A DNA stretch of 64,000 nucleotides from Hevea brasiliensis (lineage: Eukaryota; Streptophyta; Magnoliopsida; Malpighiales; Euphorbiaceae): assembly GCF_030052815.1 (NCBI RefSeq), contig NC_079496.1:79473652-79537651 (forward strand), read 5' to 3'. Under the pieces are notes generated by a model that was not told the DNA's origin, made no database searches, and saw only the letters and a list, made by a program, of their open reading frames with translations. A program made the translations under genes and the position numbers. Every line of letters starts with the position of its first letter. The stretch's first letter is position 1. Positions 1 through 64,000 of the stretch are shown here, piece after piece.

Positions 1-1310
1 TAAAAGACTATTTTGGGGTCAAGTGGTCACTTAGGCAATCTTCAGAATTTGCATACTAACTTGATCTTGCCAATTGGCCTAATTCTCTAAGTTTTTGTGT
101 TTTGGTCAAAATATCAATATTGTAGATTGATGTCTTGTGGAAATTTTGCCACTGATTCAATGCATTTTGGTTTTTGTAGACCAAGTTATGGCCTTTTTGC
201 CAAAACTGGCCAGGTAAGCCTATGTCTAGCAATTTCTGGGCAATATGGTTCTGGACAGTTTTGTGACCTAATTTGGGCCAACAATTTGGTTTGGTTTAAG
301 GCATTTCTGGGCTCTGTGGTTTCATTAAAGTTTGTACTCCTATATCTAAGCTTTCCAATGGTATAAAATTCAGGTCATTTGGACCTGTCTAGTGGGAGTT
401 ATGGCCAAATGAATGTGTACTGTTTATTTGATCATTTTTCTAGGTTTACTATATGGTCATCCGGATTGGGATAGAATTTAGGTCACTTTTTGGATGGAAT
501 TTGGGCATGGTATCTTCATAAAAAATGAAGCATTTTAGGTTTATTTTCATCTCCAATTGGCTTTATACCAATTGGAGCAACATAATTTCAGTTATGGCTC
601 AAAACATTCATTGGATTTTCAAAGTCTTAACCTGTATGGAAAATATACACTTCCAAATTTCATTTCCTTCAACTCCTAAACTATAAATTGACATTCATGG
701 CACTTCTAAAAATCATCAATTCATCTTAAAAAATCAAATTCCAGCAATATATCAAAGTCTCCAATAGTTAGGTCAAACCCTAACTCCAATTTGTCAATCA
801 CAACATACACATGCAATCACATTCTAAAACATACAACTTCATTTACTTATCCATCAACATAAAAAATCACCATTTACATGCATAAAAGCATCAATCTCCC
901 ATGTTTTCAAAGGCTGCTGAAATGAGGGTTCCAAAAAATTCTTATCTATTGCTTTCAATTTCATGTTATACTCACTCATTTCAATCTCAATTTAAGACTT
1001 AACTAGGGAAGGAAAAGAAAACTTGCACTAACCTTGAATGGCAGCTTCTCAACCTTGTAAAAACTTCAAGATTTCTTCTTTTCTTGGCTACCTATAAACT
1101 TCCCAAGGTGTGGTGACTAATTTTATTGAAGTGAACTTTGAGTTTTATGGTGAAAATGGGAGGGATTTGAAGCTTGGAAGAAAAAATCCATGGAGGAGAA
1201 TGGGAGCATTAGTTTCGGCCATGGGAGAATGTTAAAGAAGAAGATGAAGTTAGTTGATGCATTTTTGTCACTTTATAGCTATTTATATTCCACTAAGTTT
1301 TGTTTATTAA
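1..1310 (-). mobile_element. LTR fragment, minus strand (outermost layer)
   Basis: Non-coding sequence that reads as the interior of a Ty3/gypsy LTR on the minus strand. It contains the same phrases as the minus-strand solo LTR at 4321-9082, such as the accaagttatggcc block near 180 and a cggccatggg block near 1217 followed by ccactaagtt near 1291 (compare 8390-8480). It is cut at 1310, where element C begins with tgtaacaccc. The last five bases, attaa, are the expected left target-site copy for C; the right copy lies outside the window. Short reading frames here, such as 97-366, are chance. Confidence 0.75.
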
Positions 1311-3736
1311 TGTAACACCCCTATATGCATAGTTCTGTGCAAATCATCCGGATAATTAAGAGGACTAGAATCATATTTAAGTCACTGAGAAAAGCCCTGC
1401 ATGGAAATAAATAGTGAATACCAGATAGTTGAGTATAAATAAGAAAAACAAAGCATAAAAGTTTAAATGAGCAGGGTGTCATAATGATTGGTGACCTTAC
1501 TGGGAAGTGACTACGAGGTCGGTTCTAACCCTAATTTTGAACGGGAAATTGTGACACCGCGGTCCTAAGGACTATGGCGAAGCTAGTGGAAAAGAAAAAA
1601 TCACAAAAAAGAGTTGATAAGTAGGTCAAAAAATTAGGTCAGAGTTCTGAAAGAAACACTAGATTATGTGCAAACTGGATCAAACCGGCGAGGGGCAAAT
1701 TGATCAATTCACCCTTAGAGGTGACTCACGACCTAACTGTCCAAAAAAATCAAAAAAATGAAAATTTTGGAATATACAATTAAATTAAAGAAGAATGGAA
1801 AAATAAAGGAAAAAGAAAAAAGAAAAGAAAAATGATTTATAACATCATCCAAATTACATCACTTATGACATCATAAATAAATTTTGATTAAACTAATTTT
1901 TTGACTAATTCAAAAAGGGAATTAAAGCTAAGACAGTAAGGAACAACTTTGATGAAGGAAAGTTAGCCAAATTCCCAGTGTAGACAGACCAATAGAATAG
2001 TACAAACAAGTAACCCAAAACTAAAATTTTGAGATTTAACCCTAATAGGCTTTAAATTGAATTTGGTAATTAATGCCAACAAAAATATGACTCAAAATGT
2101 GGTATGTGGGTATAATTAGAATTAGCATATCTAATTAGTTTGAAAAAGTCAATATTTTGACCAAATGGTCAAATGAATAGTAATCACAATTACACTAAAT
2201 GCAAAGGACTGAATTTTATGGGGTAAATTAAGTGTATAAATTTAATTATTGAATTTATTAATTAGAAATAAATTGAATAGATATTGAAACACTCTAGTTA
2301 TGTGTTTTAGTGGGAAAGGAGCCCTCCAAGGAAGGAGGAGGAATTGAACCAAGACAAGCCTAGATAAGAGGTTTGTGCACAACTAACTCTTTTTGTTATT
2401 TTTCACTTCCAAATTGATTTGAATAAGTTTATTGTATGATTTATGATTTTTGTTGTGTTGAGAATTTTAACTTGTTGAATGAAATTATATAAATTAAATA
2501 TAAATTTTCTTATGAATTTAAGGATTTATTGCATGGTTTTGAGAATTGTAAATTTTAAGTTTGATGTGTTGCCAACCTTGAACATGAATTTATAATGATT
2601 AAATATGTTAATGGTTTGTAAACACTTTTGTAAATAGAAATTGTTTTGAATATGATTTGAAACCATAGTTGACATGACAATATATTTTGAATTCTCATTA
2701 GCTTGTCTAGTGAGATAAGTGAGATATCTCCTCCACTAGATGGGGGTGAGTTCCTTCCTCTCTGGCTTATCAGTTGGGGAAGAGTTTGGATGAGTACTTA
2801 TATATACTAGCTAGTCTTTGTTTGTCCCTTTTAGCCTCGATTATTGGGAGAGTTTGAAATGCTGTGGTGTACAACACGGCATCTATTATGAAATTTTGTG
2901 TCATGGGTCCAACTCTGTGAATTGTTGACAACGTCCTTTAAATTATGCATAATTTGATAAATTATGATCGAAATAAATAATTTTTCAGTGATTCAAAAAT
3001 ATTGTATTGTTTCATGATTTAAAAGAAATATAGATAAATAGTTACTATTTGATCAAAATGTTATTCAAATGAATAATTTGTATGATTGAAAATATTGATT
3101 TTTAGATGTCATGAATTTTGAAGAATTTAGAAATTTTAAAATTTTATTTGTTATGAGTTGTCAAAGAATAACTTGTATTAAGTTTTAAATTATTAGTTTG
3201 TACACCATTGAGTTCACCACTCAGCGATAGCTTTGTATGCTATCGCAGGTGAAAGAAAATATAGAGCAGCGGAGTGAGATTACTTGAAGGCACAGTGAGA
3301 TTATCTTCGGGTATATCATAGGTATACCCTTGTACATTAGATTTTGATGTAATTATGTGATTATATGTATGTAATTTCATTTGAGCAGTTGCATCAACTC
3401 TTTTGTAATATATTTTTGGAATGTAATCAAATACAAATTATTGTAATATTATCTTGAGATTTTATGTACTTATAAAGTTTTGTACTACTAAATTTGTAAT
3501 ACTCCCATGAATGTACATATTAATTTTGTTACCTTAATGAGATGTTTCAATGTTTGATTTAATTCAAACTGGGTATCGAGTTGCTTGTGTTGATTTGTGA
3601 AATGAAATTGAATAATGGAGCTATGATTGAGAAAATTTATATTGGAAGTGCTTTTCACAGGTTTTTTAAGAACTGTTTTCTCAAAATACAGATGGCATTC
3701 TGCTAAAATTTTTGTAGAAATTACGGAGATTTTAAA
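1311..3736 (+). mobile_element. Element C 5' LTR, truncated (family I)
   Basis: Starts tgtaacacccctatatgcat, the same start as the LTR at 20884. It is shorter because of an internal deletion: at 1910-1918 a single tcaaaaagg joins sequence that in the 3' LTR lies on either side of 983 bp (between 21505 and 22488, each marked by tcaaaaagg). It stops at 3736 inside ...gagattttaaa, where another LTR begins. The missing last part (in the 3' LTR, atatctaaaaatttg onward) is not found after the interrupting unit, so it was lost. Confidence 0.85.
3209..3246 (+). other. Conserved double stem-loop (C 5' LTR)
   Basis: First stem TGAGT/ACTCA (3209-3213 with 3219-3223). Second stem GCGATAGC/GCTATCGC (3224-3231 with 3239-3246), a perfect 8-bp pairing around a 7-nt loop. 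The pair follows a caccat/gcaccac box and precedes aggt. The same architecture recurs in the LTRs of both families in this window. A function in RNA 3'-end formation, packaging or DNA cruciform formation is inference only. Confidence 0.7.
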
Positions 3737-4320
3737 TGTAACACCCTCACTATAGCAATTCCGTACATTCTACTATTCGGGTGACCGGTGTCGGTTCGGA
3801 TAGCCAGAATGTCTAGAACTATATCTAGACTAGAGTGAGGAGTCATAAATAACTCAAATAATGGTAAGAAAAATCTAGGAAAAATTTTAGAAATAAATTA
3901 TAATGAAGTTAAATGAGCCGGTGCCCTAGTGATGGGTAACTCAGTGGGAAGTTGTGGTCCTTGCAGCTAGGAGCCCTAAACCCGAGAGAAAATTTATGAA
4001 ATAATTTTTGGGACTCCAGAGAAGAGTCATTGAGGTTTCAATGACATTAGAATGCTAAGAAAATGCTTAAAAAATTTTTTAGCTCAGTACAGATGATTTT
4101 GGCTCAATAAGCCAAACAGAGGGCATTTTGGTCATTTCATCTTTAAAAATGATTTTTGGCCAACTTGTCTAGTTAAATAAATAATTTATATGACATAAAA
4201 TGTGAATAAATATTGCTAAAATTTGAATTGAAAATGGGTAGAAAATAAAAGAAAGGAAAATGAAGGAAAACATGAATTATGACATCATTATGATGTCATT
4301 AATAATGCCTACACCAATCA
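3737..4320 (+). mobile_element. Left part of chimeric LTR (family II-type start)
   Basis: Starts tgtaacaccctcactatagc and matches the starts of the LTRs at 42480, 48564 and 56554, including the gtgccctagtgatgggtaac block near 3922 and the tatgacatcat block near 4278. It is interrupted at 4320 by a solo LTR in the opposite orientation and resumes at 9083. The last five bases, aatca (4316-4320), are the target-site duplication of that solo LTR. It sits directly against C sequence ending ttaaa. Confidence 0.85.
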
Positions 4321-4867
4321 TGTAACACCCTCACCCATCTACAGTGTAGCCGAGCAAGGCGTGTCACACTAAGTGCCAGAGCACCTGATCTTATCTGATT
4401 TCATTACAGTTCTTGATTTACTTGTTCAAAAACTTTATCTAAGGTTTAGGCTATTTTTACTGTTTATCAAAATCTGACTAATTTGAAAATTTCAAAAATT
4501 TTGACAATCTAGCAGAGTGCTGGCTGTAATTTGGACTAACAGTTCATCTGACCTGCCAAAAATAATTTCAATACATACTCAAATTCACAACTCGAATCAG
4601 TCTCAAAATTTCTCATACTCAATCTTAATCAGAATCATCATGATTAGATGCTTAACTCATATATCAGAATTCTTACATTTCATTATCTTACATAATTTGC
4701 TAACTAATTACATAAGTTTATCAAGTACAGGATATACAAATAATTTACAATATACTTAGAAAGAACAAAATACATAACATGTGAGCCCTATCTGCATGCA
4801 TTGCTGAGGAGGTGACAACCTTGAACTCTTCTGACACTTCTGCAGATCTAGACTCCAAAATCTCAGT

Positions 4868-4932
4868 CGAAGTACCTGCGAGAGGAAAACAATTCCATCG
4901 CGCTAAGCATTTCTGCTTAGTGATGCAATAGT
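4868..4932 (-). other. Conserved double stem-loop (minus solo LTR)
   Basis: On the minus strand a CTAAGCA...TGCTTAG stem follows the cac box, then a weaker gcga...tcgc pairing ending in gcaggtac. It is the family II version of the paired structure found in the other LTRs; the second stem is partly decayed. Confidence 0.55.
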
Positions 4933-6859
4933 ACAACAAGAAATAATATATACAAATAAAGAAATAAATAAATCATAATTCGGATGCTCAGGAATCAATT
5001 TAATTTAGTATGGTATTTCTAGTATCAACTATCTTATATACTTGTTTGTTCCTCTTTGGAAGTGCTTAGTTTATAACCTTTCAGTAAATATACTCAGTAT
5101 ACAAATTATTCTAACTATATTGTATTTTAAGTCTCTATGATTCTGCAAATAGTATTTTTGTTATGTTTCTATTGCTAATCTCTTTTACTCATTTCATTCA
5201 ATACTTAATTTAATTGTACTAAAATTTCATTATACTTAACTGCCTGAATTGAATAATGTTTTAATTGACTACCCGTGTAGCCTATACACTGACCAGACTG
5301 GATAAATGGATATACTAGCTCTGGGTACCTAGTACCTCGCGCCGTCATACCATCGATCACAAAGTATCTCCCGGTGTGCAAACAGTGGGGCTAAAAAGCT
5401 ATATAAACAATCAGGCAATAAGCCGAGTATCATAACATAATCCGTATAGCCATAGGCTATAAAAATCATAGTGTGGCATAATGAGCCATAAAACACAATA
5501 TGGCGTAAAGCCATTTACAGAACAGCTGTCAGAACCCTATTGGCATGCCAACCTATCCACACTAGTCAACTAGGCAATACTAGGGCATTTACAAACTTAA
5601 ATATTTAATTCTTTGTTTTTAGGGTTTATAGGTCATTATGCCTTTCACTAGTCAATAAAATTATTGACCTTTTTATGCATCATGGATAGGTTGATTCTAG
5701 TATCAATATGTCACAATTATTCAGTAGATCATCAAACAGATCACATTTCCTATCAATTGTTATGAAGTACCATTGTGCTCAAAGCATTTTTCTTATCTCT
5801 GATAATAAGGACTAATGTCCCATTCATACATTCATGTGATTTATTAAGTCATTATGTTTCTTATTCACATTATTAGTCAAACATAAACGTTGACTTTTCC
5901 ACACTGAACAGATATGTTGGTTTTAGTTGCACTAGGATTCCTCATTTTGAGTTTATACTCATTGGCATTGATTTCCAAACTTAATTCAAGGCTAATTATA
6001 TGTGATTCCAAATTTTCAGATTTCATGGCCAATGGTTACTGTTCCATTGGGTCAAGCTATAGGGTGAAATTAGTAAAATTCTCTTGATCAAATTGTTTTT
6101 TATTATGTCTTCTTTAATTCTCCTTTTGAGTTACTCCGTTTTGAGTTGTATAACTCGAGTCATGGTCAATTAACCATAACTAGGTCAAATCTGAATTTTG
6201 GTTTCCTTAGTAGTCATTTTGATTCTGGACTTTGCTAATTTATTTGGATTGCTTATAATGACATTTAGGCCTAGTGTGCTTCATAGAATTTGTTGCCCTA
6301 TGTCTTATAGTCATTTAGAAATTTTACTTGTAATTTGTCAAGTCTTATAGAATTATTTATAGTCAAATTCTTAACTTGGACTCAAAGGTCCTATATTGGC
6401 ATGGTCCTCAATTAGGTCAATGGCTTTGACCTTAAATTCTGGCCTTATACATTTATAATTTGAGGAAGTTGCCTAAAACAAAGTTTTAGGTCTCTTTCTT
6501 AGCTTTCCGTATTGGTATGGCTCATTACATTTGGAGACTTCTTGTGGGAGAGATATGCTATTTGAATTTTCTGGACTTAATAGTCAATTGTACCAATTCT
6601 AGATTTAGTGTGTCAACTTAATTAACTTAATTGGCCTAGTTTGCTTGATTTCTGGGTTCTAGTCAAAATTTCAATATTGTAGGTTTATGTCTTATTGAAC
6701 TTTTGGCACTGATTTTAGGTCATTATGAGTTGTATAGGCCAAGATATGGTCGATTTACTAAAGCTGGACAGATTGCATTTTCAATGCAACTTTAGGTCAT
6801 TTTTAGGTCAAGTTCAATTCTGGCAAATTTGGTACCCCAACTTGGGTAATCAATTTTAA

Positions 6860-7560
6860 TTGGTTCTAGTCATTTCTGGGCTTTGGTGTCTTCATAAGAG
6901 TTATAGCTCTATGTCTAATCTTTTCATTGATATAAATTTCAGGTCATTTGGACTTGTTTTGAATGAATTATGGTTAAATGAGTGACTACTATTCAAATGG
7001 TAAAATTCTGGGTTGCAATGGTTCTGGACAGTTTTGTTACCTCAACTTGTGTAAGCAATTTGACTTAGTAAATGAAATTTCTGGGTTATGTGATCTTCAC
7101 CAAAGTTATAGCTCTATGTCTAAGCTTTCCAACGATATAAATTTTAGGTCATTTGGAGTTGTGTATACCAAGTTATGGTCATTTTACTATGGCAGGTCAA
7201 GTTACACTTATATTGCACAATTAGGTCATTTTTAAGTCAAAGTTAATTCGGCTAGTTTTTGTAACCCAACTTGGGCAATCAATTTGACTTACTTAATAGC
7301 ATTTTTGGGCTTGGTGGTCTCTACCAAAGTTGTAGCCCTATGTCTAAGCTTTCCAATGATATAAATTTCAGGTCATTTGGACATGTTTTGAGTGAGTTAT
7401 GGCCAAAATACTGGCTACTGTTCATATGGTCAAAAATTCTGGGTTTCAAGTTACCAATCTAGATTAGGTCACTAAATTGGTCATTTTCTAGACAGAATTT
7501 TGGCAAGCTTTCTACATGAAAGTTGTACCCTATTGAGTCTAGTTTTACCTCCAATTGGCC
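6860..7560 (-). repeat. Diverged tandem modules of about 200-240 bp inside an LTR
   Basis: Three successive blocks repeat the same word order: acttgggcaatcaattt, tctgggct, a gtcttcaccaaagtt box, tagctctatgtctaagcttt, ataaatttcaggtcatttgg, then gagttatggcc and gtcaaaattctgg. Block centres lie near 6900, 7100 and 7320. The same modules, in the opposite orientation, occur in the plus-strand LTRs. Confidence 0.6.
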
Positions 7561-10500
7561 TCATACCAATTGGGATCACACAAATTAGATTATAAGCTCA
7601 TTTGTATACTATCCTTAGACACTTCATCAAATACACAACCATTACACATCCTACTTGCTTCACCTTAATTTTCCTTATCAAATTTCTGGATTTGTAATGC
7701 AGAAACATCATTTATCACATCTCATCATGGTCATTTTGAAGAGTTTATACAATTTCTCAATACACTAATTAGAACCTTAATTACATCAACACAATATACA
7801 CAAAATACCTAACAATTACACAAAGTTTCCAAAGAATAATTTATATACACTTCCATTAATCCCTTAGTACCAGAATTCATCAAGTAATTTCATGAAATCC
7901 AAAACTTTTCTTGGTTCATCAAGGCTGCCAAAAGTTCACTAAGTACTCAAAATTTTACCACTTCCTCCAATTCCCTAATTCAATACCCAAACACATCAAA
8001 AACATGAAATTTACTCACTAATACATCAATTTACTTCATTTAACCTTAATTCCCATCAAATTCACATAAAAATAAATCAAACACCTTACACTTCCATGGC
8101 TACTAAAAATTATACACATCAATAACTCTTCAAAACCTTCAAATTTCTTCACTATTCAACTCATCTCCACCTTAATACAAACTTTAATGAAGTGAGGTAA
8201 GGAAAACTAGCATTAACCTTTTGTGGAGCTTGATTAAACTTCATCAAATGCTTCCCTTTTTGCTCCCTATGTGTTGCCCATGATGTATAGAACAACTTTA
8301 GTGAAGAAACTTAGAGGAAAAAATGGCTTGATCATGGGTTGATGAAGCTTGCTTCATGGACGTCCATGGAGGAACCTTGAGAACTTCAAATCGGCCATGG
8401 GAGATGAAGGTTGAAGAAATAAAATAGTTAGTGGAGAGTGCAATCCATTAAGTCCCTTTTATACTCCACTAATCTTCCACTAAGTTAATTTTAATTATTA
8501 TTATAATCTAAGTTTCTCTATTTGCAAGTTAATGCCCCATTTCTCTTTTAATTGCACTCCATTTTAAATTTCATTTTTCATGATTCAAAATTTAATAATA
8601 CATATTTTTAATGAACATTTAGGTCAAAAGTCAACTCTAGGTGTTAATTGACCAAAATGCCTCTCTTTGGGTTGTATTTCGAATTTTTCGGTAACACTGA
8701 TTTAATCCTTGACCCACCGATTTCTTAAATTTTTATTTTCGTTTATACTGACTTACTAAATTTTCTTTGACATTTTCCACGTCAATTATACCTCAATAGA
8801 CATTTAATTATGTCCCAAAAATATTTTCCTGCGGTCCAGGGGTAGTCAACGGTCCCCGCCGTAACTTCCCAGTGTGGTCACCCATCGCTACGGGTTTGGC
8901 TCGTTTAACTTAGTAACATTTTATCTCTTTTATTTTTCCTTAATTTTTCTCATCATATATTTCATTATTTTATCCTTTCTCACTGTCAATTAAGTGTAGT
9001 TTTAGACATTCCGACTTTTTGAGGCAGACATTAGCCATCGGAACGGTGGAACATACGGACTACGTAAAGTGAGGATGTTACAAATCACCTTTCAACAAGC
9101 ACTCTTAAACCAAATTGAAAGAGATAAAAATGAGGAAAAATGAAAAGAAAATTCTGTCATCTTCTAGCTCCATTCCAGCAGGCTCCCTTTTCCCTCTCTA
9201 CCTCCATTAAATTTCTTCCATTTTCTCTCTTCCAAACCTTGAATCTCCACCACTAAACCCTAAGTTCCTTCATTAAACCTTGTCAATTCCTCTTGGGTAA
9301 GTGTTTGGCTGCCAAGAATTGAAGAGAAAGTGAAGATAAAGCTTGGAAAAATTCTGCACCCAAGAGGTTAGTGTCATTTTTCTTATGAATCTTTGAGTTT
9401 ACCTTGTGTAGGTTAGGAATTGAGCTTGAATTTGGATTGAATGAAACAAATTTTATATGTTTGAACTCCTTCAAATTTTGACAGCCTTAAGATACCATAG
9501 TGTTTCATGATTCAAGTGAATTATAATTGTGTATAGATGCCATTGAACGTGGAATTGATGATTAGAACACTTGATTGTATGTTGTTTGAGCAAATTGGAA
9601 TTGTGGAGTTAGGGTTTCGGGAAAACCTAGAGTTTTGCTTATGTGTTGGTGAATGGAAGTTTTAATAGTCAATTAGCGATCATTTAGCTGTGTATGATGA
9701 GGAATTGAAGTGAATTGTAGCTTTGGATTTAAGGTTAGATGTGCTGCCTTGGGTGACCTGCAGGGCTGGATTTGAGTCCAGCAAGTTTGGGCAGCTATAA
9801 CATAAGTTGTGTAGGTTCAATTGGTGCAAGGCCAATTAGCCATGAAATTAGACACATAATGTCACAACTTTGATGGAGGAACCCTGTCTAGAAAATAAAC
9901 TTAGAATGCCCTAAAAATTTACCAAATCTGGGTAACACATATTCTGCTTGGGCAAAATGACTAAATGAACAATGTTCATTCATTTGGTCATATCTCAGTG
10001 TAGAAATGTCCAATTGACCTGAAATTTATATCAATGAAAAGCTTAGACAATTTACAACAACTTTCATGTAGAACACAAACTCTAATTCTGGACTTAACCA
10101 AAGGAAATTGTTAGCCAAATTTGAACTACCAAATCTGACAGAATGGGATTCTGCCCAGAAATTCTGGCAGATACCAATCCTGCTAGCCTTATTCAAATTG
10201 GCATATCTTGAGCTAGAAAACTCCAAATGGAGTGATTCAAAAAGTAAATTAAATAAGACACATAAAGGAACAATTTCATGAAGAGAATTTTGTCAAATTC
10301 CTACTATACAAATGACCAATAGAATAGTAAACTTAGTGCTTGAAATCTGAAAATTTTAAAATAACCAACACTAAGCTTTATAATGGTATTGTTAACTAAT
10401 GCCAACAATTTTAAAATGCAAAATATAGTATGTTGGTGATATTAGAACCAATATACTTATTATCTATAAAAAAAGTCAACATTTTAGTTGACTAATGGAA

Positions 10501-11261
10501 TAAATAGTAACAATTAAAATTCAATTTCAAAAAAATTGCATAATTAAAAGTGTTAAATGCCCTAGTAGGCCTAATGTGATTAGTTTGAATAGGTTGACAT
10601 GCCAATAGAGTTCTAATAGCAGTACTACGTATGGCTTCATACCATTCTGTGATATAATAGCCTATGGCTATACTGATTATGATGTTATACTTGGCTTTAT
10701 GCCTTATTTCTTTTATGGCTTATTAGTCATTCTGTCTACACACCGGGAGACACATTGTGACCGATGGTGTGACGGCCCGAGGTACCTAGTACCCAGTGCT
10801 AGTTTACCCGTTTATCAAGTCCGGTTAATTTGTATAGGTTACTTGGGCATGGAAAAGTATTAATGTAATTGAATTGATTATTAAAGGAAGTAAGGGAATT
10901 AAATATCGAGATAAAGAACAACAATGATTTCGTCCGGCTAGGTCAAACTAGTATCCCGGAATCCAGCAAATCGCAAGAAAATGCAGTATACACGGAAATG
11001 AATTTGGTAACATGTACCAACCCTAAAAGACTATCGAATGTGACATATTAATGACATTAAAACCTAAATTACCTAGAATGTACCAAGGGTCGACATAGTA
11101 GGTTGACTAAGCGAATAAATGAATTCAGTGAATTAATTATCAAACATTATCGTTAGAGACAGTTTAAATGAGTACTGAAACACTTCAAATTGTGTTTCTC
11201 AGTTAGCAAAGACTCAGGGAGGGGAAGGAAACACTGAGTCAGAGCCAAGAGACAGTTATCA

Positions 11262-12080
11262 GAGGTTTGTGCGCAATAGTTATTTCTTTTGAATTTTTCA
11301 ATTGAAATAAATTATGATTATTTGTATGTTATTGTTTTAAATTGTGTTTGTGTACAATAGTTATTTCTTTTGAATTTTTCAATTGAAATAAATTATGATT
11401 ATTTGTATGTTATTGTTTTAAATTGTGTTTGTGCACAATAGTTATTTCTTTTGAAATTTTCAATTGAAATAAATTCTGATTATTTGTATGTCATTGTTTT
11501 AAATTATGTTTATGCAGAATAAGTATTTCCTTTGAATTTTTCAATTGAAATAAATTACGATAATTTATATGTTATTGTTTTAAATTGTGTTTGTGCATAA
11601 TAAGTATTTCTTTTGAATTTTTCAATTGAAATAAATTACGATTATTTATATGTTATTGTTTTAAATTGTGTTTGTGCATAATAAGTATTTCTTTGGAATT
11701 TTTCAATTCAAATAAATTACGATTATTTATATGTTATTGTTTTAAATTGTGTTTGTGCATAATAAGTATTTCTTTTGAATTTTTCAATTGAAATAAATTA
11801 CGATTATTTATATGTTATTGTTTTAAATTGTGTTTGTGCATAATAAGTATTTCTTTTGAATTTTTCAATTGAAATAAATTACGATTATTTATATGTTATT
11901 GTTTTAAATTGTGTTTGTGCATAATAAGTATTTCTTTTGAATTTTTCAATTGGAATAAATTATGATTATTTGTATTGTTTTAAATTGTGTTTGTGCACAA
12001 TAGTTATTTCTTTTGAAATTTTCAATTGAAGTAAATTATAATTATTTGTATGTTATTGTTTTAAGCTGTGTCCGTGCACA
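11262..12080 (+). repeat. 81-bp minisatellite, about 10 copies
   Basis: The unit runs from gtttgtgcataataagtatt through ttttcaattgaaataaatta to tatgttattgttttaaatt, about 81 bp. I count ten units by the atttctttt landmark (11283, 11363, 11443, 11524, 11605, 11686, 11767, 11848, 11929, 12005). The partner LTR has six (18303-18800). Elements D and E have only one equivalent segment, so the array expanded in this lineage. Confidence 0.9.
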
Positions 12081-12728
12081 ATACTTTTATATTCTCTGCT
12101 TTTACTAGCAAATTTATTTGGAGAAATGAATTATGAATAATTTTTTATTGCTTTGGTTTTGGGAATATTATTTGGAAATTATTGTGTTGCCAACTTTACA
12201 AAGGGAAATTTTGAGATAAAATGTGATTTATGGTTTGTATGAAATATTGTGATTTGAAATTGTTTTGATTCACACTTGGCATGACACTGTTAATATATTC
12301 CTCCCTCTTTGACTTATCACCGCAGGTGAGTGTGATTATATTCCTCCCTCTTTGACTTCCCAGTCTGAGGTGAGTGTGGATGAGTACTCATTATTCAGCT
12401 AGCTTCCTCCCTCATTGATTTCGATTATTGGGGTGAGTGTGCCTTGTCGTGGTGTACAACACGGCATGTGTGAAAAATTGTGCCATGGCCTAAATTGTGT
12501 TATCAATTGGCAATACTGTATTTTTCAGTTATTTGATCAAATTGTGTTATTGATTGGCAAAATTGTATTATTCAGTTATTTGATCAAATTGTGTTATTGA
12601 TTGGCAAAATTGTGTTACTCAGTTATTTGATCAAATTTGTGTTAGATGAATTTTGTAAATTGTGAATCATTTGATTTGTGAACTGCCAATAAAAGCTTTA
12701 TATATCGCATTTCAAATTGTTATAATGC

Positions 12729-12774
12729 ACCACTGAGTAAATTTTACTCAGTGATAGCTTTTCATTGCTGTCGC
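12729..12774 (+). other. Conserved double stem-loop (chimeric LTR)
   Basis: First stem CTGAGTAA/TTACTCAG within 12733-12751. Second stem GTGATAGC/GCTGTCGC (12751-12758 with 12767-12774), pairing with two G-T wobbles. Followed by aggtagacag. Confidence 0.7.
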
Positions 12775-13379
12775 AGGTAGACAGACTGACAGGGCAGCAG
12801 ACTAGACTGCTAGTACTACATTGAGAGATCATCGGGTATATTGAGTATACCACATTTTGCATTTTGTACTGTAATGTATGTTCACTGTATGTATATATTG
12901 TTCTTGGTTTTGAGCAGTTGTAAAATAAAATTGTACATTAAAGTTGTAAAATAAATTATGAGTTATTTTGACTTGTAAAAATTGTATTATATTTCTTGTA
13001 TCTCAGTCTTTGAAAAATTACTATGGATTTGAGTTGAGAAATATGTTGTGTTGAGAAACATGTTGGAGTTGAGATTTGGAAATATATATTGAAGTGCTTT
13101 TTACTGAGTTTTTCAAGAACTGCTTTATCCAAAATATAGATGGCACTCTGAAAATTTTTACGTAAATTTCAAATAATTCAAATGTGTTAGTTCTATCACT
13201 TGATTCAAAAAGGCTTTTAACACTGTAAATAGTGCTCACCATCAGAAAAAGTAAGAAAAGTTTTTAAAATCCCTTGTAGTGTATTTAATGGGTTATCAGT
13301 AGACGGAGTTGGTAATTCATTAGGTATACTACGGGATCATGTTATGCCTTACAGAGGGGTAGGGTGTGACTTGTTTTAG

Positions 13380-13391
13380 TGGTATCAGAGC
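13380..13391 (+). promoter_or_regulatory. Primer-binding site (initiator tRNA-Met)
   Basis: tggtatcagagc, the complement of the 3' end of plant initiator tRNA-Met. It lies a few bases after the LTR end and would prime minus-strand DNA synthesis. Confidence 0.9.
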
Positions 13392-13561
13392 AAAGTTTTT
13401 AAATTCTATTTTCACATGTTACTTGAATATTCTTTCTTCATAGTACAACTGCTCAATATCATTGTCTGATACATACAGTACATTACATTATAAATATGCA
13501 CTAACGGGAGGAAATCTCCTCGTGTTATTTTTTTAGGAGGTCTAAGATCCTCGCATTGACT
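13392..13561 (+). other. Untranslated leader of element A
   Basis: Sequence between the primer site and the Gag start. It holds a short inverted repeat, GGAG-gaaat-CTCC (13507-13519), also seen in slightly different form in the leaders of E and D. No reading frame. Confidence 0.6.
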
Positions 13562-14800
13562 ATGGAAGAGGGTGATTGTTCAGTCGATCAATCTATAGAG
13601 GCTGAGGTGCAAGGGGATGCCCCAGCCCTACATAATGTTAGTGGTTCAAAGACACCTCGCAGCATCGCAGTTCCTCGCTCGTTCACTCACAGATGGTCGT
13701 GCAATGTTCCAACAAATGGTCGGTAATGTGCCTACTCAAGCCCCAATACAGACACGATGGTACAACCACGTCTTACGCTAGACAATATGACAAATTGATG
13801 AAATATGGGGCTATAGAGTTCAAGGGACGATAGATCCTCTAGAGGCGAGCAGATGGTTAGAAAGGATGGATAGGGTATTCAAGAAACTACACCGCATTGC
13901 AGGAGCTTAGATTTGAATACTCGGTATCTTTGCTCTGAGGATGCTTATGTGGTGGAAAACCATTCCCACAGTTTGGTAGAACTGCAGTGCTAACTGGAGT
14001 GACTTTCTCGAGAATTCAGACAAAAATATGTCCCTGATGCTTATGTAGATCAGAAACTGCAAGAGTTCCTAAGTCTGAAACAGGGGAGTAGATCGGTGGC
14101 TGAATATGAAAGGGAATTTTTTTGCCTGAGCCATTATGCAGTGAGTCTACTTTCTACCAGTAGGGAAAGATGTAAGAGGTTTGAAACCGGCTTGAAGCCT
14201 AGTATCAGATTACAAGTGGTCGGATTCAAACATAACAACTTCTCTGAACTTATTTCTCAAGCACTAGAATTAGAAAGAATTGAATCTTAAGCAAAAACTG
14301 AGAACAAGAAATCAGAGAAGACAGAAAAAGAGGGAAAGTCAGTAGAACAGAGTTCTAGTGGTCTTACTGGAAAGAGGAAAAACTTTGGGGGATACAACAG
14401 AGATAGTAAGAAGTCCAGTAGAGATAGATCTTCTGGACAGAAACCACCTCGATCTGATCAGCAAACTCAACAGAAACCCAGGAATGTGCTGTCAGATCGA
14501 CTTAGTGAAACTTGTGGTAAACCACATAGTGGGGTATGTTATAGAGCCGTAGGAGCATGTTTTAACTGTGGAGAGACTGGCCATTTTGCTAGGGATTGTG
14601 TAAATCCAGGTCGTTCTGGATCATTTACTACACCAAAGGGATCAACCCAAGTTTCTACCCCAAAGAGTTCACCATCAGTTAGTAGAGGCAAAGGTAGAGG
14701 TAGGGGTAGTACACCTAGAAGTCAGAGTACTGTGAATCAGCCAAAACAGGGTGATGCTCCAGCTGGAGTATACGCTATACGGCAGAGAGAAGAGACTTAG
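13562..14800 (+). pseudogene. gag: Decayed Gag (element A)
   Basis: The ATG at 13562 opens a frame starting MEEGD, as in D and E. Gag is the capsid/nucleocapsid polyprotein that packages the element's RNA. Recognisable parts are the retrotransposon Gag domain around 14040-14290 (SVAEYE-like segment, then CKRFETGLKPSIRLQVVGFK), a charged basic linker, and a CCHC zinc knuckle at about 14558-14600 (CFNCGETGHFARDC). The frame is lost several times before 14096 and again near 14290 and 14480, so no intact protein is possible. The product continued into protease in the functional ancestor. Confidence 0.85.
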
Positions 14801-14841
14801 ACTTTTGATATTATTGCTGGTACTTTCTCAAATAGTAACTA

Positions 14842-14903
<62 letters not shown>

Positions 14904-15913
14904 TGACCTGGAGTTTGCATACTTTTATGTTAGTGTTAGAACTATATATTCTATTGTTATTCCTTTACAGGGGAATAAATTTTGATGCATTAGTGATTAG
15001 TCCTTTAAGATAAGGATTGTGATAATAAGTGAAATTAGTTTTGAAAGAGTTTATTGGCGAAAAGTATTTTCTAACACACCATAAATTATAAAGCTAATTG
15101 GCGAGCCTACTTAATGTAAGGCAAGAAGACGTAAAAGTAAGATGCAGTAATGGAATTGCTCTAGATGAGGGCAAGGATGTCACTGTTAGTAATTGTTAAT
15201 GGATATTGTAATCATAATAAGTTCGGGATATTAGTGAATTCAAAAAGGATAAAAGATAGGAAAATTTGATCTATTGGGATGTATCGTAGTAACTGTGCAA
15301 TGTTCTTGATGTTTATACTGTAAGCTGCAGATTACAGTGCTGACTTGAGATTATTGTGTAGAGCTACGTACTACCCGATAGTACACCTAGATAAGAATAG
15401 TTGCCAACGGCATCTGTTTTGGTATAGTTATGCCATGACAGAATTTAATTGTTAGAAATAAGTTTGAAAATCCTACTTAGGGATCTAAAACTCAAAGGTT
15501 AGAATATCGAAAGGTTATAGTTCAGTACAAAAGGAAGTAAGCTATAGAATATTAACAGATAAACAGAGTTATGAAAGTAAAAAATTCGAACAAATGGTTC
15601 AAATATAACATAGAAATTTTACGAATGTGAGGAAGACTATGGACTAGAATGGTCAGAGGACCAATGACTAGATAAATGATTCTAACATGACCTCAAGGGT
15701 CATTCAAGAAGGAACATGAATCGAAATATTAGACAGGACAATAGTAAGAGAAGATTGGTGTTATACAAACAAATTAAATGTTGTATTAGTTTGTTAAAAG
15801 TCTTATACAAATTTGAGAGAAAGAATATTATATGATCATATAGAAAGGAGAAAATAAACGTATGACTATTGTAAGATGGCTATTGGGAAAAATTTCGTAG
15901 ACGAAATTTATTT
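14801..15913 (+). pseudogene. pol: Protease and integrase remnants (element A), most of pol deleted
   Basis: The protease start is recognisable on both sides of an AT microsatellite: ggtactttctc before it, then a degenerate version of the family's [13 protein letters not shown] region from about 14900. A gatgcattagtgattagtcc stretch near 14980 matches the protease of E near 34425. From about 15700 to 15860 the sequence aligns with the integrase segment after the catalytic core, as in element C near 20460. RT and RNase H cannot be made out. The internal region is about 2.6 kb, against about 4.8 kb in element E. Confidence 0.65.
14843..14899. repeat. (AT)n microsatellite
   Basis: About 57 bp of uninterrupted AT dinucleotides. 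It lies just before the protease active-site codons, where homologous copies read gaagtatttgtattgttt. Confidence 0.97.
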
Positions 15914-15933
15914 TAAGGGGGGGGGGGGAGAAT
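15914..15933 (+). promoter_or_regulatory. Polypurine tract (element A)
   Basis: A ttaa followed by a run of about twelve G, then agaat, directly before the 3' LTR. This is the RNase H-resistant primer for plus-strand DNA. The G run is longer than in C and E. Confidence 0.9.
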
Positions 15934-18302
15934 TGTAACACCCCTATGTTCGGTAGTGCGTACTACTGTTCCGGTGACCAGTGTTGTCCGGACAGCTAGA
16001 ATGCCTAGAACTACACTTCGATATGAGTGAGGAGACATTAAATAATGAAATACAAGAAAAGAAAATAGAAGAAAAATAAAGGAAAAATAATAGTAAAGAA
16101 ATGCAACTAAGTTAAGCGAGCCGAGAACCCTAGCGATGGGTGACCGCATCGGGAAGTCACGGGCGTGGACCGTTGACTAGCCCTGGACCGCGGGGAACCC
16201 TGAAAAATATTTTTAGGACTTAAATAGACCCCTATTTAAGTATAAATATCATTAGAAATATTAAATAAAAATTAAATAATTAGTACAAAGAAAAGTGAGA
16301 AATCGAAAAACAGACAAAATCCGGTGTTACCGAAAAATCGGGAATGCAACCCGAACAGGGGCATTGTGGTCATTTGACACCCCAAGTTGTCTTTTGACCT
16401 AAATGTCCATTAAAAATAAATAATATTACACTTGGAAAATGTCATGAAAAATTAAATTGGTGGTACCTAATGTAAATAGCAAAAATGGGAGTTAAATGTG
16501 AAAATATGAAACCTTAGAATAAACAATGATTTAATTCTTACATAGTGGTCCACTAACTCATTTAAGTGGACCACTAAAGCTTCATTTGGGCAGAATATAC
16601 ATCTTCATTTTCAACCTTAGAACCAGCAGAAAATTTGCTCCCTAAAAACTCCATTGACGCATGGTTAAAGCTCCATGCATATGAGATTCAAGCTTCTTTC
16701 CTTCTACCTTCCTTCATCAAAGCTAGTCTACACCACTTGGGCAGTAGATTGGCAGCAAGAAGACCAAGTTTTGGTGAAGATTTAAAAAGTCTCATCCATA
16801 GGTAAGTTTGAGTTTTTGATTGTTGCTTTGTTAAAGTTTGTAAGGGTGTTATAGGTATTTGAATTATGAAGAAAATTTTGAGGTTTGATGTTGAATGGGG
16901 ATGTGCACTTTTGGCAGCTATGGAAACACCTTGAAGGCAATTTAATTGTGCTTGTAAATGGTGAATTAAATGATTGATTAAATGTATATTGTGTAGGAAA
17001 TTGTTTGGGTGATGTATACTTAGTGTATGTAAATGTAAAATGAGATTTAAAGCTTGAAAAGTAATGGAATGTAAGTGTACCATTGTGGCAGTTTGCTAAC
17101 TCTTGAAGAATGCTGGAATTCATGCTTGGTTTATGGAATAATGATATTAAAATGTGTTGGTTGTTATGGCAGTTTGAGTGTGTATATGGTGGTGTGAAGT
17201 GGGACATGTAAATGAGTGTAAATTGGTGATTGAATTGTTGTAAAATAGGTTTGAAAAATTCTGCACTTGTTGGTGCACATTGAATGCAATTGTAAGCTGC
17301 CAAAATGACCTATAATGTGTTATGAATTATGTTTAGGTCATGATACAACCAGAATTGGCTTGAAGGTTGAGTTTGGTAAGTGTTAAAAGTGATGTTTGAT
17401 ATGTATGCAAGAATTGTAATAAGGCAATTTTAGTTTTAGGCCTATAACTTTAAGTGTGTGGCTCCAATTGGTATGAGACCAATTGGAGGTGAAACTAGGC
17501 ACAAAATGTGCCAACTTTCATGAAGAAAGGTTGCCAAAATTCTGCTTGCAAAGTAGCTTGAAAAATGACCAAATCCGGATTAAGTGCAATAAGGCCTGAA
17601 AACTGACCATTTGGGCAGCAGTTAATGTTTAGGCCATAACTCACTCAAAACAGGTCCAATTGACCTGAAATTTTAACCATGAATAGTTAAGACACATATC
17701 TACAAGTCTTATGAAGACACCAAAGCCTAGAAATGACCATAAGCAAGTCAAACAGATTGCACAAGTTCGGGTCCAAAAACTGGCCGAACCAAAGTTGACC
17801 AAAATTGACCTAAAATGACCAAATTTGATGCCATTTGACCAGCAATAGTAAAATGACCATAACTTGGTCTACATAACTCAGAATGACCTGAAATTTTGCC
17901 CCGCGTGCAATAAGACATAGATCTACAAGTTTTTAGTTTTGACCGAAACTTGAAAACCGAGGGAACTAGGTCGTCCGGCTAGGTCAAACTAGTATCCCGG
18001 AATCCAGCAAATCGCAAGAAAATGCAGTATACACGGAAAAGAATTTGGTAACATGTACCAACCCTAAAAGACTATCGAATGTAAAATATTAATGACATTA
18101 AAACCTAAATTACCTAGAATGTACCAAGGGTCGACATAGTAGGTTGACTAAGCGAATAAATGAATTCAGTGAATTAATTATCAAGCATTATCGTTAGAGA
18201 CAGTTTAAATGAGTACTGAAATACTTCAAATTGTGTTTCTCAGTTAGCAAAGACTCAGGGAGGGGAAGGAAACACTGAGTCAGAGCCAAGAGACAGTTAT
18301 CA

Positions 18303-18800
18303 GAGGTTTGTGCACAATAGTTATTTCTTTTGATTTTTTCAACTGAAATAAATTATGATTATTTGTATGTTATTATTTTAAATTGTGTTTGTGTACAATA
18401 GTTATTTCTTTTAAATTTTTCAATTGAAATAAATTATGATTATTTGTATGTTATTGTTTTAAATTGTGTTTGTGCACAATAGTTATTTCTTTTGAAATTT
18501 TCAATTGAAATAAATTATGATTATTTGTATGTCATTGTTTTAAATTATGTTTGTGCATAATAAGTATTTCTTTTGAATTTTTCAATTGAAATAAATTACG
18601 ATTATTTATATGTTATTGTTTTAAATTGTGTTTGTGCATAATAAGTATTTCTTTTGAATTTTTCAATTGAAATAAATTACGATTATTTATATGTTATTGT
18701 TTTAAATTGTGTTTGTGCACAATAGTTATTTCTTTTGAAATTTTCAATTGAAGTAAATTATAATTATTTGTATGTTATTGTTTTAAGCTGTGTCCGTGCA
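18303..18800 (+). repeat. 81-bp minisatellite, about 6 copies
   Basis: Same unit as at 11262-12080, with landmarks near 18321, 18402, 18484, 18565, 18646 and 18727. The four-unit difference explains most of the length difference between the matching parts of the two LTRs. Confidence 0.9.
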
Positions 18801-19452
18801 CAATACTTTTATATTCACTGCTTTTACTAGCAAATTTATTTGGAGAAATGAATTATGAATAATTTTTTATTTCTTTGATTTTGGGAATATTATTTGGAAA
18901 TTATTGTGTTGCCAACTTTACAAATGGAAATTTTGAGATAAAATGTGATTTATGGTTTGTATGAAATATTGTGATTTGAAATTGTTTTGATTCACACTTA
19001 GCATGACACTGTTAATATATTCCTCCCTCTTTGACTTATCAGTCTGGGGTGAGTGTGATTATATTCCTCCCTCTTTGACTTCCCAGTCTGAGGTGAGTGT
19101 GGATGAGTACTCATTATTCAGCTAGCTTCCTCCCTCATTGATTTCGATTATTGGGGTGAGTGTGTCTTTTCGTGGTGTACAACACGGCATGTGTGGAAAA
19201 ATTGTGTCATGGCCTAAATTGTGTTATCAATTGGCAATACTGTATTTTTCAGTTATTTGATCAAATTGTGTTATTGATTGGCAAAATTGTATTATTCAGT
19301 TATTTGATCAAATTGTGTTATTGATTGGCAAAATTATGTTACTCAGTTATTTGATCAAATTTGTGTTAGATGAATTTTGTAAATTGTGAATCATTTGATT
19401 TATGAACTGCCAATAAAAGATTTATATATCGCATTTCAAATTGTTATAATGC

Positions 19453-19500
19453 ACCACTGAGTAAATTTTACTCAGCGATAGCTTTTCATTGCTGTCGCAG
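19453..19500 (+). other. Conserved double stem-loop (A 3' LTR)
   Basis: CTGAGTAA/TTACTCAG, then GCGATAGC (19475-19482) with GCTGTCGC (19491-19498). It differs from the chimeric LTR copy at one base, which turns the T-G wobble here into a C-G pair. Confidence 0.7.
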
Positions 19501-20102
19501 GTAGACAGACTGACAGGGCAGCAGACTAGGCTGCTAGTACTACATTGAGAGATCATCGGGTATATTGAGTATACCACATTTTGCATTTTGTACTGTAATG
19601 TATGTTTACTGTATGTATATATTGTTCTTGGTTTTGAGCAGTTGTAAAATAAAATTGTACATTAAAGTTGTAAAATAAATTATGAGTTATTTTGACTTGT
19701 AAAAATTATATTATATTTCTTGTATCTCGGTCTTTGAAAAATTACTATGGATTTGAGTTGAGAAATATGTTGTGTTGAGAAACATGTTGGAGTTGAGATT
19801 TGGAAATATATATTGAAGTGCTTTTTACAGGTTTTTCTGAAGAACTATTTTATCCAAAATATAGATGGCACTCTGCCAAAACTTTTATAGAAATTCCAAA
19901 TAATTCAAATGTGTTAGTTCTATCACTTCAGTTCAAAAAGGTTTTTAACACCTATAAATAGTGCTCACCACTGTAAAAGAAGTAAGAAAAGTTTTTAAAA
20001 TCCCTTGTAGTGTATTTAATGGGTTATCAGGAGACGGAGTTGGTAATTCATTAGGTATACTACGGGATCATGTTATGCCTTAGAGAGGGGTAGGGTGTGA
20101 CA

Positions 20103-20868
20103 ATTTATTAGAAATAATAAGGAGTACTAGCTTTTGACCCGACAGTCGTGTCAAGAAAGAGAATAACATTGAATTGTGAGACGAGATAATGGAGTTAATT
20201 AAGGAATAAATGGAAAAGTCCATATTTGGATAAGATTAGGAAGACAAAGTAAATAACAATTTTAAGATGTGTAATGATGTTTCGAATTGTCCTATCAGGC
20301 AAGGGAGTAAATTAGTAAATAGTAAGTTAAATAAAAGTAAACAAGATTGTGCAAAATAGCACATAAGCCTAGATCATAAATAAAGATGAAAGATAATGGT
20401 TATAGACCTATGGCCAATTATGAGATAAGTATTTCTCATATGATCGATGAAATTTCTTTATAAGGAAACATGAATTGAAATATTAAATAGAACAACACTA
20501 AGAGAAGATTATAATTATACAAGAAAATTAAACGTTGTATTCGATTGTTAGAAGTCTTACATAGATTTAAAGGAAAGAAGATTATAAGATTATATAGAAA
20601 AGAGAAAGACTAAGTTCTCATTTCATAGGACCATACGGAGTCCTAGAAGGAGTGGAACTGTTAGCACACAGATTTGCTTACCTCTAGAATTGAAATAAAT
20701 TCAAATTTAACTTATGACAAGAAATAAATAAATATTATCGGTTAAAGTGCTACGGACCATCATTCGGACCATGAAGCCATATGGAAATGTGAGAGAGATA
20801 TGAGAAAACAATATGCATGACTATTTAAGGATTAACAATGAGTAAAATTTCGAGGTCAAAATTTCTTT
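20103..20868 (+). pseudogene. pol: Integrase C-terminal and chromodomain remnant (element C)
   Basis: The only surviving internal part of element C. The segment 20460-20600 aligns with the integrase region after the catalytic core. The segment 20615-20700 reads as the GPY/F region (FIGPYGVLEG, with VGPLAYRL degraded to VELLAHRF). The segment 20735-20830 matches the chromodomain end (VKVLR, then a degraded HHSGQEATWE). It has many point changes and small deletions and is clearly older than E. The polypurine tract and 3' LTR follow. Before 20400 I see no reliable homology. Confidence 0.7.
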
Positions 20869-20883
20869 TAAGGGGGGGAGAAT
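20869..20883 (+). promoter_or_regulatory. Polypurine tract (element C)
   Basis: taaggggggg followed by agaat just upstream of the LTR start. Confidence 0.88.
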
Positions 20884-23800
20884 TGTAACACCCCTATATG
20901 CATAGTTCTGTGCAAATCATTGTTCCGGTGACCAGTGTCGGTCCAGACAATTAAGATGATTAGAATCATATTTAAGTCACTGAGAAAAGCCCTAAATGGA
21001 AATAAATAGTGAGTACTAGATAGTAAATTATAAATAAGAAAAATAAAGCATAAAAGGTTAAATGAGCCGGGGGTCACAGCGATGGGTGACCTTACCGGGA
21101 AGTGACTGCTAGGTCGGTTCTAACCCTAATTTTGAATGCGAAATTGTAACACCGCGGTCCTAAGAACTATGGAAAAGCTAGTGGAAAAAAGAAAATCATA
21201 GAAAAGAGTTGATAAGTAGGTCAAATAATTAGGTCAGGGTTCCGGAAGAAACACTAGATTATGTGTAAACCGGATCAGACTGGCGAGGGGCAAATTGGTC
21301 AATTCACCCTTAGAGATGACTCACGACCTAACTGTCCATAAAAATAGGAAAAATAAAAATTTTGGAATATAGAATTAAATTAAAGAAGAATGAAAAAATA
21401 AAGGAAAAAGAAAAAAGAAAAGAAAATTGATTTATGACATCATCCAAATTACATCACCTATGACATCATAAATAAATTTTGATTAAACTAATTTTTTGAC
21501 TAAGTCAAAAAGGCCATAAAAATAACAAAAAAATTAAAAATCAAAACTTCATCTTCTACTCCAAGTTTGGCCGGCCTCCCTCTCTTCCCAAACTCTCTCT
21601 CTCAAACCTCCATTAAAGCTTGATTTTAAGCTTTTTAAACCCCCAAATTTTCTCATAAATTCCCCATTATTAGTGATTAAAACTTACTTTGGCAACTAGA
21701 AAAGAAGGTTAAAGAAGAAATTTTGAAGAAAGGTGGAAAGATTTGGAGAATTGGAATTCAAAGAAAAGGTTAGTGTTTAAACTTGTAAATTTTTAGTTAA
21801 ATTATGTTTATGTAGTTAAACTAACTTAGAAATTATGAAAAATTCAAACAAATCAAACTTGTTAGACACTTTAGGGATTTCAGCCTACATGGGAGAACTA
21901 GGGTTTTGCATGATTTTGATGAGATAAAAATGGTATGTGAGCTTAATTAAGTGTGTAGGAGTTGAATATCTACTTAAATTTTATTAATTGAGCCATTTGC
22001 AAAAAAAAAAAAAAAGGGTTTTTAAGTTCATGAAATTGGGGGAAATTTAGAGAAAATTGGTTGCTCCAATTGATGTGAGGCCAATTAAAGATGAAAATTT
22101 AGACCTAAAACTACAATTTTGGTGAAGAAACCTTGCCCTAAAACTAAACACAAATTGGTGAAAAGTTAGGTCAAATTCGAATTTAGGCACACTGCCCTAT
22201 ACAGAACTGATCATATGAATAGTACTTGTTCTAATGGTCATAACTTGGTCTAGGAAAGTCCAAATGACCTGAATTTTATACCGATGGAAAGCTGAGACAT
22301 AGCACTACAACTTTTATGAAGAAAACAAACCTAAATTCTGACCATAACCCATCCAAAAAGTGAGCTGCAGTCAACACACCAAAACTACTAGAACCAAGAA
22401 AGTGCCCAGAATTCTGGGTTTGAACTAATTCGGTCAGCCTTAGGAAAATGGCCATATCTTGGGCTAAAAAACTCCAAATGGAGTGATTCAAAAAGGGAAT
22501 TAAAGCTAAGACAGTAAGGAACAACTTTGATGAAGGAAAGTTGGCCAAATTTCCACTGTAGATAGACCAATGGAACAGTACAAACAAGTAACCCAAAACT
22601 GAAATTTTGAGATTTAACCTTAATAGGCTTTGAATTGAATTTGGCAATCAATGCCAATAAAAATATGACTTAAAATGTGGCATGTAGGTGTAATTAGAAT
22701 TACCATATCTAATTAGTATGAAAAAGTCAATATTTTGACTAAATGGTTAAATGATAGTAATCACAATTACACTAAGTACAAAGGACTCAATTTTATGGGA
22801 TAAATTAAGTGTATAAAATTTAATTATTGAATTTATTAATTAGAAATAAATTGAATAGATATTGAAATACTTTAGTTATGTGTTTTAGTGGGAAAGGAGC
22901 CCTCCAAGGAAGGAGGAGGAATTGAACTAAGACAAGCCTAAATAAGAGATTTGTGCATAACTAACTCTTTTTGTTATTTTTCACTTCCAAATTGATTTGA
23001 ATAAGTTTATTATATGATTTATGATTTTTGTTGTGTTGAGAATTTTAACTTATTGAATTAAATTGTATAAATTAAATATAAATTTTCTTATACATTTGAG
23101 GATTTATTGCATGGTTTTGAGAATTGCAAATTTTAAGTTTAATGTGTTGCCAACCTTGAGCATGAATTTATAATGATTAAATATGTTAATGGTTTGTAAA
23201 CAGTTTTATAAATAGAAATTGTTTTGAATATGATTCGAAACCACAGTTGACATGGCAATATGTTTTGAATCTCATTAGCTTGTCTAGTGAGATATCTCCT
23301 CCACTAGATGGGGTGAGTTCCTTCCTCTCTGGCTTGCCAGTTGGGGAAGAGTTTGGATGAGTACTCATATATACTAGCTAGTCTTTCTTCCTCCCTTTCA
23401 GCCTCGATTATTGAGAGAGTTTGAAATTCCATGGTGTACAACACAACATCTATTATGAAATTTTGTGTCATGGGTCCAACTGTGTGAATTATTGACAATG
23501 CCCTTTAAATTATGCATAATTTGATAAATTGTGATCGAAATAAATAATTTGTCAGTGATTCAAAAATATTGTATTGCTCCATGATTTAAAAGAAATGTAG
23601 ATAAATAGTTACTAGTTGATCAAAATGTTATTCAAATGAATAATTTGCGTAATTGAAAATATTGATTTTTGGATGTCATGAATTTTGAAGAATTTAGAAA
23701 TTTTAAATTTTTATTTGTAAGGCATTTTCAAAGAATAAATTGTATTAAGTTTTAAATTATTAATTTGTGTACCAATGAGTTCACCACTCGGCGATAGCTT

Positions 23801-24430
23801 TGTATGCTGTCGCAGGTGAAAGAAAATATAGAGCAGTAGAGGTATACCCTTGTACATTAGATTTTGATGTAATTATGTGATTATATGTATGTAATTTCAT
23901 TCGAGCAGTTGCATCAACTCTCTTATAATATATTTTTTGAATGTAATCGAATATAAATTATTGTAATATTATCTTGAGATTTTACGTACCTACAAAGTTT
24001 TATACTATTAAATTTGTAATACTCCTATGAATGTAAATATTAATTTTGTTACCTTAATGAGATATTTCAGTGTTTGATTTAATTGAAACTGGGTATCAAG
24101 TTGCTTGTGTTGATTTGTGAAATGAAATTGAATAATGGAGTTGTGATTGAGAAAATGTATATTGGAAGCATTTTTCATAGGTTTTTAAAGAACTGTTTTC
24201 TCAAAATACAGACGGCACTCTGCCAAAATTTTTATAAAAATTGCGGAGATTTTAAATATCTAAAAATTTGATTTATGTTTGGACTACAAATAAAGGTTTT
24301 TAATTTCTAAAAAAAAAATTACCCACCAATTTAAAAATGAACAAAAATTGTTTTAAAATTCCTTGTAGTATATTTAATGGGTTACCGGTAAGCGAAGTTC
24401 GGTAGTTCATTAGGTGTACTACGGGATCAT
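20884..24430 (+). mobile_element. Element C 3' LTR, cut near its end by element D
   Basis: Starts tgtaacacccctatatgcat like the LTR at 1311. It ends abruptly at ctacgggatcat, where family I LTRs normally continue with gttatgcctta to gtgtgaca. About 35 bp are therefore displaced beyond the right edge by element D. The five bases before D, atcat (24426-24430), are its expected left target-site copy. A 14-base A run is present near 22002. Confidence 0.87.
23770..23815 (+). other. Conserved double stem-loop (C 3' LTR)
   Basis: Same two stems as at 3209-3246, with changes: a TGAGT/ACTCG first stem and GCGATAGC/GCTGTCGC for the second, in which one A-T pair has become a G-T wobble. Confidence 0.65.
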
Positions 24431-27400
24431 TGTCACACCCTACCCCTCTGTAAGGCATAACATGATCCCGTAGTATACCTAATGAATTACCAAACTTCGT
24501 CTACTGATAACCCATTAAATACACTACAAGAGATTTTAAATATTTACATACTTCTTTACAAAGTGGTGAGCAATATTTACAGGTGTTAAATTTTTTTTTT
24601 TTTAACTGAAATGAAACTAGATAATACATTTGAAGAATTAATAATTTCTATAAGAATTTTGGCAGAGTGCCATCTGTATTTTGAATAAAACAGTTCTTCA
24701 AAAACCTGAAAAAAGCACTTCCAATATTTTGTTCAATCTCCAAACTCCAATATCCAATCAACACAATAAGTTTCTCAACATTTGCCAACTCAAATCCATA
24801 ATAATTTTCCAGTGTTTTCAAAAGCTGAGATAAAAGAAATATATCACAATATTTACAAGCCAAAATAATTTACAAATTTAGTTTACAACTTCAATGTACA
24901 ATTTTAATTTACAACTGCTCAAAACCAAGAACAATATATACATACAGTGAACATACATTACAATACAAAATGCAAAATATGGTATACTCAATATACCCGA
25001 TGAACTCTCAATGAAGCACTAGCAGCCTAGTCTGCTGCCCTATCAGTCTGTCTACCTGCGACAGAAATGAAAAGCTATGACTGAACCAATGTCTCAGTGG
25101 TGCACAACATTAACAAAAAGCAACTTTAAATCATAAATCATAAGTCATATAAATAGTGGATACTTAAAACCATAGTTAAATTCAAAGACAGTGAATGTAA
25201 TAAAGAATTTAAACTCCATTTCACAATATCATAATAAATATCAATAAATCACACACACAGCTTAATCATGTTCCAAAGTCCAATTCATCCCAAGAGCCGA
25301 TGGCTAATGAGGAATAACATAGCTAGCTAGCAATAATATGAGTACTCATTCTATTCGTTCTCAACAGGCACACACCTCAACACTTCAGCTAGAGAGGGAA
25401 TTCAAAGTCAATTCATCCCACTAGACAAGCTAGCGAGGAATTCAATCAATATACATGATAGCTATGGTTTCAAACCAATTGCAATATTTTCAAATAATAA
25501 GTATCCATCAAATTTCCATTCAAACAATTTTTCACAATTCAAAACAATAACATACAAAATTCTCATAATTTATTTCAATTGAAAAGTCAAAAGAAATAAC
25601 TGTTGTACACAAACCTCTGGTAAATATCTCTTGGCCCTGACTCAGTGTTTCCTTCCCCTTCCCTTAGTCTTTGCTAACTGAAACACACAATTTGAAGTGT
25701 TTCAGTACTCATTTAAATCGTCTCTAACAATAAGGCTTAATAATTAATTTATTGAATTCTATTATTTCTTTAGTCAACCTAAGCTATTGACCCTCGATGC
25801 ATTCTAGGTGAATTAGGTTTTAATGTTACCAATATGTCACATTTTATAGCCTTTTAGTATTGGTACATGTTACCAAATTCATTTTCAAGTATATTGCATT
25901 TTATTACAATTTGCCAGATTTCGGTATACTATTTTGACCTAGCCGGATGACCTAGTTCCCTCAGTTTTCGGGTTTTGGTCCAAACTACAAACTTGTAGGT
26001 CTATGTCTTATTGCACGCGGGGCAAAATTTCAGGTCATTCTTAGTTGTGTAGACCAAGTTATGGTCAATTTACCAATGTTGGACAGAATGTACCAAAATG
26101 GTAACTTTAGGTCATTTTTAGGTCACTTTTGGTTCGGCCAGTTTTTGGACCTGAACTTGTGCAAGCTATTTGACTTGTTTATGGTCATTTCTGGGTGTTG
26201 GTGTCTTTATAAAAATTGTAGATATATGTCTAAACTATTCATGATAAAAATTTCAGGTAATTGGACCTGTTTTGAGTAAGTTATGGTCAAAACACTAACT
26301 ATTGTCCAAATGGTCAATTTTAAGGCTTTCAAAGCACTAATCCAGATTTGGTCATTTTTCAAGTCACCTTCTAGGCAGAATTTTGGTAAGCTTCCTTCAT
26401 GAAAGTTGGCACATTTTGTGCCTAGTTTCACCTCCAATTGGTCTCATACCAATTGGAGTCACACACTTAAGGTTCTAAGCCAAAACATACATTGCCCTAT
26501 TGCACATTGTTCATCCTTCACTAATTACCCATTCAACACTTACCAAGTTAACTCTTCCATGCCAATTCTGGTTGTACCATACCGTTAAAACATTTTACTT
26601 CACATTTTTGGTCATTTTGGCAGCTTGTAACCACTCTCAACATACACACTATAATACAGAATTTTCCAAAGTCCCATTTACAATAATTAAAGTCCCATTT
26701 ACCACAATTCAACCACATGAACATACCTCATTTCCATGTCCAAATTCAAACAATTATTTATATACACATGCTGCCATCAATGACAACATAATTCAACAAT
26801 ATTTCATGAACTCAAACACTTCAATCTTCTTCATGAGGCTGCCACAAGTTTACACATACCCATCAACCTCCATTTGAAATTTTCAAGCTTACAAATCAAA
26901 CCTTACTCATGGAATTCAACTACAATACAATCAAACATTTAAATCATCATTCAAACCACTATTTATATGCAAGAACAAACTAATCATAGTGAAGTTCCAT
27001 GGCTACCAAAATGTACATTTCCACTAATTCAGCAAACTTCAAAAATTCTTCCACAAATCAACTACCCACAACCTTAGTTACACTTTTAATAAAACAAGAA
27101 TTGAAAATACACACTTACCATTTTTGAAGTTCTTCATAACCTCACCAAAACTTAACTTTCTTGCTCCTAGTATGCTGCCCAAGGTGTGTGGACAAGGTTT
27201 AGTGGAGAAACCTTAACCATTGGAGGCTTGGATTATGGTTACATGGTGGACTTCAAGGTGCGGCCATGGAGTTTTCTCTCCCAAAGGTTTCGGCTGAATT
27301 TTTCCAAGGTCGAAGATGAAGTTATCTTCTGTCCATATGTTGATTAAATGTCCACTTAAGTGGAGTTAGTGGAGCACTAAGGTAAAGGTTTAATATTTGT

Positions 27401-27988
27401 TTAGTTAAAGTTTCATAATTTAGTTTTTGTCCCCCATTTCTTTCACTATTCTTATAATGTGTCACAATTTAATTTTTCATGACATTTTAAAGTGTAATAT
27501 TATTTATTTTTAATGGACATTTAGGTCAAAAGACAATTCGGGGTGTCAAATGACCACAATGCCCCTATTCGGATTGCATTCCCGATTTTTCGGTAACACC
27601 GAGTTTTATTGTTTTCTCAATTTCTCGTCTTTTTTTGTACTAATTATTTAATTTTTCTTTGATATTTCTAATGATATTTATACTTCAATAGATGTTTATT
27701 TAAGTCTTAAAAATATTTTTTAGGGTTCCCCGCGGTTCAGGGCTAGTCAACGGTCCACGCCGCAACTTCCCGATGCGGTCACCCATCGCTATGGTTCTTG
27801 GCTCGTTTAACTTGGTTACATTCATTACTATTATTTTTTCTTTGTCTTTCTTGTGTTTTCTTTTCTTGTATTTCATTATTTTATGTCTCCTCGCCCATAT
27901 CTAAGTGTAGTTCTATGCATTCTAGCTGTCCGGACTGGCACTAGTCACCGGAACAGTAGAATGCACTATTGAACATAGGGGTGTTACA
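24431..27988 (-). mobile_element. Element D 3' LTR (family I, minus strand), 3558 bp
   Basis: On the minus strand it runs from tgtaacacccctatgttcaa (at 27988) to gggtagggtgtgaca (at 24431). Its first half resembles element A (tggaccgttgactagccc). It lies tail to tail with C's 3' LTR, creating a long inverted repeat of related LTR 3' halves. The double stem-loop is present but decayed at 25056-25103. D's 5' LTR lies beyond the right edge of the window. Confidence 0.88.
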
Positions 27989-28022
27989 ATTCTCCCCACC
28001 CCCTCCCCCCCCCCCCCCTTAA
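27989..28022 (-). promoter_or_regulatory. Polypurine tract (element D)
   Basis: On the minus strand, ttaa followed by a run of about fourteen G, then ggaggg and ggtggggagaat. It lies next to the LTR and after the end of the integrase gene. Confidence 0.85.
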
Positions 28023-28077
28023 AATAAATTTCGTCTAGAAATTTTACCTGACATCAGTTTCTGAACAGCTGTGGGTA

Positions 28078-29189
28078 CTATCTCCTCATATCCTCTTCAC
28101 GTTCCCAAGTAGCTTCCTGGCCTGAATGAGGGTTCCACAGCACTTTAACCAGGTGCATCTGTTTATTCCTCAGCTGCTTCACCTCATATGCTAGAATTTC
28201 TATGGGTTCTTCCTCATATGAGAGGTCTGGATTTACCTCAATCTCTTTAACTGATAGTACATGAGATGGGCTAGATCTGTACCTCCTTAACATGGACACA
28301 TGGAAGAAACTGTGTATCCTTTCTAGCTCTGGAGGCAATGCTAATCGATATGCCAAAGGACCCACTCTTTCTAGAACCTCATATGGTCCGATGAAATGAG
28401 GACTTAGTTTCCCCTTTCTGCCAAATCTCATAATCCTCTTCCAAGGAGAAACTTTAAGGAATACCTTATCACCCACTGCATATTGAATGTCTCTTCTCTT
28501 CATATCAACATAGGACTTCTGATGGTCTGATGCAGCCTTGAGTCGATCTCTGATCAATCTGATCTTTTCCTCTGTCTGCTGAACAATTTCTGGCCCAATC
28601 ATCTTTCTTTCACCAACTTTATCCCAACATAGGGGAGTTCTGCACTTTCTACCATACAAAGCTTCATATGGAGGCATCCCAATGCTTGATTGGTAGCTGT
28701 TGTTATAAGCAAACTCAATCAAAGGCAAGTGTGTATCCCAACTACCTAGAAACTCAATCACACAAGCCCGTAGCATATCCTTCAATATCTGAATTATCCT
28801 CTCAGACTGGCCATCTGTCTGTGGGTGGAATGCTGTGCTGAAGTTCAATCTAGTTCCTAGGGCTCTCTGAAGACTATCCCAGAATCTAGAAGTGAACCTA
28901 GGATCTTTGTCAGATACAATCGATACTGGCACTCCATGCAGTCTTATAATCTCATTTAAGTACAATCTGGCCAATCTCTCCAGGCTATAGTCCATCTGGA
29001 CTAGTAAAAAGTGAGCAGACTTGGTTAGTCTATCAACTATAACCCATACTGCATCATGACTATTCTGTGTTCTTAGAAGTCCCATCACAAAATCCATAGT
29101 TATCCGTTCCCATTTCCACTCTAGTACTGACAATGGATGTAACAAACCTGCTGGTACTTGATGTTCTACCTTCACTTGCTGACAAGTTA
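28078..29189 (-). pseudogene. pol: Integrase core, C-terminal domain and chromodomain (element D, distal part)
   Basis: Integrase joins the element's DNA to the host chromosome. Read from 29189 down, the zinc-finger end (TCQQVKVEH) is followed by the core with all three acidic residues: Asp in TMDFV, the first Asp of SDKDPRF, and Glu in GQSERIIQ. After these come the GPYEVLERVG (GPY/F) segment and a chromodomain (YEEEPIEILAYEV, then VKVLW and GQEATWE). There is no intron after the Glu. It ends at a TAG at 28078-28080 where element E has CAG. The apparent extension past 29189 belongs to E's LTR. E's insertion separates it from its N-terminal part at 41365. Confidence 0.9.
29185..29189 (+). repeat. 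Target-site duplication of E, left copy
   Basis: agtta, repeated exactly at 41365-41369. Confidence 0.95.
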
Positions 29190-29405
29190 TGTAACACCCC
29201 CGTTTGCATAGCCTGGTAGATTTCACTGTTCCGGTGACCGGTGTCGGTTCCGACAATTAAGGAGATTAGAGCCACATTTAAGACAACAGGAGAAGCCATA
29301 AACACAAATAATTAGTAATGTTTAATTAGTTAACTACAAATAAGAAAAACAGAACATAAGAGGTTAAACGAGCCGAGAGTCACAGCGATGAGTGACCTTC
29401 TCGGG

Positions 29406-29423
29406 AACGACTGCGAAGTCGTT
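29406..29423 (+). other. Perfect 7-bp hairpin with GCGA loop near LTR start
   Basis: AACGACT and AGTCGTT flank a GNRA-type tetraloop, about 217 bp into the LTR and just after the conserved gcgatgagtgacc block. It is repeated in the 3' LTR at 37921-37938. Family II LTRs have a different but equally placed stem. Confidence 0.65.
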
Positions 29424-32119
29424 TTAAACTCAAATTTCGAACCGTAAAAAGTGACGCTGCGGTCCTTAGGACCCTTATGGACACAGTGGAAAAGAGAAAA
29501 TCACGAAAAAGAACTGTTAAGTCAGTCAAATAATTAGGTCGTGAGCGGAAGAAATATTGAATTATTTGCAAACCGGGATGAACCGACGAGGGGCAATTTG
29601 GTCAATTGACCCCGAGAGCTGACTCCTGACCTAACTGTCAAATAAAATCGGAGAAAAGAAAATTTCGGAATCGAGAATTAAATTAAAAAACTAATAGAAA
29701 AAAAAAGAAAAAAAAAAAGAAGAAGATAGAAAAGTTAAAGATGATGACATCATGAATGATGTCAATAAGAAATTAATTAAGTTATTTATTAAATGGGATT
29801 TTGTGGTCTTCCATCAACTAAAATAAATTAAGAAAAGAAAAAAATTAACAACAAAAAGTCATCTTCATCTTCTCAAAAACGTCACTCTCTTCTCTCCCTC
29901 ACAAAACCACCATGAAAGCTCATTTTTGAGCTTGAAAAACTAAAATCCAACCATACAAAATTGTTCTACCATAAGTAGACCTTGTTTGGGCAACTAAGAA
30001 AGAAGATTCAAGGAAAAGAAAGAAAAAAATTTGAAGAAAAGGAGGAAGAAAATTCTGCTCAAGGTATAGTACTATAAACTTCAATTTTTATTGTTTAATT
30101 AGTGTTAGTGTGGCATCAAGAGCTTGTAAATAAACTTGAAATGAAATAAAATCATGGGAGAAGGACTAAACTGAAATTTTGGCTTGGTTGATGGGAGTAT
30201 GATTGGTATGGTTTGATGTGTTTAAAGGGAATTAAAGATGTTAATAAACTTACATTAGTATGGTGTTAAGATGGAAATGCACCAATTGTGATTGAATGAG
30301 TGAGTTAGGGTTTCAATGCTAGGGTTTATGAACCAAAATTTGGAGAAATGCATAAATGGCATGTTTAACCTATTGTGAAATGAAATAATGGTCAATTATG
30401 ACCAAATAACTTGTGTGGGAATGATAGGAATGAAAACTAAATTCGGAGGTAAATGGTCATGCTGCTGGCAGCATGACCAAACCCACTTTGAAGGACCAAA
30501 ACTCAAATTTTACAAGTCCAATTGATATGCCACCAATTGGAGATGAAAATAGATATAAAAGAGCACAATTTTCATTAAGGAACCATAGCCAAAAACTGAC
30601 CAAAACTTGGTGAAACAATTGACCAAAGTGAGTTGATAGCAGGCTGCCACTGCACTAAACTGACCAAATGAACAGTAACTGTTCATTTGGTCATAACTCG
30701 AGCTAGGTAGGTCAAATTGACCTGAAATTTTACCAGCAATTAGATATGATATAGATATAAAACTTTCATGAAGAACACCAACCCAAATTAGGCCATTAAC
30801 CCTTTCAAAATCATTGAGCAAAATTAAATTACTGTACTGAGATTCTGCAGAATTTTCATTGAGCAGCAATGTTTGGATGGCTATAACTCTCTCTAGAAAA
30901 CTCAGATTTAGGCGATTCTTGAACCGATGGAAACCTAAGACATAGTACAACATTTCATATGAAGAAAGTGAGACCAAATTATGAACTTAACTTGATCAAA
31001 TAATTGACCAAAGTTGGACCAAAAACCTGCCAGCACCTAAATTGCAGTATGAACAGTGCACGTGAACAGTAAACTTATTTTGGCCATAACTTGAGTTACA
31101 AAACTCCGATTGAGGTGATCCAAAAATGAGAATACATTTAAGACAATAAGGAACATTTTCTATGAAGGAAGTTTTGTCAAATTCCAACAGTAGATCGACC
31201 AATGGAACAGTGCAACTTCGGAGAACCAAAACCGAAAATTGGCAATTTTGCCAAAATGACCTAAGCTTTAAACAAATGACCAAAACCAACAAGTTTGGTG
31301 ACCAAAATGTGGTATGTGGGTGAAGTTGGAGTTCCCATACCCATTAAGCCTTAGAAAGTCAATAATTTGACTTGAATAGTGCAGTGAATAGTAACCCAAA
31401 ACACAAAATTTCGAGAACGTCGAATTTAACACGTTAGAGCTAGGTAAATGTGAAGTTAAGTTTATTTTGGATTTATTTTAAGTTTTAGTACTGAAACATT
31501 GGAAAATTTCGTGTTTCAGTGGAAAAGAATACTGGGACAGAACCCGAGGAGTCGAGTCAAGGCCAACAGGCGACTCGTTTGAGGTTTGTGCACAACATAT
31601 ACTTTTATAATCATCTTTTGCATATCGTTTTGAATAATATGAAATATTGGATTATGGCATTTTATGATGTTTGATCTAAATTGTTGAAAGTTATTATGTA
31701 TATTTGAAAAGACAATGTTTAGCAAATCGTTAAGATAAGTTTTGAAACCACGATGTCATGACCACATATTTGAACACCTCACTAGCACGACTAGTGGGGG
31801 TAATTAGTTTTGAATTTTGATTCCTTCTCTGGAGAAGTGTTGAGGTGTGCCAGTAGAAGAGGATGTGAATGGATATCCATATATGTGAGCTAGCTAGCCT
31901 TGTGATATGATTTCTCTTTAGTCTCTGGCTATTGAGATTCTATTTGTTTCGAATGGCGTGATCTAACTGTGGGTTTTATGAAATGTGTTTTGATACTTTG
32001 AAACGAACTTGGTTTACATGTAAAACCTTACAATGCATGATTGTATTTAATTTTCATGTTTAGCCAAATTTTTTAATGAATGTGCTTTAAGTTTTGCATA
32101 AAGATTATTTTAGTATATT

Positions 32120-32168
32120 GTGCACCATCGAGTCCTAGTACTCGTGATAGCTTTATTCTTTGTCGCAG
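32120..32168 (+). other. Double stem-loop, disrupted copy (E 5' LTR)
   Basis: Same place as 40617-40659, but the stems are broken by changes such as cactgag to catcgag and ctcagcga to ctcgtga. All disruptions coincide with CAG/CTG in the 3' copy, which suggests consensus errors and not real divergence. Confidence 0.5.
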
Positions 32169-32877
32169 ATCTGAGAACTAGAGGAGCAGCAGTGAGTCTT
32201 TGAGGTGTGAGAAGCTACTGACCTAAAGTTTTCGGGTATAATTTATACCCTAACTGTAAATATTTCTTTTGATGTATATATTGCACATAAATGTATGGAC
32301 ATGTACATGGGTCTTGAGCAGCTTGTACAAAGTTTGTATAAAAGTTGTAATAAATTTTAATTCGGACTTTTTGAATGTAAATTTTAGTATGATGAATATA
32401 TAAATTGTTTATCTTGAATGGAATATGAATAAATGATATTGATGGACAGTATTTTGAGAATTTTTGAACTTGTGAATTTTGAGAAATTGGTTGAAATTGA
32501 GTATGAATTTGAAGCAGTGGTTAGATAATTATTGGAAGTGCTTTTATTCAGGTATTTGAAGAACGGTTTTCTCAAAATACAGAGGAAACTCTGTCAAAAT
32601 TTTTATAAGATTTGCAGAAAACTAAAATGGCCAAAAATATTAATTAGTTTTAATTTCAACTAAATGTTTTAAATACTTATTAGAAATGCTCACCACTTGT
32701 CAAAGATAAGAAAATTGTTTTAAAATCCCTTGTCCACTTGTCAAAGATAAGAAAATTGTTTTAAAATCCCTTGTAGGGTACTTAATGAGTTATCGGTAGG
32801 TGAAGTTCGGTAGTTCATTAGGTATTCTACGGGATCATGTTATGCCTTACAGAGGGGTAAGGTGTGACATGTTTTAG

Positions 32878-32889
32878 TGGTATCAGAGC
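32878..32889 (+). promoter_or_regulatory. Primer-binding site (initiator tRNA-Met)
   Basis: tggtatcagagc, nine bases after the LTR end. Confidence 0.93.
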
Positions 32890-33058
32890 AAATTTTTGAA
32901 GTATGTTTTAACATATAAATTTGTGTCTTTTCTTTATTAAGTACAACTGCTCAATGTCCATAATTGTTACATACAGTGCATTACATCATGAATATGAACT
33001 AACGGAGGGAAATCTCCTTGTGTTAATTGTTCAGGAGATACCCTAACTTCAGCCTGAA
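32890..33058 (+). other. Untranslated leader of element E
   Basis: Leader between primer site and Gag. It contains GGAG-ggaaat-CTCC at 33004-33017 and the gtacaactgctca block shared with A and D. No coding content. Confidence 0.6.
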
Positions 33059-34233
33059 ATGGAAGAAGGGGATCGCTCAGTTGAGCAGTCTGTTGAAGCT
33101 GAGGCACAAGGGGAAGCCCCAGCTTTACCGAATGTCAGTGGGTCAGCAACACCAGCCCCACAAATGCCGCAGTTTCCTGCACAATTCGCACAGCAGATGG
33201 CTGCGATGTTTCAGCAAATGGCTGGGGGTATGCCTGTTCAAGCTCCACCCCAACCACCTGTGGCACAACCACTGCCTCCAGCCAGACAGTATGACAAGTT
33301 ATTGAAGTATGGGGCTGTAAAATTTAAAGTCTGATAGACCCACTTGAGCGAGCAATGGCTTGAAAGAATGGACAGAGTATTTAAGAAGGCACCGCCAAGA
33401 TGAATTGAAGCTTGAGTATTACGTGTCTCTATTGCAAGGGATGCGTATGGTGGTGGAAGACCATCCCCACGGCTTGGCTGAACCACGGTGCTAACACAGG
33501 ATGACTTCATCGAGAGAGTTGAGACAAATACATCCTGACGCATATGTTGATCGAAATTGCAAGAATTTTTGAGTTTGAAACAAGGAACCGATCGGTGGCG
33601 GAGTATGAGAGGAGTTCTCCCTTTGAGTTATTATGCTGAGAGTCTCCTTACTACCAGCAAAGCAAGATGCAAGAGATTTGAGACGGGTTTGAAGCCCAGC
33701 ATAAGGATGCAAGTTGTGGGATTTCGACACAGCAACTTCTCAGAGCTTATGTCTCAAGCACTTGAACTGGAGAGAGTTGAAGCAGAAGCAAACCCAATGA
33801 AGGAAAAAGCTGAAAAATCAGAAAAAGACAAGGGGGAAAAATCAGTTGAGCGAGTTACGGTGCTACCTACGGAAGAGAAAGAAGTTTAGTGGACCCAGCA
33901 GGGGTCGGGGTGGAAAGATTTAGTAGAGGCAGATTTTCGGACGAGACCCCTAGGTGCAGCGGCGATCAGCGAGGGTTCACGATCTACCCGCCTGTGAGAC
34001 TTGTGGCAAGATTCATGGGGAGTGTTATTGGGCCACTGGAGCTGTTTTTAGCTGCGGAGGCAAGGGTCATTTAGCAAGAGGCGTACTAGTGCTCCGAGAT
34101 ATGGTCCAGCTCCTACTCTGCCGAGGATCTATTGCAGTCTGCTCCCGGAGGTTCACGATCATTTGGCGAGAGGAAGAGGCAGAGGTAGAGGCACTACTTG
34201 AGCGATCGAGCACGATTGGTCAATCAGCACAAG
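33059..34233 (+). pseudogene. gag: Gag with frameshifts (element E)
   Basis: Starts at the ATG at 33059 (MEEGDRSVEQS) and runs cleanly for 91 codons through a Pro/Gln/Met-rich N-terminus to QYDKLLKYGAVKFK. From about 33329 the frame shifts repeatedly. The capsid-like Gag domain resumes at 33557-33889 (SLLTTSKARCKRFETGLKPS), followed by a Lys/Glu-rich linker and two nucleocapsid knuckles at 33990-34080. The first keeps CETCGKIHGEC; in the second (FSCGGKGHLARG) the first and last cysteines are missing. Most defects lie where D has CAG or CTG, so some may be sequencing artefacts. Confidence 0.85.
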
Positions 34234-34691
34234 GAAGTGCTTCAACCAGAATCTATGCGATGAAACAGCGAGAAGAAGCTGAGACTTCTGATGTGGTAAC
34301 TGGTACATTCTCTATCTTTGATCAAGAAGTATTTGTATTGTTTGATCCGGGTTCAACCCATTCATATGTTAGTGCTAGCATAGTCAGTTCACTTGCTGTC
34401 CCATGTGTGCAAATGGGTTTTGAAGTGCTAGTAACTAGTCCATTAGGACAAGAGGTCCGGGTCAACAAAATTTATAGAGACTGTCCTTTGGTGATCCAAG
34501 GACATGTTTTCCTATCAAACTTGATTGAAATGCCCTTCAGAGAGTATGATATCATCTTGGGCATGGATTGGTTAGCCAGGCATCACGCCATGATTGACTG
34601 TAGACTGAAGACAGTCACTTTTGGTCTCCCTTTGTACGGTGATGTGGTAATACATGGGGAGAGGCATTTACTGCCATCAAACATCATTTAA
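34234..34691 (+). pseudogene. pol: Aspartic protease (element E)
   Basis: Retropepsin-type protease that cleaves Gag-Pol. The catalytic motif [10 protein letters not shown] is encoded at 34344-34373 (Asp codon 34344-34346). The second half of the fold includes a Y-DIILGMDWL segment at about 34546-34575. The frame ends at a TAA at 34689, where D and F continue into the RT linker. It is in one frame with the Gag remnant just before it (frame open from 33954). Confidence 0.85.
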
Positions 34692-35144
34692 TGCACTAGC
34701 GGAAGAATGATCAGAAAGGGGTGTGAAGCATACTTGGCACATGTGATAGACACCCAAGTGGGGAGTCCAGCACTAAGGGACATCCCTACGGTATGTGACT
34801 TTCCGGATGTATTTCCTGATGAGTTACGGGATTACCTCGAGAAGAGAAGTGCAATTTGAGATTAATGTTATGCTCGTGTGGATCCAATCTCCATAACGCC
34901 ATATAGAATGGCACTGCAGAATTGAAAGAGTTGAAAGTGCGATTGCAAGAATTGCTTGACAAGGGCTTTATCCGCCCTAGTGTGTCACCTTGGGAGCGCC
35001 GGTGTTGTTTGTAAAGAAGAAAGATGGCACTCTCGCTTGTGTATTGATTATCGGCGGTTGAATAAGGTGACAATAAAGAATAGATATCCATTACCCGCAT
35101 TGATGACTTGTTTGATCGGTTGAGGTGCGGTATGTTCTCCAAAA
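34692..35144 (+). pseudogene. pol: Frameshifted linker and RT N-terminus (element E)
   Basis: Homologous to 53450-53930 of element F ([18 protein letters not shown], the KKDGTL block and LFDQLKG) but broken in several frames. Defects cluster at positions where the homologue has CAG, CTG or CCAGG, such as gatcggttgaggtgc in place of gatcagttgaagggtgc. Confidence 0.8.
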
Positions 35145-37211
35145 TTGACACGAGATCGAGTTATTATCGGTGAAGGTACAAGAGCGAGTATTTCTAAAAC
35201 TGCCTTTAGAACCCGCTATGGCCATTATGAGTTTTTGGTTATGCCATTCGGGTTAACTAATGCTCCGGCTGCTTTTATGGATCTGATGAACACTATCTTC
35301 AGACCATACCTCGACCAATTTGTTGTGGTATTCATAGATGATATATTGGTCTATTCGAGGAATGCAGAAGAGCATGATAGACATCTGCGGATTGTACTGC
35401 AGACTTTGAGGGAGAAACAGCTATATGCCAAATTGTCGAAGTGTGAATTTTGGCTGAAGGAGATATCTTTCTTGGGGCATGTAGTATCAGAAGAGGGCAT
35501 TAAGGTAGATCCAAGTAAGATTGAAGCTGTCCTTAATTGGAGGCCACCCAAAAATGTCACAGAGATTCGCAGTTTTCTGGGTTTAGCTGGATACTACCGT
35601 AGATTTGTGAAGGGATTTTCCATGTTGGCATCTCCATTGACCAAGCTGCTTAGAAAAGATGTGAAATTTCATTGGACGGATAAATGCCAGCAGAGTTTTG
35701 ATGAATTGAAGAGATGTTTGACTGAAGCTCCAGTCCTAACTTTACCCACACCGGGTAAAGAATATATAGTTTACAGCGATGCTTCTCACAACAGGTTAGG
35801 TTGTGTGTTGATGCAAGATCGAAATGTTATTGCCTATGCATCACGCCAGCTAAAACCGCATGAGAGGAATTATCCGACACATGATTTGGAGCTTGCAGCC
35901 ATTGTGTTCGCTCTTAAGATCTGGAGACATTATTTGTATGGGGAGAAGTGCTACATCTACACAGATCATAAGAGTTTGAAGTATTTGGGCACTCAAAAAG
36001 AGCTGAATTTGAGACAGAGGAGATGGTTAGAGTTGATAAAAGACTATGATTGTCTGATAGACTATCAGCCAGGGAAAGCTAATGTTGTGGCTGATGCCTT
36101 AAGTCGCAAGACTATGGCAAGTCTACGGGTTACTCCTTTGTTTTTGGTACATGAGTTAAGATCATTGCATGCCAGCTTAGGGATTAGTGATGATGGGCAG
36201 ACAGCAGTTGCATGGCATGTACAGCCAGTGTTGATTGATCAGATTAGAATGGCTGCTCAGAATGATCAGAAGTATCAGAAATTGTTGGAAGAAGTCCAGC
36301 AGGGCAAGAAACCAGAATTCTCAATCAGAGATGATGGTTTACTGCTACACCAGGGCAGAATATGTGTTCCTAATGATGTTGATTTGAGGCAGATCATTTT
36401 GAAGGAAGCACATGAGTCTCCTTTTGCCATGCACCCTGGTGGCACAAAAATGTATAGGGGGCTAAAGGAGCATTACTGGTGGATGGGTATGAAGAGAGAT
36501 GTGGCAGAGTTTGTGTCCAAATGCCTAACTTGTCAGCAAGTAAAGGCAGAGCATCAAGTACCCACTGGGTTGTTACATCCACTACCAATACCAGAGTGGA
36601 AATGGGAGAGAATAACGATGGATTTTGTGATGGGACTTCCGAGGACACAGAAAAGTCACAATGCAGTTTGGGTCATTGTTGACAGACTGACTAAATCTGC
36701 TCATTTTCTGCCAGTCCGGATGGACTACAGTTTAGAAAGATTGGCCAAGTTATACATCGATGAGATTGTGAGATTGCATGGAGTGCGATTCATCGTGTCG
36801 CATGCAGATCCTAGGTTCACTTCTAGATTCTGGGGTAGTCTTCAGAGAGCCCTAGGAACTAGATTGAACTTTAGTACTGCATTCCACCCACAGACAGATG
36901 GCCAGTCTGAGAGGGTAATTCAGATTTTGGAGGACATGCTACGGGCTTGTGTGATTGAGTTTGAGGGTAGTTGGGATACCCACTTGCCTTTGATTGAGTT
37001 TGCTTACAACAACAGCTACCAATCAAGCATTGGGATGCCTCCATATGAAGCTTTGTATGGCAGAAAATGTAGAACCCCGTTGTGTTGGGATGACGTGGGT
37101 GAAAGAAAGATGATCGGACCCGAAATTGTCCAACAGACTGAAGAGAAAATTAGGGTGATCAGAGATCGACTTAAAGTCGCATCGCATCGTCGAAGTCCTA
37201 TGTTGATTTGA
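35145..37211 (+). pseudogene. pol: RT, RNase H and integrase core (element E), 688-codon open frame
   Basis: Longest open frame in the window. RT palm motifs: [12 protein letters not shown] and the catalytic FIDD at 35331-35342. RT connection: [14 protein letters not shown]. RNase [22 protein letters not shown] and [10 protein letters not shown] (about 35774-36110). Integrase zinc finger: H-x6-H near 36413 and CLTC near 36522. Core: Asp in TMDFV and Glu in GQSERVIQ are present, but the second Asp is missing (SHADPRF where D has SDKDPRF), in a garbled patch near 36785-36810. No intron follows the Glu. The first ATG (35145) is only the point where the frame opens; the true product starts upstream in Gag. 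The end is a frameshift near 37180. Confidence 0.92.
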
Positions 37212-37657
37212 AAAGAAGAGATATTGAGTATGTAGTGGGTGAGAAAGTTTTCCTCAAGGTTTCTCCTTGGAAGAGGATTATGAGATTCGGCAGAAAGGGG
37301 AAACTGAGTCCTCGTTTCGTTGGGCCATATGAGGTTCTGGAAAGAGTGGGTCCTTTGGCATATCGGTTGGCACTACCTCCAGAGTTGGAAAAGATACATA
37401 ATGTCTTCCATGTGTCTATGTTGAGGAGGTATCGATCAGACCCATCTCATGTACTACCAGTAGATGAAATTGAAGTGAATCCAGACCTCACATATGAGGA
37501 AGAACCCATAGTGATTCTGGCTTATAAGGTGAAGCAGCTACGGAACAAGCAAATACCGTTGGTAAAAGTGCTATGGAGCCATCATTCGGGCCAGGAGGCT
37601 ACTTGGGAACGAGAAGAGGACATGAGGAGACAGCACCCACAGCTATTCAGAGATTAG
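37208..37657 (+). pseudogene. pol: Integrase C-terminus and chromodomain (element E)
   Basis: Continues the integrase in another frame after the defect near 37175-37200 (gcatcgcatcgtcgaag, where D encodes ASDHQKS). Contains VFLKVSPWKR, the GPY/F motif GPYEVLERVG, HVSMLRRYRS and a chromodomain (YEEEPIVILAYKV, then VKVLW, GQEATWE, PQLFRD). Chromodomains of this type are known to direct integration toward heterochromatin, consistent with the nesting seen here. Confidence 0.92.
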
Positions 37658-37688
37658 TACCAGGTAAAATTTCGAGACGAAATTTATT

Positions 37689-37704
37689 TTAAGGGGGGGA
37701 GAAT
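37689..37704 (+). promoter_or_regulatory. Polypurine tract (element E)
   Basis: ttaaggggggg followed by agaat immediately before the 3' LTR. Confidence 0.92.
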
Positions 37705-40700
37705 TGTAACACCCCCGTTTGCATAGCCTGGTAGATTTCACTGTTCCGGTGACCGGTGTCGGTTCGGACAATTAAGGAGATTAGAGCCACATTTAAGACA
37801 ACAGGAGAAGCCATAAACACAAATAATTAGTAATGTTTAACTAGTTAACTACAAATAAGAAAAACATAACATAAGAGGTTAAACGAGCCGAGAGTCACAG
37901 CGATGAGTGACCTTCTCGGGAACGACTGCGAAGTCGTTTTAAACTCAAATTTCGAACCGTAAAAAGTGACGCTGCGGTCCTTAGGACCCTTATGGACACA
38001 GTGGAAAAGAGAAAATCACGAAAAAGAACTGTTAAGTCAGTCAAATAATTAGGTCAGGGAGCCGGAAGAAATATTGGATTATTTGCAAACCGGGATGAAC
38101 CGACGAGGGGCAATTTGGTCAATTGACCCCGAGAGTGACTCTGACCTAATCACAAATAAAATCGGAGAAAAGAAAATTTCGGAATCGAGAATTAAATTAA
38201 AAAACTAATAGAAAAAAAAAAAGAAGAAGAAGATAGAAAAGTTAAAGATGATGACATCATGAATGATGTCAATAAGAAATTAATTAAGTTATTTATTAAA
38301 TGGGATTTTGTGGTCTTCCATCAACTAAAATAAATTAAGAAAAGAAAAAAATTAACAACAAAAAGTCATCTTCATCTTCTCAAAAACGTCACTCTCTTCT
38401 CTCGCTCACAAAACCACCATGAAAGCTCATTTTTGAGCTTGAAAAACTAAAATCCAACCATACAAAATTGTTCTACCATAAGTAGACCTTGTTTGGGCAA
38501 CTAAGAAAGAAGATTCAAGGAAAAGAAAGAAAAAAAATTTGAAGAAAAGGAGGAAGAAAATTCTGCTCAAGGTATAGTACTATAAACTTCAATTTTTATT
38601 GTTTAATTAGTGTTAGTGTGGCATTAAGAGCTTGTAAATAAACTTGAAATGAAATAAAATCATGGGAGAAGGACTAAACTGAAATTTTGGCTTGGTTGAT
38701 GGGAGTATGATTGGTATGGTTTGATGTGTTTAAAGGGAATTAAAGATGTTAATAAACTTACATTAGTATGGTGTAAAGATGGAAATGCACCAATTGTGAT
38801 TGAATGAGTGAGTTAGGGTTTCAATGCTAGGGTTTATGAACCAAAATTTGGAGAAATGCATAAATGGCATGTTTAACCTATTGTGAAATGAAATAATGGT
38901 CAATTATGACCAAATAACTTGTGTGGGAATGATAGGAATGAAAACTAAATTCGGAGGTAAATGGTCATGCTGCCCACTTTGAAGGACCAAAACTCAAATT
39001 TTACAAGTCCAATTGATATGCCACCAATTGGAGATGAAAATAGACATAAAAGAGCACAATTTTCATTAAGGAACCATAGCCAAAAACTGACCAAAACTTG
39101 GTGAAACAATTGACCAAAGTGAGTTGATAGCAGGCTGCCACTGCACTAAACTGACCAAATGAACAGTAACTGTTCATTTGGTCATAACTCGAGCTAGGTA
39201 AGTCAAATTGACCTGAAATTTTACCAGCAATTAGATATGATATAGATCTAAAACTTTCATGAAGAACACCAACCCAAATTAGGCTATTAACCCTTTCAAA
39301 ATCATTGAGCAAAATTAAATTATTGTACTGAGATTCTGCAGAATTTTCATTGAGCAGCAATGTTTGGATGGCTATAACTCTCTCTAGAAAACTCGAATTT
39401 AGGCGATTCTTGAACCGATGGAAACCTAAGACATAGTACAACATTTCATATGAAGAAAGTGAGACCAAATTATGAACTTAACTTGATCAAATAATTGACC
39501 AAAGTTGGACCAAAAACCTGCCAGCACCTAAATTGCAGTATGAACAGTGCACGTGAACAGTAAACTTATTTTGGCCATAACTTGAGCTACAAAACTCCGA
39601 TTGAGGTGATCCAAAAATGAGAATACATTTAAGACAATAAGGAACATTTTCTATGAAGGAAGTTTTGTCAAATTCCAACAGTAGATCGACCAATGGAATA
39701 GTGCAACTTCGGAGAACCAAAACCGAAAATTGGCAATTTTGCCAAAATGACCTAAGCTTTAAACAAATGACCAAAACCAACAAGTTTGGTGACCAAAATG
39801 TGGTATGTGGGTGAAGTTGGAGTTCCCATACCCATTAAGCCTTAGAAAGTCAATAATTTGACTTGAATAGTGCAGTGAATAGTAACCCGAAACACAAAAT
39901 TTCGAGAACGTCGAATTTAACACGTTAGAGCTAGGTAAATGTGAAGTTAAGTTTATTTTGGATTTATTTTAAGTTTTAGTACTGAAACATTGGAAAATTT
40001 CGTGTTTCAGTGGAAAAGAATACCGGGACAGAACCCGAGGAGTCGAGTCAAGGCCAACAGGCGACTCTTTTGAGGTTTGTGCACAACATATACTTTTATA
40101 ATCATCTTTTGCATATCGTTTTGAATAATATGAAATATTGGATTATGGCATTTTTATGATGTTTGATCTAAATTATTGAAAGTTATTATGTATATTTGAA
40201 AAGACAATGTTTAGCAAATCGTTAAGATAAGTTTTGAAACCACAGTGTCATGACCACATATTTGAACACCTCACTAGCACGACTAGTGGGGGTAATTAGT
40301 TTTGAATTTTGATTCCTTCTCTGGAGAAGTGTTGAGGTGTGCCAGTAGAAGAGGATGTGAATGGATATCCATATATGTGAGCTAGCTAGCCTTGTGATAT
40401 GATTTCTCTTTAGTCTCTGGCTATTGAGATTCTATTTGTTTCGAATGGCGTGATCTAACTGTGGGTTTTATGAAATGTGTTTTGATACTTTGAAACGAAC
40501 TTGGTTTACATGTAAAACCTTACAATGCATGATTGTATTTAATTTTCATGTTTAGCCAAATTTTTTAATGAATGTGCTTTAAGTTTTGCATAAAGATTAT
40601 TTTAGTATATTGTGCACCACTGAGTCCTAGTACTCAGCGATAGCTTTTATTGCTGTCGCAGATACAGAGACTAGAGGAGCAGCAGACTGAGCTGCTGAGG

Positions 40701-41364
40701 TGTGAGAAGCTACCAGCCTAAAGTTTTCGGGTATAATTTATACCCTAACTGTAAATATTTCTTTTGATGTATATATTGCACATAAATGTATGGACATGTA
40801 CATGGGTCTTGAGCAGCTTGTACAAAGTTTGTATAAAAGTTGTAATAAATTTTAATTCGGACTTTTTGAATGTAAATTTTAGTATGATGAATATATAAAT
40901 TGTTTATCTTGAATGGAATATGAATAAATGATATTGATGGACAGTATTTTGAGAATTTTTGAACTTGTGAATTTTGAGAAATTGGTTGAAATTGAGTATG
41001 AATTTGAAGCAGTGGTTAGATAATTATTGGAAGTGCTTTTATTCAGGTATTTGAAGAACGGTTTTCTCAAAATACAGAGGAAACTCTGTCAAAATTTTTA
41101 TAAGATTTGCAGAAAACTAAAATGGCCAAAAATATTAATTAGTTTTAATTTCAACTAAATGTTTTAAATACTTATTAGAAATGCTCACCACTTGTCAAAG
41201 ATAAGAAAATTGTTTTAAAATCCCTTGTCTACTTGTCAAAGATAAGAAAATTGTTTTAAAATCCCTTGTAGGGTACTTAATGAGTTATCGGTAGGTGAAG
41301 TTCGGTAGTTCATTAGGTATTCTACGGGATCATGTTATGCCTTACAGAGGGGTAACGTGTGACA
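37705..41364 (+). mobile_element. Element E 3' LTR, 3660 bp
   Basis: tgtaacacccccgtttgcat to ggtaacgtgtgaca. A small garbled patch lies near 38135-38155, where the 5' LTR has intact CTG sites. An imperfect tandem duplication of a 45-bp segment near 41189-41270 is shared with the 5' LTR (32695-32775). Confidence 0.94.
40617..40659 (+). other. Conserved double stem-loop (E 3' LTR)
   Basis: CTGAGT-cctagt-ACTCAG (40620-40637), then GCGATAGC (40637-40644) with GCTGTCGC (40652-40659). The two stems abut, sharing one G. A further GGGTATA/TATACCC inverted repeat follows near 40727. Confidence 0.75.
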
Positions 41365-41735
41365 AGTTAGGCATTTGGAAACAAATTCAGCTATATCCCT
41401 CTTCATACCCATCCACCAGTAATGTTCTTTCAGCCCTCTGTACATTTTAGTTCCACCAAGGTGCATAGCAAAAGGAGACTCATGTGCTTCCTTCATAATG
41501 ATCTGTCTTAATTCCACATCATTCGGAATGCACATTCTGCCCTGATGTAGTAGTAAACCATCATCTCTCACAGAGAATTCAGGTTTCTTGCCCTGCTGGA
41601 CTTCTTTCAGTAGCTTTTGATATTTATCATCACTCTAAGCAGCCATTCTGATCTGATCAATCAACACTGGTTGTACATGCCATACAACTAATATTTGTCC
41701 CTCATCATCAATCTCCAAACTGGCATGCTATGCTT
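41365..41735 (-). pseudogene. pol: Integrase N-terminal zinc finger (element D, proximal part)
   Basis: Read from the right: HQGRMCIPNDVELRQI, then the HHCC zinc finger (HESPFAMH and CLTC), ending where E inserted directly after the CxxC. The rest continues at 29189. A TAG at 41635-41637 replaces a CAG present in E. It lies directly downstream, in minus-strand order, of RNase H. Confidence 0.88.
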
Positions 41736-42479
41736 TCAATTCACGTACCATGGACAAAGGAGAAACTCTGAGACTTGCCTTGTTTTGTGACTTAAAGCGT
41801 CAGCCACCACATTTGCTTTCCCTGGCTGATAGTCTATTAAGCAATCATAGTTTTTAATCAGTTCTAACCATCTCCTCTGCCTCAAATTCAATTCCTTCTG
41901 AGTGCCCAAGTACTTCAAGCTCTTGTGATCTGTGTAGATGTAGCATTTCTCCCCATACAAATAGTGTCTCCAGATCTTCAGAGCAAAAACAATAGCTGCA
42001 AGCTCCAAATCATGTGTCGGATAGTTCCTCTCATGCGTTTTCAGCTGGCGTGATGCATAAGCAATGACATTTCGATCTTGCATCAATACACAGCCTAACC
42101 CATTGTGAGAAGCATCACTATAAACTGTGTATTCTTTACCCAGGGTAGGTAAAGTAAGGAATGGAGCTTCAGTCAAATACCTCTTCAACTCATTAAAACT
42201 CTATTGGCATTTATCTGTCCGCTGAAATTTTACATCTTTCCAAAGCAGCTTGGTCAGTGGAGAAGCTAACATAGAAAACCCTTTCACAAACCGACGGTAG
42301 TATCCAGCTAAACCCAGATAACTGCGAATTTCTGTGATATTCCTAGGTGGCTTCCAATTAAGGATAGCTTCTACCTTGCTGGAATCTACCTTGATCCCTT
42401 TAGCCGACACAATATGTCCCAAGAAAGAGATTTCTTTCAGCCAAAATTCACATTTCGACAATTTGGCATATAGCTGTTT
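41736..42479 (-). pseudogene. pol: RT connection and RNase H (element D)
   Basis: On the minus strand: [20 protein letters not shown] and FLGLA(GYYRR) from 42479, a TAG at 42201-42203 (CAG in E), then RNase H with [24 protein letters not shown] and ANVVADALS. The catalytic RT palm is on the other side of the solo LTR, from 46096. Confidence 0.9.
42475..42479 (+). repeat. Target-site duplication of solo LTR, left copy
   Basis: tgttt, repeated exactly at 46091-46095. Confidence 0.95.
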
Positions 42480-44954
42480 TGTAACATCCTCCCGGTAGCA
42501 ATTCCGCACAGTCTACTGTTCCGGTGACCGGTGTCGATCCGGACAGCTAGAACGTCCAGAAAAATATTCAAATCAAAGTGAGGGACCATAATTAACTCAA
42601 ATATTAATGAGAAAAATTTAGTAAAAATTTTAGAAATAAAATACAGTTAAGTCAAAAGAACCGGTGCCCAAGCGATGGGTAACCAGAGGTAACTTGCGGT
42701 TCTCGCAACGAGGAGCCCTAGACCCGGGGGAAAAAATTATAAAATAATTTTTGGGACTCCAGAGAAGGGTCATTGAGGTTCCCATATCATTAGAATGCCA
42801 AGAAAATACTTAGAAAAATTTTACAATCGGTACAGACAATTTTGACTCGTTAAGCCAAACGGAGGGCATTTATGTCATTTCGCCTTCAGAGACGATTTTT
42901 GGCCAACTTGTCCAGTTGAGTAAATAATTATTATGACATAAAATATGAATTAATATTGATGAAAAATTAATTGAAAGTTAGTAGAAAAGAAAAGAAAAGA
43001 AAATGCAATAAAATGCCAAGTATGACATCTTGTGATGTCATTTAAAAAGCTTCCTCCAATCACAATTAAACAACCCTTTAATTAACTAATAAAAGAGACC
43101 AAAGGAGACCAAAAATTCTGGTCATCTTCTTCTTCTTCTTCAGCCAAAACGTGACCTCCCCTTTTCCATAACCCTCCATGAAAGTTTCCTTTAATTTCTT
43201 CCATTTCCCATGAAATTCCACTACTAAACCCTAAGTCACCTTCACTAAAACTTGTCCCCACATCACAAGGCAACTCTAGGCAGCCACAAAGAGGAGAAAT
43301 TCTAGAGTTTTCACAAGCTCAATAAGTTGAGCAAAGAGGTTAGTGCTTAATTATGCATGTATATCTCTTGTTCCATGTTAAGGACTTAAAAATGAGTATG
43401 AAATTGTGGATTAAATGAATGAAACTTATGGGTATGTATGCCATGGATTTCGGCTGCCCTAAGAAAGGAATAGGATTGAGTGTTTGTGATGGACTTGGAG
43501 TGAACTAGAAATCATGTTTAAAGTGTATAAATATAAGGATAATGAACTAGTAGTTAATTAAGGTAAGTTGTGAAAATTCATAATGGGAATTAGGGTTTTA
43601 AGGATGAAAATTGGACTTGGCATTTGAATTGATTAATGGACATTCTAGTGGTCAATTAGTGACCATTTAAGGCAAGTTAATCATAATTTGAAGTGAGTTA
43701 ATGCATGGCAAAGTGAATGTGTAGGCTGCCTAAGGACAGCAGCAGAGTGACTGAAATTTCAGTCCACTTGGACTGCCATATCTTTGGTTGTGTTGGTCCA
43801 ATTGGTGTTTGGCCAATTGGACATGAAACTAGGCTTATAATGGCACATTTTTGCTGAAGAAACCATGCCCAAAAGACAAAAGCAAGTGGACCAAAAGTTG
43901 GCCCCAATTCGGATACCCTGCAACAGCACCTGCAGAAATGACCAAATGAACAGTAACTGTTCATTTGGCCATAACTCACTGTAGATATGGTCAATTGACC
44001 TGAAATTTTTACAGCAACAAGAAAATATATAGACAAACAACTTTAATGAAGAAACCTACCCCAAATAATGCCATTAACCCATTCAAATGATTGGGCTAAG
44101 TTAAGTTATCAAACCTGTAACTCTGCAGATTTACATTTGAACAGTAATGTTTGGATGACTATAACTCCCTCTAGAAAACTCGGATTTAGGCGATTCTTGA
44201 ACCGATGGAAACCTAAGGCATAGTAGAATATTTAATATGAAGAAATTTAGGCCAAATTATGAACTTAACTTGATCAAATTACTGACCAAAGTTGGACCAA
44301 AATCTGCCAAAACCCAAAAGTGTAGCATGAACAGTGCATGTGAACAGTAAATTTATTTTGGCCATAACTTGAGCTACAAAACTCCAAATTGAGTGATTCA
44401 AAAAAGGAAATTCAACTAGACAGAATAAGGAACAACTTTCATGTTTACCATTTCCTCAAATTCCCACTGTAAAAATAACAAATAGAATAGTAAAGGTGAA
44501 GCACCAAATCTGAAAATTTTGTTCAATTAGCATTAAGCTTAGAAATGGTATTGGCAACCAATACCAACAAGTTTTAAATACAAAATGTGGTATGTTTGGG
44601 GTGTTAAAACCAATACACCTATTTTCTATCCAAAAGTCAACATTTTTGTTGACCAATGAGGTGAATAGTGACACCAAAACCAAAAATTGGCAATTTTGCC
44701 AAAATGACCTAAGCTTTGAGAAAGTGACCAAAACCAACAAGTTTTGAATACAAAATGTGGTATGTTGGGACTACTAAAACCAATGTACCCATTGTTTATG
44801 CAAAAGTCAACATTTTAGTTGACTAATGAAATGAATAGTGACATGAAAACTTGAAATTCAAAAATGTGAAACTTAAAAATGCATAATGCCCTAGTAGGCC
44901 TAATGTGATTGGTTTGGATAGATTGGCATGCCAATAGGGTATTGTTTTAGCGAT

Positions 44955-45065
44955 CGCGAAAGGCTTTATGCCTGTATTCATGGCTTTATGCCCGTATTCA
45001 TGGCTTTTATGCCCGTATTCATGGCTTTTATGCCAATTATGTGATATCATGGCTTTTTAGCCATA
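44955..45065 (+). repeat. Short tandem repeat of palindromic atggctttnatgcc units
   Basis: About four units of 21-24 bp (tattcatggcttttatgccc and variants), each holding an inverted ggc...gcc core, followed by catggctttttagccat. Other family II LTRs keep one or two diverged units (50690, 58678, and 5400-5520 on the minus strand). Confidence 0.75.
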
Positions 45066-45433
45066 TTGACTGCATACGTGGTTGACGCTCAAGGCCCCAT
45101 GGTATGACGCCCGAGGCACCGCGGTGTCCAAAGGTTAACGACACATTATCGATCCAATCGTCCCAAAGATAGGTTACTTGGGCATGGAAAAGTATAAGCG
45201 TGATTGAACTGATTATTAAAGAAAATACGAAAATTAAGTATCGTGAATGATTACAAAAATACAAAGAAGCTCAATATCATGAAGAAATAATTAACGAAAT
45301 GCATGAAGAAGTTAATATCATGAAACATGATTAGCCCGACTAAACAATAAGTTAGTAATTATTCATTTCTTATGAACACAATAGCAAGGAAATTATTATT
45401 TTTATTTGCATATTATATTTTCTTGTATTATTG

Positions 45434-45480
45434 GCACCACTAAGCTTTATGCTTAGCGCGTCGCTTTGCAACGCGAGGTA
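45434..45480 (+). other. Conserved double stem-loop (family II solo LTR)
   Basis: CTAAGC-tttat-GCTTAG (45440-45456), then CGCGT-cgctttgca-ACGCG (45457-45475), ending aggta. Compared with family I, the first stem has G-C replaced by A-T and T-A replaced by C-G, with pairing preserved. Confidence 0.72.
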
Positions 45481-46095
45481 TCAAGATTTGGACAGAGGGC
45501 CCGTGAGACCACAGATTTGGTAAGGCGGTTCACGATTCGCATAGTGTCCGTGTCACCTCAACTTCTGCAGTGCATTGGTAGGACACTAGGTGTCATTTTG
45601 GCATTCAGTAATAAATTTTGATTTTCTCATATGTAATGAAACTTATGTAATGTATTTTGATTTTCATGTAAATAATGCAAATTTGTGTTTGTAAATGGAA
45701 AAGTGAATATTGATCTGTGATTGTTACATGACTATCAAATGAGATGAATGATTGAAAATTGAAATTGAGAAATGAATGGTTGACAAATGTTGAGATGATG
45801 ATTATTGGAGTTTGAGAGTAATTGAATACGAATATATGAATATTGGAAGTGTTTTTCACAGGTTCTGAAGAACTGTTTTCTCCATTTTTAGCCGGTACTC
45901 CGCCGGATTTTCTTTAAAATTTTCGGAACCTTAAATAAATTATAATTTTGATAAATGGCTTAAATAAATTATATTTCACAAGTTATATTCAAAAGGAAGA
46001 AAAAAAATGAATTAAGATAAAATAGAGTGCTCGGCACACTGAGTGGCATAACTTGCTCGGCTACACTGTAGTCGGGTAAGGGGTGTCACATGTTT

Positions 46096-46680
46096 CTCCC
46101 TTAAAGTCTGCTGCAGATATCTGTCATGCTCCCCTACATTCCTCGAATATATCAAAATATCATCAATAAACACCACCACAAACTGGTTGAGATATGGTCT
46201 GAAGATAGTGTTCATCAGATCCATAAAAGCAGCTGGAGAATTAGTTAACCCGAATGGCATTACTAGAAACTCATAGTGGCCATATCGAGTTCTGAAAGCA
46301 GTTTTTGGAATATTTTGCTCTTGCACCTTCAACTGATAATAGCTAGATCGCAAATCAATTTTGGAGAATATAGCTGCACCCTTCAACTGATCAAACAGAT
46401 CATCAATGCGAGGCAATGGATATCAGTTCTTTATTGTCATCTTATTCAATTGCCAGTAGTCAATACATAAGCGGAGAGTGCCATCTTTCTTCTTAACAAA
46501 CAATACTGGCGCTCCCTAAGGTGACACACTAGGGCGGATGAAGCCCTTTTCAAGTAGTTTTTGCAACTGTACCTTCAACTCCTTCAACTCTGCTGGTGCC
46601 ATTCTATATGGTGTTATGGAGATTGGATCCACACCAGGCATAACATTAATTTCAAACTGCACCTCTCTTTTTGGAAGTAA
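46096..46680 (-). pseudogene. pol: Reverse transcriptase palm (element D)
   Basis: Read from the right: RT N-terminal blocks with a TAG at 46516-46518 (TGG in F) and a TGA near 46424, then [13 protein letters not shown], the [16 protein letters not shown] block and the catalytic [10 protein letters not shown] (about 46150-46180), ending LQQTLREK at the solo LTR. It copies the element RNA into DNA; inactive here because of the stops and insertion. Confidence 0.9.
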
Positions 46681-47220
46681 TCATGGCAATTCATCAGGAA
46701 ATACATCTGGAAAGTCATATACTGTAGAGATGTCCCTCAATGCTGGACTCCCCACTTGGGTGTCTACCACATGTGCCAAGTATGCTTCACACCCCTTTCT
46801 GATCATTTTTCTATCTAGTACAGCTGAAATGATGTTTGATGGCAATAGCTGCCTCTCCCCATGTATTACCACATCACTGTACTGAGGAAGACCAAAAGTG
46901 ACTGTCTTCAGTCTACAGTCAATCATGGCGTGATGCCTAGCTAACCAATCCATGCCCAAGATGATATCATAATCTCTGAAGGGCATTTCAATGAGATCAG
47001 ATAGGAAAGTATGTCCTTGGATCACCAAAGGACAATCCCTATACATTCTATTAACCCTGACCTCTTGTCCTAGCGGACTTGTTACTAGCACCTCAAAGTC
47101 CATTTTTGTACATAGAACAACAATGCAATCAATGATGCTAGCACTCACATAAGAATTGGTTGAACCCGGATCAAATAACACAAACACATCTTGATTAAAA
47201 GTTGAGAAGGTACCAGCCAA
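46681..47220 (-). pseudogene. pol: Aspartic protease (element D)
   Basis: Open frame of 179 codons on the minus strand. Catalytic motif FDPGSTNSYVS, flap and second-lobe segment YDIILGMDWLARHH, then the linker to RT ([21 protein letters not shown]). His of the usual STHSY is Asn. It is separated from Gag by a frame break near 47225. Confidence 0.9.
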
Positions 47221-48449
47221 AAAATCAGATGTCTCGGCCTCTTCTCTCTATCTCATTGCGTAGACTCTGACTGGAGCACTGCCTTGCTCTGATTGATTCA
47301 ATGTGCCTTGGCTGCCTACTAGACTACCTCTACCCCTGCCTCTACCTCTGCTAGGTGGTTGTGAACCTCAGGTGATAGGATTTTGAACTGACCCTTCAGC
47401 AGTAGTAGGAGGTGGCCCAACTCTACGGGCACTGGTGCAGTCCTTGGCAAAGTGTCTTGTGCCTCCACAGTTATAACAGGCTCCTATGGCCTTGTAACAT
47501 ATCCCACCGTGACTTCTACTACAAGTTTCACATTAGCGGGGAGGGTAGGAACTTTTGGTACTCTGCTGACCAGATGAAGGAGGTTTCTGTCCCGAATATC
47601 TTCCCCTACCGGACTTCTTACCACCTCTGCTGTGTCCCCCATGGTTCTTCCTCTTTCCAATAGGACCACTGGAACTCTGTTCTATTGACTTTCCCTCTTT
47701 TTCTATCTTCTCTGATTTCTTTTTCTCAAGGGCCGCTTCAAATTCAATTCTTTCTAATTCTAATACTTGAGAAATAAGCTCAGAGAAGTTAGTGTGCTTG
47801 AATCCAACCACTTGTAGTCTGATACTAGGCTTCAAGTCGATTTCAAACCTCTTACATCTTTCCCTGCTGGTAGAAAGTAGACTTACTGCATAATGGCTCA
47901 GGCGGGAAAATTTCCTTTCATATTCAGCCACCGATCTACTCCCCTGTTTCAAACTTAGGAACTCTTGCAGCTTCTGGTCCACATAAGCATCAGGGACATA
48001 TTTTTGTCTGAACTCCCGCAAAAAATCATTCCATGTTAGCACTGAAGGTTCTACCAGACTATGGGAAATGGTTTTCCACCAGTCATATGCATCCCCCTGT
48101 AGCAAAGACACTGAGTACTCAAATCTCAGCTCCTCTGTACAATGTAGCTTCTTGAACACCCTATCCATTCTCTCTAACCACTTTTCTCCCTCTATAGGAT
48201 CTACTGTCCCCTTGAACTCAGTAACCCCATATTTCATTAGCTTGTCATACTGCCTAGCTGAAGACTGTGGTTGTACCACTGATGTCTGTAGTGGGACTTG
48301 AGTAGGCACGTTACCAGCCATTTATTGGAACATTGCAGCCATACTATGGGGACTGGTGCGGCTGATCCACTGACATTGTGTAGGGCTGGGGCATCCCCTT
48401 ATACCTCAGCCTCTATAGATTGATCGACTGAATGATCACCCTCTTCCAT
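47221..48449 (-). pseudogene. gag: Gag (element D)
   Basis: The start codon is at 48449 (MEEGD, as in A and E). A TAA follows within about 20 codons where homologues have CAA. From 48321 a 262-codon frame covers the Gag domain: QYDKLMKYGVTEFKG, DAYDWW, FRQKYVPDAYVDQK, SVAEYERKFSRLSHYAVSLL and CKRFEIDLKPS, then a Lys/Ser/Gly-rich basic tail. The nucleocapsid knuckle region (CYNCGG, then RHFAKD) lies at about 47445-47490 after another stop. This is the best preserved family I Gag domain in the window. Confidence 0.9.
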
Positions 48450-48563
48450 AGTCAATTCGAGGATCTTAGACCTCCTGAACAAATAACACAAGGGGATTTC
48501 CTCCCGTTAGTGCATATTTATAATGTAATGTACTGTATATATCAAACAATGACATTGAGCAGT
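48450..48563 (-). other. Leader of element D, cut by element F
   Basis: Reverse complement of the leader seen in A and E, including the block that reads ctgctcaatgtca and the gggaggaaatcccc inverted repeat (48492-48505). The remainder and D's 5' LTR are displaced past the window end by F and G. gcagt at 48559-48563 is F's expected left target-site copy. Confidence 0.8.
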
Positions 48564-51500
48564 TGTAACACCCTCCCTGTAGCAATTTTGTACATTCTAC
48601 TGTTTCGGTGATTGGTGTCGGTCCGGATAGCTAAAATGTCTGAAAAAATATTTAAACTAAAGTGAGGAACTATAATTAACTCAAATATTAATAAGAAAAA
48701 TTTAGGAAAAATTTTAGAAATAAAATACAACCAAGTTAAATGAGCCGGTGCCCTAGCGATGGGTAACCTAGTGAGAAGTTACGGTTCTCGCAACTAGGAG
48801 CCCTAGACCCGGGGGAAAAATTATAAAATAATTTCTGAGACTCCAGAGAAGGGTTATTGAGGTTCTTATGGCATTAGAATGCCAAGAAAATACTTAAAAA
48901 AAATTTCAATCAGTACAGACAATTTTGGCTCGTTAAGCCAAACGGAGGGCATTTTGGTCATTTCGCCTTCAGAGGTGATTTTCGGCCGACTTGTCCAGTT
49001 AAGTAAATAATTATTATGACATAAAATGTGAATAAATATTACTAAAAATTGAATTGAAAATGAGTAAAAAAGAAAAGAAAAAAAAATGAATTAAATGGGA
49101 ATTTATGACATCACATGATGTCATTAGTGTGCCTTCACCCACTCAAGTGTTGACACATGGCATAAATGTGTTTAAAAAGACAAAATGGGCTGAAAATAAA
49201 CAAAAAAATCAGACCTTTCACTCCCTTTCTTCTTCCTTGCGTGAACCTTCTCCATAACCAATATTTTCAAGCTTTTTCAAAGCTTGATTTTACAAACTTC
49301 TACCCAACAAAACCCTAAGCTAGCAACATAAAAATTTGTTCTTACATCCTAGTGAAGCTTTTGGGAGCAAAAAAAAGTGGAAAACAAGAATTTGATCAAG
49401 TGGGAAATTCACTCCATAAGAGGTTAGTGACCTAAACCTTGAATTTCACTTTAATTTCATGTTTAAGAACTATGAATGTGTAAATGACAAAGAAATTTGA
49501 TGAAACACCATTGGTATGCTAACCCTAAATTTTGGCAGCCATGGTTAGGGTAATATGGTGATGATTTTTGGGGAGTTAACATGCTAGTGTGGCTGCCCTT
49601 AATATGTATCTTATAAGTGAATTGATAAATGCAATGATAATACATGGTTTTGAAATGTTGAGTTAGGGTTTGGGTTGAAGAATGAGACTTTGATCTTGTG
49701 ATGATGGGAGTAGGTTTTAATGGTCAATTAGTGACCATTTGGTTTGGTTTGAATCAAAAATGAAGTGAATTGGGTTGTGGGATTTAAGGTTGGAGTGGCT
49801 GCCTTGTGTGACCTGCAGGTTTGGATGTGAGTCCAGCCTGTTTGGACAGGCATAACTTGAATTGTAGAGGTTCATTTGGTGTTTGGTCAATTGGAAATAA
49901 AACTAGACACAAAATGGCACAACTTTGGTGAAGAAACCATGCCCATAAGACCAAACTAAATGGACCAAAACCTTGCTCCAATCTGGGTGACCTGCAATTT
50001 GCCTGGGCAAAATGACTAAATGAATAGTATTTGGTCATTTGGCCATAACTCAATCTAGCAAGGTCCAATTGACCTGAAATTTTACCAGCAACAAGTTGAG
50101 GTATATACCAACAACTTTTATGAAGAAATTTGACCCAAATTATGATCATAACCTAGTCAAATTGCCAACCAAACTTGAGTTACCAAATCTGGCAGAAACA
50201 ACTTTACCCAGAATTTTGGAATCTATCCAATCCGGCCAATTATGGTTTTTAGGCCATAACTTGAGCTACAAAACTCCAAATGGAGTGATTCAAAAAAGGA
50301 AATTCAACTATACAAAATAAGGAACAACTTTTATGTTGATCATTTTTCCAAATTCCCACTGAAAAGGTGACTAATGGAATAGTAAACCCAAAGCTTGAAA
50401 ACTGAAAATTCTATCCAATTCACTTTAAGCTTAGAGATGGTATTGGCAACCAATACCAACAAGTTTAAAATGAAAAATGTGGTATGTTGATGATATTTAA
50501 ACTAATTTACCTATTGTCAATGCAAAAGTTAACATTTTGGTTGACCAATGAAATGAATAGTAATCATAAAAATTCAATTTCGAAGAATTACATAAATGAA
50601 AGTGTTAAATGCCCTAGTAGGCCTAATGTGATTGGTTTGGATAGGTTGGCATGCCAATAGGGTTCTGTTAGCAGTACTGCATATGGCTTCATGCCATTCT
50701 GTATTTCATGGCTTCCCATGCCATTCTGTGACATAATAGCCTTTGGCTATGATATTGAGTTGTTATACTCGGGTTTAATCCCCAATAATTATCACAGCTT
50801 ATTAGTTGTTATGTTGCACACTGGGAGATATAATGTGACCGATGGTGTGATGGTCCGAGGTACTTAGTACCCAGTACCAGTTTACTCATTTATCCAGTCC
50901 AGTCAACTAGTATAGGTTACTCGGGCAGTATTAATAAATCTTACCAAACTTCAATTGAATAATATTGCAATAAACATTTGAGACTTAGTTCACCCAAAAA
51001 TGTAAACATATATTCTGTACACATGTTTTTATTTTATTTTATTTTATTTTATATTGTCACCACTAAGCAGAATTGCTTAGCGCGTCGCTTTTGCCATGCC
51101 CAGGTACTAGAGACATAGCTGGGGAGTCCAGCAGGCCTCATACAGGGTGAGCCTTCATATCTGCACTCAGAGTTCAGAGTCACCTCACATTACAGTGCAT
51201 TTGGTAGGACATTAGGCCACTTTTGATATTTTGATATTTTGTATTTTGTAACCTTCTGTAATGTATATTATAAATTCATGTAATCAAGCTTTTGATGTAA
51301 GTATCTATGAAATATGTTCAGTAATAAATTGAGCATTTTTCATTGAGTTGACTGTGTTTTGAATTGAATTGAATTTTGAGATACTAAAGTGAATTGAGAA
51401 AGTGTTGAGTATATATTGGAGGTTGATTGAGAATAATGTGATGATATTATTGGGAGTGTTTTTAACAGCTTCAGAAGAACTGTTTTTCCAATTTATCGCC

Positions 51501-51670
51501 GGCACTCTACCGGATTTTCTATAAAATTTGCGGAAAAATTTAGTTTTATCAGAAATTATAAATAAATGAATTAAAAGGGATTAATTGAAATTAAAACATG
51601 AATTGGTGTTCCGACACACTGAGTGGCATAACTTGCTCGGCTACACTATAGACGGGTAAGGGGTGTCACA
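48564..51670 (+). mobile_element. Element F 5' LTR, 3107 bp
   Basis: tgtaacaccctccctgtagc to cgggtaaggggtgtcaca. It contains a short (ATTTT)n run at about 51029-51052, the block reading gaggtacttagtacccag near 50859 (an inverted repeat in the other copies) and the double stem-loop at 51057-51105. Confidence 0.92.
51057..51105 (+). other. Conserved double stem-loop (F 5' LTR)
   Basis: CTAAGCA-gaat-TGCTTAG (51063-51080), then CGCGT with a partly decayed partner (atgcc), followed by caggtac. Confidence 0.65.
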
Positions 51671-51779
51671 TCGGTTTAGGCGTTTCTGGGTCTAGATAGA
51701 GTACATACCATTGCATTGCATTTGTAATTGTTGAGGTGACACTGATGCAGATCTGTTGTTTTCTTATTTTGAATAGGTT
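51671..51779 (+). other. Element F leader lacking the primer-binding site
   Basis: Here ggtgtcacat is followed directly by cggtttaggcgtttctggg. Element G has 17 extra bases at this point that carry tggtatcagagc. The rest of the leader matches G (gaggtgacact, cgcagatctg-like block). Confidence 0.8.
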
Positions 51780-52792
51780 ATGGATCTTGCTTCGCAAAGA
51801 GCAGTTGATGAAGAGGTGGAGAGTCATGCTCCACCAAGGGCTGAGTCTGGGGGCAGGGGAGAATCTGCTCCACCAGCAGCTGAGCCACCTGCTCAACCTC
51901 AGTTTGCTCTATTCCAGCAAATGACCGAGTTCTACCAGCAAATGATGGGGGCAATTCCACCACCACAACCACAACCTCCACCAGCACCACAGAAGTCCCA
52001 TTTGGAGAAATTGTGAAAACATGGGGCTGTAGACTTCTTTGGGAAGAAGGAGGATGATCCCATGGCTGCAGAAAATTGGTTGGACAGAACCATCAGAGTA
52101 CTGAAACAGCTAAACTGCACCCCCTAGCAGAACCTAGTGGGTGCTGTGTCCCTATTACAGGATGACGCATATCAGTGGTGGGACACAGTAACCAGTAAGG
52201 TGCAACCTGAACGGATCACCTAGGAATTCTTCCTTATAGAGTTCAGAAAGAAATATATTAGCAAAGTGTATTTAGAAGAGCGAAGAAGGGAATTCATCAG
52301 TTTGAGATAGAGACAGTTGTCGGTGGCTGAGTATGAGCGTGAGTTTGTCAAACTGAGCCGGTATGGGAGGGAGATAGTCCCTACCGAGGCAGAGAGATGC
52401 AGACGGTTTGAGGAAGGGCTCAATGACAACATCAAAGTTATGATCACAGCACTGGAGATTACGGATTTTGCTAAACTGGTAGATGCAGCATCAAAAGTGG
52501 AAAGGGTCAGAATCAATGAACAAAAGAGAAGGGAAAGACAGCAGAAGAGGGGTCCGGGTCAGTCCAGCGCATTTTCTGCACCCAGTAAGAAGAGTAAGGG
52601 TCCTCCTGCTCAGAGTTTAGGACCACTATAGGGTCAGGGTCAATCTCAAGGGCCCAGACTGTAGTTCACACCTAGGAGAGGCCAGCCCACACCATCAATG
52701 GGTAGCTCTCCAGGGACGGTGTTTAGGGGACCAGCCCTTGCATCTTCTGCCTGTCAGTTTGTCAGAAGTGGCATAAAAGGGAGTGTTGGCGA
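51780..52792 (+). pseudogene. gag: Gag (element F)
   Basis: ATG at 51780 (MDLASQRAVDEEVESHAPP). An acidic, Pro/Gln-rich N-terminus is followed by the Gag domain (DAYQWWDTV, then SVAEYEREFVKLSRYGREIV, CRRFEEGLND) and a basic Lys/Arg/Gln tail to 52628. In-frame stops: TGA at 52014, TAG at 52125, 52221, 52308 and 52629. The first zinc knuckle, complete in G as CPHCQKWHKGEC, is frameshifted here (52750-52785). The sequence is clearly related to family I Gag but with a different N-terminus. Confidence 0.87.
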
Positions 52793-54439
52793 GTGACCGG
52801 TGCATGCTTACAGTGTGGATCGACAGAACACCAGATCAAGAATTGTCCGAAAAGGACTACTACTGTTGCTCCAACACAAACTGACAGACCTACTCCTGCA
52901 CCACAAAGAGGTAGGAAGCCTGGTAAACCTGAGGCAGCTGGTCCATCACTGAGGCCTACATTCGAGTCAACTGAGAGGCTAAACACTAGAATACCAGCTA
53001 GGGCTTATGCCATCAGAGCTCAAGAGGAGCAAGATGCCCCGGATGTCATCAGGGGTACGTTTTCCCTCTACAACACTTCTGTACATGCATTGGTGGATCC
53101 AGGATCCACTCATTCCTACATTTGCATCAAACTGCCCATAGAGAGGGGAGTTCCAGTAGAGGAGAGTGATGAAGACATTCTTGTCACAAATCCACTAGGC
53201 CACAGTGTGATAGTGAATAAGGTGTATAAAGGTTGCCCGTTGAGGATTCAGGGGTATGAATTCTCGGCAGACCTAATTGAATTGCCCTTCCACGAGTTTG
53301 ACGTGATTTTGGGAATGGACTGGTTGTCACGTCATCAAGCAATAGTTGATTGTAAATTGAAGAGAATTTCTCTGAAAACTTCTGAGGATAATGAGATCAC
53401 TGTTGTGGGTGAAAGGATGATTTCTGTCAATGTTATCTCACTACTGATTGCAAGAAGACTGATGAGAAAAGGCTGTGAAGCTTACCTAGCACACGTGGTT
53501 GATACTAGGCAAGCTAAGCCAAACCTGAATGATATACCCACAGTAAGAGACTTCCCAGATGTATTTCCTGAAGAGTTGCCTGGTTTACCACCAGGAAGGG
53601 AAGTCGAGTTTGCTATTGAGGTAATGCCGGGTACAGCACCCATTTCCATTGCTCCTTATAGGATGGCACCCACTGAATTGAGGGAGTTGAAAACTCAGTT
53701 GCAAGAGTTGCTTGATAAGGGGTTCATACGCCCCAGAGTGTCACCATGGGGAGCTCCGGTGCTGTTTGTGAAGAAAAAGGATGGAACTTTGAGATTGTGT
53801 ATTGATTACCGGCAGTTAAATAAAGTAACTGTGAAGAATAAATATCCATTGCCCAGAATTGACGATATGTTTGATCAGTTGAAGGGAGCCGGTGTATTTT
53901 CAAAAATTGACTTCAGATCAGGGTATCATCAGTTGAGGGTAAAGGATGTGGATGTGTCAAAAACTGCATTCAGAACCCGGTATGGGCACTATGAATTTCT
54001 AGTGATGCCGTTTGGGTTAACAAATGCACCAGCAGCATTTATGGACCTTATGAACCGTATCTTCCATCCATACTTAGATCGATTCGTAGTGGTATTTATT
54101 GATGATATTCTGGTGTATTCCAAGACCAGGGAAGAACATGATGAACATTTGAGGATTGTTCTGCAAACCCTGCGAGAAAAGAAGCTGTATGCTAAGTTGT
54201 CCAAGTGTGACTTCTGGATGAGTGAAATCTCTTTCCTTGGACACATAGTATCAGCAAAGGGGATTAGAGTGGATCCCAAAAAGATAGAAGCAGTGATGGA
54301 ATGGAAGCCTCCTAGAAATACAACTGAGGTCAGAAGTTTCTTGGGGCCAGCTGGGTATTACAGAAGATTTGTGAAGGGATTTTCCTTAATAGCTGCTCCA
54401 ATGAGCAAGTTGTTACACAAGAATGTCAGATTTAACTAG
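52793..54439 (+). pseudogene. pol: Gag C-terminus, protease and RT (element F), 548-codon frame
   Basis: Starts in the second zinc knuckle ([14 protein letters not shown]). Protease: VDPGSTHSY with the catalytic Asp codon at 53096, and the [14 protein letters not shown] segment. [53 protein letters not shown] and the catalytic FIDD at 54095-54106. A substitution gives [10 protein letters not shown] where all other copies have [10 protein letters not shown]. It stops at a TAG (54437-54439) where G has TGG. This is the only copy here with protease and RT palm in one open frame, which shows Gag and Pol were encoded as one polyprotein. Confidence 0.93.
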
Positions 54440-55309
54440 AATGACAAATGTCAGGCTAGTTTTGAGAGATTAAAGGCTATGTTGTCAGAGGCACCAGTGT
54501 TAACATAGCCAGTGTCAGGAAAGGACTTTGTGATCTACAGTGATGCCTCATATAATTGGCTAGGGTGTGTATTGATGCAAGAGGGGAAAGTGGTCGCCTA
54601 TGCTTCCAGGCAGTTAAGGCCACATGAACAAAACTACCTTACTCATGACCTAGAGTTAGCAGCGATTATCTTCGCACTGAAGATATGGAGGCATTATTTA
54701 TATGGTGAAAAATGCTACATCTATACCGACCACAAGAGTCTAAAATATTTGCCAACCCAGAAGGAGCTCAATCTTAGACAGAGGCGATGGATTGAGTTCC
54801 TAAAGGACTATGATTGTGTGATAGATTATCATCCTGGGAAGGCAAATGTAGTTGCTGATGCTTTAAGCAGAAAGTTCATCACAGCTTTAAGATCACTCAA
54901 TGCCTGTCTGTCCTTAGCTCAAGATGGAGCTATTTTGGCTGAGTTGCAAGTGAGGCCAACCCTACTACAGCAAATACAAGATAGGCAGAAGGCAGATGAA
55001 AAACTAATGGCAATTATGGCTAAAATTCCTAAGGGGAAGGAAACTGAATATGAGGTGAAAGCAGATGGGTGTCTATACTACAGAGGAAGAGTGTGTGTAC
55101 CAGGTGATGGGGAACTGAAGGCTAGTATTCTGAAAGAAGCACACACGAGTGTTTATGCTATGCACCCGGGGAGCACAAAAATGTATAATGATTTGAAGCC
55201 TCATTATTGGTGGCCTGGTATGAAGAGGGATATAGCTGACTATGTGACTAAATGCTTGACATGTCAGCAAGTTAAGGCAGAACATCAAGTTCCATCGGGT
55301 TTGTTCTGA
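54440..55309 (+). pseudogene. pol: RNase H and integrase zinc finger (element F)
   Basis: In frame with the RT after two TAG stops (54437, 54506). RNase [25 protein letters not shown] and [10 protein letters not shown] (54530-54875). Integrase N-terminus: an H-x6-H (HTSVYAMH) and CLTC zinc finger near 55140-55265. The frame ends at a TGA near 55307, where G reads on into LLQP. Confidence 0.9.
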
Positions 55310-55643
55310 CCTATAAACATACAGAATGGAAATGAGACCGGTCACTATGGATTTTGTTAGTGGTCCGCCCTCACCCAAAGGAAGCATGATGCAAGATGGG
55401 TGATAGTGGATAGATTGAGCCTGATTCTGACAGACCGATGACTACTCACTGGAGAAGCTAGCAGAATTGTATATCAGTGAGATAGTTAGGCTGCATGGAA
55501 TCCCACTTTCTATCATATCTGACCGAGACCCAAGGTTTACATCAAGATTCTGGAAGAAGTTGCATGAATCCTTGGGTACATAACTCCACTTCAGCACAGC
55601 TTTTCATCCTCAGACGGATGGGCAATCAGAAAGAGTAATCCAA
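55310..55643 (+). pseudogene. pol: Integrase catalytic core, exon 1 part (element F)
   Basis: Asp in TMDFVSG (55350-55352), first Asp of SDRDPRF (55521-55523) and Glu of GQSERVIQ (55629-55631) are all present. Between them are frameshifts near 55375-55440 and a TAA near 55580 (CAA in G). It ends at ATC CAA, where the intron begins. Confidence 0.87.
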
Positions 55644-55718
55644 GTACACAACTGAAACCAATTGAACTAATGCAAATATTGAACTAAAATGATAATAATA
55701 ACATGAAATATATGTCAG
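55644..55718 (+). other. Candidate spliceosomal intron, 75 bp, in integrase (element F)
   Basis: Begins gtacac after CAA and ends tatgtcag before GTC CTT GAG. It is GT-AG, phase 0, 25% G+C, with ctaat- and tgataat-like branch-point candidates. Family I elements D and E encode the same protein with no insert here (QILKDM, QILEDM against Q|VLEDM). Read through, it gives a TGA after three codons. Element G has an insert of the same length at the same position (61 of 75 bases identical), while flanking exon sequence is more similar. Confidence 0.8.
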
Positions 55719-56480
55719 GTCCTTGAGGATATGCTGAGGAGTTGTGTCATTGAGTTTGAAGGAAGTTGGGATAGATACCTCCCACTGGCAGAATTCGCAT
55801 ACAACAATAGCTGTCAAGCTAGCATTCAAATGGCTCCGTATGAAGCACTGTATGGGAGGAAATGTAGAACCCCAGTGTGTTGGACTGAATTGGGAGAAGA
55901 TAAGCTGGTAGGACCAGACCTGGTGAAACAGACTGAGGAAAAAGTGAAAATAATCAAAGCTAACCTGAAGATTGCCTCCGATAGCCAGAAGTCTTATGCT
56001 GACCTGAAGAGAAAAGAGATAGAGTATGCAGTTGGTGATAAAGTGTTTCTCAAAGTCTCACCATGGAAGAAAATATTGAGGTTCGGAAGAAAAGGTAAGT
56101 TGAGCCCTAGATTTATTGGCCCATATGAAGTCATTGAACGTGTGGGTCCAGTGGCCTATAGGCTAGCTTTACCACCAGAGCTAGACAAGATCCACAATGT
56201 GTTCCACGTGTCTATGTTAAGAAGATACCGCTCAGATCCTTCACATGTCATCTCCATGGAAGAAATTAAAGTACAACCGAATTTGACATATGAAGAAGAA
56301 CCCATACGAATCCTGGCTCGGGAAGTGAAAGAGTTGAGAAATAAGCAGATCCCACTGGTAAAAGTGCTTTGGAGGCACCACAACACCGAGGAGGCAACTT
56401 GGGAAAGTGAAGAGACGATGAGGCAACAGTTCCCTCAACTGTTTGAATTAGGTAAATTTCGAGGACGAAATTTAAATTAA
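55719..56480 (+). pseudogene. pol: Integrase C-terminus and chromodomain, exon 2 part (element F)
   Basis: Open for the whole segment. [46 protein letters not shown], the GPY/F motif GPYEVIERVG, HVSMLRRYRSDPSH and a chromodomain (YEEEPIRILAREV, then VKVLW, EEATWESEE, PQLFEL). The stop lies in the polypurine tract, so coding reaches almost to the LTR. The reading frame is kept although other parts of F are broken. Confidence 0.93.
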
Positions 56481-56491
56481 AGGGGAAGAGT
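56475..56491 (+). promoter_or_regulatory. Polypurine tract (element F)
   Basis: aaattaaaggggaagagt immediately before the LTR start. It is shorter in G than family I tracts. Confidence 0.85.
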
Positions 56492-56553
56492 TGTAACATC
56501 CTCTCTGTAGCAATTTCGTACACTCTACTATTCCAGTGATCGGTGTCGGTCCG
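56492..56553 (+). mobile_element. Element F 3' LTR, first 62 bp
   Basis: tgtaacatcctctctgtagc to gtgtcggtccg, then cut by element G. It matches the first bases of F's 5' LTR with a few substitutions. The last five bases, gtccg, are G's expected left target-site copy. Confidence 0.85.
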
Positions 56554-56766
56554 TGTAACACCCTCCCGGTAACCACTCCGTACATCCTACTGTTCCGGCG
56601 ATCGGTGTCGGTCCGGACAGCTAGAATGTCCGGAAAAATATTTAAACTAAAGACAGGAACCATAATTAACTCAAATATTAATAAGAAAAATTTAGTAAAA
56701 ATTTTAGAAATAAAATACAACCAAGTGAAACGAGCCGGTGCCCAAGCGATGGGTAACCGGAGGGAA

Positions 56767-56783
56767 GTTGCGGTTCTCGCAAC
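56767..56783 (+). other. Perfect 6-bp hairpin near LTR start (family II)
   Basis: GTTGCG and CGCAAC around gttct, about 214 bp into the LTR after agcgatgggtaacc. It sits in the same place as the AACGACT/AGTCGTT hairpin of element E but has different bases. Confidence 0.6.
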
Positions 56784-59002
56784 GAGGAGCCCTAGACCAG
56801 GGGGAAAAATTGTAAAATAATTTTTGGTATTCCAGAGAAGGGTAATTGAGGTTCCCATGGCATTAGAATGCCAAGAAAATACCTAGAAAAATTTTTCAAT
56901 CAGTACAGACGATTTTGACCCGTTAAGCCAAACGGAGGGCATTTTGGTCATTTCGCCTTCCGAGGTGATTTTTGGCCGACTTGCCCAGTTGAGTAAATAA
57001 TTAATATGACATAAAATATGAAGAAATATTGCTAGAAATTAAATTGAACTTGAGTAGTGGAGGAAAGAAAAGAAATTGAGGAAAAAAGGCTATTTATGAC
57101 ATCATGGGATGTCATTTATAATTTTCAACCAATCACCATAAATCTACCATTTGACTAAACAAATAAAAGACATAAATAAAGACTAAAGAAGACCAAAATT
57201 CCAGCAGCCACCACTCCCACAAAAGCTACCCGTAACTCTAAAAACTCCATAGCCAAACCTCCATTTTCTTCATTTTCAAGCTCTCAAACCTCTCAAACCT
57301 CACCCCAAAACCCTAAGTCATCTTCACTAAAATTAATCTACACACCTTAAACAATCTTTTGGCAGCTAAGAAGAAGAAAGAAAGTGAAGCTTTCTCAAGC
57401 TTGGATTGGCATACAACAAGGTTAGTGCATATATGTAGTTAAAATTCCTTAATCCCATGATTTAGGCTTGAAATGGATGAGAAATTGTAATTTAAATGAG
57501 CAAAAACTCATGTGTATGAAACATGAGTTTCGGCTGCACTAGCTATGGGATAGGAGGGAATGTTTTGATGAGCTTGAAGTGAGCTAGAATCATGTTAGAA
57601 GTTTATAAACACAAGCATAATGAATTAAAAGCTAACTAAAGTAAATTGTATAAAACATGGAATTGAATTAGGGTTTAGGAAAGGTGAAAATTGATTTGGC
57701 TTATGAAATTGTTAGAGGACATATTAATGGTCAATTAGTGACCATTTTAGATGTGTTGACCATAAATGGGACAGAAAAATGAGATTGCAAAGTGAGGATT
57801 GCAGGCTGCCTAGGACAGCAGCATAGGGACTGAAAATTCAATCCCTTTGCACTGCCATAACTTGGGCAGTGGTAGTCCAATTGGTATTTGGCCAATTGGA
57901 CATGAAACTAGGCTTATAATGGCACATTTTTTCTGAAGAAACCATGCCCAAAAGACCAAAGCAAAAGGGTCAAAACTCAGCCACAATCCGGATGCCCTGC
58001 ACTGAATGTTGCAGAATTTTTCAAATGAACAGTAACTGTTCATTTGGCCATAACTCACTGTAGATTTGGTCAATTGGTCTTAAATTTTTACAGCAACAAG
58101 TTAAGACATAGACAAACAACTTTCATGAAGGAACCTACCCCAAATTATGGCCAGAACCCATTCAACCAAGTGACTCAAGTCACTGTTCATGCACTGTATA
58201 TATGGTAAATTTCTGCAGACTGCATATCCGGACAGCCTGGGTTTTTGAGCCATATCTGGAGCTACAAAACTCCAAATGGAGTGATTCAAAAAAATAAATT
58301 CAACTAGACAAAATAAGGAACAACTTTCATGTTTTGCATTTCCTCAAATTCCAACAGTAACAGTGTCCAATGGAACAGTGAAATTGACTCACCAAAATTG
58401 AAAAATCTGTTTGTGTTGAGTTACACTTTGGAATGGCAAAAACACTTAATGCCAACAAGTTTTAAACACCAAATGTGGTATGTTGGGAGTGCCAAAGTTG
58501 ATGTACACATTTTTATTCTAAAAGTCAACATTTTTGTTGACCAATGATGAATAGTAACACCAAAAAAATTGAAATTCACAAATTGACAAATTTAAGAGTT
58601 TCGAATGCCCTAGTATACCTAACAAGATTGGTTTGGATAGTTTGGCATGCCAATAGGGTTCGATTAGCGATCGCACATGGCAAAAATGCCATTGTGATTT
58701 CATGGCTTTTAGCCATTCGACTTTGTATTGAGACTTGGCCTTGTGCGAATATTATTCTGACTTGTTAGGTACATTACATTGCCGGGAGATACGTATGTGA
58801 CCGATGGTGTGACGGCTCGAGTACTAGGTACCCAGTGCGGTTACCGTTATCGATCCGTCATCTAGTATAGGTTACTTGGGGCAACCAAATGAATAAAAGT
58901 GAACAACGTAAATGAAACAATGAATATATCAATACCAAACAAAGAAAGCATACACATTCTATACACATTTATTTTCTTGCTATTTTCTTTTATTATATTA
59001 TT

Positions 59003-59049
59003 GCACCACTAAGCATTATTGCTTAGCGCGTTGCTTTTGCCACGCGTAG
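59003..59049 (+). other. Conserved double stem-loop (G 5' LTR)
   Basis: CTAAGCA-ttat-TGCTTAG (59009-59026), then CGCGT-tgcttttgcc-ACGCG (59027-59046). Best-preserved family II copy. Confidence 0.75.
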
Positions 59050-59684
59050 GTACTGGAGAACCCGATCGCGAGTCCGATGAACCACGGTGGGTGAGTCCAT
59101 CCGCGATTCTGCTCGATGTCCGTGTCACCTCGTCACCTGCAGTTAATTGTTAGGACAATAGATGTAATTTTGTCATTTTGTTATTAAATTTTATTTTATC
59201 ATATGTATTTGGGATTTATGTAATGTATTTTGAGGTTCATGTAAATAATAAAGATTTATGGTCATGTATGGTATTAATTTGAGTATTTAATGGTTGTTTA
59301 TATATGAGAACCCTGAGAAAGGGATGTTTTGAGAAATGAAAAGGTTGTTGAGACCTGAAATTGACAAATTATTGAGATATTGATATTGAGTTTGGTGTTG
59401 ATATTTGAGTATGAGATGATTGAATAAAAATATTGGAAGTGTTTTTAACGAGTTCAGAAGAGCAGTTTTCTCCATTTTTAGCCAGGTACTCATGGATTTT
59501 CTTAAAAATTTTCGGAACCTTAAATGAATGATACTTTTGATAAATGGTTTAAATAAATTGTATTTAATAAATTATATGCAAAAGCATTGTCTAAATTAAT
59601 TGAGGAATATTAGAGTGTGCCGGTATACCAGGTGGCATTACTTACTCGGGTATACTGTACACGGGTAAGGGGTGTCACATTTAG

Positions 59685-59696
59685 TGGTATCAGAGC
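59685..59696 (+). promoter_or_regulatory. Primer-binding site (initiator tRNA-Met)
   Basis: tggtatcagagc, five bases after the LTR end. Confidence 0.93.
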
Positions 59697-59806
59697 ACGG
59701 TTTAGGCGTTTCTGGGCCTAGATTGAGTCCATACCATGCATTGCATTTGTAAGAGTCGAGGTGACACTAACGCAGATCTGTCTATCTTTCTTATTTTGAA
59801 TAGGAT

Positions 59807-60830
59807 ATGGACCCTTCATCTCAGAGAGCCGTTGAGGAGGAAGTGGAGAGTCATGCTCCACCTGCAGCAGCTGAGACTGGGGGCATGAGAGAATCTGCTC
59901 CGCCAGCTCAAGCAGAGCCTGCTTAGCCTCCACAGGCCATGTTTCAACAAATGGCCGACTTCTTTAGACAAATGGCCGAGGTAATGCCAGCACCACCACC
60001 ACCACCACCAGCTCCACAGCAGAAATCACACCTGGAAAGGCTAAGGAAGTTTGGAGCTGTGGATTTCTATGGCAAGAGAGAAGATGACTCATTGCGGTAG
60101 AATTGGTTGAGCAGGCAGGCAGAGTCTTAAAACAACTCCACTGCACCCCAGAGCAGAACTTAGAAGCTGCTATATCCTTGTTACAAGATGATGCCTACGG
60201 ATGGTGGGACACTGTGTCCAGTGAAGTGCAGCCCGAAGCTGTAACTTGGGACTTCTTCCTCTCTGAGTTCAAGAAGAAATATGTGGAGTCTTGTATACGG
60301 AAGAGAGAAGAAGGGAATTCATTAACTGAGGCGAGACGGTTGTCGATGGCGAGTATGAGAAGGAGTTTGTTCGGTTAAGCCGCTATGGAAGGGAAATAGT
60401 CCCTAACGGTGAAAGGTGCAAGAGATTTGAAGAGGGTGAATGACAATATCAAGATACTGACTCAACGCCTTGGGAATCACAGAATTTAGCAAGCTAGTGG
60501 AAGCTGCAATAAGGGTTGAAAAAGTGAGAATCAATGAGCAGACCAGAAGGGAGAGACAGCAAAAGAGGGGACCAGGTCAGTCTAGTTCTGCCCCTGGATT
60601 TGGGAAGAAGTTCAAGGGTCCTCCTGCACGAGTTGGGTCAGCCACGGTCGTGGTCGATCTCGAGGCCTGAGCAACGATTCACCCCTAGGAGAGGTCAGTC
60701 CACACCATCAGTGGGCAGCTCTCCAGGGATGGGGTTCAGGGGACCAGCCCCAGCATCTTCTGCGTGTCCACACTGTCAGAAATGGCACAAGGGGGAATGT
60801 TGGAGAGTGGCGGTGCTTGCTTGAGATGTG
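59807..60830 (+). pseudogene. gag: Gag (element G)
   Basis: ATG at 59807 (MDPSSQRAVEEEVESHAPP). In-frame TAG at 59924. Gag domain pieces at 60103-60300 (LHCTPEQN, DAYGWWDTV, FFLSEFKKKYV), with the rest shifted. The first zinc knuckle is complete (CPHCQKWHKGEC, about 60760-60805). The second knuckle near 60820-60870 is frameshifted. Defects such as gaggcgagacggttg, where F reads gagatagagacagttg, lie at CAG/CTG sites. Confidence 0.85.
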
Positions 60831-61649
60831 GGTCGACAGAACATCAACTGAGGAACTGCCCACGCTAAACTACTAAAGCTTCTCAGACACAAGCAGACAG
60901 ACCTGCTCCTTCACCACCAAGGGGTAGAAGGTCTGGTAAATCCGAAGCTGTGGGACCATCTCAGAGGCCTACATCTGAGCCAGCAGAGAGGCCAGATAAC
61001 AGACCACCTGCCATAAATTATGCCCTGAGAGCTCAGGAGGAGCAAGATGCCCCGGACGTTATCAGGGGTACGTTCTCCCTCTACACTACACCTGTGCATG
61101 CATTGGTGGATCCAGGATCCCCTCATTCCTACAGTTGCATCAATCTACCCGTAGAAAGGGGATCTTGGTAGTGTAAAGTGACCAAGACATTCTGGTCACT
61201 AATCCATTGGGTCATAGTGTGGTAGTGAACAAGGTATACAAAGGTTGCCCGTTGAGGATTCAGGGGTATGAATTCTTGGCAGACCTGATTGAGTTGCCTT
61301 TCCATGAGTTTGGCGTGATTTTGGGAATGGGTGGTTGTCACGTCATCAGGCAATAGTTGATTGCAAATTGAAGAGAATTTCTCTAAAAACTTCTGAGGGT
61401 AATGAGATCACAGTTGTGGGGGAAAGGACAGATTTCTTGTCCAATGTCATCTCAGCCACTGTTGCAAGAAGAATGATGAGAAAAGTAAGTGAAGCCTACC
61501 TAGCACATGTGGTGGATACTAGGCAGGCTAAGCCAAACTTGAGTGACATACCCACAGTGAGAGACTTCCCAGAAGTATTTCCTGAAGAGTTGCCTAGTTT
61601 GCCACCAGAAAGGGAAGTCGAGTTTGCTATTGAGACAACTGCAGTCTGA
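60831..61649 (+). pseudogene. pol: Protease (element G)
   Basis: Frame at 60950-61171 carries [20 protein letters not shown] and the catalytic VDPGSPHSY (Thr of the usual STHSY is Pro). A frameshift follows, then 61335-61649 carries [14 protein letters not shown] and the linker ([19 protein letters not shown]). The GMDW segment is damaged (atgggtggttg where F has atggactggttg). Confidence 0.85.
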
Positions 61650-62243
61650 CACCCATTTCTATTGCTCCTTATAGGATGGCACCCTTTGAATTGAGGAGTT
61701 GAAAACTCAATTGCAAGGATTCTTTGGATAAGGGGTTCATACGCCGATGTGTCACCATGGGGAGCTCGGTCTGTTTGTGAAAAAGAAGGATGGGACTTTG
61801 AGGCTATGCATTGATTACCGCGATTGAATAAAGTGGTATGAAGAACAAGTATCCGTTGCCTAGAATTGATGATCTGTTTGATCGGTGAAGGAGCGGAGTA
61901 TTTTCTAAGATTGATCTCGGATCGAGGTATCATCGGTGAGGGTGAAAGATGTAGATGTGCCCAAGGCGCATTCAGGACCGGTATGGGCATTATGAGTTTC
62001 TGGTGATGCCCTTTGGCCTAACAAATGCACGATGGCGTTCATGGACCTTATGAACCGTATCTTCCATCCATACCTAGATCGGTTTGTAGTGGTTTTATTG
62101 ATGACATTCGGTGTACTCCAAGACCAGGAAGAACATGATGAGCATTTGAGGATTGTTACGCAAACCACGAGGAAAAGAAGTCGTATGCTAAGTTGTCCAA
62201 ATGTGACTTTTGGATGAATGATATTGCATAACTAGGACACATA
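61650..62243 (+). pseudogene. pol: Reverse transcriptase palm, heavily frameshifted (element G)
   Basis: Aligns base by base with F 53640-54230 but with many small deletions. [25 protein letters not shown] and part of the catalytic FIDD region are readable in different frames. Almost every defect coincides with CAG/CTG in F. Confidence 0.85.
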
Positions 62244-62948
62244 GTGTCAGCTGATGGGATTAGGGTGGATCCCAAGAAAATAGAAGCAGTGATGGAATGG
62301 AAGCCTCCCAGAAATACAACTGAGGTCAGAAGCTTCTTGGGGCTAGCTGGGTATTATAGAAGATTTGTGAAGGGATTTTCCCTAATAGCTGCTCCAATGA
62401 CCAAGTTGTTACACAAGAATGTCAGATTTGACTGGAATGACAAGTGCCAGACCAGTTTTGAGAGGTTGAAGGCTATGTTGACAGAGGCACCAGTGTTAAC
62501 ACAGCCAGTGTCAGGAAAGGACTTTGTGGTCTATAGTGATGCCTCACATAATGGGTTAGGGTGTGTATTGATGCAAGAGGGGAAAGTGATCGCCTATGCT
62601 TCCAGGCAGCTAAGGCCACATGAACAGAACTACCCTACCCATGATCTAGAGCTTGCAGCAATTATCTTCGCACTGAAGATATGGAGGCATTACTTGTATG
62701 GTGAAAAGTGCTACATTTACACAGACCACAAGAGCCTAAAATATTTGCCAACCCAGAAGGAGCTCAACCTTAGACAGAGGCGATGGATTGAGTTCCTGAA
62801 GGATTATGACTATATAATTGACTACCATCACAGGAAGGCAAATGTAGTTCTTGATGCCTTGGCGAGAAAATCCATGACGACCTTGAGATCATTGAATGCC
62901 CGTCTATCTTTAGTTTGTGATGGAGCTATCTTGGTGAGTTGCAAGTGA
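62244..62948 (+). pseudogene. pol: RT connection and RNase H (element G)
   Basis: A clean 234-codon stretch: [40 protein letters not shown] and the RNase H end, where ADALSRK has become LDALARK. Confidence 0.9.
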
Positions 62949-63643
62949 GGCCAAACACCTACTGCAGATTTTAGATGGGCAAAGCGGATGAGAAGCTAAT
63001 GGCTATTATGAGCAAAATCCCAGAGGGAAAAGCAACTGACTATGAGGTGAAAGCATATGAGTGTCTGTATTACAAAGGAAGACTGTGTGTACCAGATAAT
63101 GGGGAATTGAAAGCCAGTATTCTAAAAGAGGCACACACGGTGTATATGCTATGCACCCGGGAAGTACAAAGATGTATCATGACACGAAGCTTGATATTGG
63201 TGGCACAGTATGAAGAAGCACATAGCTGACTATGTGACAAGATTCATGAAATGTCAGCAAGTCAAGGCAGAACATCAAGTTCCATTGGGTTTGCTACAGC
63301 CTATACGCATACCTGAATGGAAATGGGATCGTGTCACCATGGATTTTGTAAGTGGTCTACCTCTCACCGGAAGAAACATGATGCGACATGGGTGATAGTT
63401 GATAGATTGTGAAGTCGACACACTTCTGCCGATTAGGGTGACTACTCACTGGAGAAGTTAGCAGAATTGTATATCAGTGAGATAGTTAGACTGCATGGAA
63501 TTCCACTTTCCATCATATCTGACCGAGACCCAAGGTTTACATCGAGATTTTGGAAGAAGTTGCATGAATCCTTGGGTACACAACTCCGTTTCAGCACAGC
63601 TTTCCATCCTCAGACGGATGGGCAATCTGAAAGAGTAATCCAG
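62949..63643 (+). pseudogene. pol: Integrase zinc finger and core, exon 1 part (element G)
   Basis: Zinc finger damaged (first His present, CxxC altered to RFMKC). Core: Asp in TMDFVSG near 63340, frameshift near 63370-63440, then [12 protein letters not shown] and GQSERVIQ with the Glu at 63629-63631. It ends ATC CAG at the intron. Confidence 0.88.
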
Positions 63644-63718
63644 GTAAATAATTGAAACCAATGAAATTGATACAAATATTGAATTGAAATGATAACAATA
63701 ACGTGAAATACTTGTCAG
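63644..63718 (+). other. Candidate spliceosomal intron, 75 bp, in integrase (element G)
   Basis: Begins gtaaat after CAG (a CAG|GTAA donor close to the plant consensus) and ends cttgtcag before GTC CTT GAG. GT-AG, phase 0, 24% G+C, with tgataac as a branch-point candidate. A TGA follows three codons into the intron if it is not removed. Confidence 0.82.
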
Positions 63719-64000
63719 GTCCTTGAGGATATGCTGAGGAGTTGTGTCATTGAGTTTGAGGGAAGCTGGGATAGATACCTCCCACTGGCAGAATTTGCAT
63801 ACAACAATAGCTACCAAGCTAGCATTCAAATGGCCCCATATGAAGCACTGTATGGGAGAAAATGTAGAACTCCAGTGTGCTGGACTGAATTGGGCGAAGA
63901 CAAACTGGTAGGGCCAGACCTGGTGAAACAGGCTGAGGAGAAGGTGAAATCAATCAAAGCCAACTTAAAGATTGCCTCAGACAGACAGAAATCTTATGCC
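63719..64000 (+). pseudogene. pol: Integrase C-terminus, exon 2 part, cut by window edge (element G)
   Basis: [40 protein letters not shown] and EKVKSIKANLKIASDRQKSY, open to the last base. The GPY/F segment, chromodomain and 3' LTR would lie beyond the window. Confidence 0.92.

Follow-up and report, generated by a model that had tools for sequence, protein, structure and literature searches.

A putative spliceosomal intron in the integrase of a chromodomain-bearing Ty3/gypsy family of Hevea brasiliensis, kept in most copies and precisely absent from others

How a retrotransposon can use one RNA as its messenger and also as its genome has long been asked, and the integrase gene of element F in Hevea brasiliensis puts it in concrete form: is the short block that interrupts this gene a spliceosomal intron, and which RNA was copied when the element spread? 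The block lies in a window of 64,000 nt, i.e., the whole stretch of H. brasiliensis DNA analyzed here, and genome-wide pattern searches covered the 1.88 Gb genome. An earlier note on this DNA had described a 75-bp, phase-0 GT...AG block with 25% G+C in the integrase of element F, located four codons after the catalytic Glu and containing an early in-frame TGA, and the window sequence together with a family alignment bore out each of these points. The insert (55644–55718; plus strand, as are all features of F and its neighbor G given below) separates ...GQSERVIQ from VLEDML, the codon of the catalytic Glu is the GAA at 55629–55631, and the TGA (55653–55655) is the fourth codon of the insert. 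We read the insert as a putative spliceosomal intron.

The putative 5' splice site of F is GTACAC (55644–55649), where most relatives have GTAAAC. With CAA/GTACAC (the slash marks the border) F is atypical, being the sole GTAC among 70 aligned inserts, most others reading CAG/GTAAAC. The putative 3' splice site AG is found at 55717–55718, and TAAC at 55699–55702, whose last A is 17 nt upstream of the insert end, is a candidate branch site.

The exon 1 end preceding the insert (55440–55643) encodes the part of the integrase catalytic core with the second Asp and the catalytic Glu, which we take to be the catalytic residues, also from an alignment made with the related protein P0129. Exon 1 of F contains a TAA stop codon at 55581–55583, and the open reading frame ends earlier still, at 55309. 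Because this stop lies 20 codons upstream of the insert, copy F is a dead copy and not a working integrase. Exon 2 (55719–56480) encodes the remaining integrase core, an SH3-like domain, a chromodomain and the stop. The integrase C-terminal domain SH3_Tf2-1 (PF24626) covers residues 106–171 of exon 2 (56034–56231) and includes a GPY stretch, presumably the GPY/F motif; the chromodomain (PF00385) covers residues 197–242 (56307–56444) and scored 26.4 bits against a cut-off of 25.1. The start of the LTR downstream of F was found at 56489–57116, and the beginning of this LTR occurs twice in succession, at 56489–56553 and again from 56554 onward.

With its chromodomain at the integrase C-terminus, the insert-bearing family is a chromodomain-bearing Ty3/gypsy family, i.e., a chromovirus. 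Family copy L072 has RT_RNaseH, Integrase_H2C2 and rve in the Ty3 order, the rve match scoring 22 bits and hence below its cut-off of 32.6, and the best solved relative of P0129 is Ty3 Gag-Pol (7q5b). Judging from sequence resemblance, the family may belong to the Tekay/Del clade.

The window contains a second insert-bearing copy, G, which the earlier note had not mentioned. Its insert (63644–63718, CAG/GTAAAT ... TGTCAG) is 81% identical to that of F and lies between an exon 1 end at 63440–63643 and an exon 2 start at 63719–64000 that runs past the window end. The two copies have 12 differences in 204 bases before the insert, 14 in 75 inside it and 26 in 281 after it. They stand head to tail about 8.0 kb apart, apparently with a common middle LTR (window 48561–64000), and a primer-site-like motif, TGGTATCAGAGC, follows this middle LTR at 59685. 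In G, CAG/GT occurs at both insert borders (63639–63645 and 63714–63720), as in most family copies, which could be a trace of how the insert was gained or just splice consensus.

Elements D and E, which belong to a family other than that of F and G, had been described as ungapped at this site. This held: the gap in E is 0, and D reads TTCAG/ATTTTGGAGG across the site, its ungapped state having been read from the sequence, as exon pairing gave no result for D. On the minus strand, two near-identical open frames of 158 codons were found about 8.5 kb apart (30510–30986 and 39001–39477), perhaps located in the two LTRs of element D.

We aligned 70 inserts, i.e., the 30 copies closest to F (F included), 39 of 40 copies from a chromosome-1 list of 3'-border matches, and G; exon pairing failed for copy L071 and element D, which were left out. 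The insert was 75 bp long in 62 copies and 74 bp in eight. GT was kept in 69 of the 70 and AG in all 70, where 39 rows had been picked by a 3'-border pattern that contains AG and 30 by similarity to F. TAA of the candidate branch site was present in 70 of 70 and its C in 68, so that TAAC stood 17 nt before the insert end in 68 of 70. An in-frame stop occurred within the first four codons of every insert (codon 4 in 69, codon 1 in the other). The possibility raised earlier that most copies would have lost GT or AG or carry the insert in random states hence found no counterpart in these pattern- or similarity-selected inserts. Eight copies (L054, L056, L060, L061, L064, L072, L077 and L062) lack one base near insert position 12; seven of these inserts are 74 bp long and L062 regains a base elsewhere, while the eighth 74-bp insert lacks its first G. 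The insert length is thus not kept at a multiple of three.

The genomic tests that we ran mostly favored an intron, with a mixed result for base composition. G+C was 23.5% in the insert, and 104 bases of flank had 47.7%. The excess is in A, which makes up 50% of the insert, whereas U is at 26.5% close to the 25.9% of the flanks. Typical plant introns are U-rich according to a passage in PMC3735527, and an A-rich rather than U-rich insert is atypical for plants and may be spliced weakly or leakily.

Divergence was analyzed in 40 rows, namely the chromosome-1 sample and G, with rows carrying indels near the junction left out of the codon counts. Mean pairwise divergence at codon positions 1, 2 and 3 was 4.6, 3.0 and 9.4% in the last 204 bp of exon 1 (31 usable rows) and 5.5, 3.6 and 12.9% in the first 480 bp of exon 2 (21 rows passing the no-indel filter), and the insert itself diverged by 11.3% (32 rows of 75 bp). 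Exon 2, although located behind a stop present in 70 of 70 inserts, thus appears to have evolved as coding sequence, and the insert diverges like third codon positions. Both adjoining stretches (68 and 160 codons) were free of stops in 10 of 40 intron-bearing and 8 of 26 intron-less copies.

Genome-wide, a 221-base query gave 3,134 candidates, and all 40 that were scored, F included, span the insert at 96–100% identity, well beyond what chance would give. A 24-base pattern of the 3' border matched 9,469 times and a 30-base pattern of the empty site 887 times, each with at most three mismatches and with no match of the reversed control. Intact empty sites fit the 24-base pattern at exactly three mismatches, and 9,469 is therefore an upper figure for intron-bearing sites. 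Judged from these patterns, thousands of copies would carry the insert and hundreds would lack exactly this block, at a rough ratio of nine or ten intron-bearing copies per intron-less copy, the two counts not being cleanly comparable.

In the intron-less loci that we fetched, the gap was 0 in 26 of 26, and exon 1 and exon 2 were joined in phase in all of them. As these loci came from the empty-site pattern, we ran a pattern of the flanks only, which permitted gaps of 0–30 between exact flanks and hence placed partial deletions leaving 31–74 bases outside the count. It gave 428 matches, and 100 of the 100 listed, i.e., in positional order from contig C1 to part of C4, had a gap of exactly zero.

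We built trees from 1.4 kb upstream of the insert and from 480 bp of exon 2, keeping 70 of 81 and 93 of 97 rows, respectively, at 90% coverage and 80% identity to F. On the upstream tree the nine intron-less rows need at least eight losses (7–8 over the bootstrap trees), and a single intron-less clade was rejected (p 0.003). On the exon-2 tree 26 intron-less rows need 20 losses (17–20 over the bootstrap trees), and a single clade was again rejected (p 3e-8). Neither tree's bootstrap settled, inner support being weak, and the strongly supported branches alone force four changes on the upstream tree and two on the exon-2 tree; moreover, template recombination would blur both loss trees. An initial upstream tree of the full 81 rows was discarded because foreign insertions had misplaced long branches; it likewise needed eight changes. 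Labels of intron presence were about as scattered as shuffled labels: on the upstream tree 160 of 500 shuffles were as low for copies with the intron and 151 of 500 for copies without it, and on the exon-2 tree 61 and 35 of 500, respectively. Exact losses are not confined to one lineage and apparently represent many separate events. The earlier note had not anticipated such numerous exact intron-less copies, beside which the intron nevertheless persists.

We consider it highly probable that the insert is a spliceosomal intron of the family that is only partly removed, and that spliced RNA is now and then reverse-transcribed, leaving exact intron-less copies. That unspliced RNA would be packaged beside splicing had been proposed before, and the genomic copies agree with the use of both RNA forms: both must presumably have been used, because most copies keep the insert and many lack exactly this block. 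In the mechanism that we propose, the intron-keeping RNA would be the template reverse-transcribed in most new insertions, and the intron would persist because most new copies come from unspliced RNA. The spliced RNA would be the only form that can be read as a whole integrase with C-terminal domain and chromodomain. It would be packaged and reverse-transcribed occasionally, each such event giving a new copy that lacks the intron exactly to the base. From the genomic copies we infer splicing in the plant, packaging of both forms and the choice of the form that is translated.

Within this explanation, a narrower reading is that the intron is real but neutral, i.e., gained by chance, spliced inefficiently and kept through mostly unspliced packaging with no regulation, and we give it an even chance. 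The insert evolving about as fast as third codon positions would fit, as would a leaky splicing that its A-rich rather than U-rich composition might give. The scatter of presence labels, close to that of shuffled labels, points the same way. Moreover, seven of the eight losses on the upstream tree fall on tips, and as tips account for some 85% of the branch length within the family, this is about as many as would be expected. For the same reason we do not claim that intron-less copies are dead ends, a question for which the tip losses have no power. Neutrality fits less well with the coding constraint on exon 2, which suggests that a route to full-length integrase has been needed, and with the fact that loss is irreversible, yet most copies, across several insert subfamilies, kept the intron. 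A more tentative proposal, to which we give distinctly less credence, is that the intron works as a switch. Unspliced RNA would be packaged and would make RT with a truncated or absent integrase tail, whereas splicing would license the chromodomain integrase and set the amount of targeted integrase; intron-less copies would then be a leak from the translated to the replicated pool, and the intron would be held because copies without it spread less well.

Exact loss could in principle arise with no splicing at all, if the insert were a mobile or duplicated block whose bordering CAGGT repeats permit its removal by deletion or template switching. Such direct repeats are present, with 5 bp in 47 of 70 and 6 bp in eight of 70 copies (55 of 70), and slippage between them would yield a base-identical product; the borders of copy F have only GT in common. 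Deletions in the flanks, however, behaved differently: in 1,404 and 1,193 alignment columns of 69 and 76 copies we found 12 deletions of at least 20 bp, all of them different, where the 90% coverage filter upstream would hide flank deletions of more than about 140 bp. Yet the flanks hold 40–56 comparable 5-bp repeat pairs 70–80 bp apart in each of the six copies analyzed. Recurrent exact loss is hence special to the GT...AG borders in the sample examined. The uniform zero gap in the 100 listed flank-only matches (gaps of 0–30 permitted), the conserved GT, AG and in-frame stop, and an exon 2 that is still coding are not expected from repeat deletion either, and we regard it as very improbable.

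Similarly improbable in our view is that the intron-less copies descend from an old lineage that predates the intron and was brought into the family by recombination or gene conversion. Elements D and E, outgroups within the window that are both without the insert, would fit such an order of events, as would the few changes that well-supported branches force on the two trees. Recombination is also plausible given that distances in the insert and upstream of it agree only moderately (Mantel r 0.42 in 60 rows, permutation maximum 0.20; 0.28 in a 34-row sample, permutation maximum 0.286). Against this stand the rejection of a single clade on two separate trees and the sequence around the junction. 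Had one old lineage been spread by recombination, a short haplotype common to the intron-less copies would be expected, and even short conversion tracts of one donor should have produced a difference, but intron-bearing and intron-less haplotypes did not differ in any of the six flank intervals compared among rows free of indels near the junction (lowest permutation p 0.42). At 12–72 bp before the junction, mean differences were 0.060 and 0.051 within the groups and 0.055 between them (p 0.85).

The LTR pairs of two intron-less copies also argue against an old lineage. An LTR start was found at about the usual distance after exon 2 in 10 of 10 intron-less loci examined. In two of four loci a 5' LTR was found about 7.0–7.1 kb upstream, with LTR pairs diverging by 0.031 and 0.015 (625 and 699 aligned positions); it was not found in the other two within the 1.5 kb fetched. 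At a substitution rate of 1.3e-8 per site per year, these divergences would correspond to ages of roughly 1.2 and 0.6 million years, and both LTR pairs are thus young.

A last alternative is that the insert is translated by ribosomal bypass or stop read-through and splicing is unneeded. The early in-frame stop in all 70 inserts is a point in its favor, but it has practically no chance: in the eight 74-bp inserts (seven with an internal one-base gap, one without the first G) read-through would shift the frame of exon 2, the divergence of the insert resembles that of third codon positions, and exact genomic loss would be left unexplained.

With the intron as the preferred reading, what would the unspliced RNA encode? 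It had been proposed that it gives an integrase that keeps its catalytic residues and lacks the chromodomain. As stated, this proposal is weak, because translation would end three residues beyond the cut, and copy F is moreover broken upstream. Judged by retroviral integrase structures, so early an end would also take away later helices of the catalytic core. The cut presumably falls in the helix that carries the Glu, and the unspliced product would end about one helical turn past this residue. The alignment of P0129 to the Ty3 and PFV integrases gives a match that runs well past the cut point. The Pfam rve model, on the other hand, is nearly complete before the cut (positions 7–101 of 102), a point against calling the integrase core fully destroyed. 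A metagenome open reading frame, P0001, is 93% identical over 90% of the query and ends in the unspliced reading ...ERVIQVNN; we take it as a sign that such a frame exists and not as protein evidence.

Among known systems, Ogre (Ty3/gypsy, Tat lineage; pea and Medicago) has its intron between protease and RT, and CRR, the rice centromeric retrotransposon, is a chromovirus of the CRM clade. The Hevea insert is not at the Ogre position: at 74–75 bp, it sits in the core of the integrase, four codons past the catalytic Glu, in an element that bears a chromodomain. A report of intron-less Ogre copies was not found in the open-access literature searched. Plant LTR elements are generally without introns, Ogre and EVADE being the notable exceptions according to a passage in a 2025 review (PMC12786077). 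There, EVADE (Ty1/copia, Arabidopsis) is listed together with Ogre among plant LTR elements whose intron is functional; it differs in forming a subgenomic RNA via alternative splicing, and the passage makes no mention of an integrase intron.

The barley element BARE1 (Ty1/copia) is alike in that splicing accompanies separate RNA pools for translation and replication, as described in part of PMC3735527. Its facultative intron of 104 nt, however, lies in the gag region, and its removal switches pol off and leaves only Gag (PMC3735527), whereas intron removal in the Hevea family would open the end of pol. The Hevea insert is in integrase and not in gag, and its removal left the exons in phase in all intron-less loci fetched. 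CRR resembles the Hevea family as a Gypsy element with spliced transcripts, but its splicing removes RT and makes two frames, and the sentence in PMC3735527 that describes this does not mention an integrase intron; spliced Bagy2 transcripts are mentioned in the same source. The earlier note knew of no description of this intron for chromoviruses, and we did not find the integrase position in the open-access literature; splicing as such is not entirely new in a chromovirus, as spliced CRR transcripts, with the splicing at another place, are mentioned in PMC3735527.

Related observations come from passages of other papers. In sunflower, splicing yields isoforms with truncated proteins (PMC7730604), and for the soybean element Diaspora it was speculated that packaging and reverse transcription of a misspliced RNA could give an env-less element in one step (PMC1142308). 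In a sugar beet chromovirus paper (PMC3605345), as far as its text was available, 'intron' occurs once, for an insertion into a host gene. We found no description of an intron in a plant Ty3/gypsy integrase in the open-access literature, as judged mostly by titles and the start of abstracts. Very probably, then, the Hevea insert is a real intron that thousands of copies keep and that has been exactly lost on many occasions; its position, within the integrase core ahead of the chromodomain, was found nowhere in this literature.

In intron-marked yeast Ty elements the intron is absent from new copies made through RNA, according to a passage in PMC12786077. That intron was inserted by experimenters, whereas the Hevea genome holds both outcomes side by side, and the family may be regarded as a natural version of the intron-marked retrotransposon experiment. 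It seems to be a natural record of how one RNA serves as messenger and genome: as each insertion keeps or lacks the intron, the genome would keep count of the RNA forms used as template. Genome sequence alone could thus suffice to measure what fraction of spliced RNA is reverse-transcribed, how this fraction has changed over time and how it depends on subfamily.

Beyond the Hevea copies, no relatives were confirmed in IMG/VR. From three protein searches we took the best 120 of 8,000, 8,000 and 7,566 hits, giving 313 proteins, 163 of which have a TDGQ-type motif at the site. The tails of eight of the 163 differ from the usual reading by our filter, and among these only P0001 ends in VNN. The 163 motif-bearing proteins, from the best 120 of each list, gave no evidence of the insert outside Hevea, the lists being too narrow to exclude it. 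Two gene models are worth describing. P0291 from Gossypium raimondii ends QSERVIQLSVQY; it leaves the usual reading at the residue where the Hevea insert does, owing perhaps to an artefact of the gene model or to an interruption that arose independently at this site. The Hevea gene model P3X46_034358 (P0261) reads SERVIQVLEDML unbroken through the junction and is either an intron-less copy or a spliced model; it is without two other integrase stretches, as if the model were spliced elsewhere.
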